Assembly (NCBI GenBank): GCA_025617375.2
Contig: JAMYGW020000002.1
Coordinates: forward strand, 3,162,001 to 3,226,000
DNA: 64,000 nt
Reading direction: 5' to 3'
Origin: Acarospora socialis
Taxonomy: Eukaryota; Ascomycota; Lecanoromycetes; Acarosporales; Acarosporaceae
The notes under the pieces are model-generated. The model searched no databases. It was not told the DNA's origin and saw only the letters and a program-made list of their open reading frames with translations. The position numbers were made by a program, and so were the translations under genes. This document shows positions 1 to 64,000 of this stretch, piece by piece (position 1 is the stretch's first letter; each line of letters starts with the position of its first letter).

Positions 1-2100
1 GACATGTTCTGTCGGCTAGGCACGTCCAAGGCAGGATTCCGCGTGAAGAAATCCGCGGGTCGGAGGTGGACCTCGTGCTTTTCCATCGGCATCACAGGCC
101 AATCCTCCACACGCGGGTTATGCGTCAAGCCGAAGACGGTCCAGACCACGACATCCTCGTCTTCGACGTTCTCGCGGCGAGCGGCAGCATCAGCGACGCC
201 GTCAACCTCCGATTGGGATTGATTGGTAAACTCGCCGCCGGCCCAGAACTCGCCATCGCGGTGTTTGGTCACCCATACATGGTGCTGGGCGAATTGTGCT
301 CGCTTGGCCATGGTGCTGTCAGGTTGTGCGAGAATAAGTTGCGATGGCGAGGGTGTGAACATGTAACCTACGGGTTTGCCGGAGACTGGGTTCGAGTGAC
401 GTTGATTGACCATCTTGACAATGCGGTTGGTGGAGGGTGACGCATCTAGCCACTGGGATGTGGTGATCGGTTTCGAAACAACTTGATAGCCATTACCCCA
501 TGGATTTGTGTGCTGTGAAAACGGAAGTGGTAGCGATTCCTCTTGGAGAACTGTGTTTCTGGTGCCATCTATAGCTGGATCGATACGGATGCAGAACAGG
601 TGCTGGTGATTTTGGGCAAGCACGCCTGGTGCCACAACATTCCCCCAATGTGATGTTTTGCCAGGATCAATATTGACAACGGAGACAATGCCAGTAGCTC
701 GAGTCTCAACGGTGATGCCACCGGCTTGGTCAAATTTGTACGCAAAAACGTATTCGTAATTTGCGAGCGTGATGATAAACTGTACGACCAGCTCTCGAGA
801 CCTAGCGACGACTGCACGGTTCGTCTGAGATCGAAAGTTCGTATGCTTGAAAAGAATGCCGTTGTCCTGCTCGTGAATACAAACCACGTTCTTGGAGACC
901 GTAGGTTGACCGGATCGTGTGACCATTACTGCATCAAGGTATTTGATCACCCCTAAACAGTCACATCCGAGTTCGAGATTATTCGCAGCGCGGCCAGCGC
1001 CAGTATCTCCGAGGTCGAAGGCTTGCTTGCGATGAAAAGGCGGACGTGGATCGCCGTAGGGCACGGTCATCTCACTGAAGCTAAGGCGGTAGAGCACGCT
1101 GCGGCCGTCGTAGCGGACGTCATGGACCGTTGCTCCTTCGCGTGGGTTGAATCCGACCCTGAAGCGCCATTTCTGCCATTCGACCAGACTCTCATTGCTG
1201 ACCGAGAATGAAGGACCTTCAGGCTGTACGAGGTTGAGAGGCTTCAGATCCGTCCGCATACCTCCTTCCACGAGCTCCGGTACATATTCTGAGGGCACAC
1301 AGTGATCCAGGACATTCGGCACTACCGTATCATATCGAATGCCGTCATCATGCCCACCGGTAGCCAGCTTGTCCACTCTCACTATCTCACACGTGTGAGT
1401 GTCCATCACTGGTATAATGGGAAGGGGATAGCCATAATGATTTGAGTCGGGATTGCCATTCCTAGTGTCCCGGGCGAAGCAAAGTCCCTGAGTATAACGC
1501 TGACAGTCTTCACCAGGGTCTGGTCCGCCATATGGCCAAGGATCGAAAGTAATGTTGAAACCTTCTGGGAGTTTGAAGGTTGCTATCGCTTCTTTAAAGA
1601 TTGGCGACGCAATACAGGCACCCTCAAAGACACGGAATTCCTCTCTGATGAAGGTATCAGCACTGGGGTGTCCGTCTCTCAGAACGAAGTTGAACAAACA
1701 TTGTCAGACTAGGCTGATGGGTCTTGTCCACGACTCTGTGCAATGTTTCCCTCTTCCTATCAAGGTCGACCAGAGACTCTGTGTACTCATGGCTTCCGTC
1801 AGCACGCACAAGATCATACTGTAGTCTCGCTACCCGTTCTGGTCTTCGTGTTTGGCTGCTTAAGAAACCATTGTGTTCAATATCCAAGAAGGCCAGAAGT
1901 TCGGCTTTTGGGGGTTCCTCAAGAGCAATGGAGCGAAACTCAATGACTGAACTGCTTCGAGCATTGACGATAACCTCGCGAGCTATTCTGGTTTCACTGA
2001 ACGATATTTGATCGAGCGGGTGAGACTTTGCAGCCCTAATAGGCCCCTGAGCAGAATCCGGGCGTGTGAATGCAGCTTCTCCCGACATGATTGTGCTCAA
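1..2100 (-). CDS. Copper amine oxidase (primary-amine oxidase), cut by the left window edge
   Basis: Oxidises primary amines to aldehydes with release of ammonia and hydrogen peroxide, using copper and a tyrosine-derived topaquinone cofactor. Exon 1 is 2100-1700 and exon 2 runs from 1644 off the window; the intron 1699-1645 (55 nt, GTTTGT..CAG) restores the family stretch PSLTIEEFRVFEGACIASP. The cofactor motif N-Y-E-Y is near position 760, about residue 427, in the context LANYEYVFAY. The conserved end HNPRVEDWPVMPMEKHEV and FFTRNPALDVPS is present before the edge, so only a short C-terminal tail is missing. The start could be the ATG at 2100 or at 2088. No signal peptide is evident, which suits a cytosolic or peroxisomal enzyme. 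The reading frame is intact throughout. Family assignment is firm; the substrate (monoamine or other) is not determined. Confidence 0.95.
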
Positions 2101-3264
2101 GTAATAGATTTGGAATTGAGAGCGACATCCAGCCTTTTGGAGGGTTGATATGATGTCTTAACAGATATAGGTCTCGGTACAAGGGTAGTCTACAACCCCG
2201 CAATAATGCGGTGCCATAGCTACGGGGACGCTCCTCATCGTCTTGGAATTGCCAAGTGGTTCTTGATAAGCACGATTGGTTTTGGAGTTGAGCGTTTGGC
2301 TCGACCAGGTAGGTCCACGCTGAAGGCGAGCGGGCGCGAACGGCACTAGACCTAATCAAGCATGTCCTCCCTCGAGCAGAGAGTTTAGATGGTTACCTTA
2401 CCTATCTCCGGCTGAACACGCATGAAGCTGAAAGTATTCTAGTGTGAAATCTGGAATGCTATCGAGCGAAACCAGAGTTTAGTCATGAGTAAGACATTCA
2501 ACTGGCTCTCTCTGCCGACAATCCCATCTTCTGTGGGCAAGAGATATTCCTTGGTTTAGCCCTAAAGCTGCAATCGGTTCGATCTCCCTTCCCGCGTGAT
2601 AATCCGGACAATTCGGAAGGCTGTGAATCGTCAATGTAACAACACACTCAGGAGAGAGGGCATGTCTTCGCCATTGTTATACTGTTCCCTTAGCATATAT
2701 GCATTGAATAATTGCTCTGACGTCTCTTGGTTCAATACTGCTCCTGGAGTCGGATAGCCTGGTCAATGCTGTCTGTCGGCGACGTTATCCTTACCTTTCT
2801 AAGATGCTTTTCGTTTATTACTTTCTCTGCAACGCATATCACGTATTCTTGATGCTGGAATTCGGGCTTGCTCCAATGATCGCTATTGAATCCATAAGGA
2901 GCCGAGCGAACTGGGTAGGTAGCTAATAATACACACACGCGTACCTTAGACCAGGTTAGCTCGTTTCCTTCTATAAGTTTCGCTTCTTGTTATCCTGCAC
3001 GACGACGCCAGTACCTTAGGGTGATGAGGGTATGGCTTGGCGTGCCCTCCTCAGCCCACTCGCTGAGCTCAGGTATAGAGTCAGAAAAAAGGTAGAAAAG
3101 AATAAGTGAGCCAGAACAGAAATGGGAGCTATTGAGCACTGAGAAACCCAACCCGATCCACATACTCATAACGTAGGAAAAGCCCACGATCCATCGGCCA
3201 ACAGCTGGCACCGCTCCAATTCCACCTTCACCAATGGCCCTGTCATCACCCATGCCTTGGCGCA
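2101..3264. other. Intergenic, no gene seen
   Basis: About 1.2 kb between the amine oxidase start and the H2A.Z stop. It presumably holds the amine oxidase promoter and the H2A.Z 3' end. Short open frames exist on both strands but none has a recognisable domain or convincing splice pattern. Confidence 0.6.
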
Positions 3265-4058
3265 TCAGGCATCAGCCTTCCCTTTCTTCTTCTGCTCAAC
3301 TTTGAGAAGCAGCGCCCGATTGATATGCGGCAGGACACCTCCAAATGCAATCGTCGCTCGGATCAGCGTGTCCAGTTCCTCGTCGCCACGAATGGCTAAT
3401 TGCAGGTGACGAGGCGTGATGCGTTTGACTTTCAGGTCTTTGGCCGCGTTGCCGGCTAGTTCGAGCACTTCGGCCGTAAGGTATTCGAGCACGGCGGTCA
3501 CGTAGACTGCGGCTGTTTGGAAGTTAGATCTAGGTCGCTAAGTGCGCTTTGGGGTTCACTGGAAAGATATCATACCTTTGGCACCGACGCGCATTTTGTT
3601 CTGGGTGTTATTCCGGAGAAAGCGTTTGACACGTCCGCAGGGAAACTATGAGTCACAACTGTTAGTAGCTTGGTTTGAAGACGTTTGAGGGACTGTGTTT
3701 GAGGTAGTGGCTCAGATACACCGCGGCAAGTAAAGGTCCTGAACTCAGAAGACGCCATGATACGGTTGTTGTGTACGTGTGATAACCGAGGCAGATGTTT
3801 GTGCAAATGAAGTGATAACCGAAGATCTTCCCAATGGTGAAGTACGTAACTCGAGCGGTATTATCGTACACTCGGTGACGCGCCAATGCCACCCTCCTCA
3901 TGACGTGCTTGCAAGTAGCCTGAAATGAGGATGAGGGAAAGTAGAACATGTTCACCAACCTGTAAGCCAGCCTTTGCACTGTGCGAAGTTTGACTCTTGC
4001 CCGTCGTCTCTTTCGGTCCCGCCTTTCCACCCGTGGATTTGCCTTTACCGCCTGCCAT
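3265..4058 (-). CDS. htz1: Histone variant H2A.Z
   Basis: Replaces H2A in nucleosomes flanking promoters; deposited by the SWR1 complex. Three exons: 4058-3960, 3645-3576 and 3512-3265, giving 138 residues, the usual fungal size. The N-terminus [14 protein letters not shown] is the acetylatable tail; then [38 protein letters not shown] and the variant-specific [21 protein letters not shown]. Canonical H2A would instead have NDEELNKLL and end in SQ[EDL]; neither is present, so this is H2A.Z. Two introns at family positions. It stands apart from any other histone gene, as expected for the replication-independent variant. Very sure. Confidence 0.97.
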
Positions 4059-4869
4059 TTATGCGTTTCGCGAGGCTGATAGATTTGATGTGGTGTGCAG
4101 AGTATCAAGGAGTTGTACGCGATCGCGATGACGGCAATTACGAGTTCGAGAAATCGTGGTGTTACAGAGTTCGGGTTTTCTTGTCGAGGGGTGAATGAGA
4201 ATGAGGCGATGTCAAACGTTGTTGTGATTTCGGAATCGCGTCCTTTGACGAACGGCCTGGGCTAGTAGCCGGTAGCGCCGTTTGTAAGTCACACGTGACT
4301 CATACCGGGCTTAGCTTGAGAAGACCGGAATGATAGGGCACAGAACACCGGGCCGTGGCACAGACAGGCCGCCTCTGATTGGGACCGAGCATCGACATCC
4401 TTCTTGTCTTCCATTATTCTGCCTGTCGAAGCTTCGTTATGGACGAGTCCATCAAATACGAACACCAGTGAAGCTGAATAGCAACTTTAGGAAGGTGAAA
4501 CACCCCATTTGCTCTGTGGCCATTTCCAGGGCACAGCCGTCCAGAGTAGATCATTCTTCGAATAGAAGCATATTACTATTCAGGTTTGTTGATTTGGACG
4601 TGATCAGGTAACCTGTGCTGCCGTTATCGATTGAGCGCGGATGGCTTATCGTTGTGTAGCAATTAGAAGCGGAGGAAGTTAGGTTTCCGCTGTATGGATG
4701 AGTCATCAAGTACGTACTCTACAGGGCACTGGGCGACCACTCTCAACCGCCAACCGCTTGTGGTTACGACGAGTAATGAATGGAGAGTCAGATTATTAGT
4801 GAAGATATCTAGAGGTAAACAAACGTGATACTTCATTGAAGCTAGAGAAAAATGATCCAACATTAATCA
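4059..4869. other. Intergenic, putative H2A.Z promoter region
   Basis: About 0.8 kb upstream of the H2A.Z start and downstream of the BTB gene. No gene, RNA or repeat recognised. Confidence 0.55.
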
Positions 4870-5670
4870 CTATCCCATGAACCTCTTCACCAGCGCATCC
4901 AGTACATCCACCGTGAACTCATTGATTTCAGACAGTATGGCTTTGAAGTCTGGCCGGCGTGAGAGCACCTTCATGTTGGTCTCCGCAATGTCACAAATAA
5001 TGTTCTTCAGGCCCCTATCCGATTCAGGCGGTGAAGTGTATATCTCCTTGATCGCCAAACAAAAACCGTCCACCTCCCATCCCTTGCCAATCGTCTCATG
5101 GAACTTCCTCCGGGCAAGATTTTTGAGACTGGGGATTTTGTATTTGTCGGCAATGGTATAAACCTGAGCGTTGATGAGAAGGCCAGGATGTCCGCCACAA
5201 TCCAGCGCGGAATCAGAATAATCGAGCTTGTAGAGATAATCTATCATCTTTTCCACGATGATTGGATTGTCATCTGGAAGGGTGATCTCCCGGGATACCG
5301 CTTCCTGTGATTCTTGATTAGCTTAGCAGCCATTGTCCCACATCGAGCATGAGTATGTCTTGCATGGCTTTCCGTATCTTCCTCGGTGAATGACTGCTCT
5401 TCTTGCTGCTCTGGATGTGAGCATACTATGGCAAAGAGAGTCTAGAACGCACCTTGAAGCAGCCATCGCAAGCAGTAGTAAAGAAAGTCGAACGTGGACA
5501 AACCACGGCACGGTGAACTTTGAAAGTACGATCCCGGCACAGAATGGTCAAGTCTGAGTATTTCGTAGAGTCATAGACACTTTCAAAGCTTAGTAAATAT
5601 CAACGTATACAAGCATAGTCACTAACCTTGCTAAACCAGCCATCAAAGCATCCTTAGAACCTTGGGACAT
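4870..5670 (-). CDS. BTB/POZ domain protein
   Basis: Small protein consisting mostly of a BTB/POZ fold, a dimerisation module often used as a cullin-3 adaptor. Exons 5670-5627, 5579-5453 and 5304-4870 give 201 residues. The BTB core reads KYSDLTILCRDRTFKVHRAVV (near residues 23-43), then CFKEAVSREITLPDDNP and a later helical stretch YTIADKYKIPSLKNLARRKF, which is the usual BTB order. The exon 2/3 junction was chosen because it keeps phase and yields FKEAVS..ITLPDD. No second domain (MATH, kelch, zinc finger) is present. Such short BTB proteins are expanded in filamentous ascomycetes and mostly uncharacterised; the partner is unknown. Confidence 0.88.
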
Positions 5671-6835
5671 GGTGTGGAGGATGTACGCGTAAGGAAATTC
5701 AAGGAGAGTAGAAAAAGAGCACGAAGAAATAGTGGCATATGCTGCTATTCACTAGTAGACGGATCCTGAAATGGCTGGATTCCTCCCAAAGCGCCGATCT
5801 GCTGACACGAATCAAAGAGAAACCTCATTCAGAATCGAAAGTTAGAACCATAACAACAATAACATCTGGCTTAGACATATTCTATAAATCAACGCTCCCT
5901 TCAAAGATGTAGAAAGAACAATCATGCCGGCCACGGCTGTCGAATTCAGATCACAGATGTTGCATCCCTATGAAAAAGCAGGTCTAGCCCGAGGAGCTCT
6001 AGATATACAGTACTTCCGACCGAATGCTGTTATTTCCCATGCTGTTACAGATGTAGTGGGTTGAGGTGCTCGTCGTTGCTCGTACTCCACTGCGGAGTAG
6101 TAGCTCTGACTAAGCGGTCATGATGATGGGGAGATGACGAACTGCTGGGACCAGCGAGGTTCCAAAAGTTGTCTTTTAACTTACCTGGGAGTAACAGTGT
6201 CCGTGAGCGAGACACTACTAAACCGCATACAATTTACCAATGCATTGCATCAATGAACAGCTTGTTCGCTATATGTAAATGAAGCTTCACATGACTTTCA
6301 ATCGATGTTTCTTTCGCGGAAGTGTCACAACGATTGACGATATGTCCTCGTACCTGTAACACCGCGCTCAGTCAACAACCACCGAACAATCGGTAGCCTA
6401 GGAGCATTCTTCTACGATCCGGACCCAACCTGCAGCCTCCCGAATCATTGTCTTGAGGACGGACAATATCCCTTTATACCAGCTACAGTCTTACTTCGGT
6501 GCCTGGAACAATAGATCAGTCCGGAACATCCTCATACCTCCATCCATTGACGAACACTTTCTCTTTCAGTGCGCTGGCTCCAGTCTGGCACATTAAATCG
6601 TCTGCCTGCCGCCTAATCTCCTGTATACACTGCTGCTCTCCTCCCAAATCGCCTAGAAAGTGCGAGCTTGACTGCGGGGATCTTGCTGTTGGAATCTATC
6701 AGGCTCTATCACAAGGCCGAGGGTTGCGGCTGGCAGAAATTTGAAACGGAGATTACCAGGAACACCAAAACAGGAGTCCGGACTGTCAAATTCACTATTG
6801 AAATTAGACACTCAATACCAGACCAACGGACAGTT
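5671..6835. promoter_or_regulatory. Shared upstream region of the BTB gene and hsf1
   Basis: About 1.2 kb between two divergently transcribed genes, so it must hold both promoters and probably a long hsf1 leader. I found no clean run of nGAAn heat shock elements and no recognisable gene. Confidence 0.5.
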
Positions 6836-9181
6836 ATGCCACAGGCTGGCACTCGAAAGCGACCAGCGCCCGGAGCCTCGCCGCTGATCCAAGAACAGTC
6901 GCAAAGTGCGATGGACTTTCCCTCCAAGTCACCTCAGCTATCTAATGATCAGTTCTTCAGATGGGGGCATAATCTACAGGGGAACGAAACGTCAGCCTAC
7001 CCCGACCCTACGGCAACTTATACCCCTAACATCTACGGAGGCTTGACTCAACCCCAGGGGTCGCCGGTCTCCCAGTCTAATCAGATCACACGACGGCCTC
7101 CGAATCAGCAACTAGTCTCCAGAGGACGACCGATAAACGCTACAGGCAGTGACCAGTGGTTGGGACTGGGTGATGGCACGACACCCGCCCAGACCGATGG
7201 ATGGGCCAACAGCGACGAGGACCTGGAGCAAAGAGCGTTGATCGCGAAGAGAGATGCTCAGGCGAAGAGGAAACCCATCCCGCCTTTTGTGCAGAAGTTG
7301 AGCAGGTAGGCTTATCTCCCTGGCCTTCCGCTCTTTGCGCTAACTAGACCTTCATCCAGTTTTCTGGACGAATCAAGAAACACGGACTTGATACGATGGT
7401 CAGATAAAGGCGACTCGTTTATCGTTCTGGACGAAGACGAGTTTGCGAGGACACTCATACCCGAACTCTTCAAGCATAATAATTACGCCTCATTCGTTCG
7501 GCAGCTCAACATGTACGGCTTCCACAAAAAGGTAGGGCTCTCCGACAACTCGATGCGAGCAAGTGAACGGAAGAACAAGAGTCCCAGCGAATATTACAAC
7601 CCATACTTCAAGCGCGGTCATCCCGATCTGCTATGGTTGATTCAAAAGCCCAAAAATCCCCTTGGCCCCGGGGGAAAAGGAGCGGCAAAGGGGGGAGGGA
7701 GGGTCAAAATGGAGGACCGAGATGGTGTTCTGGAGGATGAAGGGGACGAAACCTTTGATGCTGGTAGTCCTGCACCGTTGAATCAGACGACAGGGGCAAG
7801 TACACAGCATCGAGCCGAGGGTGGGAGGGCCGGGCGGACCCCATTGTTGATTAGCCAAGGGGTCGGAAGTCTTCCCCAAGAGCAACTTTCAGCAGTCCAC
7901 CAAGAATTACAGGCGATACGACATCAGCAGCAGGTCATATCTGGTGCTATCAATAAGATTAGGAGGGAGCATGAACAGCTTTACGGTCAGGCAGCTGCTT
8001 TCCAATCATTGCACGACCGGCATGAAAGCTCCATTAACGCGATACTGACCTTCCTTGCGACTGTGTACAACCGAAGTCTGGAAGGTCAGCGGGGCCAGAA
8101 TTTCACCAACATGTTTGCTGGAGCTATACCCCATGACAATCAAGGACAAGGTAATATAGTCGACATTGCCGACTTTGGCGGTCAGGATTCAAATGAAGAG
8201 CAGAGGCCGTTTCGGAGGCAGCCCCTACTTCTGAAGGCAGCTCCCATACCAGATCATGGGAGTCGCGCATCTACCGCTTCGCCGGCGGCGTCTGCATCAA
8301 GTCCACAGCCACAGCCACATTCAAGGAATCCCGCGGAGCAGACTCAGTATCATCGGGAACAAACCAGGCCACTAGCGCAAATGGCGGCAACGCAGATATC
8401 CCAAAATCCACAGATTCAACCCCGTACCCCACAAGAGGATTCGGGGCGGATACCAGAAGCAGACATTATGGCTATGATCAATAATGCCAACGCCAACAAC
8501 AACAACACTCTGGGAGGCTCAATGGATTTTCCCGCCGCACTGTCACACTTCGAAAACTCAAATGGCAATTCTCCTCTCACCCAAGGCGAACGCGCCGACG
8601 TTCTGAAGCTGATCGCCAACGGTACCAACACCGCTCAAAGCGGCAGCAGTAACGCCCTCACCTCGCCCAGCCCGCCTCAGATGCCGAGTCTGCAACAGTG
8701 GCACAAGTCCCAAGAAGAATTCGACCGGCTAGCCAAACTCCAGGCCGACCAGGACTCCAAAGTCCAAAACCTCACCACCATCCTGCAGCCACTCAGTCCG
8801 AGCGGCTCCATTCCCGGACTGACCGACAATCAGTACTACGGCGAGCAGGGCGGCGAGAACGGGGACGGCCTTCTGGATTTTGATCAGATCTTCAACAGCG
8901 GCGATTACTTTATGGACCAAGGCAACGGCAGCGGCGCTGGCAATATCAACCTCGACCTGAACAACAGCAGCAACAACCTTAACGGCAATGGGATCGATTT
9001 CAACTTCGACGATCTCGGCGCCGCTGGTTCAAATGGTGTCAGTGAAGATAATGCAGGTGATGGCATCGGTCGGATACTGGAGACAGTCAACAGCAGCGAA
9101 GCACCGAGTCCGGCGAACACGGTTGACGACGCGATGCAGGATGAAGGTTCGAGTCCAAGCAAGAGGCGTCGGCGGAATTAA
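6836..9181 (+). CDS. hsf1: Heat shock transcription factor (HSF family, Hsf1 type)
   Basis: Nuclear trimeric activator of chaperone genes. Exons 6836-7305 and 7360-9181; the intron GTAGGC..CCAG splits the DNA-binding domain at a conserved site. 763 residues. The start MPQAGTRKRPAPGASP matches fungal Hsf1 proteins. The winged-helix domain runs from about residue 149 (PPFVQKL) to 255, including HNNYASFVRQLNMYGFHKK and YYNPYFKRGHPDLLWLI. A coiled-coil HR-A/B trimerisation region follows at about 330-400 (LSAVHQELQAIRHQQQVISG onward). The C-terminal third is rich in N, Q, S and D with acidic-aromatic patches (LDFDQIFNSGDYF) typical of activation domains, and the protein ends with a basic run KRRRRN that may be a nuclear signal. 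Confidence 0.95.
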
Positions 9182-9570
9182 GTGGAGGGGATCTGGATCG
9201 CATTTAGTTTGGCGTCGGTCACGAAGCAGGCAAGGGGCGCTTTGGTGGATGAGGGCAGGGACATGCATATGGTTACGGATATGGTAAATATGGGACGACA
9301 GCGTCTGCGTTGTTGAGCATTTTCCTGGAGTTAGTCACCTCAGTGGCGGTGAAAGATGATTCCAAGCGAGTCTTTGATCATGAAGATGTAGGTGATGTGG
9401 GGTTTTGAGAGACTACGATTATGGTATCATCATCTCTCTCAAACTCGACAAGTTGAACCAGTTAGATAGTGGAATCGAATCTGTCGAGCCAGAAACTATT
9501 CACAAGCCTATCTTACCCGTGATGATGATTAATGGTATACACTACGCTTGCCAACAACTAGCAAGATATC
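9182..9570. other. Convergent 3' intergenic region
   Basis: Lies between the stops of hsf1 and cwc27 and presumably holds both 3' ends. Nothing else seen. Confidence 0.5.
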
Positions 9571-11172
9571 TTACCCCCTCCCACCACCCCTCCTCGCCTT
9601 GCGTCCCTCCTCCCTAATCTCCCTCCCTTTCTCCCTCGGATCAATAACAACCAACTCCTCCTCATTCTTCCGCCGCCACGACAAGTCCTTCCCCAAGCGA
9701 TCCTTCTCGAAGCTCAGTGCATGCGACATCCAGCCCCTATCGTCCGCGTCGTCCTTGTCGACATTCCCAGCCGCGTCGAGCGCATGCACGTGCGTGTCCC
9801 ACGACCGACAAGATTGGCAGTTGGCGATGAAGTGCAGATCGCAGAGATGCGCCTCCTCATCCCCTTCACCATCTGCCAGTTCTTCTACATGCGGATCGGT
9901 TCCGTTAAGGCCATTGACGTCTGTGCCATTGACGTCCGGCCCCTCTTCCCTCCCCTTAACCTTCGCTTCCGGCGGCGCCCGATCGAGCTTCTCCTTGAAA
10001 GCGTTTAAGATGGCTAGCGCTGCTCGGTCTTGCTCGGTATTGCTGCTGCCGTGGGCACCGAGCTTGCGTTTCCGGCCGCGCGTGGAGCCCGCGGGGATCA
10101 TTTGCTCCAGGGCGGACTTCCGGTGCGTGGATGCTGCTGGGGCGGGGGTGGCGACGGTGCGTTTCATGGAGGCTTTGAGCGAGGCGATTTGCGCGTTGGT
10201 TTGCGTGAGGAGGGACGAGACTTTGGTGATTGGTTCGGGGTCGGGAGAGGTAGAGGGTGAGCGGGATGGGATCTCTGGGTTGCGGATGGGCAGCTGCGTG
10301 CTTGGGGAGGGCTGGCGTGGTTGTTGTTGAGGTGGGTGCGGTGGGGATGGTGATTTTGAGGCGTGGCGATTGCGAGTTGTCTGTGTCTTGTTCGTTCTAG
10401 ATTTGGAGGCCGAGTCGTTGCTGGTGGATGTTTCATTAGGCTTCTCGTCGGCGACGACGAGCTTTGTGTTGAACTTCGCTTTCTTCGCCACCGGGTTCGG
10501 AGCCATGTCGCCCTCCTCCTCCTCGTCACCACCAAAACTAAGCAAGGTCTTCCCAGCCCGCTTCTTCGGCTTCTTCCTCCCCTCCCCCTTACCCTCCAGC
10601 ACAGACGACGCAGGCTTCGCTCTGATTTCCCTCCTCACCATATCCTCAAACGGATTGACCAACACCTCCGCCCCCGTAATCCTCGTCGGATACAGCGGCC
10701 TCTCGCTACCCTCTCCCACCAACTCCGCCTCGCCCATCCTCATCAGATTATAGATCGTATCGCCCACCACGCGCCCAAATAACGTATTCCTCCCATTCAA
10801 CTCCTCCGTCTTTCCCAACGTCAGGAAAAATTGGCTGCCGTTATCGTCCTTCCGCCCCGTGTTGGCCATGCCCAGCAGGCCGCGCCGGTTGAACTTCAGC
10901 CGGCTGTGGAACTCGTCCGCGAACAGGCCGCCATCGTAGATGGCTTCGCCGCCGGAGCCCGTTCCCGTCGGGTCCCCGCCTTGGATGATGAAGCCCGGCA
11001 CCAGCCGGTGGAAGAGCGTGGACGTGTAGTAGCCGTCTAGACATAGTTGGAGGAAGTTGCGTGAGGCGAGGGGCGTTTGTTTGGCGAAGAGCTCGAGCTC
11101 AATGTCGCCGGAGGTGGTTTGCAGGAGGACTTTGGCGGTTGGCTGCGGTTCGAGGTTGTACAGAGAGCTCAT
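9571..11172 (-). CDS. cwc27: CWC27-type cyclophilin, spliceosome-associated
   Basis: Cyclophilin of the late B-act spliceosome. One uninterrupted frame of 533 residues. The N-terminal cyclophilin fold (about 10-175) has FHRLVPGFIIQGGDPTGTG, DEFHSRLKFNRRGLLGMAN and GSQFFLTL. The position of the cyclosporin-binding tryptophan is occupied by E in TEELNGRNTLFG, as in CWC27 proteins, which argues for a protein-binding rather than strongly catalytic role. The middle is low-complexity and basic, and the tail KDRLGKDLSWRRKNEEELVV with VIDPREK is the conserved CWC27 C-terminus. Convergent with hsf1. The absence of introns is unusual beside its intron-bearing neighbours but the frame is complete. Confidence 0.95.
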   Translation of the reverse strand: MSSLYNLEPQPTAKVLLQTTSGDIELELFAKQTPLASRNFLQLCLDGYYTSTLFHRLVPGFIIQGGDPTGTGSGGEAIYDGGLFADEFHSRLKFNRRGLLGMANTGRKDDNGSQFFLTLGKTEELNGRNTLFGRVVGDTIYNLMRMGEAELVGEGSERPLYPTRITGAEVLVNPFEDMVRREIRAKPASSVLEGKGEGRKKPKKRAGKTLLSFGGDEEEEGDMAPNPVAKKAKFNTKLVVADEKPNETSTSNDSASKSRTNKTQTTRNRHASKSPSPPHPPQQQPRQPSPSTQLPIRNPEIPSRSPSTSPDPEPITKVSSLLTQTNAQIASLKASMKRTVATPAPAASTHRKSALEQMIPAGSTRGRKRKLGAHGSSNTEQDRAALAILNAFKEKLDRAPPEAKVKGREEGPDVNGTDVNGLNGTDPHVEELADGEGDEEAHLCDLHFIANCQSCRSWDTHVHALDAAGNVDKDDADDRGWMSHALSFEKDRLGKDLSWRRKNEEELVVIDPREKGREIREEGRKARRGGGRG

Positions 11173-11404
11173 CGCGGATAACGGGATTATCTGTCCGGTT
11201 CAGGAGCTCGATCTACCGAACTGGGATACCCTACGGTATGTTCTGAACGCTTACTAATCACTTCTGCACGGTGTGTCGTCGGGTTGCCGGAGCTCATGAG
11301 CAAATTCTCTATTTATTTTAGTTTGCACTTGTCATTTTCTTATCTTTAAACCAAGGCTAGATTCATGATCATCACGTTCTGTTAGTTTACAGTTGCAAGT
11401 CCCA

Positions 11405-12835
11405 TCACCGTGTTCCCCCGTGTTCCATCAACTCCACCCCGTTCCTCACCACCCCCACAACTCCACCTGTCTGTACTACCTCTCCGCCCCCTCCACTCAA
11501 CCTATATTCGACTTCCGCCAGCCCTTCTAGCCACGTCACCCTCGTCTGTGGCGGTACCTCGAGCTTTGCCAGCTCCTCTCCTAAGGCAGTTAGTATGTCC
11601 GCCAACGCTAGTCCCTTGTTTGCTTTGAGTGTGTTGATTGTATTGAGGCAAGAGGTGACGTCGGAGGTGGAAAGGACGGTGTCGAGGATGATTTGGATGT
11701 CCACGGGGTGGGGGGCCGCTATGCAATCGTATATGGTGTCGTTGGTGATGAGGTCTCGTTTGATCGTCGACGCATCCGGCTTCGGCTGCCCCTTGACATG
11801 GAGCGGCGTACCTTGCTCTATCAGTAGGTTCCTTCAGCCGAGAAAGCTAGGTCAGAAGATGTACTGCTTGCATGACATGCTTGTAAAACATTGAGAGCTC
11901 TTCGCATGTCTCCTTTACTCAACCGGACCAAACTCTGCACCGCCTCCTCTTCTATCCTAATCCCTTCTTGTTCTATTACATGGTCGACCAACACTCTGAT
12001 GTCCACTTCTTTCAACGGGCTAAACCTGAACCGTGTACATCTCGATAGAAGTGCTGGTGAGAGTTTATGTGTATAGTTGGCGATAACGCAGAAGCGGGTG
12101 TTGGCGGTATACTTCTCCATGATGCGGCGGAGCGCCATTTGTGCGGTGGAAGTCATGGCATCGGCTTCGTCGAGAATTATGAGTTTGTAGTTGCCGAGCG
12201 CTTGAAAGTCTCCCGGCTTTGGCGGGGCAGAGAAGATTTGTTTGGTGCCTTGAAAGGAAGAAACCCGTCAGTGAAACAATGCAATGTCCGAGCTGCAGTC
12301 TCAATGGGAAGACGGCGTACTTGCAAATGTCTTTATCTGTTCTCGAACCACGTCAATCCCTCTGTCATCGCTGGCGTTGAGCTCCAGAACCATTTGCCGC
12401 ATGTTTTTATTGCCATAGATTCGCCTTGCCAGGGCTAAGATCGTTGATGTCTTCCCCGTCCCTGGTGGGCCGTAAAGAAGGAGATGTGGCAGTCGCTGAT
12501 AAGGTCAGCTTCGAACCAGTGTCGTATCACCGCCCACATACTGACATTTGAGTCAATGAACTTGTTGATTGTGGCTAGAATATCTTGGTGACCCGAGACA
12601 TCCTCGAGAGTGTCTGGTCTGTACTTCTCTACCCTTGCCGCCGACAGTCAGCTCTGAGGCTGGGAACTGAGACTGTAGATCCGATATAAGCTTACCATGG
12701 TAGGCTGTCCTCTGCTTCTACAGGTAGGTTCGCTGCGGTTCTCTTCCCTTTTGCATTGGTATTGTCAGAGCTAAACATTATCGACTGCTTAACCGGCGGT
12801 GCATCCACGTCCATTTCGTCCTCGAAGTCTGACAT
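11405..12835 (-). CDS. rfc3: Replication factor C small subunit (yeast Rfc3 / human RFC5)
   Basis: AAA+ subunit of the clamp loader that places PCNA on primed DNA. Five exons: 12835-12696, 12633-12546, 12495-12321, 12248-11865 and 11817-11405, giving 399 residues in phase. Motifs: [18 protein letters not shown] (RFC box II), Walker [34 protein letters not shown], Walker [10 protein letters not shown] and the arginine-finger SRC motif in [17 protein letters not shown]. The last motif wording and the [12 protein letters not shown] stretch match the Rfc3 member rather than Rfc2 or Rfc4. The N-terminal 40 residues are acidic and variable. Divergent from arpc3 with only 283 nt between starts. Confidence 0.95.
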
Positions 12836-13118
12836 GTTGGGCGATATAGCGATGATTCAGGCTGGCCTGGCAACAAAACTGAACCGTGACTATTCTAGCA
12901 ATGTAATTCTAGCATAACGGTTGACGTCTACGCTAAATCCTCCAACCATTGAGCCGGGGAGACGCGGCAGTACGCGATTGCGGAGCGCGTAAAGAGCTCC
13001 GGAACTTCCCCTGACAGCCCGCTGCCACTAGCTAAATTTAGTTCAGCCCTACTGTACCTTATGATGCCCATCTGAAAGACCAAGTTGAGAGCCGCACCTA
13101 AAGCACATCATTTTCACC
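12836..13118. promoter_or_regulatory. Divergent promoter, rfc3 / arpc3
   Basis: Only 283 nt separate the two start codons, so both core promoters must lie here. No specific factor site was identified. Confidence 0.5.
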
Positions 13119-13989
13119 ATGCCGGTAAAGACTCCTCTGACATACCCTACTGGATGGTTTAGACTGACCTGATTAGGCATACCACTCCATCTTCCTCCAG
13201 GACCAAGACGTCCGCGTAATCGGTATCCCTCCGCCTCCACCCACCTGTCGCATCGCCCTCCCCACTAATACATCGTTACTCCACACAGGCAACTTCGCAC
13301 TACTTCCCCTCCGAACTCGTACCCGCGGGCCCGCGTACACCCTACCCCAACTCCCCGCCGGCACAAATGACCTCACTATCGATCCGGATAGCGAATCCTA
13401 CGACCCTCTTGACGAAGTGCTAAGCCTCTTCCGCGCGAACACATTCTTCCGCAACTTCGAGATCAAAGGGCCAGCGGATAGGTTGCTGATCTACGGCATC
13501 TTGTTCGTCAGCGAGTGTCTGGGTAAGATCAGGAGTAGCATGGGGCAAAGGGACGCTGAGAAGGTGCGACGTGTCCTGCATTGGTTGAGGGGTTCAATAG
13601 ATTGGAAAAACACTAATGATGGTTGGACTGGATTACAGGCTCTTATGAACACAGCGTTGGACCAGTTCGCGATACCAGGGGACGCAAGCTTTCCATTGAA
13701 CCAGGCATTCGAAGCCCCGAGGGATAGGCAGGATGCGGAGACTTTGAGGCAGTAAGTCTTTGGCCTTGTCTCTGCGCTTGCAAGTAACAAGAGCCAATAA
13801 CGTACTAGATACATCTCGCAAGTACGGCAGGAGCTGGCGATCAGATTACTAACAAGGGTGTATGCTGGAGGAAATGTCCCATCAAAGGTAGCCCTCGTGG
13901 TCATAAATTCCTGTGTTGATGGACTCTGACTTTATAAATAGTGGTGGCTGAGCTTCACGAAGCGGAAGTTCATGGGGAAATCTCTTTAG
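13119..13989 (+). CDS. arpc3: ARP2/3 complex 21 kDa subunit (ARPC3)
   Basis: Structural subunit of the complex that nucleates branched actin. Six exons: 13119-13124, 13177-13222, 13289-13563, 13639-13751, 13809-13887 and 13942-13989, giving 188 residues. The first exon encodes only Met-Pro; splicing to exon 2 yields MPAYHSIFLQDQDVRVIGNF, exactly the family N-terminus. Other hallmarks: LFRANTFFRNFEIKGPADR, LIYGILFVSECLGKI, DQFAIPGDASFPLN and the end SKWWLSFTKRKFMGKSL. The segment 13564-13638 is open in frame (75 nt), but I treat it as an intron because it begins GTGCGA, ends TTACAG, has CACTAATG inside and would insert 25 foreign residues. Confidence 0.94.
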
Positions 13990-14115
13990 TAATATGTGTT
14001 CAGTAAAGCTTCGGAGGTTCACGAAGCAAGCTCTGTCACCGTGTATCTCTACGGTTGACACGTTATGTTACACATCGGGCTCATGGAGGCCCACTAAAGC
14101 TTCTTGGAGTTTCGA

Positions 14116-15946
14116 CTATGAAGCGTCCGGGGTTGATTGATCGGCAGGCGCTTCTTTATCAATCTTCCTTCGTTTGAACTTGCCCCTTGCTTCTACCTTC
14201 CCTTCAGCCGGTAGTACCCGAGTTGCAGTAAACAAATAGCCTTCAGACCCTCCGCGTCCGGTCATAAGCGGGTGTGTTCTCCCTGGCAGGACTTGCCAGG
14301 GTTTGACTCTAGCCGTGTGTATGCTTGGTGCAAGCAGAAGTGTTGGGTCCAAGGGGAAGTCTTCGTTGGGGAGATCGCTCGGATCAGGCCGGTTGGCGAC
14401 GAATGCAGCACGCCTCGCTGTGGAGTAATAGTCCGCGAGCTCCACGAGGGGCTCGATAGTGGGGGAGTAGACGACTACTTGCGCGGCACCACGAAGAAGA
14501 GGGACGGTGTGCTGCAGAATGGTTGTCGGGTTCATCGCTGATGCAACGACTAGGCCGTCAAAGCCGCCTGCCCGCGTCTCGTCCACGACGGATTTCGTAC
14601 GCTGCCAACGCCGACGTTTACGGTAATATGTCCCCCGTTTGCCACTTTTCCATGCTTTAAGGGTTTCCTTGCTGACAGATTCGGGCTCTGCATACCCGAC
14701 GTCTTCGTCAGGCGAGAGTAGCTGAAGCCAAGACAGGGTTCTTAAGTGAAAGTAAAGTGGATGTTTGGATGAGGGATTGGAGCTGTCGAAGAGAAAGTAG
14801 CTGAGTAATGATGTGTTTGGTTGGGCGTTGGCATGGACTAGCGTGAGGGTATTGCTTCTGGCTGACATAGCTTTCAGAGCATGGCGCGGGGGCTCTGTGT
14901 TATCAGATGCTTCCACTATAATCTCGACGGACTCAGCATCTGAGTTCGTCTGCTCTTTCACCGATTTAGAATCCATATTGGAGTCCTCCTTCTCCTCCTC
15001 TCCTTCCTCTTCTTCGTCGTATGGATATAAAACCCCCATTTTCTCAGCTAAAGATGCCACAACCAGACCACCAGTCTCATCGACCACCAGCCATCTGCCG
15101 GACCCTTTACGTTCGATGTCTTCCTCACTATGAACCACTTCCTCATTGCAGCTGTAGTGTACATTGGCCCAGCTACCAATCAATGCCAGCATCTCTTCTC
15201 TCAGATCTAGCACCTTCGCTGGCTCTTTTTCGGATATGATCCAATTCGCCAACGTTGGCACATCTAACGGTAGTACCGTAAACCTCCGCAGGTACTTTCT
15301 AGACTTCCGGAGCGTATATTTTGCCAAGGAATAAGCTGTTTTTTGATCCAGTGCCGAGTGAGAGAGCAGTATCTTCGTCACAAGGTCCTTGCCAGCACCC
15401 GTTCCTTCCTTCTTCAGCGCTTCGATTTCGTCCATAGACATTGTCTGCCGTGTCGGATCATCAACAGTCTCCCGGTTTGAGCGCATGGACACATCCCCGC
15501 CTGGTTCCGTAACCTGGTACTGAACGCCATCTCCTCCGTCAATGACCCTGTCCGGCGTAGAAGGTTCAGCAGGTGTAGAACTACTCTCATCGGGCACTTC
15601 TGCGTTCAGCTCTGCCGCCGGTACTATTCGTAGTTCGCCCTGAGGTTTACCCTCGTCCTTGTCCAGAATCTCAAACGTGAGGTTGTACGGCCGGCCAAGA
15701 ATTTGGTTGGTTGGGAACGAGCCATATTTACCAATTGAAACTATACTACACATACTGAATCAGTAATGAACACGCAGGAAAGTAGATAGCGGATTTATCG
15801 GATGCTCACTCAAGCTATATCACGTACGTATTTGGGACAAGCTTCAGAACTTTCAAAGTCTCTGAAGGCAGTCGGAGGGCAACATACGTGTTGGGCTGTA
15901 TGCAAGAATGCATTGCGGCTTCATGTGAGTTTGATGTAGTCGACAT
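14116..15946 (-). CDS. trm6: tRNA (adenine-58-N1)-methyltransferase non-catalytic subunit Trm6
   Basis: Partner of Trm61 (Gcd14) in making m1A58 in tRNA, including initiator tRNA; nuclear. Exon 1 ends at 15828 and exon 2 is 15754-14116, with an intron of 73 nt. The junction gives LVPNT followed by MCSIVSIGKYGSFPTNQI and LGRPYNLTFEI, the Gcd10/Trm6 start. Two in-frame starts are possible: 15946 (MSTTSNSHEAA) or 15913 (MHSCIQPNTYVALRLPSE); the second matches homologues and gives 574 residues. Further conserved parts: SMDEIEALKKEG, LLSHSALDQKTAYSLAKY, KYLRRFTVLPLD and AQVVVYSPTIEPLVELADYY. It lacks the SAM-binding motif of Trm61, as expected. Acidic low-complexity insert in the middle (DEEEEGEEEKED). 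Confidence 0.94.
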
Positions 15947-16371
15947 TCTGTGTGATACGGTATTGTGTTCACATGCTGGTGAGTATGAGATAAGTGCAAA
16001 TGTGAAAGTTAAAAAGCCTATAAAGGTACTGGCGCCGCATCGCGGGCGCCTAGCCACATGTGGCGTGTAAGAATTCACTCCTAGATTACTCACGTCTGTC
16101 TGTAATCGAAAGCCTGCCCGTGAGGGGTTCCTGAGTAGTACTGATGGGCGAATGAGGCCAGGCAAACAGGCCAATCGATCGATTATAGGGCATGGTGACG
16201 AGTATTCTTACTCATAGTACAAGTGACTGGGACTCCACCAACAAGATAAACATTTCTTCGTACCTCACTTTGGACACAGCCTGACTTATCCATCCTTCGC
16301 GACCATCACAGTCTAAACAATTGCAAAACCCGTGCGGTGGTTGACAGGACTCCCCATCCTCTCATCTCACC
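15947..16371. other. Intergenic between trm6 start and rad57 stop
   Basis: About 0.4 kb, presumably the trm6 promoter and rad57 3' end. No gene or repeat seen. Confidence 0.5.
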
Positions 16372-18000
16372 TCATCGATCTATCATCCCCTCACCTATCC
16401 TCCCATCCCTAACTGTCCCAACACCACTCCCATCCTCATCTCCATCCCCGGTCCTGTCCCCTAAAGCCCTCACCCCCGCAGCCGTGATCTCAAACTCGAC
16501 CCCTCTCCCTTCCACACCATCTGCGCCACGAACCCAAGGCGCAAACACAACTTTCATGTAGCGTCTCCAGATGGCGGAACCGTCATTAGGATGCTGGTGT
16601 TGCCCCAGCCGATTATCTGTCAATGAGGCAGAGGCGTGAGATATACGTGTCGAGGCGGAGGTGGAGGGGTCATTGTGGATCGGTTCCTTGATAAGCGCAA
16701 TACGACAAGCGACTTGGTTCGTCCATGATAAGCCCAGAGCAGGGGTTTTGAGGTTTGTCTCCGTCGACGCGATGGATGTGGAAGTGGAGGTGGAAGGGGC
16801 CGGGACGTCACCCCAACCGGTGAAGAAGCGTTGTTGGTGGTCGAGCGTCAAGAGATTCGCGTTCACATTCAGGTTTCCTAATGTTGGTTTCGGGGTAGAT
16901 GTGCGGTTGTGGTGGTCGGATACTAGGCCATTGGGTGAGGACGACGGTGGTGCGGTTAAGGAGCTCGATGGAGGCGGAGGCGGAGAGGACGGCATGTGGT
17001 GGGACGACGGTCTCGACGGCGGACCTTGCCGCGGGACGGGAGCGAATCGATCGGTGACCTGGTTCGCGACTACAACGGCAACGTCGTGCGTTCGTGCCAG
17101 GTCGCGGAGGAGTTGGCCGAGGCGGACGAGCTCGGCGGACCGCTGCGCCATCGCGAGGCCTCTGCCCGTGCCTGTGCCAGTGCCAAGTTGTCCGTTATAG
17201 TTGGAGAACTCCGCGCGGTAGTTTGCGGCGACGGAGTCGAGGAGCACAAGGCCGATGTTGTGCCGTGCTATGGCAACGGGGAGCTGGTAGGTCAGGATGT
17301 GGTCTTGGGTTTCAAGATCGGGCGTCTGGATGCTGAGGACGCGGTCAAGGGTGGGCCGGGCTGAGAGGGGGAGGGCGGAGAGGTGCGGGTGCGTGGTGAG
17401 GAGTTGGGAAAGACGCGGGGTGGAGAGTGCGGATTCGGTGGAGATGTAGAGGGTGGGTCGGGATACACCGTGCGGAGGGGGAAGTTGCGCGGTGAGGAGG
17501 AGGGTGAGTAAGAACTGGGTTTTCCCTGCGCCGCTGCGAACATACCTGTTAGCTGTGTCGTCGGCCAACTATTTGGGAAGGATCGAAAGCAAAGTGTGTT
17601 ACCTCTCCCCAGTAATCTCCGTGATATAACCAGTTGGAATGCCCCCACCGAGAGCGGCGTCGAGTTTTCCATTGAGAATGCTGATGGTCTTCCATCGCTC
17701 AGCAATCTGGCGTCCGGACTTTCTCAATCCTCCTCGCGCCTCCTCTGTAAATTGACCTCTACCGTATTTGCCATCCTCCCGGTCCACTTCACCGAGCCCT
17801 AACTCAGCTTGTAATTCTTTTAAGACGTGGTTCGCTAGTCTACGAACGTCCAGAAGGGGAAGCTGAGCTCGCTTAGCTATCTCCAATGAATCGAGGCCGA
17901 GTAAATCGGTTGTGGTGATGAGACTTTTCTCGAGTGAGGGCAAGAGGTGAGTGTATGACTTTGTGGGGAAGGAGGGGACGATATGAAGCAGGTCTGTCAT
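16372..18000 (-). CDS. rad57: Rad57-type RecA/Rad51 paralogue (XRCC3-like)
   Basis: Forms a heterodimer with Rad55 in yeast that assists Rad51 filament assembly in homologous recombination. Exons 18000-17603 and 17533-16372, 519 residues; the intron interrupts Walker A, and splicing restores ITEITGESGAGKTQFLL. The start MTDLLHIVPSFPTKSYTHLL was preferred over the upstream ATG at 18027 because it matches homologues. Walker B is IGLVLLDSVAANYRAEF, and VVVANQVTDRF follows. A Pro/Ser/Thr-rich insert sits after it, then LGLSWTNQVACRIALIK and the C-terminal core RRYMKVVFAPWV. Divergent from the methyltransferase gene. The frame is intact. Confidence 0.93.
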
Positions 18001-18743
18001 GAGTGGAGGGGCAAATACATGGATCAAGGAATTCGGTCTTTGGGGGCATCCTGATGCATGAAAAGGTCAATCACAACTGGTATCGTTGACTGGTGGTGAT
18101 GATGCAGGCAAGCCTTGCTGCAAGAGGCGTCGTCGCCCCCGAGACAGAACCACCTCGTAAGTCATGGCAGGTCATGGTCAACAGAAGCAATTTACACTAC
18201 TGCGCACCAACAACGAACAATGGGTTTGCTCCCGCATGAGGGCGTGCATTATTAGCTCCATGCAAATGCAATCAATGGGGTTCCGAAACCAGTAATGTAG
18301 TGGGCGGCGGCATCGGTAACTACACTTACGCAAGCCCGTCGGTATGGTTCCATGCTTAAGCGCGAGTTGAGCCAAAGTACGAGTCCAACGGGGAACCGGG
18401 ACTCAGTTGTGAATTTGGTTGATAGTTGGAAGCGGAAAGCCTTGCCGCTACATTGCAGTAGTGGGAGCTACCCGAGTCTTGTCCGTGGCCTGATCCTATT
18501 ACCACAATCCCGCTACTAACCTTTCGAACTGTAACCCATCCTGTGGTGAGGTACATGAACGATTAAGCCACGTGAAGAGGGGCCCTGCTTCTCGTCGGAG
18601 ATGCTACCCATACTTGAGACTGCCGGCGGCAGCAAATATAGAATGACATTTCCAACCATTCCCGCTCTGCCTCACATTGCGACGAACCACCTCCTTTTTT
18701 ACGGAAATATTGCCCCAAAAAGGCGAATCAATAGCTGAAAGCT
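18001..18743. promoter_or_regulatory. Divergent upstream region, rad57 / LaeA-like gene
   Basis: About 0.74 kb separating two starts. No gene, RNA or repeat recognised. Confidence 0.45.
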
Positions 18744-20394
18744 ATGGCTGCCGTACTTCCCACAACGCAGGCTCCTGCACCAGATCCCAATGCCCTTCTA
18801 CTCGCAGACGTAAGTGGGTCCCGTCAGTACAAGGCTCTCAGATTCCTGATGAGCCTCCTGCTAGGACCCCGAGAACACTCAAGCCGACAATGACTCTGCG
18901 TTTGGCGATGACTCGTAAGGTGGATGATTCTGATAGCTTCAGATCATGAGGATGACCTCCATTGGTTGCTAGGGACGAGAGTTACACGACTTCGATCGCT
19001 TCGAGTATTTTGAACTATAAGTATAGCAACCGTTCCCCTTCGTATGCAACAAAGAATCTGACCCTGGTGCAGATATGAAGTATGGTCGCACACTATCGGC
19101 ATTCAATGTCCGGATCATGCAGGTTGCTAAAGGTTTCTGATACCGTAGAACGGAAGACGTTATCACAGCTTCCGTGAGGGAGTATATGTGATGGTAAACT
19201 CGCTGCATCAGAATCAATCCTGGTGAAGACGACTGCTGACTGTCAAAAGCCCAATGATCAGAGCGAGCAAGAACGTCTGGACTTGGTGGGTCATTGCTCA
19301 ATATCAAATCGATGCCTTGCCAATGGACCTTAGGTTCATCATATCCATCGCCTCCTCGTGGATGGTAACCTCCACCGCGCACCAATTGGTAGCAGCCCAC
19401 AGAGGGTTCTGGACATTGGCACTGGTACTCAAGCCAGGAGTTTGCCGACGTTCACTCTGATCTGATTCATCTCCAGGTACTGGCATTTGGGCAATAGAGT
19501 TTGGCGAGTCAGTTCCCCAGTGTTGTTTGGTTATCGGTATTCTCCAGCAGCTAACCCGGCGTTCCAATCAGCGAGCACCCAAGTGCCGAAGTCATCGGCA
19601 TGGACTTGTCTCCCATACAGCCCAGCTGGTGGGCTGAACCCTCGTTCTCATCAGCTCCAGGGTAACGAGAATATTAGGGTGCCCCCAAATGTCAAGTTCG
19701 AAGTCGACGATGCCGAGTCCGAGTGGCCTTACCAAGCACCTTTCGACTACATCCACGGCCGCAGCCTTTGTGGCGCCATTGGCGACTGGGATAAACTGTA
19801 CGGTCAAGCCCTCCAGCATCTCAAGCCAGGCGGCTGGATGGAATCACAAGAGTATGAGGTGTGGTTTTTCAGTGACGATGGTACCCTAGAGAAACTTGCC
19901 CCCAACTGTGTGGAATATCAGGAGAGATTGGATGAAGCGTCCGAGAAATTCGGGAAGAAGATGAATAGTGTGTGGACACTCGAAGGAAAGATGAATAACG
20001 CGGGTTTTGAGGACGTCAAACGTGATGTTTATAAGGTCTCTGTGCCACAACGCCCTATTCTAGACTTTTCGTCAACCTCAGATTCTCATGTGCCAATAGG
20101 TCCCTCAGAGCCCTTGGGCAAAGGATAAAAAGCTGAAGGAACTCGGGAGATACCAACAGGTCGCCAGTTTAGACAGTCTCGAACCGTACGGGTTAGCTTT
20201 GTTCACTAGGATTCTAGGATGGACACCTGAGCAGGTGCAGGTGCTTCTGGCGGGAGTTCGGAAGGAGCTAAAGGATCCTCGCATCCATATATATTGCAAG
20301 ATGTGAGTCTGCCGCTTCTAATTTCCGAGGGAGCTCGATCTGATCGTCTGTATCTAGTCACTTCGTTTATGGACGCAAGCCCACAGATAAGTAG
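18744..20394 (+). CDS. LaeA-like SAM-dependent methyltransferase, intron-rich, one exon junction unresolved
   Basis: Family of TAM/LaeA-like methyltransferases common in filamentous ascomycetes; targets mostly unknown. Eleven exons fit the sequence: 18744-18809, 18865-18914, 18973-19020, 19149-19193, 19250-19285, 19334-19424, 19477-19507, 19572-19628, 19678-20035, 20100-20302 and 20358-20394, about 340 residues. Splicing restores SAM motif I as VLDIGTGTGIWAIEFGDEHP, then AEVIGMDLSPIQPSWVPPN, FEVDDAESEWPY, FDYIHGRSLCGAI, HLKPGGWMESQEYEVW, and the end HFVYGRKPTDK. All junctions keep phase except exon 3 to 4: NYK at 19020 does not join NGRRYHSFREG at 19149 in phase with canonical sites. So the gene may carry one break, use a non-standard intron there, or I have misplaced that exon. 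Confidence 0.78.
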
Positions 20395-21115
20395 GGCGCA
20401 CGCCGGCAAGCAAGCTCGGAGATCTGCGGCCGCCACGTTGAGTCTCCGTATTCTGACTTTGGGTCTTTTGCTGTTCCGTTAATCCTGCAAAGTGGAAGGT
20501 TGTTGTCATCGACCCATGACACCCATGCGATCAGAGAACCAATATACCGTTTAGTTACCGGAGTTGGGTCACCTAGATCAAGGCCACCGTTGTAGTCCAC
20601 CCTACGCACTCAAAGCCGCATCAAGTGCAAACGCCGAAGGGCGTCAATCGGATCTTTGCATACCAAGCTCAACCGCTCTTGTGCTAGGGCCTTGCCTGTA
20701 CCTCCGTAGTCGTCCCCGGAGTAGCTCAGCTCTTCAAATGGTCCTGAATATGACCTGTTCCCTGAGATCGCGAATCAATATTACTTAATACCATTGATCG
20801 AAACGCACACTTGTGTCTCCGCATTTGGTCGACTCTCGCCTGTACACTTTGCACTGAGATTAGTTGCCAGTGGAGCAGACTTTCTATGAAGCCTTGGAAG
20901 AGAGTATCAATGCAACTAGTACCTGGGTCATGTCTGCAAGCCCGTGTGTCATTCCCATACATCCGAGACCGATATCGCACGGAACTTAGCTCCTGCTAAG
21001 GTCATAAACCCTCAGCAACAAGACCTTACACAAAAGGTCTTGCTATCTTAAGCCCATTGCGCAAGTTCCGATTAGGGAAACGTTCATGAGGAAGCAAACG
21101 CGCAACTCCTGGCTT
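20395..21115. other. Convergent intergenic region
   Basis: About 0.7 kb between the end of the LaeA-like gene and the end of the decayed HeLo/kinase gene. Only short frames; no domain seen. Confidence 0.45.
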
Positions 21116-22927
21116 TTAGACCACGCATCTCTCGAACTCCCGGACCATGTCTTGCAGGGGCTGTGTTCCTTTCCTGCCCTCAGTGGCACCCTGGGCTCCG
21201 CCTTCTCTCAAACAGCCCTCGACTGCCCTCCCAAACACATCACCCATCCGAAAATGCATAACACCACTCTCAAGCTTCTCTTTTACGAGCCAGTTGCCCA
21301 GTCCCGCAATTGGGTTAAGGGGCACGTCAACATTTGGCTTCGTATCATCCACGAATTTGCGGTTTAGAGTTTTGAGTGCACGCCATTCGGCTATTTCAAT
21401 CAAGACGATGCCGAGGGCATAGAGATCCATGTATTTCCCAAACGGTTTTGAGCTATCACCGAGCGCATCACGGTGGCGGTATATGTCGTGTAGAGGATTT
21501 GCGGAAGGCTGGTCGCTGATCTCAGTTGGAAAATCAACACGGGAGAAGGCGAAGCCTGTGAGATAGGGCCGAGATAGGAGAACAGAGGTTGGAGTGGCAC
21601 CTTGAAAACGAAAGAAGAGGATGTTCTCCGAACGGATATCTTTGTATAACCACCCAGCAGTGTGAAGCGCTAAGAGTGTACGGCACAGTTTGAAGGCAAC
21701 AGTCAAACAGAGGGTCACGCTTGGTTGGAGACTCGAGTCCCGAAGAAGATCTAATAGAGAGAGAGGTTGTGGAGATACCGTGGGATTATTTGCTCTCCTC
21801 AATCATCCCGCTGCTGTCTGGAATGGCTGGGTAGGAATGGACGAAAACGAAGCAGTCGACTTCTTCGAAGAAACCAAGACAGTGAAGTGCCAAGAACGAA
21901 CAATCCTTGGGTGTGCAAAGAAGGACCGCTAGATTCCCAACTCGGGACTTCAGTTTGGCTTTCATCTTCGGCCTCATATATTTGTATTCGACGATGACGG
22001 CCACTCCGGAATATAGTCCTGTGCCACAAGAGGAGTTGTTCGGATTGGGAGCAAAGTCAGTCAACAGGTGTGGGGATAGCGGCGGAAGGAGGATATCACG
22101 GCGTTCTTTGGCGTTCCAACTCGGTAGTATAGGCATCTGCTGAGCTGGTTCCCCTGCATCAGATGTCAGATCAGGTCCGTCCCCGTCCTCAATCTCAATT
22201 CGGACTGCTTTGATGCCAGCCGAAGTCGCCAGATGTACAGCGTGCCTTCCTGTGTCTCCTCTTGACTCCATTAGAGCCTTCTGTAGACCTTGTAGACCCT
22301 TCACATCTTTGCCAACCTCAATAGCAACGGAAAGAACCTGTTCAATCTTCTGCATAGCATCATCCTGCTGTATCGGATCTAACAAGGCGCAGAGTCCTTG
22401 GACGATAGCACGAACATCTCGCACCGAAATCTCGAATTTATTCTTGTCAACCGCTGCCCACCAGACGCTTAGGAAGAATATTCTTCGACTGTATGAGGTC
22501 CGCCCGGGCGAGTATCTCTCCGCGGGTTTCATTTGAGACCGCTTGGCCGAAGACCCTCTGTACCGGCGTAGTGTCATCATCGTCGCCATTGTACTGATTC
22601 GGAAAAAAGGCCGGGCGATCCACGACCAGCTCGAGCTTGTATCGCTCCCTGAGTTTGTTTGTCCCGAGCAGAACCTGGAGCTGCCCTATCTGCGGCCAGG
22701 ACTTGGTTGAGTCTAGGATCCAACTTCGCACCAGGCTCGGCTAGACCCACCCTCTTAGCCCACTGAATGAAGTGATACTCTTCAAGATTGAGCATAGTAC
22801 GAAGGAAGAACGCGTCTTTGCCTAGGCTATGAGCGTCAGACAAAAGCATAAATTCTTTCACTCAGCCAGCGAAGGCCTGGAAAGTGAGGGACACCATGGC
22901 AAGGGCCGTTCCAGGATCGAGAGCCAT
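21116..22927 (-). pseudogene. HeLo-domain plus kinase-like protein (prion-inhibition-and-propagation family), broken
   Basis: Relic of a fungal cell-death-type signalling protein: an N-terminal HeLo domain, the helical membrane-acting module of HET-S, followed by a protein-kinase-like domain. The start region MALDPGTALAMVSLTFQAFA and the stretch SLGKDAFFLRTMLNLEEYHF are typical of the HeLo end. The C-terminal part has LHTAGWLYKDIRSENILFF, where the catalytic-loop HRD is replaced by YKD, and DIYRHRDALG with YMDLYALGIVLIEIAEWRAL, as in this family. The coding sequence is interrupted by roughly four breaks, so it looks like a fossil. Divergent from the decayed kinase/ankyrin gene, 262 nt apart. 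The architecture recalls the animal MLKL and fungal HELL/HeLo executioners, but that is inference. Confidence 0.8.
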
Positions 22928-23189
22928 GTCGTTATGCGATTTCTCAGTCTCGAGTCACGATCTGAGATGCTGGCACGGCCTTATAGGATCTCACTGCGGT
23001 TCCACCAAAGCGGATCGATGTGTAAAGTAATGCGGGTAGGACAATACGAGATGCGTGGTACGTGTGGCTGTTTCAGCTGACACTTGGCGGAAGGCTGAGA
23101 TTGGAAGAGATCGAACAACACTTTTAAGCTTGCCTGTGCACTTAGTCTCTTGCCATCATAGACACTGGACCTGACTCTGACAGTGAAAG
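22928..23189. promoter_or_regulatory. Divergent promoter between two decayed signalling genes
   Basis: 262 nt separate the two starts, suggesting the two genes were once co-regulated. No specific site recognised. Confidence 0.45.
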
Positions 23190-26100
23190 ATGGCCTATAC
23201 TCAGTCAGGAAGACCGGAAACCTCAGTACCAGCATCGTCAAAGCCAGCTCAAGTGCCGGCAAAACTCCCTCAGGTGGATGCCACTGACGACTGGGACGGA
23301 CCGTATGTACCCCATCTGTTTGACTTTGTGACGCTTGCGGGCGAAGCGAAAAGAATCAACCAGTCGTCGATTCCACCATTGTTCCTCGAGTCACAAGCGG
23401 TTGATACATCTAGCCTCATTGGAGACGGCGCGTCATTCTCGGCATCTCGTCGCAGGCTTCCTCAAGCGGAAAGCAGTAAGAATACTATGCGATATGGAGG
23501 CCTCGTCGTTACAATGCAACGGCCGGCGCAAGCTTGGCCTGACTACGTGGTCTACAAAACGGCACGGGTATCTTTCACCCCGTACGGGAGAGCCAGTGGC
23601 ACGGGACCGTAGGGCTATTCGTCGGCCATGATGGAGTTTTATGCTCTTATCCACAAGCCGCTTTATGAGCACCCGAACGTTTATAGACTATTTAGGTCTG
23701 GCATGGCGAAGCAATCCCTTCGAACCATTGCATAAGTTACCTATCATCGTGGTTGAATATGCGGAACATGGAACTTTATTGGACTTACAAGCCAAAGAAG
23801 ACCTTACATCATCCGTGAAGCATAACTTGTGTCTGGATGTCGCTCTAGGTCTTGACATCTTACATCGCTGTGGTATTGTCCATGGGGACGTCAAGGCTGA
23901 AAATTTCCTCATCTTTTCACACCCAGAAAGAAGATACCTTGCTAAAGTCGCCGATTACGGCTTTTCGGTTGTGGAGGTAGTCGCCAATGCAATTATCAAC
24001 ATTGGTGGCACGAGGCCATGGAAAGCTCCTGAAACGAGATATCCGGTGTCGAAAGGATCAGCTAAAGCTGTCTGATGTGTATTCATTCGGTCTCCTCGTC
24101 TGGCGAGTCGTAATTGATGGGCAAACCCCCTTCGACCTAGTGGTTCCAGCGGACTTTCGAGGAGAACAGTATACTGCAGAAATCGAACGATTGAAGGAGA
24201 CTGATGAGCTCATAGTGAGATCGAGGCTGCGAAGCTGGTATGTGTCACATGTTACAGCATCGCGACGTTTCGAACAATCACCGCTGCCAAGGGCTGAACT
24301 TGTGAGCAAAGTTCATGCTTGTTTGGCAGATCCTACGCTCCTGGCAACCGCTTCCGATATTCTAGACCTGCTGTTAAGTCAGGCAATGTCGAGCTTCTTG
24401 TCTCTGGGCTTGCCAACTGACTTAGTTGAGGAGACATTACTGGAAAAGGCGTTGCACGATCCATTTTATGGCTGCTTCGACAGGATCATAGAAAGCTGTC
24501 TAGGAAAAAGCCCACGTTCGCGGGATCTCGCGGCTGCTATGTTTGTTCTTCAAACAGAAACGCGAGCAGATATATGGTCAGATGTCTTGTTCCTGTTGAT
24601 GGCCTGGCATGTTAACGTCTAAGCATCCCGAACAATCAAAATCTGGTCTCGAAAACTAGCTACAACATACGCCCTCCCCTACCTTGAGACTCCTGTTTCC
24701 GGTACACACCACTTACGTTCACACAGCGTCACCTTATTCCATGGTAGGAAATGGGAGATTTGGAACCATCCGTGCAGAATGTTATCTTCAATGCCTTCCT
24801 CGACCGCTCACAAAAGGATGCAAATGAAAATAAGGTTAATCCCCCGGCAACTTTCGCGTTCGCTCCGTTTTCTATCAATGGATATGGTACAGAACCCAAC
24901 TACGAAGAAGCTGCCCGGTTACTACTGCGTACCGCCAAATCGGGTCATAAACATTCGAAGGCATGTCTATCGCATCTGCCACGCTTTGAGTGTTCAGTTC
25001 AGCCCAACCGAGTCTGTCATCATTGATCTAGTTAACATGTCCCTGTCAGGTTCTAGACTAGCGCTCCACGATCTGGAACAAGTTTCTCCTGATAAAGTGC
25101 CGTTCATCAGGAGCCACCTCAAAGATTTCCTCGCAGGCACCGGAGCCAACTTCTTTTACCCGGATCAGATGCTTCACGGTCCGTTGCGCGGATACTGGAC
25201 GGACGTCTTTACAAGTAAAGCTCTTCTTGCAGAGAAGCCTAAGACGATGAACAACATTCAGGAGTTCAGGCTTAACAAACGCGGGGATAGACTTCTTCAC
25301 GTCGCTGCAAGCTGCGGCCATCAAAACGCAGTGGAAATCCTTCTTACTTCTTACTCTATCGACGTCAATCAGTGCAACGATCAAGGAGAAACAGCACTTC
25401 TATGCGCATGTAGAGCCGGCCAGGTTGAGGTGGCTCATCTCCTTCTGAGCCGTGGAGCAGACTCATCTATAACAACTCAAACCAAGGAAACCCTGCTCCA
25501 TTGGCTTATCTCCTTCTCGAGCGACAATATAGAAACTTTGGGCGCCACACTTATTGCAAGCGGTGCCGATGTCCGCATTACAACAATCAAGGATGTTTCC
25601 TATTCAGCGTTCCCCTCCGATTTGGATGTGGATCACTTCACGCTTGGGACCCCGTTAGATTGGGCTGTACATCACGACCGCCCGGATATCGTGAAGTTTT
25701 TGCTAGAAAGCACCGCGGATCCTGGAATTTGTCTCATCAGGGCTTCAGACCTCCGTCTCGACGGACTCCTTTGGGCCGCCCACTACCATCATACTGAGTG
25801 TTTGAAGCTGATGGTGGAAGCAATAGAGGAAGCGTACAAGGAATACAACAAGCCAACCCTTACAGTCCGATGTTGGCGTTTGCTACGCACAGTGCAGACC
25901 TGTTTTCTATGATACTCAGACATGGTTCGGAGTATAGAGCTAGGCTCAAGGCCACTCTGGATTACCTCATTGTTAAAAGCAAGATCCATCACTTCGTTAT
26001 CGGCATCGGTTCTTTCGGACATAGATTACTGTATAATGCTGTGACGGAGGCGCACAATGCAGTTGTTGAGTAACTACTCTCCCCCAAAACGCAGAAATTG

Positions 26101-27109
26101 CTTGGGTTACAGCAGTTGAACCCGGTATCACTACAACCCAAACCACCCGAACTCGAATCAACGGGTGAGCCGAATGTTGGTGATCTACCTGGCGCTTTCA
26201 AACCCGAGGATGTCAATCTGGCCTGTGGATCTGAAAAACGGACACCAACACTAGAAAAGCGTGTGCTGGAACCGTAGACCACCTTTCCAAATGTTGACTG
26301 AGCATGGTGGTGATGCGCGCGCTACATCGCGGAACCCGTTCACAAAGAATCGGATGGACTGGACGGGACTCCATATATTTGCATATGCACGACATAATTC
26401 CGACTTTAGGCTGGTATATGATCTTGTTAGGGCTGGCGTCCCTGTGGATGGTCGGTCGGCGGGTTCTACCAAGACCGAGACTCCTTTGGCTGTGGCAATA
26501 CAAAACAACGCCTTCGAACTCGCATCGACCCTAATCCGCATTGGCGCCGATGTCAATGCTCAGAGCTTGAGCTCGGGATTGATCGCTGGTGACTACCCTC
26601 TCACCATTCTGGGCCAAATCATCGCATCCACCGCACGTTATTCCACGCCGCGTCTCCGGTACATGTTATTCGAATGCGCTATGCACAGCGAGATAGATTT
26701 CATCATCGAACCAGAACGCAGTTTTACCGCTCTTCATCGTGCAGCGTGGACGTATTGCGGGCTCCTTACAACATCATCTGATTCGGACGAGCTCAAGTCG
26801 ATTCGTCGGGAAGACTGCGATATGACCACTAATCGAGACATCATGTATGAACTCTTACAGAGGTTCAACACTCCAGAGCAATTGAACATGCACTGCCGGG
26901 TTTTGGGACGGACGGCGTTACATCTTGCTGTGGACGTTGACAATGTTGGTGCTCTTAAGGAGTTGGTGGACAGAGGCGCGGATAAGGAGTTGCTTGACGA
27001 CCTGGGTGAGACTCCGGCGTCACTGGCGGAGAGGCTACTTCTGTCAAAGGAGGATCGAGACTGGCGGGAGGCAGAAATAAAGGAGATCTTACACGTGTCG
27101 AAAACCTGA
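23190..27109 (+). pseudogene. Serine/threonine kinase plus ankyrin-repeat protein, decayed
   Basis: Large protein (about 1,250 residues by span) whose parts are all recognisable but spread over several frames. Order: N-terminal region starting MAYTQSGRPETSVPA with DGPYVPHLFDFVTLAG; a kinase domain with LPIIVVEYAEHGTLLDLQ, catalytic loop CGIVHGDVKAENFL (HGD for HRD), KVADYGFS for DFG, and SDVYSFGLLVWRVVIDGQTP; a Sel1-like segment EPNYEEAARLLLRTAKSGH; then ankyrin repeats such as RLLHVAASCGHQNAVEILL, ETALLCACRAGQVEVAHLLL and RTALHLAVDVDNVGALKELV near the end at 27109. At least six frame changes and one in-frame stop occur inside well-conserved stretches, so introns do not explain them. Neighbouring core genes are clean, which argues against general sequencing error. 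Once probably an intact divergent partner of the HeLo/kinase gene. Confidence 0.8.
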
Positions 27110-27207
27110 TTAAGATGGTTCATAACTGGGTTGCATGAGTGGTATATCTACTCACCTGTATGGTCTATCTCCATTCTTACTATGCGTTGCCACACTGTTA
27201 TGCTTCT

Positions 27208-28548
27208 CTATTCTACATCCGAGCTATCTCCGCTGTCATCTTCATCCTCGTCCTCGGTCTGAGCAACGGCTTGCACCTCCTCCTTCTCATTGTGCAATCG
27301 CACAGACAGCGACAACACCAGATCATTCTCCTCTTCCTCGCCCCGAGATGCACACCCGTCAGCTTCTGCAAAGGTTGTGTGTGTGTAAAACGTCTCTGGC
27401 AAGTACAAGTCGGAGATCTTCCTTGCCAGGGTAACCAACATAGATCGTCGCAGATATGGCCCAGGCGAGGCCCACATTTTGCCCTTTGCCTCGACTTCCG
27501 ACACCCAGCTCAAATTGTTGGCATTTTTGCAATGCAAGTATGTTATTACGAATCGAAAGTATAAGAACCGACGTGCCGGTCGGTTAGCGCCCAGGAATAC
27601 CAACTCTCTGCCATCAAGGTCCTGTTTCTGTTGAGAAGCATGCTTGACCAGTTGTTCTGGGGGAAACTTACTTTCCATTTCCAGCCGGGCATAGCCTCGT
27701 TGTTTCTCTTCGTCTTGTCGGTAAGGACGCACTTCCACTTTGTCTCCTCTCCATTTTTCGGGGGCATGGGAACCAAGACAATTAAGCCAGAGTCTAGGCC
27801 CACTTCGATCTGGCTCCTCAAGGTTATGCCTGTCAATATAAGTAAGAAATAATCAGATTCTGCAGCATCTTTTACGCATTCAGCTCAAAAACGTACCGTT
27901 ACTCGGCTCAGATAGCATAGCGTCGCCGACGCCGAACAGATAAGAGACTTCATCAGAATACAGGGATTTAGGCACTATGTGGGCTGCCTTGACATGGCCT
28001 TCTAGGATCCATCCGCTCAGATGGCAGTATTCTTGTTTGTCCCCTTCTTCATTTCTCCTTGAGGCGCCATAGTATTCCATTACGTTCGCCCTAAATTTGC
28101 CTTGGTTGAACTTCTTCTTTCTTGGCAACCTGCCAGAGGCTCCCATGACCTTGTTCGTGATGATTGCCGCATAAGCGTCTTCTATCTTGGCGTACTGTGG
28201 GGCCTCCTCCGCCAAGTCCTCTCGTACGATTTTCTTTTGTCGCTTTAAAACGACTAGTTCTTGCTCTTGGGGTCTGCTGGTCTTGAGGCAGTCGTCAATT
28301 GCTTCCCTGTATTGACTTTCCTCGAGGTGGCCATCGTGGAATGCTTCCGTCAAAAAACTCCTCAAACGCTCGACGTACTGCAGGCTAGCGGTCACATCAT
28401 CGATTTTTCTGTCTACAAACTCCGAGGTTGAAGACGCAAGGGACACGTCCGACGCAGCGCTGACCGTGCGCCGTTTCAAGGTTTCGAGTTCGCTGCGGCG
28501 GGCTGCTGGGACGAGGGAAGAGTAGCGTTCTGGTATGGGAGGCAACAT
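27208..28548 (-). CDS. HNH-endonuclease-domain protein (HNH_2 type)
   Basis: Fungal protein with a single HNH nuclease-like domain; no assigned function. Three exons: 28548-27897, 27829-27672 and 27627-27208, 409 residues, all phases consistent. The start MLPPIPERYSSLVPAARRSE was chosen over an upstream in-frame ATG at 28659 because the upstream part is unlike protein of this kind. Residues about 30-150 are helical and charged. The HNH core is CHLSGWILEGHVKAAHIVPKSL, followed by YLFGVGDAMLSEPSNGITLR and the conserved GLDSGLIVLVPM, then DLDGRELVFLGANRPARRFL. The C-terminus is acidic (DEDEDDSGDSSDVE). Its intact state beside two decayed genes stands out; convergent with the kinase/ankyrin relic, 98 nt apart. 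Confidence 0.85.
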
Positions 28549-29340
28549 CTTGTGTGCGACCAAAGTCAGAGAGAATGCGAAGTGTCGGGAGAAGTGGAAA
28601 ATGGTCAAGACTGCAGTACGTTGGAAGGTTTTGTATGCACGATACTGCTTGTTATCCACAGAACCCTAACTTGTACTAGTATATCCTTTGACAGTCTGTT
28701 TTAAAATGTTGTCTCATATATGGAAAGAACGATATGGGCAGTGTTTACCAAGCCCAGCGCATAAGAGAAAGTACACCCATCATGATGCTTCACATCATTT
28801 GCTTGCAAAATTTCCTCTGTTTCCTGCCGCAAGTGGCCTGCCCTTTTGTCTCCGAGTGGCAGGCTTATGACGTTCTTGGACACGACATCGGCATCATGAT
28901 TTCAACAAATGTCGCTTTACTTTGGGCCCGCAAGTGTACCTATAATAGGAAGTAGGCCTTGCCTTGGCCTGGCCTTGCCGCAATACTGAGGCTTTTCAAA
29001 TCCTACCCGCCGGCGGAGCAACCTCCCAAAACCAACACCCGAGGCCTCTTTAGTCGGACCCCACTTACAGGTCCTTGTACCGATACTCTGTAGATTTGGA
29101 TATCTTTTATGAACCTTAGATCGACACCCCATAAAGCTAAGACCTTTATGCTTTCCGAAACAATTCACCCTGAAAAACAGTAACCCGGTATCTCAACCCA
29201 AAACTCCAGACCGTGTAATCCCACAAAATACCAATAAAACGCTTGTCCCTTCTTCTTTCCCTCCATAACACCTCCAACCACTCACTCACTCACTCGCCCA
29301 CCACGCCCGTCCTATCCCGCAACTCAGCCCTTGAATTTCC
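28549..29340. other. Intergenic, no gene seen
   Basis: About 0.8 kb upstream of the HNH gene and downstream of the CENP-W-like gene. Contains a CACTCACT run near 29280-29297; nothing else recognised. Confidence 0.45.
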
Positions 29341-29907
29341 TCAGACTACCCTAGACGTTCCGTCAGCATCGACACTAGCACATCCTCCTCCCGCCCGTCT
29401 TCCTTCCCAGACATTGCCATGATCAACCTGCAAGACAAAGGAAGTACACCAATATAAACGAACCTCAACAACCCTCCTCACGCCCCTCCCCGTAATCCCA
29501 CTCCCAGCTTTCCCCCCTTTCCCCCGCCCACCGCGCGTTTTCTCGTAGATCGCCGCCTCGCGCATCAAACTAGACATAACACACGTCAGCCACCCGTTCC
29601 GCACACATCATGCACCACCCGTTTGATTGAGATGGAGGTGCAGGCTGCGGGCAGCGAATTAAACGGGCTACGCGACAGCAGAGGGAGACCTTACTCGCGC
29701 AGGAAGAGGATATAATTCAAGAAAATCTACCTCCTGATTAGCCTGATCCCCGTCGGTCTATCCCTTGTTACTTGCTGCCGTGGACAGAGAAGGGGAGAAG
29801 TTGGGAGGATGGACCAGAATGTCTACGTTCTTCCCGACGTTCATTTTCGTGTGGGCGCGCATTATGCGCTTGAGGGTCGGGCGGGGGTAGAGTTTTTGCG
29901 AGGCCAT
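29341..29907 (-). CDS. CENP-W-like histone-fold protein (3' end uncertain)
   Basis: Resembles CENP-W of the constitutive centromere-associated network, which pairs with CENP-T. Exon 1 is 29907-29815 (MASQKLYPRPTLKRIMRAHT and NVGKNVDIL), exon 2 is a 32-nt exon 29726-29695 (IFLNYILFLR), exon 3 is 29569-29464 (DLMREAAIYEKTRGGRGKGG, GITGRGVRRVVE). The three junctions keep phase and give the short histone-fold helix order. The last part is uncertain: either an intron 29463-29429 leads to a variable tail ending at 29341, or the gene ends differently. Total about 100 residues. The basic middle and the R-x-V-R-R motif fit the family. An in-frame upstream extension to 30165 exists but looks like leader sequence. 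Confidence 0.7.
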
Positions 29908-30595
29908 CTTGGCGGATGATGGTGGTGGTGGTTTGAAGGTGGTCGAGAGGCGGTTGGGTGTGGTTTGGAGTGGTGAAGGGGAGGAGCGGGATGCCGCGTT
30001 GGGGATGTTGTGTGAAATGGAGGCGGGGAAGGTGAGTGGAAGTTGTGTTTGTGAATGAGGTCCTAGACGAGTGTTAGAAGCACGGGAAGAACGGGCACAC
30101 GGAAATGGTCTGGGTTCGTGTTGAGGGTAGAAATTGTGCGTTGAAGGAAGTGTACTCCGTAACATCTAGCGAACGGAGTTGTTTACACTCTCAGTTTTAG
30201 CTGAATGCCTACGATGGTATACATCACGAGTATGGGAGTTGTACTTGGTGGTATACTATTGTGACTGAAATATTACATTGTGGTTTACACAAATGTATAA
30301 CTTCTTAAATTCACATGGCTTCGATCTCACTTCATGAGCTCCAGCGCTTTGTTTATAGAGTGAATGAGATCAGATAAGTATTGTGGTAGACGTTCGACGA
30401 AGGTCGACGCGAAACGACCGAAATAGGTAGTTTGTTTGTGGCCTCATAGACGTTCGATGATCGTCCGAGCGGAACACCCTTATTCACTCTTAAACTCTTC
30501 TCAGATATCCAGAGTCGAGGTAGATTCATTGACGTTTGTCCTACAATAGGAGAGGTAAATTGTGAGATTCAATTCAAGCTCTACCCACAAGAATC
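29908..30595. other. Intergenic with two copies of the ACGTTCGA core repeat
   Basis: About 0.7 kb. Two related segments, near 30387-30410 and 30445-30470, share AGACGTTCGAYGA; the same core recurs at 41.3 kb and 54.3-54.7 kb. No gene seen. Confidence 0.5.
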
Positions 30596-32034
30596 TTATG
30601 GTTTTGCCTTCGTGACGAGGGAGCTCGGTGGAGCTGTTAGAGCCCCAAAGACAACTGCACAAACGCCGACCATGCCCGCGCCTCCGATGGCGTATGCGAC
30701 GTCCCTGCCTGCCCACCAGTACAATGAACAGAATACCAATGGACCTAATGACCTTCCGATTTGACCTAAAGGGCAAAGGTCAGTTGTTCAATTGTGGATT
30801 CTTAAGGACCAAGACAGGAAAACGTACCCCAACTCCTATGGTTTCCCAGTTTCTCGCCCCTCTCCCCTTCCCCAGCCTCAAAGCTGCTCAAACTGTTCAA
30901 GCCTGTCACAACAGTCGCCGTAGTGACCGCCAGCATACTAGCAGCGATGTATAGCCCTGTTTGCGTACTAACTCTTCCCAAAAGAAAGAAGCTAATAGTG
31001 CAAGCGGCGACGCCTAGCTGCACCACTCTCAGAGGATGCAAGCGGCGGGTGACAGTGCCTTGAAGGAGGGAGGCAATGAGGCCAATGAAGCCCAGAAGAC
31101 GCCCGTTCTGAGCGGAGGTGTAGCCGAAAAGGTCATACGTCATGAAGGAAAGGGAGAACTCAATTCCGGAGAAGAAGAGTACGAAGATGAAGTGGGTGAA
31201 GTTGAGGAGGAAGTGGGAATTCGTGCGATGTCGCGGTGCGGCCGGCTGTTTCTTAGATAACGATCCTATCGTTGCGGGCTTTACGCGAGATGATGGAAGC
31301 GTTTCTGGTAAGTAGAGATATAGGTATATAGTCTCGATGACGATGAGGACGAGAGAAAAACCGGCGGCGGTTGCGAATGGGTTCGCGGCCACAGTGGTAA
31401 CACTCGACAGGGCAGCACCAAGGGCGGGGCCGAACGTAAAGGCAATACAGAAGCAGGCGCCTATCAAAGCCATCGTTGCTCCTCGCTGCTTGTCGTCGCT
31501 GATATCCGTTGCGATGGCAGTGGCGAGCTGCACATTCCCTTCACTAAGCCCTCCAACAATCCTACTGGCCAGAAAAGTACGAAAGTCTGTTGCTGCTACC
31601 CATAGCGCTACCGAGGCCAGATTGCCAGCCATTGACCATAACAAAGCTGTTCGACGCCCATATTTGTCGGAGAGCGTGCCAATGATGGGGGATGCGATAG
31701 CTTGGAGGAAGGAGAAGAGGGATCCGAGTGCACCGCCCAAGAGCACGACGTCGTAACGATCGTTGATCGGACGAGAAAAGGAGTTCTTGTATGCATTGAG
31801 CCCAGATAAGACGCGATTGAGGACGGAGTTTGAGCTCTCGGCTGGTGCCTCAAGATTGCGGTAGAATTCTAGGAGCTTCGGGAAGAGAGGAAGTATGAAA
31901 GTAAAAGATATCTATGACAGTCAACGATAGTGGTTTGATATGAGTAGCTGACATACTAAGTCAAGTAGGAGCGATATGAATAAGACCTTCAAGATATTCT
32001 TGCGCTGTGAGGGGGAGATGGTTATGGCGGACAT
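30596..32034 (-). CDS. Major facilitator superfamily transporter
   Basis: Polytopic membrane transporter, substrate unknown. Exons 32034-31957, 31911-30828 and 30765-30596, 443 residues, phases consistent. The first membrane segment KVLFISLLLDLISFTFILPL is split by intron 1. A long loop follows, then GALGSLFSFLQAIASPIIG and the MFS signature GTLSDKYGRRTALLWSM between segments 2 and 3. A second half begins HFLLNFTHFIFVLFFSGIEF. The C-terminal exon supplies GQIGRSLGPLVFCSLYWWAG, DVAYAIGGAGMVGVCAVVFG. About 12 segments in all. The overall order resembles the tetracycline-resistance-protein-like / MFSD10 group, but that subfamily call is only a guess. Divergent from the HTH/AT-hook gene. Confidence 0.88.
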
Positions 32035-32509
32035 GGTGAGTAAAGGACAGACTGATGCAGAGCTCGATTCGATAGCGCGAAAGGGTGGACACAGGCGCAA
32101 GGGCGCAAATGTCAACGAGTGACGGAGAGTAGATCTCTATAATCTTTGAAAAGAAAGACCTGAAAACTACGAAGGGATAATAGAAACGGAGGAGAGGGCT
32201 TCTCGCTATACACGCGTACCGTTATACCTCCGTAAAAGATCAAGCGTCTCGCTTCAGCGGCATTCCCCACGATCCGAGCGCACCCTTTCAGGACGTTGGG
32301 GGCCGAGCGGCTGAGCCAGGGCGAAGCTAAGTTGATCCACAGCACGGATTTAGATGCTTGTTGCGGGAGAAACCCAAAGTGCATGTCATCGCACTTACTC
32401 GTACAACCAAGGTAACGTGACTTGAATGTTCTCAGTGTCCTTGGTACGCGAGCTGAACGCGATTTCCCAGAGCTCAGTCGAGGACATAGTCACGTCAAAT
32501 ACAGTAGCC
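32035..32509. promoter_or_regulatory. Divergent upstream region, MFS / HTH gene
   Basis: 475 nt between two starts. No specific site recognised. Confidence 0.45.
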
Positions 32510-33264
32510 ATGGGAAAACCTTTACCAGCTCATATCATCGCAGCAGTCGTAGCTGCTAGGCATATAGGCGATAAATCGTGGGTCGAGATCTCAACCGCCC
32601 TCCAGATCCACCCTGAATCGGCGCGACAGGCGTACAATAGGGCGAAGGAGCGTGCGCGCAGCAATGATATACTCGAGATATTGAAATGCGTATATCCTTT
32701 GAAGTCGTAAGTAAGATTAGTCCATGGAAGTAACTTCCTTTGACAGCTGGCTGTAGGCCTGGGCGACCTTCTAAACATCGTCAAGCCGATGATCTGCTAC
32801 AGAGCACCGAAGCAGGTATTGGAGATTCGCTGCAACAGGATACCGAAAGAGTGCCGACTACGTCCACCACAGCACAACCAAAATCCCACACCAAGAGAAG
32901 GCAAGAGCTAGGTAACGCACCAGGGAATCAGAAGCCGAAGCAGAAACGTCGCAAAATAGCAGAGGTGGAGAAGTGTGGTGGTGGCGAGCAGAGAGATCCC
33001 ACGAAAACCTTCAGTGGCACTTTAGAGAGGCCACAAGATGGCGAGCAGCAAAATCTGGCGAAGGCTCTCAGCGGAATTGTAGAAAGGTCGCAAGATGGCG
33101 AGCAGCAAAACCCCGCAAAGACTTTCAGTGGGAACATAGGGATTCCAGCAGGTACTGCAGCAAGGATACAACAGTCGGTTGGAGGTATGAATCCATACGG
33201 GTATGGCTTGGGGCAACTTCCGGGAGCAATGGGTCAGTTTGCCTTGACCTACTCTCACACGTAG
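32510..33264 (+). CDS. Small putative DNA-binding protein: HTH-like N-terminus, AT-hook, 19-residue repeats
   Basis: Not a family I can name. Exons 32510-32706 and 32757-33264, 234 residues in phase. The N-terminus (residues 1-60) reads like a homeodomain-like helix-turn-helix: HIIAAVVAARHIGDKSWVEI followed by ALQIHPESARQAYNRAKERA. Splicing creates the AT-hook-like PGRPSKHRQ at about residue 67. The centre is basic (KSHTKRRQ, KPKQKRRK). Two perfect-length 57-nt tandem repeats, 33016-33072 and 33073-33129, encode 19-residue units of the form G-x-x-E-R-x-Q-D-G-E-Q-Q-N, and a partial third precedes them. The tail is GYGLGQLPGAMGQ. Likely lineage-restricted. Because it has one clean intron and a coherent basic composition I consider it a real gene, with moderate confidence. 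Confidence 0.6.
33016..33129 (+). repeat. Two 57-nt tandem repeats inside the HTH/AT-hook gene
   Basis: Units start at 33016 and 33073, in frame, and each encodes 19 residues with the shared core QDGEQQN. Roughly 75-80 percent alike by eye. A degenerate partial unit lies just upstream (about 32980-33015). Confidence 0.8.
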
Positions 33265-36200
33265 GCGTGTCCGGGCTTCGGATTGTTGATTGGCCCACTG
33301 AGATTGAATCTTGAGGGTCACGCGCGGCCGCAGTGTCTGCCTGTTCGAGGTCAACAATTGCACGGATTCTTGCTTGGGGGAATAGCTGTGGCCTAGCATA
33401 CCTTGGCAGCTACGACCCGGACAGTTTTGGCAGATGTGCTGCTGAGGAGGGTCCGCATTGGAACGACGGGCAACGCCTTAGAGCAAGAACAAATCGCATC
33501 TCTCTCCGCTCGACAACAACGCATTCCCGGAACTTTGTCGATAGAAACCGGAAGGTGACATCCTGCTGAGCGAGCTGTTGGGGACCATTTACTTTCTTTT
33601 GGGACGTACCACCTCAACCGCAACGACCCAAGTTGCCGACAAGTCTAGCGTTGAGCTTCGAATGGCTTATGGCGGGGTAAGAAGACATCAGATACAAGCC
33701 TTGGTGCAACCTTACAGCGCTGCTTTTTCAGAGCGACTGAAGCGCACCCGATGCGCCTGAACTCGTCCAGATCTAAGAAGTCAACGCTACTTCGTGTCAG
33801 ATTCTATCCTACAACGGAGGGATCTCAGTGTGATATCGTGATCCAAGCGAGCAGAGATACCCAAGCCCAAGTACTATCCATGTCTGTGGCTGTCCGTAGT
33901 GTGAAGATCTTCTAGATCACGCTTGGATGATTACGTGCTCTATGCATACCACCGAGAGCTTCATGCTTTGGCGAGTTTCACTGTCAATCCAGATCTACGA
34001 ATATCACTTTTTCTGGGCGCCTACCTAAGTTATGTCTCGGAGCTTCGGTCTTTTCGCATGGCGTTATCTGATTATCTGGTGGCTTGCAGGATCCCCAGCC
34101 ATGGGAACAATAGGTTAAGCAAGCCACTGTGGGGCACAGGTAATGAACGCTGCATCTCGACGCCGCAGCCTCCAGAAATGCCTTCAAGCCGAAGTATGGT
34201 AGAGTCATGGAGATGACTTCAAGAGTCCTGATCCTACTTCGAATGATCTAGCTAGTTCCTAGCATCAACATTATATTCGAGGAGTGTGGAGTACGGTGAC
34301 AAGTCGTGTCACTGCTACAAGATCATGTACAAACACGCTCTCGACAACACTGCGAGATCCCAGGCCGCTTTGTTACAGTGCCTTCACCCGTCCTCGAAGA
34401 CTCGAAGAGAGCAACCAGTCGCGCCATGTACTGCCAACATATCTATTTCCGGCAACCTCAATCACGATGGGAGGCCATTACGGATCAAAACGCCGCCTAC
34501 AAAGCCCTGGATGTCATACTTGCGGTCAGTCATAGGGTAGTCATCACTTACATCGCAGGCTGTAAACATGCAAGCGAAAGCTGCGTTGAGCCTACCTGCC
34601 CCACCACCGTTACGTGTCTCGCAGGAGGAAAACCTTCCCATCGCGGAGTGCACCTCTTTCTTAAGGTACAGCCCTGCTCAGGCGTTTTTGCTGGTCTCTT
34701 AGACCAAAATACCAGGTACTGGCATCATTTCCTGGTGCATCGAGCGTCTAACCGAGCATCGCTTGGCGCAATTCGGCAGGCGTCAAGGACAATGGCATTC
34801 GAGATGTCGATCGAGAATCCGAACAATGATTCTTTCTTCCTCGTCCACATTCTTTGTTCATACCACTACCAGTTTCGGTCTCCGGGTTGCTTTGTAGGCG
34901 TACACAGTAGGCGTACACGTGTCATCTCATCTCTGACTTACCGGTGTTACACGGCACGGGTCGCATCAACATGTTTGAGGTGATTCCGCCGTGGAGAACA
35001 AACAAGCGTGATTGCTTCAAACCACCGAACCTCATCTTCAGCTTGTTAGCTTCAGTTCACCGGTGGGTGTGGGTAATCGTGAGGCAAGTAACGAGTTCAG
35101 TGCCTGGAGCAAAAGTGACGGTTGGAGCCAGCATTAATATTTGATTTGTTACCTCCGTACTGCTCACAGACACGTGGACGGAGACGCCCCAATGAGGATC
35201 ATTAATACTAAAAGAACGGCCCATCAACACTTGCTGGCAATCAGAATAATAATAATAATAAGACTCCAGTACAAAGACCACGGGAAAGAAGATCTGCTAG
35301 GGCCTGGTAGAATCAAATCTCACACGGCAGGTTAGGCGACCTTTAGCTTCAGGGGCAATACTCCGTACATTGCATCCAAGAGCCCATGTACTATTTCCAT
35401 CCGGACATCACGTAGATATATGCCCGCTGCATGAATTATTACGGTTCCATTCAGAGTCTAGCAAGCCCAAAGAAATCTCGTCGTCACCAGAAGAGTGTTT
35501 GAAAGCAAAACATCCGAGTCCCCAGCGGCTGGAAATTATTTACCCCGGTTATTTTATGAAAGACTGGGTCCGGCTGACTTGCAGACGTCGTCCCTGAGGA
35601 ATGCCAAGCGAGTCAGGGGCTTTTAGCGTCAGGTACGGAGTCACATATGGCCAATCAAAAGGTTAGTTCCAGACCCTTGCCCAGGCACATTCCTGAGTGA
35701 ACAAGGATTCAAAAATTCATGCTGGACGAAGCCCGAAACGATGGACACTCGCACCAGTCATTGCTCGATATTCTGGTGTCACCTCTGGAATGCTCAACAC
35801 GCTTACTTCGAGACGGTTTGGGAAAGTCCAGAATACTTGCTTCAAGAATGGAAGAGCAAAAGCTGCACATATATCTGTAGATAGTCCTCGATCCGTTTAG
35901 TGATGGAGCTCGTAGAAGACAAGAGATCTTCAATCTCAACAGGCAGGTCTAACGTCTTATTACCACTTGTGAGATACCTTAGCTTACTGCCTTAAGCTGC
36001 CGAGCGCCGGTCCTTGTTTCAACCCGGTAATCAAACTAGATTGTTGTACCTTTCGCACTACCTACCTTAACGGCTACCACGAAATTATCAATATCTTAGT
36101 ACCTCTCCCCTCGTTTCCCTCCTTCTCATCTCCTACCACGACGACAAAGAGTCTTTCGCTCGCACCTTTGCTCAACCACATAAACCGACCTCTTTAGCTT

Positions 36201-36582
36201 CTTGTACACTTTCACTCTTTCAAGTGCACACAGCAGCCATTCACTCATTTTCCGTCGAACGTGGAACGTTACGCCAGTCCTAAGGTCATTCACTCACTCA
36301 TTCACTGCCTGTGGAACAACATAACACGGAGTAAGTTCCTACCGTACACCCACCTTCACTTCCTTTGCATCCTCTGACCTCACTCTGCACACACACACCC
36401 ACACTCTTTCTCTGCAACCGATATCACTCATTTTAAAGAAATACACTGACCGTCGTCTTTCTCTGAAAGCCATCAAACATCACTCCTTTCGTCCATACAC
36501 TCATTCGTAAACACTGGGATCTGAGATCTCAGATCAGCTCAAAAGTACCAATTTCGCAAAGAATCACCCGAAACTTATCATC
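33265..36582. other. 3.3 kb without a recognisable gene
   Basis: Several open frames occur, the longest about 225 codons near 34306-34983, but none has a domain, a convincing intron or composition like neighbouring genes. It includes an (AAT) microsatellite near 35245-35262 and a duplicated 12-mer near 34896-34918. The last 450 nt (36100-36560) are pyrimidine-rich and carry repeated CATTCACTCA-like motifs near 36238 and 36287, probably the promoter and leader of the CAP gene. Confidence 0.5.
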
Positions 36583-37565
36583 ATGCGTTCCTCAACACTC
36601 CTCTCGGCTCTTTTCGTCGCCGGCACGCTCAGCTCGCCAATTGTCCAGAAGCGTGACTACGTGACTGAGGTCGACGTTGTCACGGTCGTAGCCTACGTCA
36701 CTGAGGGTGCCGCGCCCGCGGCTGCAACTAACACCGCGGCTGGTGGCCAATTCTATCAAGGTCAGTATGCTCTTCCACTCAAGGCAGCCAATACTGATAA
36801 TAAGGATAGACCCGGCTCCAACGACTTCTGAGGCTCCGGCCCCAGTGGCTCCTGCTCCAACTTCTGCAGCTCCACCTCCACCGTCGAGCTCCGAACCCCC
36901 GGCCCAAGTTGCAGCCCCAAGCTCGACCCCAGCCGCTGCCCCTGTCCAACAGGCACCCGCCGGTAATGATTATCAGTCGCAAGCTCTCTACCATCACAAC
37001 ATTCACCGTGCCAACCACTCCGCGGACCCGCTTTCTTGGGACGAGAATCTCGCATCGTATGCCCAGCAGGCTGCGTCTAGCTGTCAATTCCAGCACAATG
37101 TGTACGTTCCCCTCCCAACATCCTTGGTCCTCGATGCTCACATTTTCCAGCAAGATCGGTGGTGGTGGTTACGGCCAGAACCTCGCTGGCGGTTCGGACC
37201 CCGAGCACATTGGTGGATCTATCACGGAACGCTTGTACAACATGGAAATGATGCTATACAAGAACCTTTATGGTCAAGATTCGCCGGATATGTCCAATTT
37301 CGAAAACTGGGGTCATTTCTCGCAGATCGTCTGGAAATCCACGAAATCCGTCGGCTGCTACACGCAATCATGCCCAAATGGCGTCGCACCATATGACATC
37401 AAATGGTTCACCGTCTGCAATTATAGCCCTCCCGGTAAGCACACTTCTCTCTGTATGTTTGCGACAGACATGCTGACACGCATTCGTTCAGGGAACTGGG
37501 CTGGTGAGTACCACAATGTCGGTACCCCTCTGGGCCACGAATACGTTTCTGCCCCCATGTGGTAA
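36583..37565 (+). CDS. Secreted CAP-superfamily (SCP/PR-1-like) protein
   Basis: Extracellular protein of the SCP/PR-1 (Pry) group, some members of which bind sterols. Exons 36583-36760, 36810-37101, 37151-37434 and 37492-37565, 275 residues, all phases consistent. Signal peptide MRSSTLLSALFVAGTLSSPI, then VQKR, a likely Kex2 cleavage site, before DYVTEVDVVTVV. A Pro/Ala/Ser-rich linker of about 60 residues follows (SEAPAPVAPAPTSAAPPPPS). The CAP domain (about 130-270) has HNIHRANHSADPLSWDENLA, GYGQNLAGGSDPEH, the CAP1 motif NWGHFSQIVWKSTKSVGCYT and CAP2-like FTVCNYSPPGNWAGEY. The conserved His, Glu and Cys positions are present. The pyrimidine-rich leader suggests strong expression, which is inference. 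Confidence 0.93.
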
Positions 37566-38549
37566 GCGGGGGCGACGGCATCGGCCCATTGCATCAGCTT
37601 CTGGGCACCAGTATCCTCATCTCACAACTTGGGTGACACGGTCGACCTTCAGGTTGTTCATGTCTGGTACATGGACTTTCTTTACGGTTGTCAGTGTTCG
37701 TCCGAGGCGTGGTGACTGAATGTATGGGGTATGTCTCACACCTCGTGTTGGCAAATTTTCACAACGCATTTCTTGCTACACTCTAGCCAGGGTCACTCTC
37801 AACGGGTTTGATGTAGAACCTTTCCATTTGCTTCCCTTTCAAGGGGGTCGAGTGGTCCGGGTCTTGCGAACATGGTGGGATGGACTGGCATGGATTTCGA
37901 TTCTTTGTGGATTCAACTTTGCGTGGCAGGTCTGACGAGTTCTCTGCGATTTCCGGAAAATCATTCGCTTCTAACCCCGTGTACGTGGTCTATGATAGAG
38001 ATAGAAAAGCACTTGCTCCTCCCACTTAAGTGTCTTGTACTCTGATGTGGTTACGTGGACACGATAATGACTAGCCTTCTCCCCTAGATAAGGTAATGTC
38101 AGGTAAGATAGTGTAAGCACTATGCCCCGAATGATTGGGGGCCAGCCTCATTCGATGTGACTAATGTTGGCCTCTGCGACGTCACCGGAAACCTTACTTA
38201 CTCTGGCCGCGGTTGCGCCTTGTCGATAGCTTATTGTCATTCGACAGGATGACCGTGGGGTCGGTAACCCCACAAAGTGTTCTGAAGGTTGACTTCACAG
38301 TGGTCGTTATGTCATTCCACCACATCTCCAGACGCCCGGCCATATGATATTTTGTGTATCCCGCCCCAACTTCTTGGTTACATGGTAAAGCGAACACAAG
38401 TACTTGGAGAGTTCGCATCCAGGACGGCTCTAAGAACCACCGCAGTCAAGCTAGTTTCACGGAGACGTCAACGTCTACTGACCTTGTCCCGGGGCAAGCC
38501 TTTGACATACTCTCGAAGCTTCCAATCTCTTGCCTCTGAGCGTCCAAGT
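37566..38549. other. Intergenic, no gene seen
   Basis: About 1 kb between two co-directional genes. No recognised element; presumably the CAP 3' end and the promoter of the next gene. Confidence 0.45.
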
Positions 38550-41034
38550 ATGGCAGGCATGGCTCACAAGACCGCAGGCCAAGAATTGAAGCTGGTCAAT
38601 CGGCTGGTAGAGAGCAGAAGTCCGTATGTGAGTTCTCTGTGATAGATCTAAGCTTCACTGACTTCTGGACTTGTGACGCTAACACGATGCGTCTTCTCAG
38701 GTCCGAGGACATATGGATAATCCGGTGGCATGGCAGATGTGGGGTCCTGAGGCCATAGCACTCGCGAAGAAGCATAACAGACTCCTTTTTGTGAGCATTG
38801 GCTACGCAGCATGTCACTGTAAGCTTCCTGTTTGTCGACTGTATATCGATCTGCTTGATAGTTTGGATTTACTGACCTCCCGTAGGGTGTCATGTCATGG
38901 AGCGCGAATCCTTCCTGTCCAACGAAATCGCATCAATCTTAAACAACTCGTTCGTCCCGATCAAACTTGATAGAGAAGAACGTCCGGATATTGACCGCAT
39001 ATACATGAGCTATGTGCAAGCCACCACTGGGTCCGGCGGCTGGCCCTTGAATGTCTTTCTGACTCCTGACTTGGAGCCCGTGTTCGGTGGGACGTATTGG
39101 CCAGGACCGAACAACTCGATGACGGCGGTTGGGCAAACGGTTGGATTCTTGGAAATACTGGAGAAGATGAGGGATGTGTGGCAGAAACAAGAGCGGAGAT
39201 GCTTGGAGAGTGCCAAAGAGATTACGAGGCAGTTGCGGGAGTTTGCGGAAGAGGGAACTCATTCACATCGTCAAGTAGGCGAAAAGGGTGAAGGCGGTGA
39301 TGGGCTGGAACTCGAGCTGTTGGAGGACGCCTACCAGCACTTTGCCAAGAAATATGACACTATCAACGGAGGCTTCTCAAGGGCACCGAAGTTCCCAACC
39401 CCGGTCAATCTTGCATTCCTGCTCCGCCTATGCCAGATGCCGCAACCGGTGAAAGATGTGGTTGGAGAGGAAGACTGTGCCAGCGCCCTGGCCATGGCTA
39501 TGAATACGTTGCGTAAGATGGCGAGAGGGGGAATCAGAGACCAGATCGGTTACGGCTTCGCTCGATATTCCGTAACCTCTGACTGGAGTCTACCGCATTT
39601 CGAGAAGATGCTTTACGACCAACCGCAACTTCTTAACGTCTACCTCGATGCCTTCCTTATCACGCAAGATCCAGAGATGCTAGGTGCCGTTTACGACATT
39701 TCCACTTACCTCACCTCTCCACCGCTCGCCGCGCCAAACGGTGGGTTTTACTCTGCGGAAGATGCGGACTCTTACCCGACACACAGCGACCGCGAGAAGA
39801 GGGAAGGGGCGTACTATGTTTGGACGCTGAAAGATTTCCACTCCATTCTCGACAAGCGATCTGCAGACGTGTGTGCCCGCTTCTACGGCGTGACGTCGGA
39901 CGGCAACGTTAGTCGCGACAACGATCCACACGACGAGTTCATCAGCCAGAATGTGCTGAATATCAAATCAACACCGAGCGCGCTAGCGAAGGAATTCGGG
40001 CTGAGCGAGGACGAGGTCGTCAAGATTTTGAAGGAGGGGAGAATCAAATTGAGAGAATGGAGAGAAAAGGAGAGGCCCCGCCCAAGTTTAGATGACAAGA
40101 TCGTCGTTGCATGGAATGGACTCGCGATCGGCGCCTTGGCGAGGACAAGCAAGGTGTTAGTCGACATCGACCCAGAGAAATCCCGAGAATACCGAATTGC
40201 AGCCGAAAGAGCCGTTGCTTTCATCAAAAAGGAGCTCTGGGACGAGGCCTCCGGCAAGCTATGGCGAGTGTACAGGGAAGGTCGGGGCGACGCCCCGGGA
40301 TTCGCAGACGATTATGCCTTCCTTATCCAAGGCCTCATCGAGCTCTACGAAGCCACCTTCAACGACACCTACCTCGAATTCGCCGACAAGCTACAACGTA
40401 AGGCCCCCTTCTTCCCCTCTGTCACACTCTCCCATCATCGACCCTATCCCTCCCAAGCACTAACACCCCACACCTAGAATCTCAAAACGCCTTCTTCTAT
40501 GACGTCCAATCCTCCGCCTTCTTCTCCACCCCGGCCCATCAACCCGACCTCCTCCTGCGCCTCAAATCCGGCATGGACGCCGCCGAGCCCTCGACCAACG
40601 GCATCGCCGCCCAGAACCTGTACCGCCTCGCGTCCCTCCTCGAAGACGATTCCTACGCCCAACTCGCCCGCTCCACGCTCCTGGCGTTCGAGAGCGAGAT
40701 CCTGCAGCACCCGTTCGTCTTCTCGAGTATGTTGCCTTGCATCGTTTGGGAGCGGTTGGGCGGCCGCGGCGTGGTTGTTACGGGGGATGATGAAGATGAC
40801 GACGACAGTGGTGGGGAGGGTAAGAATGGGAGGGTGAGTGAGGCGTTAAGGAAGATGAGGGGAGAAGTTGGGGTTATGAGGACGGTGGTGAGGCTGGGTG
40901 GAAGGGAAGCGAGGAGCGAGTGGTTGAAGGGGCGGAATTCGCTGTTACGGAGTATGGATCCTCAGAGGAAGGGCGTGTGGGTTTGTGAAGGCGGTGCTTG
41001 TAGGGAGGAGCTGGAGCTTGGGAAGGCGAATTGA
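38550..41034 (+). CDS. SSP411/DUF255 thioredoxin-like protein (SPATA20 / YyaL family)
   Basis: Conserved from bacteria to man; a thioredoxin-like N-terminus joined to an (alpha/alpha)6 barrel; exact function unsettled. Four exons: 38550-38627, 38701-38818, 38886-40397 and 40478-41034, 754 residues in phase. Splicing gives SPYVRGHMDNPVAWQMWGPE and rebuilds the signature IGYAACHWCHVMERESF with its C-H-W-C pair. Then FVPIKLDREERPDIDRIYM, GSGGWPLNVFLTPDLEPVFG, and the barrel parts KYDTINGGFSRAPKFPTPVN, RDQIGYGFARYSVTSDWSLP and FYSAEDADSY. The C-terminus, in exon 4, has FFSTPAHQPDLLLRLKSGMD and FVFSSMLPC. An acidic insert (DDEDDDDSGGEG) is lineage-specific. Exon 4 GC content is high, like other core genes. 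Confidence 0.94.
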
Positions 41035-41333
41035 GCTGGTCTGTGCGCTAGTTCGAAATGAGGCGGTTTGGGCGTTGACTGGAGGTTGCTCTGCTTCCTG
41101 CTTCTTTGCTGCTTACTTTGCTTTAAGTCTCGCTCTTTCGCCGGCGTTGCTGTTGATCAGACCAGGCTTGTACTCTACGCGCAGCGACTCAATTTACTTC
41201 CTGCTTACATGCCACGCCGAGAACCAGCTCAGAGAGGTTCCACGAAGAGCTCTGAAACCTCCCAAATCGGGGAGAGCGAGAACCTGTAGATCCTCTCACC
41301 GCGGAGCGATGATGAAGCATACCTAGCCTGGAG

Positions 41334-41483
41334 GGAGAGTGCTCCCTTCCAGAGACGTTCGACGATCATCTTTGGAACATCGAATCAGGTTAGTGGAGGG
41401 AGCGCATCATCATAGGATTTGGGAGGAGGGAGCACTCCCGTCCGTTTGTCGAACGTTCGACAGTAATCTACAAAAACCTCTAA
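41334..41483. repeat. Two copies of the GGGAGTGCTCCC / ACGTTCGA dispersed repeat
   Basis: Copies near 41334-41385 and 41427-41483. Each has a 12-mer close to the palindrome GGGAGTGCTCCC, then after 8-15 nt an ACGTTCGA core, then an AC-rich tail. The same arrangement recurs at 54.29-54.70 kb and the core alone at 30.39-30.46 kb. Confidence 0.7.
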
Positions 41484-42298
41484 ATAAGCCATCCTTTTCA
41501 TCCGAGGTGAATTCTCCATAAGCGCAAAGCTCTTTAAAAGCCTGGGCAACAATGCCGTCATTGGGTGCATGCTTGTTGCATCCATGAGATTTGACCTTGC
41601 CTGATGCAAAAGATGTGTGTCAGTGTCTGATTGACAAAAGATAAAGGAGGGGAGGACGACAAATTCCCTTATTGATGATGAAGTCAAAGAAATGTAGCAG
41701 ATCATCTTTCATGAATGAAGTGATCAAGAACTGCTTCAATGTATGTTCACAAAAGATGTTGAGGTGTCTGATTCAGAAAGTCTGAATCAATTCTGTTACT
41801 CTGTGTCAGGAGCACCGTGACTGAGCTGCAGCTGTATGACTGTCTGCTTTGACGCCAGATGATCCAACCCTGCATGTTTGATGAGCTCAGCAATCAAAGC
41901 TTTTCCTCTGTAGGCAGCTTGCTTGTTGATGGATGGTGTCTCGGACTCAATATTGAATGAATTGATGTTTGAATCAACAGGGTCATTCATCTTGTAACTG
42001 CCTAACCCAAATTTGAGTGACTATCCGTGAAACAGATAGGCAACATGGTGACTTCATTGGTGCCCCATCAATTTCCCATCAAATTCCCCAACCTTCATGT
42101 ACGGGGCGGGGGCCAGGAGAGTTTCAAGATACGTGATATTGGGCAAAGCAGGCATTGACACCTGGGGCCAGGATGAGCGGCGTTGTACAACTGGGTGTAA
42201 TTTATTACATAAGAAAATGACTTGATCAGGCAGACAGATTGCCCATTTAGGAAAGAGCCTTATGCGAAAGGAGAGTTATTTTTTGTGCTGTAGTACTA
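41484..42298. other. AT-leaning geneless stretch left of the inverted-repeat elements
   Basis: Short minus-strand frames near 41385-41705 and 41796-41990 have no recognisable domain. They could be debris of an old mobile element, but I see no motif to prove it. Confidence 0.4.
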
Positions 42299-42543
42299 TA
42301 CGGATGCATCTAACATAAGTCCTGTCGGGCGCTAATGCTGTATAGAAATCTAATTTTTAGTACATTTAAATACCATCACTGTAAGGCCTGAGATTAGTGA
42401 TACCTTACAGTGGATCTTGCGCCCACAACTGGCACTTGCAGCTATGGAGAAGCCTGATAGGTGCCTATGTCATATTCAGTATCGTAACATAGATTTCCAT
42501 ACTGCATTAGCGCCCGACAGGACTTATGTTAGTTGCCTCCGTA
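42299..42543. mobile_element. MITE-like element 1 with about 55-bp terminal inverted repeats
   Basis: Starts TACGGATGC and ends GCCTCCGTA; the inner parts of both arms carry CATAAGTCCTGTCGGGCGC and TATAGAAATCTA / TATGGAAATCTA in inverted orientation. Length 245 nt, no coding capacity. TA at both outer ends fits a TA target-site duplication of the Tc1/mariner (Fot1/pogo) kind. The arms differ at several positions, so the insertion is not recent. Confidence 0.85.
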
Positions 42544-42602
42544 TAAGATTAAGTGAGAATGCACTGTAACGTTGTCTACCTAGGATTAAACGAAAATGAT
42601 GT

Positions 42603-42899
42603 TACGGAGGTGTGGCCCACTAGTAGTGCCGCACCCACCAGTTTCTGACTAAGCAATCTGAGAACTTCATCACCTGCAATGAATCAGATTTGAGTGATAC
42701 AACTTTTGCGACTTTACAGCTAATAATTCTCTTTAATAAAATATATTAATTCTATGATATACCAAATAAGAGAAATTAAAAGGAAAAAATTTGTGTAACT
42801 GGGAGTCAAGTTAAATGCTTGCCCATGAGCAGCAGAAAATTGAGGAATCTTAGTCAACCTTGTAGCGCTGCGGCAATACTAGTGGGCCACACTTCCGTA
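42603..42899. mobile_element. MITE-like element 2 with about 31-bp terminal inverted repeats
   Basis: Left arm TACGGAGGTGTGGCCCACTA, right arm its inverse with few mismatches (ACTAGTGGGCCACACTTCCG then TA). Length 297 nt. The interior 42710-42800 is strongly AT-rich and non-coding. Same TACGGA start and TA ends as element 1 but a different interior and arm, so a sister family probably mobilised by the same transposase. Confidence 0.85.
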
Positions 42900-42998
42900 T
42901 GAGCGAGGATCTAACTGGACCAGGCAACTTCCAATGACTGCAGCCTTAGCGACCATTGCTGCATCGCACGTACAGCCCGATTGCAAGGAAAGGAGGTT

Positions 42999-43078
42999 GA
43001 CGTACTAGCGTCTTTTCGCCATCAAGCACTCGCCAAATGCATTCTGAAAGAGCCAATCAGAATGAGTCACATTGCTGG
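42999..43078 (+). repeat. Direct repeat, copy 1
   Basis: Begins GACGTACTAGCGTCT and includes GCATTCTGAAAGAGCCAATC. Matches 44301-44383 at roughly 80-85 percent by eye, same orientation, 1.3 kb apart. Confidence 0.75.
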
Positions 43079-44125
43079 ATATACATAGGCACAGTACCTG
43101 CGATACCAGATCGAGTTACTATATTTAGTGTGGCGCGTAATTTATACAGTACCATGTAAATCCTCGCAGCGGTGAGGTTAATTAGTATAGCTAAATTTCC
43201 AGGAATCAAAGATCATAAGGTAGGTAACTAATCATACCTAAGGCCAAATCTAATAGTCAAAATCATAAGAAGGGCGGCCCCCTAAGTGACCTATCTACGG
43301 CCAAATACCCTACAATCACAGCCACCACCTGTGCCTATGTAAGTTTTCGATGCAGTCAGAATTGAGCCCATCTTGTAACGAGTCTCAATCCTGGTTACAC
43401 CAAAGGACACGCAAATGTGACATCAAGCGTTTATATATATGCCTTTTGTGGATGGATTGGTTGCAACTCATTATAGTGCAAGTCGCGGTATCCCCGCTCG
43501 GGGCGACGACGAGCTTCCACCTCTACGTGGTGTCGCCTATGAGTACTCGGGACCTTGCCCACCCTGAGGAAACTAAGAGAAGCTTCACTACATCTTCATG
43601 GGTCTCCATACATTGATATCCACACCTCCTACCACCTCCCTTGATGACGCATCAAATGGCATGTCAAAGCTACATGACATATTGATGCCTTCCAATATGA
43701 TGAAGTCTCGACATGATGCAGTCCTCCATATAGCTGTCAATATATTGGGAACTTCTGACATGTTGTCTCCATGTCAAGTCTGTTCAACACATCAAGAGAT
43801 TCACATTTTCAGCAGTCACACACTCATTACTACATTCAAAAGCACACCTCTTACGCCACCAAGAGCAGTCACATAACATCCTCTTAACATCTTCTCTATG
43901 GCTTCCCCTCTATGCATGAGCATCGGGCAACACAACACTTGAAGAAAAGCATAAAGGGATGAGATGACTAGAATATTAATTGTTTACAGCAACGTTCATC
44001 CCTGCGGGTGACGACCCAAAGGAAGCATTAGTAAGCAGTTATGGAGGAAGGGAATTGGCAAGGCATTGGGATTTCCTTTGTGTATGGCAGCCTAGGCAGC
44101 CTAAGCAGCCTTGGTCACCTATGAA
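43079..44125. other. Geneless stretch between the direct repeats
   Basis: Short plus-strand frames near 43350-43616 and 43598-43876 have no recognisable domain. May be the remains of one element bounded by the direct repeats; not provable here. Confidence 0.35.
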
Positions 44126-44297
44126 TACAGGTTATGGACACAGCGGGTGGATAGCCGCATATTAAAATACCACTATTTAAGAGCAACTGTCCAGGGTGGC
44201 ACTGACAGATTTTGTATGAGAGCCGAATTTTTACAGGGCTAAATTTAGAGGAAATTCCCATATGCGGCTATCCACCCACTCTGGTCCATAACCTGTA
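44126..44297. mobile_element. MITE-like element 3 with about 38-bp terminal inverted repeats
   Basis: Starts TACAGGTTATGGACACAGCG and ends with the inverse (CCATAACCTGTA). Both arms hold GGGTGGATAGCCGCATAT. Length 172 nt, no coding capacity, TA at both ends. It lies immediately left of direct-repeat copy 2. Confidence 0.88.
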
Positions 44298-44300
44298 CTC

Positions 44301-44383
44301 GACGTACTAGCGTCTCTTTGCAATCAAGCACTCACCAGAGGCATTCTGAAAGAGCCAATCAAAATGGAATCCACACAGCTGGA
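44301..44383 (+). repeat. Direct repeat, copy 2
   Basis: Begins GACGTACTAGCGTCTCTTTG and includes GCATTCTGAAAGAGCCAATC; pairs with 42999-43078. Only three bases separate it from MITE-like element 3. Confidence 0.75.
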
Positions 44384-44869
44384 GGAAGCTTAAAGGCATT
44401 AGCCTTAATTTGGCATAGCTCCCTGGCCACATCCGTCTGGTTTTCACGTGATTACTTCTTTTTAAGAGTTAAGGTAAAAACGATCTTCTTGCACATGTAA
44501 TTAACTTAAGCAGCAATCGATCCTTCATCTGATGAAGTCCCTATACTCACTGTTCTCCTGTCGCCATCATTGATCTACAAGTCAAGTCTTACGGCTTGAA
44601 CGAGCCGAAAGCCCTGCGCCGCAGGCACTAACAAATAGCGCACATAAATCCCACTGAGGCTGTGGCATAGGCCCGGTTATAGTGTAGAGTTCTACACATA
44701 TAGGATGAAGTTAGGCTCAGTCCACGGATCAGGAGTCTGCACGCAGCTTGAGAAAAAGAAGAAAGCCGTGGCCGGTGTTGTTTGCGCGAGGTTTTAGCCG
44801 AGCCGTTTGGAGGAAGAGCTTAGAGGGCCTGAAGGACTGTGAGCTACGACGATCCATACTGGGCCAGTT
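44384..44869. other. Geneless stretch
   Basis: No domain, RNA or further repeat recognised between direct-repeat copy 2 and the minisatellite. Confidence 0.4.
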
Positions 44870-44992
44870 CCGCGGGCAATAGCTGAGAGTCAGCGGGCAA
44901 CAGCGGGATGAGGGCCTTTTCACCGGCAATAGCTGGGGGCGAGCGGTCAATAGTGGACAGGAGGCCTAGCGGACAATAGTTGGAGGCTACAA
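44870..44992. repeat. Degenerate CAATAG minisatellite
   Basis: Five units of about 20-30 nt, each built on GCGGGCAATAGCTG-like sequence (variants GCGGGCAACAGC, ACCGGCAATAGCTG, GCGGTCAATAGTGG, GCGGACAATAGTTG), with G-rich spacers. No coding evidence. Confidence 0.7.
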
Positions 44993-45092
44993 GAGGGGGT
45001 TGCCTATAGGGCATGGCTTGGAGGGTCAGCGCTCGAGGGAGTGTGTTGGATTTCGAGCCTAGACCCTAGGTCTGATGTGATTTACTCGCTTG

Positions 45093-45177
45093 TACAGTTC
45101 CAAGTCGTAAATGAATGCCGGGGGGTGGTATCCCCTAAACTGTGGTTCCGGCATTCATTTACGACCTAGAACTATAT
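45093..45177. mobile_element. Short 85-bp inverted-repeat hairpin element
   Basis: Left arm TACAGTTCCAAGTCGTAAAT, right arm inverse of TATAGTTCTAGGTCGTAAAT; both continue GAATGCCGG. About 28-bp arms around a roughly 29-nt centre, TA at both ends. Could be a very small MITE. It lies 49 nt beyond the stop of the NACHT gene, so its transcript could fold into a hairpin in that gene's 3' region. Confidence 0.82.
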
Positions 45178-45225
45178 TCTTGCCTGTGCGATAAGTTCAG
45201 TTGTCAACCCACGAATATTTTCTAG

Positions 45226-48200
45226 TTAAATAGAGAAAGGAATCTCCGGTGCAAGTGTCGCAGTCCGCCGCCAGTTCCGCCAGTCTCTCATGAGCGTTTG
45301 AGACAAAGATCTCAAACCCTCCATTGCTTCTTCGTAACGCTTGCTTCCGGGCGGTGCTTCCTTAAGATTGACATAGAGTGTGTCGACTTGATCCTGGCAA
45401 ACAAGTCTTCTCAAAGTGTTAAGATGACGGAGTCGCGGGACCTGATCAGGCCGGATGAGTGTTCGGTCGGTCAGCTGTAATACAGCGTCTAGTGTAGGCT
45501 GCATCGAGGTGTCGCATGCAGCAGGATCATTGGGAAGTATCTGGTCAAACGAGACGTTCTGCAGGAGGAAGTCGTCCAAGTCGTCCAAGTCGTTCGACAA
45601 GTCCGTTGGCTTGCGTTCGTTAGGTGTGACTGACGGCCACTGACTGGAATAACTCCGCTGATCGCTTGCACTGTAGGGGGATCCAGCGTCATTTGCGGTT
45701 TCCGACAAGGTCATGATGGGGTTTAGCTTCAACGAGCCGTTTCCTAATTGGTTCTGCACCAACACATCACTTTGTTGTTGTTCGTTAATAAATTCCCAGG
45801 CGCTGGGCAGCCGATCTGAGCCGTTTACCGCAGTCCTGGCCGGCGGCGTTTGGGATGCTACGTTCTGGTACTGCGGGTTCCGTTCTTCTCTGCGCTCCAT
45901 CCACCTCATCAGAGTCTCCCGCTTGGTAGATTTCTGAAAATGCGCAGTGCGAAGATGCTTGAAGGCAGAGGACTTGGCGAGATACCGCTTGCCCTTTGCG
46001 CACGCTCTACATTTGGCCAGAAACTTTTCATCCAAGGAAACATCCTTGCAAAACCAGACTTCGCGTGTGGATGAGTGATATCGTTTTTCATGTTTGAACA
46101 GCGCTTCATCGTTGTAAAGCCCTTCCGGGTGCTTCGAACAGCTCGTACAATATGCTCGATCTGGAGGCCTCCTTATGTATTTCTTGGGCCGATTGTCCAT
46201 TCCGTCCATCTGTACTGCTGAACGTGCCACCCGAGGATCACCAGGATCAGAAGGGTGGAAACCCAGTATCGGGGTGTGAGGTTGGGTGGTAAGCTCATTG
46301 CTTTGCAGTTGGGCATCGGCAATTGGACATGCGTTGACTTGCCCCAACCCTTCGAGTGCTGATGACTGCGATGAGTCTGGATTGATTTCCGCATTTTCGT
46401 CAGTGGGGTTGAATTCTAGCTGTAGCCTCGCATCGGCAGCTTGAGCCAACTCAGTCAAATCCCCTTGTCCATTGCTCAAAAGATGCAGGAAGTGGCTCTT
46501 GACCTCTTCGGCTGTTTTGCTTTTCAGATAGTCGGCTATCTTAAGGTAATCATGTCCACAGCGGCTGACGAGTCTCGGAAACTCCTTCTCTTCTGCTTTA
46601 GACCAGTAGGGAGCTCTGATGCCGGGGATAGTAGTGGCAATAGTTTCAGTGTTCACCGCGGAAGAACTTTCTCCTGTAGCTTCTGCCGGTTGACGAGAGG
46701 CAACTTCTGTGCCCGCACTCGCACACCCAGAGTCGAAATTGGCAAGAACGGGATATCCCATCATCGCAGTCTGAATCTCCTGATCGCAGACCATGTCAAT
46801 CTCATGGGTGATAGTTGAAGCTGCATTTGCGATATGATCAGTAAAGGCCCTGTGAACATCGCTTTTGAAGTCCGCCAATGTTTGATAATAGCCTCCGTCA
46901 ATCTTTTCTTCGATCTTCTCGATGGCTTTACCGCGAGCTTCTATATTTGCACAACTCTCTCCATCTGGCACTAGCTCTACTGCGTCGGCACCGACTACCT
47001 GAACGTGATCTTGGCTAGTTGGAGTGAGGCTCGTTTTGATTTTGGCCAATACCTGCTGGAAGCTACCTTTCAACACCTTCCGGCCCTTCTGGTTCCAACA
47101 ATCTTGCCGCTGAGGGTAACTGCTGGAAGGTCCGGTTGTGCCAATTATGGTGAGTGAGTTGTCGACGGCCGCATTCAAGCTGTCGGGAACTTCGAAATCT
47201 TCTGCGGACATGTGGTATTGCTTAGTGTGCCTTTCCAAATCGCGCCGGGACCTAAAGCCTCTTCCAGAAAAGTCACAGTGTAGGCATGGGAACGAGGGCA
47301 TGTGGGTGGCTTCGTGAGCATTGCGATCTTGCAAGGAGTCACAGTGGTGGGCGCACATGTAGTATCTGCAGTCGAAATGAAAGCGGGAGATGAAGCTGGC
47401 ATAGTCGTTCTTGTCAATATGGCTCGGCAATTCTGAGGGATCGAGGTTCAGGAGCCGGTCCATGATTTCCTGCAGACGAAAATTTATCAGACTCAGGAAG
47501 GTTTCGTCGTTTTGACGTTTCCACTCTTCTTGGTTCTCTATGTTGCCTAACTTTGAAACCATCTCGTCCAGCTTTGATCTGAAGAGTAGCCAAGTGGTCA
47601 TCAAGCTATGAAGTCTGGGAAACTTCATGAGTTTCTGGAGGCCCTGGGCAGCATTTGAGGAAGTGTTAATTGTAACACAATTTGTTCCAATTTCGTATTG
47701 CCGTTTCAAGACGATGCAGAGTGCTTCTAAGGCCTCTATCAGCGGCCTAGCATGCTCATCCAAGGCTGATACAGTAGAAAAAAAAGCGCGCACGTGTTCT
47801 GCCCAGAATTGGTGACTGTAGTTGTGAAGACCATAACTGCCTTGTATGACCAGAGACTCAAGATCTGACTCAGTGGCTCCTTCATGAAAGCGAGGTACTA
47901 CCTTGGAGGCAGCCGTTAAGTTTGTCACACAAGAGAACGCAATATTGAAATGAGCGAGACTCGTGTCGATGAACGGACCACTGTGCATGTCAAGGAGGTA
48001 TTCTTTTGCAGAGAAATGCACCAGATCAATAATGCCGCTGGCAGATTGCACAAGTAGCGGGGCGCAGAGTTCTAGAATGTATCGATCTGCATTGTGAGTC
48101 CTAGTTTGCCTACTCAGTACTGTCCGTCCAGGCTTTAGAGCAATACCATCGGCAATCTCATGGATAGTCATTGGGCGATATGACGCACATGCCCAATACA

Positions 48201-49901
48201 GCACCCGAAGAGCTCTGTCCTTTGAGCCCCTATCGAGATCTTTGCTAATGCTATCCAAAATACGGCCGTAGGCCTGTTCCAATCCCTCGGGTAGCTTCTC
48301 GATGCTTTCCTCGAAAGCCAATTCTGATTCTTGGTGCCTGAGCATTGATATGACGAGACGTACCCAGAGGAACATGCCCTTTGCGCCTTCTCGTAGTCTC
48401 TCGCTGACACGACCAAAGAGTCTAGCTCTTAGGCCCGGGAGAGTGTCCTCAAGATCTCCGAACAGATCTTCGACGCTTTTCTGGATGTATAACTGGAGGG
48501 CCTCGGTGTTCCTCCCGCTTAGCGGAAACTCGATCTTTCTAGGTAACTCTTTGTTGATCTGAGGTTCGCAACGACTAGATATGAGAAGTCTGCAAGATCC
48601 ACCAGTGGCTTTCTGAAGGTCCACAAGGGTTTTAAGGATCTCGTGCTGTAGCAGGCGGTCACATTCGTCGATTCCATCCAGAATTAGGCGGACAGATGTG
48701 ATATTACTGAACATCTCGCGGAGCATCTTCTTCATACCTTGAGAAGAGCGGCTTAAACCCTTTTCGAGATATGCTTGATGCACTAAAGGCGCCAGGTCCA
48801 TGTTTTGACGGAGTACCTGGATAGCCACTGTGCGTAAAAAATTGACGCAACTGTCTTGGGAGGCCTTTTGTCCACAGAAGTAATAAGCTGTGGTCAGGCT
48901 TTTGCGGGTTTGAAGGTGGTCAACGAGGAGAGAGCATAGGAAACTCTTCCCAGATCCAGGAATGCCCGTCATCCAGAGAATTGCATCCGCTCCTTCATCC
49001 TCTGTCCAAAGATACACCTGATCGTGCTCGAGAATCCAGTTACAAGTACCAAGCTGCCGGTGATCAGCAAGTTGATGTAGGTAGTCCTCTTGGCTATCCT
49101 CTGCGGCTGACAGCCAAGCCAAGACATCAAGCGCCATTTTACCATCCCGGACGCGCTCAATCTCGTTCATCTCGAGTTGGTGTCTGTCACGTAACATCCG
49201 CATGTCCGAGTAATGTATAGCGGCCGCTTCTTTCTCTAGAAGCTCGGAGTGTGAGGCCAGTCTCTCGAGGGTGGACTTGAAACGACGTTGGAACAGACCC
49301 CAATCAAACATGAAGTAAAAATGCCAAGCCCGTCGACGGAAACATTTATATACTCGCTGTAGGAACTCGAGAATATCGGTATATATAAGCCCCAGTGCCT
49401 GCTGAAAGTCCTTAGAATCTCCGAAAGCCGCTTTCAATTTGTCCACCCTTGGTAGGACCTCGGCAATGTCTTCAAAGGCCTGAAGGATTTTGTCTGCAAT
49501 ATCTGTGTATTGTCTGGCTAGCTTTGGTCGGTATTAGCGGTGTTATAGGGGTATAGAGAAATGGGCGACTGTGCCTGTAGGAACAATTTTATTGGGCCCT
49601 GTTCGAGAATTAGCTTGCTACAACGTCGATGAAGGAAACCTACCCAAACAAATGCCATCGCTGAATAGCCTTGACAGAATGTGTCTATGGGCCCTGAGTA
49701 GCTCTCTAGAGTACGAAGGAATGGCTCCATCCTGCGCATGTGTCGGAGTGCCAATCGACTGCCATGGTCTCGTTCCATTTCACGTGCCACTTTCCACACC
49801 TGCTGCAAGCTTGCATCTTTGAACTCTCGAGCATCGTTGGGACTGAGGGTCGACTTAAGTTGATCTATCGCTCTCTCTAGGATCATCTGCCCACTCGCCA
49901 T
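45226..49901 (-). CDS. DUF7708-NACHT STAND protein with C2H2 fingers and a SANT-like segment
   Basis: NLR-like signalling ATPase. Exons 49901-49644, a 24-nt exon 49598-49575, and 49521-45226; 1,525 residues, phases consistent. The second intron would begin GC and end AAAG with GCTAATAC inside. N-terminal DUF7708-like region (about 10-200): ARE..KDASLQQVWKVARE, YSGPIDTFCQGYSAMAFVW, GPIKLFLQLARQYTDIAD. NACHT: Walker A WMTGIPGSGKSFLCSLL near 280, Walker B VRLILDGIDECD near 375, then SCRLLISSRCEPQI. No WD40, ankyrin or TPR repeats follow. Instead there is a C2H2-like finger near 835-862 (CLHCDFSGRGF..ERHTKQYH), a SANT-like stretch near 1065-1108 (YWSKAEEKEFPRLVSRCGHD) and two more fingers near 1220-1292. 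The frame is fully intact. The divergent neighbour is an SNF2 ATPase. Activator and effector role are unknown. Confidence 0.88.
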
Positions 49902-50421
49902 GTGATGGAACCTATGACAACCTCAAGGGACTCTACTGTCACAGCGGGCCCTCCAGGTTCATCGATATTGAAAGGATTATCCACAACGGCCTGCACGGAG
50001 TGGCAAAACATGGTGATTGGTGTGCTTGTCGAAGGAGCTTGGTGTAACATTGATTTGTTGGACGGAATCGGCGGCTGCGCCCCTAGCGCATCCTGAGGCT
50101 CGATGCTGCACTATGGAAACAACACTCAGTGTTCATCAAGGCAGCCTTGTCGGCTTTCTACATACCTTGCGTTTGCATATTGATCGCCCATAAGAGCATA
50201 GCCATCAGACCACTATGTAAGCCTTGTTTTGTCATCTGACAGCATTGATTCAGTATTGTCCCAATTGTGTTGCGTTTCTGCGGCATTCTATTTCAACAAA
50301 CACTTTGGCGCTACTACATCATTCTCCTCAGTTGTGCAAAGCATCCAATGCAGACTCATCGTCTATCTGTCTGCTGTGATCCTCTAAGTTTGTAGATCGA
50401 GGCGTGAAATGCTAGCTTCAA
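49902..50421. promoter_or_regulatory. Divergent promoter, NACHT / SNF2 genes
   Basis: 520 nt between the two start codons, so the pair could share control. No specific motif identified. Confidence 0.5.
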
Positions 50422-53364
50422 ATGAAGCACTTGCTTTCAAGTGCCGACCCTGCCGGCACCGAGAGACCACTCAAACGAGTCACGATTGAAAGCGTTGATC
50501 TACAATGTTTTGGAATGGTTCGTTGCACCGCTAGAGCTTATCGGAGGACACCCAAATGCAGATTGAAGCCAAATACTTTGTGGCGATAAGAGCTACGGCA
50601 GCGGGATTTTCTTGATGCCTGAAACTTGTGAATTCTTATACAGACAAAGAACGAAGCCATTGGTTTGATTGAGCCCTGCTGATAGACCTTTTAGGTGATA
50701 GACCTCCCTTACAAAGTCTGGCCTGGGTATATCCCTACAGTAGCACCCATCAGTCTCAATGTCAACGATGATTCCTGCACACTTATCGATTCAACCTCGG
50801 GTGACTATTTCGGTTGTTTGGAGCCAGGCGCCCAGAAAATCATGGCCGTATTTCGGAAAGAGCTCACAGTTCAGGTGCTTGCCAACCCCAACACCGATCC
50901 TTCACCGGCACGGGCGAATACTCGAACGAAACAGTCAAACGCCAGCCGCTGCATGTGTGTACATGTCATACTCTACGGGCCTCCAAGTAGTTTTGAAGCA
51001 GTCGGGCGATTTGCGGCAAAGTGCAAACTGTTTCTGCAACATCCAAAGTACTGTGACCGGAACGTCGTCTATCGAAACCCCCACTGTCTTTCTCCAGAGA
51101 GTTTCGAGCCGGTCTATTCCTATACGCTCTGCAGTAGCTTGGAAAACAATCAAATCGCAGCAGGCGCAAACTTCGACAATCCTATCGACCTCTTTACCGA
51201 TAGCGGGGCGCAAGCAGCCTTGTCTGAAGCCAAATCTCCTAAAGCTTTGCGCACTGAACTATATAAGCATCAAAGGCAGGCCTTGGCGTTCATGCTTCAA
51301 CGTGAGAATGGCTGGGCGACAAAGGGACCCCACAAAGATATTTGGAGAGAGGAGTTGGACCCTTCAGGCAGAGTAGTATATCTCAATATGGTCAGCGGCC
51401 AAATGCGGCTCCAACCACCTAAGGCTTTTCATGGAGGCCTCCTCATCGACGCACCGGGTCTAGGAAAGTCACTCAGCGTAATTGCTTTGATCATGTCAGC
51501 AAGAGAGTGTGTACCCCGGATTTCTAGCAAGGGAACCTCTCTGAACACAACACTATTGGTCGTTCCAAAGACCTGTAAGTAATCATAGACAGTGTCTCAA
51601 TCTCTCAAATTTGACTCATACTAATCAGCGCAGTGATTCAAACATGGAAGGATGAATTTCAAAGGTAGCGAACAATGGTACGATTCACAACAGTCACTTA
51701 TATCTGGTTTCATTAGGCACCTTCGAGAATCCGACGCACTTAGAGTCTGCATCTACTATGGACAAGGTAGAACGAAATATCTCAAAGAACTTGAGAAGTA
51801 TGACTTGGTGATTACGACTTATTCTGTTGTCCGATTGGATTGGAAGACAAGCAAGTCCGTAACGGAGTGCCCACTTACCTTACACACCATTGATTGGGAA
51901 AGGATCGTTTTGGATGAAGGTAATATCAATACCTAGACTTGTCTTTGCGGTCACAGCTGACCTGTCAGCACACATTATTCGAAACCCATCCAAGTCCTTT
52001 GCAAAGTCCGTCTGTGACCTGTCAGCTCGATGCCGTTGGGGCGTGACCGGAACCCCTATCCAGAATCGCTTGACGGACCTCTTCAGCTTATTCAGATTTT
52101 TACAGTGCGCTCCTTTCGATGATCTGAAGGTTTTCAATGAACACGTCACTCGGAACTGGAGAGCAGCGTCAGATCCGATTTCGGTTGAAAAGCTGAAGAC
52201 TCTCATCAATTGTCTGTCCCTTCGGCGCCCTAAAAGCACCGTTCCGCTACCACTTCGGAGCGACGAGACGTTCTATCTTGACTTCACCGAGCAGGAACGG
52301 CAACACTATGATTACGTGAGGTGTAGCACACAACATAAACTTGACGCAGCAACCCAAGAGCGTAACAGCACAATGTTCATCAATGCTCTACACTGGGTTA
52401 ATGAGCTGAGACTGATCTGCAATCATGGCACAACTAACAGGAAAGCCGTCAATGTTTTAGAAAACAATCGACCTTCTAGGCAAACCTGGACCGCCCTGGA
52501 AGCCCAGATTCGATTCGATCAGCTTGATCAAACTGGTCTTGCTAGGTGTTGTAATCCTGAGTGCTCTCAAGATCTAACCTCTGCACCTTCGAGTGAGACA
52601 GAAACACCACATGTGGACGAGCCCCACATAGAGGAATCTCTTGAGCTGCTGTGCTCTTCCTGCTTCGATGGGCAGGCAAGAAGAGCGAACAATTTCTTCG
52701 AGGTCTGCAACCATCTACCAAAGTGTTCTAAACATGCGACTCAACATGATGGCTCGATAGATGGATCATCCGGTCTATACAGGGGAGCAGATACTCCAAG
52801 TAAGATTCGCCGGCTCGTGAACGATTTGAGTGATACACCTGAAGGGATCAAAAGGTAGTGAAGCTCCGTCAGAATTTTCGTCCTCTACTGATGGGGATAT
52901 GCAGTGTCGTTTTCTCCGGATGGACACGCTCGTTTGACATTCTCCAACCCCAGCTCATGATGAAGGGAATAAGATGCGTTCGGCTTGACGGGACACTGTC
53001 AGCGTCCAGCCGCTCCAGTGTCGTCCACAAATTCCGCACAAACCCTGGTATCACGGTTCTTCTCGCCACTATCACCTGCGGTGGAGTGGGTCTAGACCTT
53101 ACTGCGGCGTCCAGAGCATACATATTGGAGCCTCAATGGAACCCTATGAGCGAAGCTCAAGCCATGGATCGGATTCACCGCTTAGGCCAGATGAACGAGG
53201 TAAAGACCATTCGTTACATCATGAGAAGGACTTGGGAAGAGCAGGTCCAAAAGCTGCAGGGTCTCAAACAGGACCTTGCTGACCTAACGCTAAGTGAAGG
53301 TGCTATCAGTAAAACTGAGCTGACCCGTGGCCGTTTGGAGTATCTTAAAGCTCTTGTAGGATAA
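50422..53364 (+). CDS. SNF2-family ATPase (Rad5/Rad16-HLTF-like)
   Basis: DNA-dependent ATPase/translocase of the SWI2/SNF2 superfamily. Six exons: 50422-50517, 50695-51574, 51634-51664, 51717-51919, 51969-52854 and 52905-53364, 851 residues, all phases consistent. The first exon was placed because it joins DLQCFGM to VIDLPYKVWPGYIPT, a family pattern. Motif I is LLIDAPGLGKSLSVIALIM, with A-P in place of the usual E/M residues. Motif II DEAH is rebuilt by splicing (IVLDEAHIIRNPSKSFAKS), motif III is WGVTGTPIQNRLTDLFSLF. A Cys-rich segment near 600-660 (CCNPECSQ.., LLCSSCFDG) may be a degenerate RING. Helicase C: VVFSGWTRSFDILQP, TCGGVGLDLTAASRAYILEP and QAMDRIHRLGQ. Intact. No HIRAN domain is evident. 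Confidence 0.92.
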
Positions 53365-54287
53365 GTACTTCTCAAACACGGGGGACGCTAAGATCTCAAG
53401 GGCACAATCAGTTTCTTCGAGAGGTGGTCCTGGCAAGGGTGGTCAGGATAATACGACGCAATCCATGCTACATAGACTTTTGAGAGCGACTCAGATCAAG
53501 GAGAAGGAGGAGGAGGAGGAGGAGGAGGAGGAAGGGGATATTGCCAGAATCCTTCAGAGAGGGACGCAACCGGATAAAAGGAGTGTATCTGAATACGAGC
53601 CAATGCTTAGAGCCAGGGCTGCCTTGAAGGAGATGTAAAGGACAAGTTGTAGAACGTTGCGCAGCAGGCCGGTCATGGACGGAGATCGCGACGAGGTGCT
53701 TGCACACCGCAACATCTGACACAGTGGCCGAGCTTCGGGCGCCCCGGTGGTGAGGGGGACGTCGAGTAAGGCTGTGCAGCGAAGGCAATCGGCGATCGGC
53801 GATCAAAGGAGCAAAGGGGGCGAAGCAGCACAGAAGCGAGGCAGCCTTGGGAAGGGGAAGGGCGCGGAAGAGGTCGCCTGACGCGCAAAGTACGGGAAAG
53901 GGAGTAGGGAAGAAAGGAAAGATGGACAGGTCGAGGAGGAAGGATGTAGCTATAGAAAGACGTCAAAAGCGGCGGGTTAGTAAGCAAGGAGTTATACCGG
54001 AAACGGCGGCAGCCTAAACCGGAGGGCGATTTCCCGGCCACGACAACATTCCCTTCACAGGTCTCGTTTCGATCCTAGGTAGTAGGTACCCATGTCATTG
54101 TTTGTGTGGCACACACACCGGCGGTAAAGTTCTTAGGGCGCAGACTGCTCACCATCAAGTGACAACGAAGTGTCCTTCACCAAATCAATTTAGAGCGGGG
54201 TTTGAGAGATTGGCATCGAACGTCTCAAACTCGAGCACACCCCTCCTATAGAAGTCTAATAGATTAGTTAGATGTAGTGCAGCTTGG
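53365..54287. other. Geneless stretch with a GGA microsatellite
   Basis: Contains about nine GGA units near 53504-53533, which create long but meaningless open frames on the minus strand. No domain recognised. Confidence 0.5.
53504..53533. repeat. (GGA)n microsatellite
   Basis: About nine uninterrupted GGA units with AAGG on both sides. Confidence 0.85.
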
Positions 54288-54704
54288 AGGGAAATGGGAG
54301 CGCTCCCCCTCCGGAGGCGTCCACGATCTTCGGAAACTCTTCACTGAGTTGATGCAAGGAGCACTCCATCTCTCATTGTTCACTGGAAATTTCAAATCAA
54401 GAAGGGGGTCGGGGGGGTCCTCCACTGAGAGGCGTTCGATGACAAACTTCAAAACCTCCTAATTGAGTTAGCGGACTGCAGGTGGGCATCATCATCGACT
54501 GGCGGTGATGGTCCAGGTAAACTATGAACATGACTGACAGGAGGGAGTGCTCCCATCGGGGACGTTCGACGCTGGAGATCAAAACCCCAATCAGGTGTAG
54601 CTTCCATCATCAGCCCGTGATGATGGGTCAAGGCAAACGGTAGGTCCGGATAGTGGGGAGTGCTTCGTTCCCAAGACGTTCGACGCTCAAGGCCAAAACC
54701 CCGA
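54288..54704. repeat. Array of four degenerate GGGAGTGCTCCC / ACGTTCGA repeats
   Basis: Units near 54288-54340, 54415-54460, 54541-54590 and 54656-54704, spaced about 100-125 nt. Each has a GGAGTGCTCCC-like box, a GACGTTCGACG-like box about 10-15 nt later, and a tail of ATCAAAACCCC type. The third unit is best preserved. Related copies sit at 41.33-41.48 kb on the other side of the NACHT-SNF2 pair. Confidence 0.75.
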
Positions 54705-55117
54705 TGTGGCTAGATTCGATCTTTCGGTGGGAAACTGAGGTTTTGCGGGACTCCACGGTGTATGTCTTGTCTCATTTTCTGTCATATATGTGTACACAAA
54801 GGCGAGATCGGCTTGACTGGTCCGGATTGGATGGAGATATATTACAAGAGATCGATGGAGGGCTAATTATACGACAGCGGTACAAGGATACAGAGTCCAT
54901 AGCAAAGTGTACAGTGCTCCAAGACTTAAGTGTACAGTCCCAATTTCAAGTTCCAAATATTCAACAGAAGAACAGAATTGCAATCGTTTCTCCCTGCCTC
55001 CTCACTTTCGCAGCGATCCACCACAATGCAAATAGACTTATTTTCGAAGAGCAGACCCTACATACATTCCATCACATTCCACCCTTTCCGTCCACTTATT
55101 CTCATGATACCTAAGTC
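54705..55117. other. Geneless stretch
   Basis: An open frame on the plus strand crosses this stretch but shows no domain; it is probably the 3' flank of the carnitine acetyltransferase gene. Confidence 0.4.
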
Positions 55118-57863
55118 CTAGTACTCACTCAACCGCAACTTCTTCCCAATGCCCGACCTCGACGACTTCGTTTGCGTAGCCGCCTTCTCGCTCGGCTTCG
55201 CGTCTTTGCCTTCCTGACTGGCCTTGAGGGCTTGTAGAAGCATGCCTGCGTCGAAGAAGCCGTCTATATTTTCCAAACCGGGTTTGTCAGGTCAGCCAAT
55301 CTAGAACCAGATGCGGGTTTGCGACAGGCAAAGGGCGTGAGAAAAGATGAAAAAGTGAAACTCACAGCCACCCATCCCATCATCGTCACTATCATCCTTG
55401 TCTTCAACCGGTTCCTCACTCCCCTTCACCGCCTTCCCCCTTCCCATTCCCTTCCGCCTGGTTCCATCCGGCCTCGCCTCGGCCTCCCGCGCACGGCTCG
55501 TCTGCGTAGACGTCGCCTTCCTCTTCGTCTGGCGCAGCAGTTTTCGGATCTCAAGCAGATACGACTCCAGGGCGTCGACGAAACGTTTCGTCTGTCGGTG
55601 CTTGGAGGATGCGCAGACGGAGATGGACTCGTCCTTGATGATGTAACCGATGCCGAAGCCGTCGCCGGAGGTCGGGCCAAAGCCGAAGTGGCGGAGCGAC
55701 GGGTTGCCGCAGTTCGAGGTCGAGAGAATGGTGTTGTTGATCTTGTCCCACCCCGGGTCGGCGAAGATAGCGGGCATCTGGTGGGTGTGTTGCGCTGCTT
55801 GGTGGCGGCCGTCGGGCGAGCCGGACGCCGCTGAGCTAGCGTCGACCGACACGAGCGTTTCGCCGTTCGAGGTCGGGGCTCGTTCGGTGGAACCTGCATC
55901 GACGGGGCTGGAGCAGCCGTTGGAGCTGAAGCCGTTGCTACTGGCTGCTTCGGCGCCATCGTCGTCGAGTGCCCGTTGCCAGACGCTGAAGAGCGCGTAC
56001 AGGTGTCGATCGTGGCCTTGTGCTTTCGCGCAGTCCTTGGTGATGGCGGTATGCTTCTGCGTAGCTTTCCTCAACGCCTCAACCTTTTCATGAGCGGGAT
56101 TCTCGCCCCAGAAGGTCCTCACAAACTCAGCTGACTCGACCGTTACGGACTTGATAGCTTCTGTCCGCCCATGCATGAATGTTTTGGTCATCGCCGGCTC
56201 GTACGTGCATTCGACTCTACCGTAAAGACCATAGTAGGCTGCTTGAAAGGCCATCTGCACGTAAGCGTCCGGAGAGAAGCCCATCGACGTCATAAAATTC
56301 TTGCCATAACTTCTAAATTCTAGAACCTCGAATTCGTTCTGCTGGATCAAGTCCGCCAGTCGTGTTTCTGCGAAGCGCAGGGCGGTACTCAGCTCGGGAT
56401 GCATGTCCCACTCCAGCTTGTGCGGGGTTGTGCTAACATCCCCAAAGCTGCTCGGATCCCTCTTCGCAGGGTCAGGACTGGTGGACGCCCACAAGCTTGG
56501 GGCTTCTCCATTGATACTCTTCGCGAAGCGCAAGATTGTATCTGTGTAGACATCACTGGCCATTCGCAGAACAGTGTGCCCATCAACACCAGTATGCTCG
56601 AAGTTGATGCCTGCACTGCCGTTTTGACAAACGATAATCTGCATCTTGTCATACCATCGGTTGGTGCAGGTTCCGATCTGTACACCCTTCACCACTTCAT
56701 TCGTACCACACAGCATGTTTGTGCACAGCTGTGCGGTAGTTTGTGGCTCGGTGTAATCCAAGCAGAGAATGAACAGTGAAGAGTCCACAATACCAAGGCA
56801 ATCAGCGTTATTGGAGCCCTCATCCCTTGTCAAGACCTCTCGCAGACCCGCCCACACCTTTCGATTCTCTGTACTCAGAACACCGAGAGCGCCCTTCGCG
56901 GCTTCGTGAATCGGTGTTTGTTCGGCATCATCAACGATGACCTGTAGGTTTATTGCCAAGTCTTTTTCCGTCATGATGAGATCCGAATTATCATCCAATA
57001 CGTCGAACCAATAAAACTGACCACGGCAGAGGACCACCATGTGCTTCGCCTCCGGGTCTTGTGCGATCTGACAGCCATTCTCGGTCGGGACTCGAGCGGT
57101 GCCGAAAAGACGGGAATACTGATACATACATAATGGAGTGCCCTTAAGTGTATCTGGCGGTAGTTCCTCTTTTCGGACGGCGCGGACGAACGATAGGGCT
57201 GAAACCACTAGTGACGCTGCACGGTTGACCTGATTGTTCCGCGCAGGCGTAGGGTCATCTTCGAGCAGGAAGAAGGGGTTGAGGTTCAGGACGACAGCTT
57301 CAGGCGATTCAGTCTAAATGTAAACCAGTGAAGTAGAAGCACTACTTACGGTTGTCAAAGTTCAAATAGGAGTCATACCCTGTGACAGGTCAGCTAATGT
57401 TCCCTAATTCTGGCAGTCTACTACGACGCCTGTCGCTGCACCAGCCACATCTGATGCTCGGTTCTCGAGTTTACTTACAAAACTGTTCGATGTAGCTAGT
57501 CTTTCCCGTAGCATACTTTTTGAGCTTCTCCTGCAATTCCGGTCCTTCTGATCGAAGAAACTCGTCCACAGCCGCCTTAGTGTCTGCATGTTCGCGGGTA
57601 GTCTGTAATGGCTTCAGCGCCTGTAAGTATTTCTTGCACGAACCCTCGAGGTCCGGTATAGGCAGTTTAGGCAGCTTGTCCTCTGCCGCGAATGTTATAC
57701 CCGGGCTGATCTTCGGTTTGTCTGAGGACATAGGATGCTGTGCGGATTTGGAGAAAGAATTCATTGTATTGGCAGGGGAAGAATCGGGCCCGGACTTCTG
57801 CCGTTGAGTGGCGGCGAGGGACTCGTTGAGGGAACCTGGCATGGTGAACTTGCGGGCTGTCAT
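55118..57863 (-). CDS. Carnitine O-acetyltransferase, long Yat2/FacC-like form
   Basis: Moves acetyl groups between CoA and carnitine, needed for acetate and fatty-acid use. Exons 57863-57479, 57379-57350 (30 nt), 57297-55366 and 55263-55118; 830 residues, phases consistent. Early family parts: PKLPIPDLEGSCKKYLQALK and, across two junctions, EQFWYDSYLNFDNPVVLNLN with PFFLLEDDPTPARNNQ. Catalytic histidine near residue 372 in INFEHTGVDGHTVLR. Then YDKMQIIVCQNGSAG, YVQMAFQAAYYGLYG and STSNCGNPSLRHFGFGPTSG with GDGFGIGYIIKD. The tail after about residue 720 is basic then acidic (EEPVEDKDDSDDD) and ends GIGKKLRLSEY. The length and extended C-terminus fit the cytosolic Yat2/FacC type rather than the shorter peroxisomal/mitochondrial enzyme; no targeting peptide is evident. 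Confidence 0.92.
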
Positions 57864-59360
57864 GATGAAGATGGGTTAGTTAAGCGTAGACTGACGATAT
57901 AAAGGTCGGTATTGAAAGTAGGCGCAAGGCACTGCGGTAAAAGTAATGACAGTCCTGAAAGCAGTAAAGAGGCATGAGGTGCTTCGGTATTCGAAGCGTG
58001 GAAGAGCTTTGGAGGTTTGTCTGTATAGCGGGCAGTAAAACAAGGCACAGTGGCTGCCAGCAGAAAGGTGGGGTAGGGCCCGCGGCTCAACTGCGGTTCA
58101 GTATGTGCAGTGAATGGATCTCAAGGCCCTCAAATATCGGGAAGATGTACTCGTTGGCTACATAGGTTTGGTCGCCCATAGCCGGCCCAGCGAAAAAGAA
58201 AACGGACGGGCCACGAACCTCTCAACCGAAGCGGAGATTCTGTTCCGGCTTAGCTCCAACTGCACCAATAACTCCCTCGCTTTTATATTCCTCCGTAAGA
58301 ATAGTGGAAACGGTGGTCGGGGTCTCGTTGACCGAATGCGGTTCCAATTACCGGCGGATAGTAGACGGGTGTTTAACGGCCAGATGGAAACTTCGGAAGA
58401 CCTGATAAATAAGAGGATTGTTGATGTAGGGTATGCTTTCCTGAGTCTTCGTATATGGGTGTTGAATACGGACGAGAGGGTAGGTGATCGTGAGGAGACG
58501 GGTGATAGGATGCGAAGCTGGGGGCGTGACGTGAGTGGGGTGCTACCCCAGCTTTTTGTAAGATATGACAATCGCACGTGGATGGGGAGGCGGTTGTTAT
58601 ATAAAAGTCAGGGCTCAAGCCGACCATCACCAGTCTCAAGCTAGGTTTGTACTCTCTATTCTGGACCATTCATGATGATTGGATCTACTGAGATGTTCCA
58701 TGGAGACATTAATAAAGATTTTTATTTGCTGTTGTTGTTTTGCATCCCCATCACGGCGCACCGGAGCTTTTAGAGAGTGGGGTAAGCTAGGTTAAGGTTC
58801 AAAGGCGGATCTCCCGTTCTAGAGCCAGGCAGGCGGGAATCTGATGACTAAGCACCAGCTTTATTTACGACGAGGGCTAGCTTTGTGCCTCGATTCCGCC
58901 GCTGCACTTGCATCCGACCATGGTACGTATTAAGTCACTTAAGGGTCATGATTTGGAAGATCGGTTCTAGCAAATACGAACAGTGGTTCTCAGGCTTTCC
59001 CAGGAGGTCGTCTTGGTCCTCAAGTCCGTCGGCTTTTGGATGCATTACTCTAGGTCGAATCTACCTAGAATAGGCGATACTAAGTAAGGAAGTGGGCTAC
59101 TTGCCCTTCTGGAAAATGTTAGTAGCGACTCTTCGTAAGTATCCTTTTCAGTTGTAAACTTACTGAACTACGGGTGGCTTGACACGGGCCCTTCCTGTGC
59201 ATCTTGGTTAACCGCATCAGATGGGCGCGATGTCCAACAAGAAAGTTGTTTGGTATGGACTCCCTATCTTCAAGTAAGTGAAGGTATGCTAAAGCATGCT
59301 GCAAATCGAGCACCCAATTCGAGTAAAGGCGCCTGCTGCGGTCTCGACAACGAATTGATT
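57864..59360. other. Intergenic, no gene seen
   Basis: About 1.5 kb holding the carnitine acetyltransferase promoter and WD40 gene 3' end. A minus-strand frame near 58158-58577 has no domain and looks fortuitous. Confidence 0.45.
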
Positions 59361-60685
59361 CTATTCACTATCATCCATCAGTTCCGCAAGTTCCCGCTCC
59401 TCCTCCGCCGTCATCAGGGATGGTTTCGCCGGCTGCATTTTCTCTTCCACAAGACCCTCCCTCGCTTTCTCAGCCTCTGCTACTGCCTTGCGCAGGTCTT
59501 CCGGCTTCAGTGACCATTTCCGTATAGTGGCATCGATTGATACGCTTACGACTGTGTGGTCCAACAATAGTAATCCAGTGACTTCCTCATAATGGCCTGA
59601 GAATGTATGGTGGAGCGCTCCAGTCTTCAATGCCGTGGAAGTCAGCAACTCGTTGCATAGTGTAATTGAAGACATGATCACGTACAGCACGGTTCCAAAC
59701 CCTCACATGCTCATCCCTACAGGCAGTGACCACCCATCCCCCTCGATCATCCACAACTACATCTCTCACAAAGTCAGGATGTGTAAGGACGGTGTCAGCT
59801 TTCCATGCCCTTCCCCTGCTGAGACACTTCACAGTCCCATCTGCAGATGCGGTCCACAGATCGTCGTCTGCATCGAAGAATAACTTGTAAACACTAGTTT
59901 CGTGTTCTATAATCGGTTGTGCTTGCAATTCTTCAACAGATTGCTCGTGGCTGATGGTCCACCGCTTGATCTCCCGATCACTGCTCGCACTGAAGACCGT
60001 CACAGAACTTGAAGCTGTAGTGTAAGATGTGGGATCGACCATTAGGTCCTGGATTGCCCCTTTGTGGCCTTTGAGAGTGTGTAGTTTCTTTCGACTTCCA
60101 ATATCCCAGACGATAATGCTCGCGTCAGCGCCTCCGGAGATGAGAAGGGCCCTGTGATCGAGTAATACACAGACAACCGTCTTGACAAAGTCTGTGTGGC
60201 CGACATATCTGTGCCACGGTTCCCGGGTGGAGGTGTCCCAGCTCCAAATAGTCTTGTCCCAACACCCAGCAAAGAGTGTCCGGCCATCAGGGCTTATTGC
60301 AACACTAGTGACAGGACTGGTGGGACCGCGATACACATGCATCTTGTCACCTGTCTATGTTCCCTTCACTGTCAGTGGGCACCTTCGGGGAACGTATTGG
60401 TTATTCTAACGGAGGCGGAGTCTCACCCACTTCAAGCACTACCCTCCTGACTGTTCCCGCGCTCTCTGCGACGTAGATTCGACCGTCATCAGTGGGATCT
60501 GCAATAACCGCAAGTATCTTGGACTGAAGGCGGATTGGGGCGCCATGCGTGTTCTTGGATTTGATGGCCTTCCGGTTGATCTCTTCGATAGATGTACTAC
60601 ACTGTGTCAATACGAGGGGTAAAATACACTATGGAAGTACCCACGTTGTCTGAAAGAAGCGATCTGCGTCTGAAGCTTGTGGCAT
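59361..60685 (-). CDS. WD40-repeat protein
   Basis: Single-domain beta-propeller scaffold; partner unknown. Exons 60685-60641, 60601-60427, 60350-59686 and 59624-59361, 382 residues, phases consistent. The start MPQASDADRFFQTTW joins CSTSIEEINRKAIKSKN. Repeat signatures include SPVTSVAISPDGRTLFAGCW with DKTIWSWD, LISGGADASIIVWDIGSRKK, LKGHKGAIQDLM, SASSDREIKRWTI, DEHVRVWNRATGALHHTFSG and VSIDATIRKWSL, about six to seven blades. The C-terminus is a charged helix (EDLRKAVAEAEKAREGLVEE) then ELAELMDDSE. The intron 59685-59625 was placed to give RVWNRATGALHHTFSGH. Conserved in fungi but I cannot name the orthologue. Confidence 0.88.
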
Positions 60686-61257
60686 TGTACTGAGGGCAAG
60701 TGGTGGGGAGTAGGAAGTCGAGCGCGGTGTCGAGGCCTTATCGATAAGCTGGTGGAAAAACAACTGGGCGTTCAAAACATGTGAATGAACAGCAGAGCCT
60801 GGTGAAGATGTTTCAATATTTGGACCCGGAATTTCAGTCAAGTCAGAAACTCTGCAATCTATTATCACTATGGCAGAAATTGTCCTAGGGCTGACTTGGC
60901 CTTTCTGAGCATGCCTGATAAAGTCTTTACAGCCGCATGATAACTACACTAGCTCCCAAGCCCGTCCTAACACTGCAACGTTTCCGGACTGTAACAGCTA
61001 AGAGGCTAAGGAAATTCTCTAGGATATCAAGTCTTTCTGCAGGCTGCATATTAATTTAGAGATTTACGCGCTAGCCCTAACCCCGATCTTTCCCAGGACG
61101 ACCATTTTCCAAACCGCTGCAGGATTTTCGCAAGACTCAGATGAGGCTTCACCTCATCATCTCCAATGTTGTTTGCCATAGACCCCTCTGGCCCAGGTCG
61201 TTCCTTGGAGGTATCCAACAGTCACGTCTTAACATATAGATCGTATTCACGATGCAC
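60686..61257. other. Upstream of the WD40 gene, no gene seen
   Basis: About 0.57 kb; presumably the WD40 promoter. Nothing recognised. Confidence 0.4.
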
Positions 61258-61535
61258 AAGAGCAGGAATGGCTAACGACCTGCAACAAGTGAAATGCAGT
61301 ACGGAGTGAAGTTGCTGTGGCCTGCAATGGTAGTGAAGCTAAAACAGTAAAAGCTTGACAAAGGTACACGTCCAGGTCACTATGTTCGGCCATATATGAT
61401 ATTGCTCTTCTTGCTTCCATATCACCATGATCGCGTTACAAGCCAAATCCATCACAATACCGCTCCCAGTCTCGCACTCTCCCAAACTAAACTGCTGGCC
61501 AGTGAACCAAGCCAGATCCCATACCACGTTCCACC

Positions 61536-61775
61536 ATGGTTTCAAACACGGTAGGAACCAGTATCCTCGTTGACGATGTATCGCACTGACCTGACAAACA
61601 GGCTACCGTCGCAATAGTCGCCGTTGTCGTTGTGTTTCTAGTATTGCTTAGTGCTGTGCTGATTTTCTGTTGCGGGGTTGAACTGCGGTATCGATGTCGG
61701 GACTATCTCAGTCTGCGATGTAGCTGTATGGAAGCTCCGTGCGATGCTTGTTCTGCGTGGATGGGTCACAGTTAG
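61536..61775 (+). CDS. 62-residue single-span cysteine-rich microprotein, copy 1
   Basis: Family not recognised. Exon 1 is 61536-61550 (ATG plus four codons, M-V-S-N-T), intron 61551-61601 (GTAGGA..AACAG), exon 2 is 61602-61775. The product is 62 residues: a membrane span of about 20 hydrophobic residues (VAIVAVVVVFLVLLSAVLIF) right after a six-residue N-terminus, then CC, then a basic/aromatic cysteine-rich tail ELRYRCRDYLSLRCSC followed by APCDACSAWMGHS. The tail has seven cysteines counting the pair at the membrane. The evidence that it is real is the paralogue 0.6 kb away, which keeps the same exon phase, length, C positions and end motif. Orientation and role are unknown; a small membrane-anchored or metal/palmitoyl-type protein is possible. 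Confidence 0.75.
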
Positions 61776-62148
61776 AGATTCCCATCGGTCGACTGCTGTG
61801 TATGTATATCAAGGCTAAGCAAAAGAGTGAACGACCCGCAACAGGTGAATGACCCGCAACAGGTGAATGCAGTGGCGGAGTGAAGCTGCTGTAGCCCAAA
61901 CACAGTGAAACGCGGCTCAATCGTTATTCGTACTCCTCTGTGGTGTAGTGAAAGCAGAACAGTGAAGGGTTGGCAGAGGTCCCCGTCCGGGTCACGAAGT
62001 TCGGTTATCATATATATGGCTGTTCCTCCAACCCGGGGCCATGATGATCCCGTTCAGACCAAGACCAAGTCCCACCACTCCCAATACTCCACTTCCTCGA
62101 GCAACACTGCTGGTCAGTGAGTGGACCACTTCCGTAACCCGCTTCACC

Positions 62149-62392
62149 ATGGCCTCCGACACAGTAAGAACCTCACACCCACCCACTTTCAGAAACACGG
62201 GACTGATATTACAAACAGGCCGCTGTCGCCATAGTCGCAGTTGTCATCGGGGTTATCGTTTTGCTGAGTGGCGTGCTGGCCTGCTGCTGCGCAACTGAAT
62301 TGCGATACAGATGTCAAGACCACGTCAGCCTCCGATGCAGAATCGTGAAGCGTCCATGCGATGCTTGTTCTGAGTGGATGGGCCACTATTAG
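62149..62392 (+). CDS. 62-residue single-span cysteine-rich microprotein, copy 2
   Basis: Paralogue of the gene at 61536. Exon 1 is 62149-62163 (M-A-S-D-T), intron 62164-62218 (GTAAGA..AACAG), exon 2 is 62219-62392; again exactly 62 residues. The span VAIVAVVIGVIVLLSGVLAC is followed by CC and the tail ELRYRCQDHVSLRCRI with RPCDACSEWMGHY. Comparing the two copies, changes in the tail spare ELRYRC, SLRC, PCDACS and WMGH, and the differences in the span are conservative, which looks like purifying selection on both. The gene is smaller than usual annotation cut-offs because neither exon alone makes a long frame from an ATG. Confidence 0.77.
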
Positions 62393-62730
62393 GAAGACAT
62401 CTCTGGCCGAGTGCCGTGGATTCCAGGCTAGAAAGGGCTGTTCTGTACGCGAGGAATTTAGTGTCTGAGAGGAAACAAAACTGGATGGTGCAACATAAGC
62501 TGTAAAGAGTAACGGCGGGGTAGAGTTCAAGTTGAGGAGAGCCTGCGGGGGGGTGTGTTAGCCTTTGCATCTGTGGTAGTGAATAGAAGGGAGGGTGAGT
62601 CGGGTCACCTCGAAGTATGGATGAGACGTCCATACCAGATGAACACCATCACTTGCAATCACTTGCCATTCGAAGTTCATCAGTCAAGCTGAGGCCAACA
62701 TCTCCATAGCGATTGACTTCTTTGTTCAAA
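62393..62730. other. Intergenic, no gene seen
   Basis: About 0.34 kb between microprotein copy 2 and the SPYTP gene. Confidence 0.4.
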
Positions 62731-63671
62731 ATGGATGGATCACAAATAAGCCCATCCTATCCGTCCATAGGTTCAAGCACTCATGCAATGGATACGACGC
62801 CGACACTGGAGAGGGTATGATCCACCTTGTACACACCTACAGTTCGTTAGTAATGATAAGATAGGGTCGTACTCCGATGACTTTACCTCCTGCATCGACG
62901 ACCACGATACCTCTGGTGCGATTGGCCTTGGAGGTCTTCTCCTATTCTCCAACACCATACACTCCGTCGCCATACACGCCGTCTCCTTACACACCCTCAC
63001 CGTACAGTCAATCTCCCTATACGCTCTCTCCATACACGCCCTCGCCATACACTCTATCTCCGTACACGCCTTCACCATATACACCATCACCGTATACGAT
63101 GTCTCCATACACGCCGTCCCCATACACTCCGTCTCCATACACTCCGTCTCCATACACTCCGTCCCCATACACTCCATCCTCAGATACAGCATCTCCACAT
63201 ACCTTGTCTTCGAACACTGTTGCTCCAGACACTTCATCTTTGTCGAGTACACCTGGGATACCGGGAACGAGTACCTCCAACTCTGAAAGGCCAAGTCCCT
63301 CGGCTGGACCAGGCTTCCCCTCGAGTCAAGGTCTGCGAGAGACAAGCAAGTCATCATCTTCCACTTCCATGGGTTTACTTCCACTCTCGCGCCTATCTGC
63401 ATCTCAGCCACTGTCGTCTCTGAGTTCTTCGATCTCAGTAGTCGGGTATCCCTCGGACTCGCTTCCGCCTCCGATCACATCAACAACCCTCGATCCCGCC
63501 GCTCCCACTAATCGGAGTGTCTATTCGGTTCCACAAACGAACGACTCTGGCACCCACACTGTCGTTGGCGTTATTGTGGCCATAACAGTGACGGTTTTCA
63601 TCCTGACTGCTTTGTTCTTCTGTAAGCATGCCTTCCGCATGCCTGTACTTCAACCCAAAGAGTCTAGCTAA
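62731..63671 (+). CDS. Single-span membrane protein with SPYTP tandem repeats
   Basis: Not a named family. Exons 62731-62814 and 62865-63671, 296 residues in phase; the start MDGSQISPSYPSIGSS has no signal peptide, and splicing joins PTLER to GRTPMTLPPAS. About residues 58-135 are a tandem array of the pentapeptide S-P-Y-T-P with variants (SPYSQ, SPYTL, SPYTM), roughly 16-19 units, encoded by a 15-nt DNA repeat. A Ser/Thr/Pro-rich region follows (about 136-250), then one membrane span HTVVGVIVAITVTVFILTAL and a short basic tail FFCKHAFRMPVLQPKESS. The layout suggests a type of surface-exposed, O-glycosylated stalk. The tyrosine spacing superficially recalls the Pol II CTD, which I regard as coincidence. 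Confidence 0.72.
62945..63185. repeat. 15-nt tandem repeat array encoding SPYTP
   Basis: Units of the type TCTCCATACACTCCG, about 16, some variant. All frames of this array lack stops, so long open frames appear on both strands. Confidence 0.9.
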
Positions 63672-64000
63672 TTCGATAAAAGGGCGGCGCTCGAGGTTAA
63701 GATCAACTTCAAGGCGTTTGAGTTGGCGGTCGTCTCTGTCAAGTCACCCTGCGAGATGGATCTAGAATCCGGGTAGTAGTGAGGGAACCACTGAGAATCA
63801 TGATGCTACATTGTAAGGTTAGCAGAGCTATAACAGGACAAACTCGATGGGCTGCGTTTTGTTAGGTTAAGGGCTGTAGCGGTTAACTGTTAGAGTGCTG
63901 TTTATCAGCATGATTAACGTGTCCTACTCCGAAACTGGCCCACACCAGTGTTAGAGAAGCAGTTTGAGAGGAAATGCAAGTTTGTAACGACTTTATTTCC
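63672..64000. other. Right-edge non-coding stretch
   Basis: No gene recognised; presumably the 3' flank of the SPYTP gene. Confidence 0.4.

Follow-up and report, generated by a model that had tools for sequence, protein, structure and literature searches.

Pmp1 and Pmp2 (PF08114), the proteolipids of the yeast plasma-membrane H+-ATPase, cross the membrane once, and the small secreted cysteine-rich proteins of ascomycetes form another familiar class of short products. CYSTM proteins (PF12734) are defined, in one study, by a C-terminal module with five to six cysteines, three to four of them consecutive, followed by an acidic residue; the same study describes the yeast CYSTM genes as paralogous pairs (PMC10217909). 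In a survey of 31 fungal genomes, the number of conserved small ORFs predicted to be no longer than 80 residues was 1986 (PMC7394265). Here we describe a tandem pair of predicted genes from Acarospora socialis whose products resemble each of these systems in some respects and differ from each in others.

The pair lies in a stretch of 64,000 nucleotides that was analysed as a whole (the window). Both genes, A (61536-61775) and B (62149-62392), are on the + strand and have two exons each; they are flanked by a minus-strand WD40-repeat ORF (59587-60354; Pfam WD40) and by a gene at 62731-63671. The features of the locus are:

61271-61400, + strand: upstream block of gene A, which recurs ahead of gene B, with repeats at 61271-61288 and 61302-61322
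61390, + strand: TATA-like CCATATATGA in the upstream block of gene A, located by eye
61536-61550, + strand: gene A exon 1, encoding MVSNT, from the sequence
61551-61601, + strand: gene A intron, 51 nt, GTAGGA...CTGACAAACAG, phase 0, predicted from the sequence
61602-61775, + strand: gene A exon 2, encoding the hydrophobic span, CC, the cysteine-rich tail and the stop, from the sequence
61827-62020, + strand: upstream block of gene B, where the promoter-like region occurs again, from sequence comparison
62009, + strand: TATA-like CATATATATGG in the upstream block of gene B, located by eye
62149-62163, + strand: gene B exon 1, encoding MASDT, from the sequence
62164-62218, + strand: gene B intron, 55 nt, GTAAGA...TTACAAACAG, phase 0, predicted from the sequence
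62219-62392, + strand: gene B exon 2, encoding the hydrophobic span, CCC, the cysteine-rich tail and the stop, from the sequence

In A and B alike, exon 1 is 15 nt long, exon 2 is 174 nt long including the stop, the intron has the form GT...ACAAACAG in phase 0, and the start codon stands in the context ACCATGG. The first ATG within exon 2 falls as late as residue 48 (A) or residue 59 (B), and an in-frame TGA in each intron, just upstream of exon 2, shuts the exon-2 frame; a start in a separate first exon is therefore required. Because the introns differ in length by 4 nt, the two genes share a frame from the same ATG only after intron removal. Both are predicted to be spliced in vivo. In gene B the frame also stays open ahead of the ATG (62041-62148, + strand, starting ATGATG at 62041), and some of its transcripts may encode a longer N terminus. 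We rejected a conserved N-terminal extension from this position, since the matching 150 nt of A are closed by three stops.

The similarity of the two genes continues upstream of them. An 18-nt block occurs at 61271, 61827 and 61845, and a 21-nt block at 61302 and 61876; relative to A, the block of gene B has one more tandem copy of the 18-nt unit, along with about 41 nt that A lacks. The TATA-like sites, chosen by eye, lie about 140 nt ahead of the ATG; just 51 nt lie between the stop of A and the upstream block of B. Downstream, a 191-nt pair (61585-61775 and 62202-62392) is 72% identical without gaps at a spacing of 617. By this comparison, putative promoter and gene were duplicated in tandem as one unit, the copies lying 617 nt apart at exon 2. 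The earlier note had claimed a tandem pair with these coordinates and exon lengths, with introns of 51 and 55 nt in the same phase, and had held that upstream sequence was duplicated too; the gene structure matches the sequence for both genes, and the 18-nt and 21-nt blocks before each of them bear out the second claim.

The products are 62 residues each, 40 of which are identical between A and B. Each consists of MVSNT or MASDT, a hydrophobic span of about 22 residues (approximately residues 6-27), CC (A) or CCC (B) at its end, and a 33-residue tail beyond the cysteine pair that reads ELRYRC-x-D-x-x-SLRC, a linker that varies between the copies (SCMEA or RIVKR), PCDACS-x-WMGH and one final residue. 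Six cysteines are common to both proteins (28, 29, 37, 45, 52 and 55), with an additional one at 47 in A only and at 27 in B only. Hydropathy peaks at 3.43 (A) and 3.06 (B) in a 19-residue window, so that the single hydrophobic span followed by a cysteine tail, also proposed from the letters alone, stands. The net charge of the first five residues is 0 in A and -1 in B, and that of residues 31-45 is +2 and +1, respectively. AlphaFold2, given only the two exon-2 products, predicted a helix at exon-2 residues 2-31 (protein residues 7-36), with high confidence for the span helix and low confidence for the tail (block pLDDT 93, 88 and 68, then 50-61 in the tail; mean 69.4).

To judge whether these frames encode protein, we compared synonymous with non-synonymous change between the copies, as the earlier note had suggested. 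The coding sequences differ at 55 of 189 nt, distributed over the three codon positions as 16, 12 and 27 (chi-square P 0.037). By NG86, LWL85 and YN00, dN was 0.22-0.24 and dS 0.80-1.33, which gives dN/dS of 0.17-0.31 across the three methods; a maximum-likelihood estimate returned a dN of 0.31 and a saturated dS of 10.4. A dS of about 0.8 or more suggests that the duplication is not recent. When the same base changes were dropped at random (20000 draws each), the mean number of amino-acid differences was 32.0 with A as the starting sequence and 30.5 with B, compared with 22 in the actual pair, and the fraction of placements as conservative as the real one was 0.00005 (from A), 0.0007 (from B) and 0.0002 (exon 2 alone). 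Among the six frames of exon 2, the coding frame had the fewest residue differences (20 of 57, versus 24-34 of 56-57 in the others) and was the only one free of stops in both copies. MAFFT left the coding exons free of gaps, opening them in the intron and in the 5' and 3' regions instead. Amino-acid change between the copies is thus below random expectation; A and B are very likely protein-coding, and the pair looks to be under purifying selection.

This constraint is unevenly spread, although per-site conservation is weak evidence with two sequences only. At residues 51-62, eight codons are identical, two synonymous and two replaced; at residues 28-45 the counts are five, eight and five, and in the 22-codon span (residues 6-27) nine, five and eight. 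All five codons of the linker (residues 46-50) are replaced. Retention of cysteines taken by itself is modest, with 6 of 7 shared (P 0.028 from A, 0.18 from B). The earlier note had argued for selection because length and cysteine positions were kept despite diverged flanks. Its conclusion of selection held, whereas the divergence of the flanks was overstated: under one gap-tolerant scoring, for which shuffled intron or 3' sequence gives about 55%, identity is 194/257 in the 5' region (75%, 15 gap runs) and 127/173 in exon 2 (73%, two gap runs). The 5' flank being about as similar as exon 2, selection is visible in the pattern of change and not in raised identity.

To look for relatives, we searched the genome (31.1 Mb, 38 contigs), structure and family databases, and the literature. 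No third copy was found in the genome with protein A, with a degenerate tail pattern at up to three mismatches or with the tail of B, in searches that score just the top candidates from an initial screen, so that far-diverged copies may escape. The tail pattern had one three-mismatch match, on contig C5, and the reversed-pattern control likewise gave one per strand. DNA searches with the upstream region of A and with 61500-62450 returned only the self-match and not even the upstream copy of B; identity of that degree is thus out of their reach, and they do not establish that the block is unique. Within the window, 42792-42890 (+ strand) matched the tail of B weakly (E 0.004 without composition correction), a score reached in 0 of 1000 peptide shuffles and by none of 40 shuffled tails that were run against the window. 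It is an AT-rich stretch with no span before it, stops close by and no gene context, and its similarity to the tail is probably due to chance. In the same assembly, two rDNA copies (C18:105800-107600 and C28:19900-21700) have no mismatch in 1802 aligned columns; there are 16 gap runs in the C28 copy and one in the C18 copy, and those of C28 look like sequencing or assembly error in a small contig.

No Pfam family reached its cut-off for A or B, whether the queries were exon-2 ORFs with four leading intron-derived residues or the spliced proteins; the latter were scanned at E up to 10, with filters that drop most matches above about 0.1. Sub-threshold matches fell mostly on the span. ECSCR was rejected at E 0.005-0.006 and about 17 bits against a cut-off of 27, as were SecE, EphA2_TM, YlaC, DAG1, Insulin_TMD and CR_prot_dom_plant, all below cut-off or far weaker. 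The PDB yielded matches neither by fold nor by sequence, and Rfam at gathering score gave no RNA family in 58000-64000. No relative was confirmed in 44 pattern stretches from viral contigs or in 53 from prokaryote genomes, negatives that are expected for a fungal gene and little informative. Four tail strings were absent from the open-access papers searched, and literature searches led to general work on smORFs, CYSTM and effectors, none of it recognisably on these proteins. The earlier description of the pair as undescribed therefore stands for Pfam, the PDB, viral and prokaryotic contigs, its own genome and the tail strings in open-access papers, and extends no further than these searches. 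Judged by sequence comparison, the pair is orphan relative to the families searched, and small genes of this sort are no rarity among fungi.

How else might the pair be explained? A non-coding or decaying duplicate with accidental open frames would account for a copy number of just two and for codon usage that is not coding-like: the coding frame is not favoured (mean log-odds -0.12 in A and -0.07 in B, with the best minus-strand frames at +0.09 and +0.16), and the CAI-like value of A lies slightly under the range of five long window ORFs (0.754 in A and 0.808 in B, versus 0.763-0.836). The open frame by itself is weak evidence, since it also stays open when the changes are scattered at random, in 38% of the draws that start from A and 19% of those from B. 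Frame, intron and stop have nevertheless been retained across all of the differences between the copies, and the synonymous excess, the gap-free coding alignment and the rarity of equally conservative placements leave this explanation very improbable. Still less credible is an origin as an offshoot of the adjoining gene, with start and span copied from it. That gene (62731-63671, + strand) is modelled with two exons and a 50-nt intron (62815-62864) and encodes 296 Ser/Thr/Pro-rich residues with 15 PYT/PYS pentapeptide units of the SPYTP repeat, a span and a short tail; its second exon matched no Pfam family at E up to 1, and from its sequence the product looks like a mucin-like single-span surface protein. 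A 26-residue local match links it to the span region of A (38% identity, E 0.27), but 8% (A) and 17% (B) of 1000 span shuffles each score as high, so the match is not clearly above chance; moreover, the model has no intron at the place of the A and B introns, and the tail of its product lacks the cysteine pattern.

A diverged small membrane protein of CYSTM or proteolipid (Pmp1/Pmp2) type, past recognition, would agree with the size, the single span and the clustering of cysteines. Against it, neither CYSTM nor PMP1_2 was listed for A or B in the Pfam scan at E up to 10, the span sits close to the N terminus and precedes most of the cysteines, so we give this origin a slim chance. In the genome, the PMP1_2 profile gave only one sub-threshold place, on C5, and the CYSTM profile matched only C2:2642658-2642786, a CYSTM gene with a Gly/Pro/Tyr-rich N-terminal part, ending LCAGLLGALACCCCLDFMF / LGALACCCCLDFMF. 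The chief and most serious rival is a secreted cysteine-rich peptide, in which a signal peptide is cut near residue 30 (CCG/VE in A, CCA/TE in B) to release a tail of about 32 residues with two disulfides. The proposed cut agrees with the rule for signal-peptide cleavage, position -1 holding a small residue and position -3 a tolerable one, and the tail cysteines common to A and B (37, 45, 52 and 55) are even in number. Signal peptides are also shorter, as a rule, and begin with basic residues; here the uncharged stretch is long (31 residues in A, 27 in B), and basic residues follow it with none ahead, which favours an N-out anchor. A carries a fifth, odd tail cysteine, and the AlphaFold2 helix crosses the proposed cut, with falling confidence, although many signal peptides would model alike. 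We consider secretion unlikely, yet the alternative most deserving of attention.

Our preferred reading, held tentatively, is that A and B are two tandem orphan paralogues, spliced once, whose products would be uncleaved N-out/C-in membrane microproteins with a cysteine clasp in the tail. Around the gene structure, the duplication, the protein constraint and the hydrophobic span, all read from the DNA, we infer the topology, acylation, metal or redox chemistry and partner as follows. Gene and promoter would have been duplicated together, giving paralogues that each encode five residues, the span, the cysteine pair at its end and the tail. The span is followed by a flank of net positive charge, and the N terminus is uncharged or negative. 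Under the charge rule for the orientation of membrane proteins, this predicts that the protein stays uncleaved in an N-out, C-in orientation, its tail probably cytosolic. The span would then be a lasting anchor rather than a cleaved signal peptide; the charge bias across it is small. Cysteine pairs at membrane faces can be acylated, and given the predicted cytosolic tail, the pair is probably acylated or at the membrane face, while C37-x7-C45-x6-C52-x2-C55-x5-H61 would probably form a small metal- or redox-sensitive clasp. Such a set of residues could bind metal. Through the clasp, the protein might assist a larger membrane protein as an accessory, or it might act as a membrane thiol protein that is induced by stress. 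A bolder version is a long shot: a lineage-restricted membrane microprotein family with a new cytosolic C-x7-C-x6-C-x2-C-x5-H module that binds metal or senses redox state next to the membrane, in which the linkers SCMEA and RIVKR have diverged for different partners.

The observation is real and of an ordinary kind, one among many small genes. Annotation easily overlooks genes of such small size whose first exon has five codons, and a tandem pair makes selection measurable inside a single genome. A genuine cysteine module would mean one more family of small membrane proteins for fungi.

Set beside known systems, the predicted A and B proteins share with Pmp1/Pmp2 a very short N terminus, a single span and a basic flank after it; Pmp1/Pmp2, to our knowledge, are without the cysteine-rich tail of A and B. 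Like the ascomycete small secreted cysteine-rich proteins, they have a hydrophobic N terminus and, after it, a short tail in which four cysteines are shared, but their hydrophobic stretch is longer than usual, lacks a basic start and has anchor-like charge. CYSTM proteins, too, are small one-span proteins of eukaryotes with cysteines clustered at or near the membrane, and in the yeast work cited above they come as paralogous pairs. They are tail-anchored, however, with the cysteine run inside the C-terminal module, whereas A and B match neither that profile nor the module's arrangement: their span lies near the N terminus, at about residues 6-27, with two (A) or three (B) consecutive cysteines and a cysteine-bearing tail of 33 residues after them.
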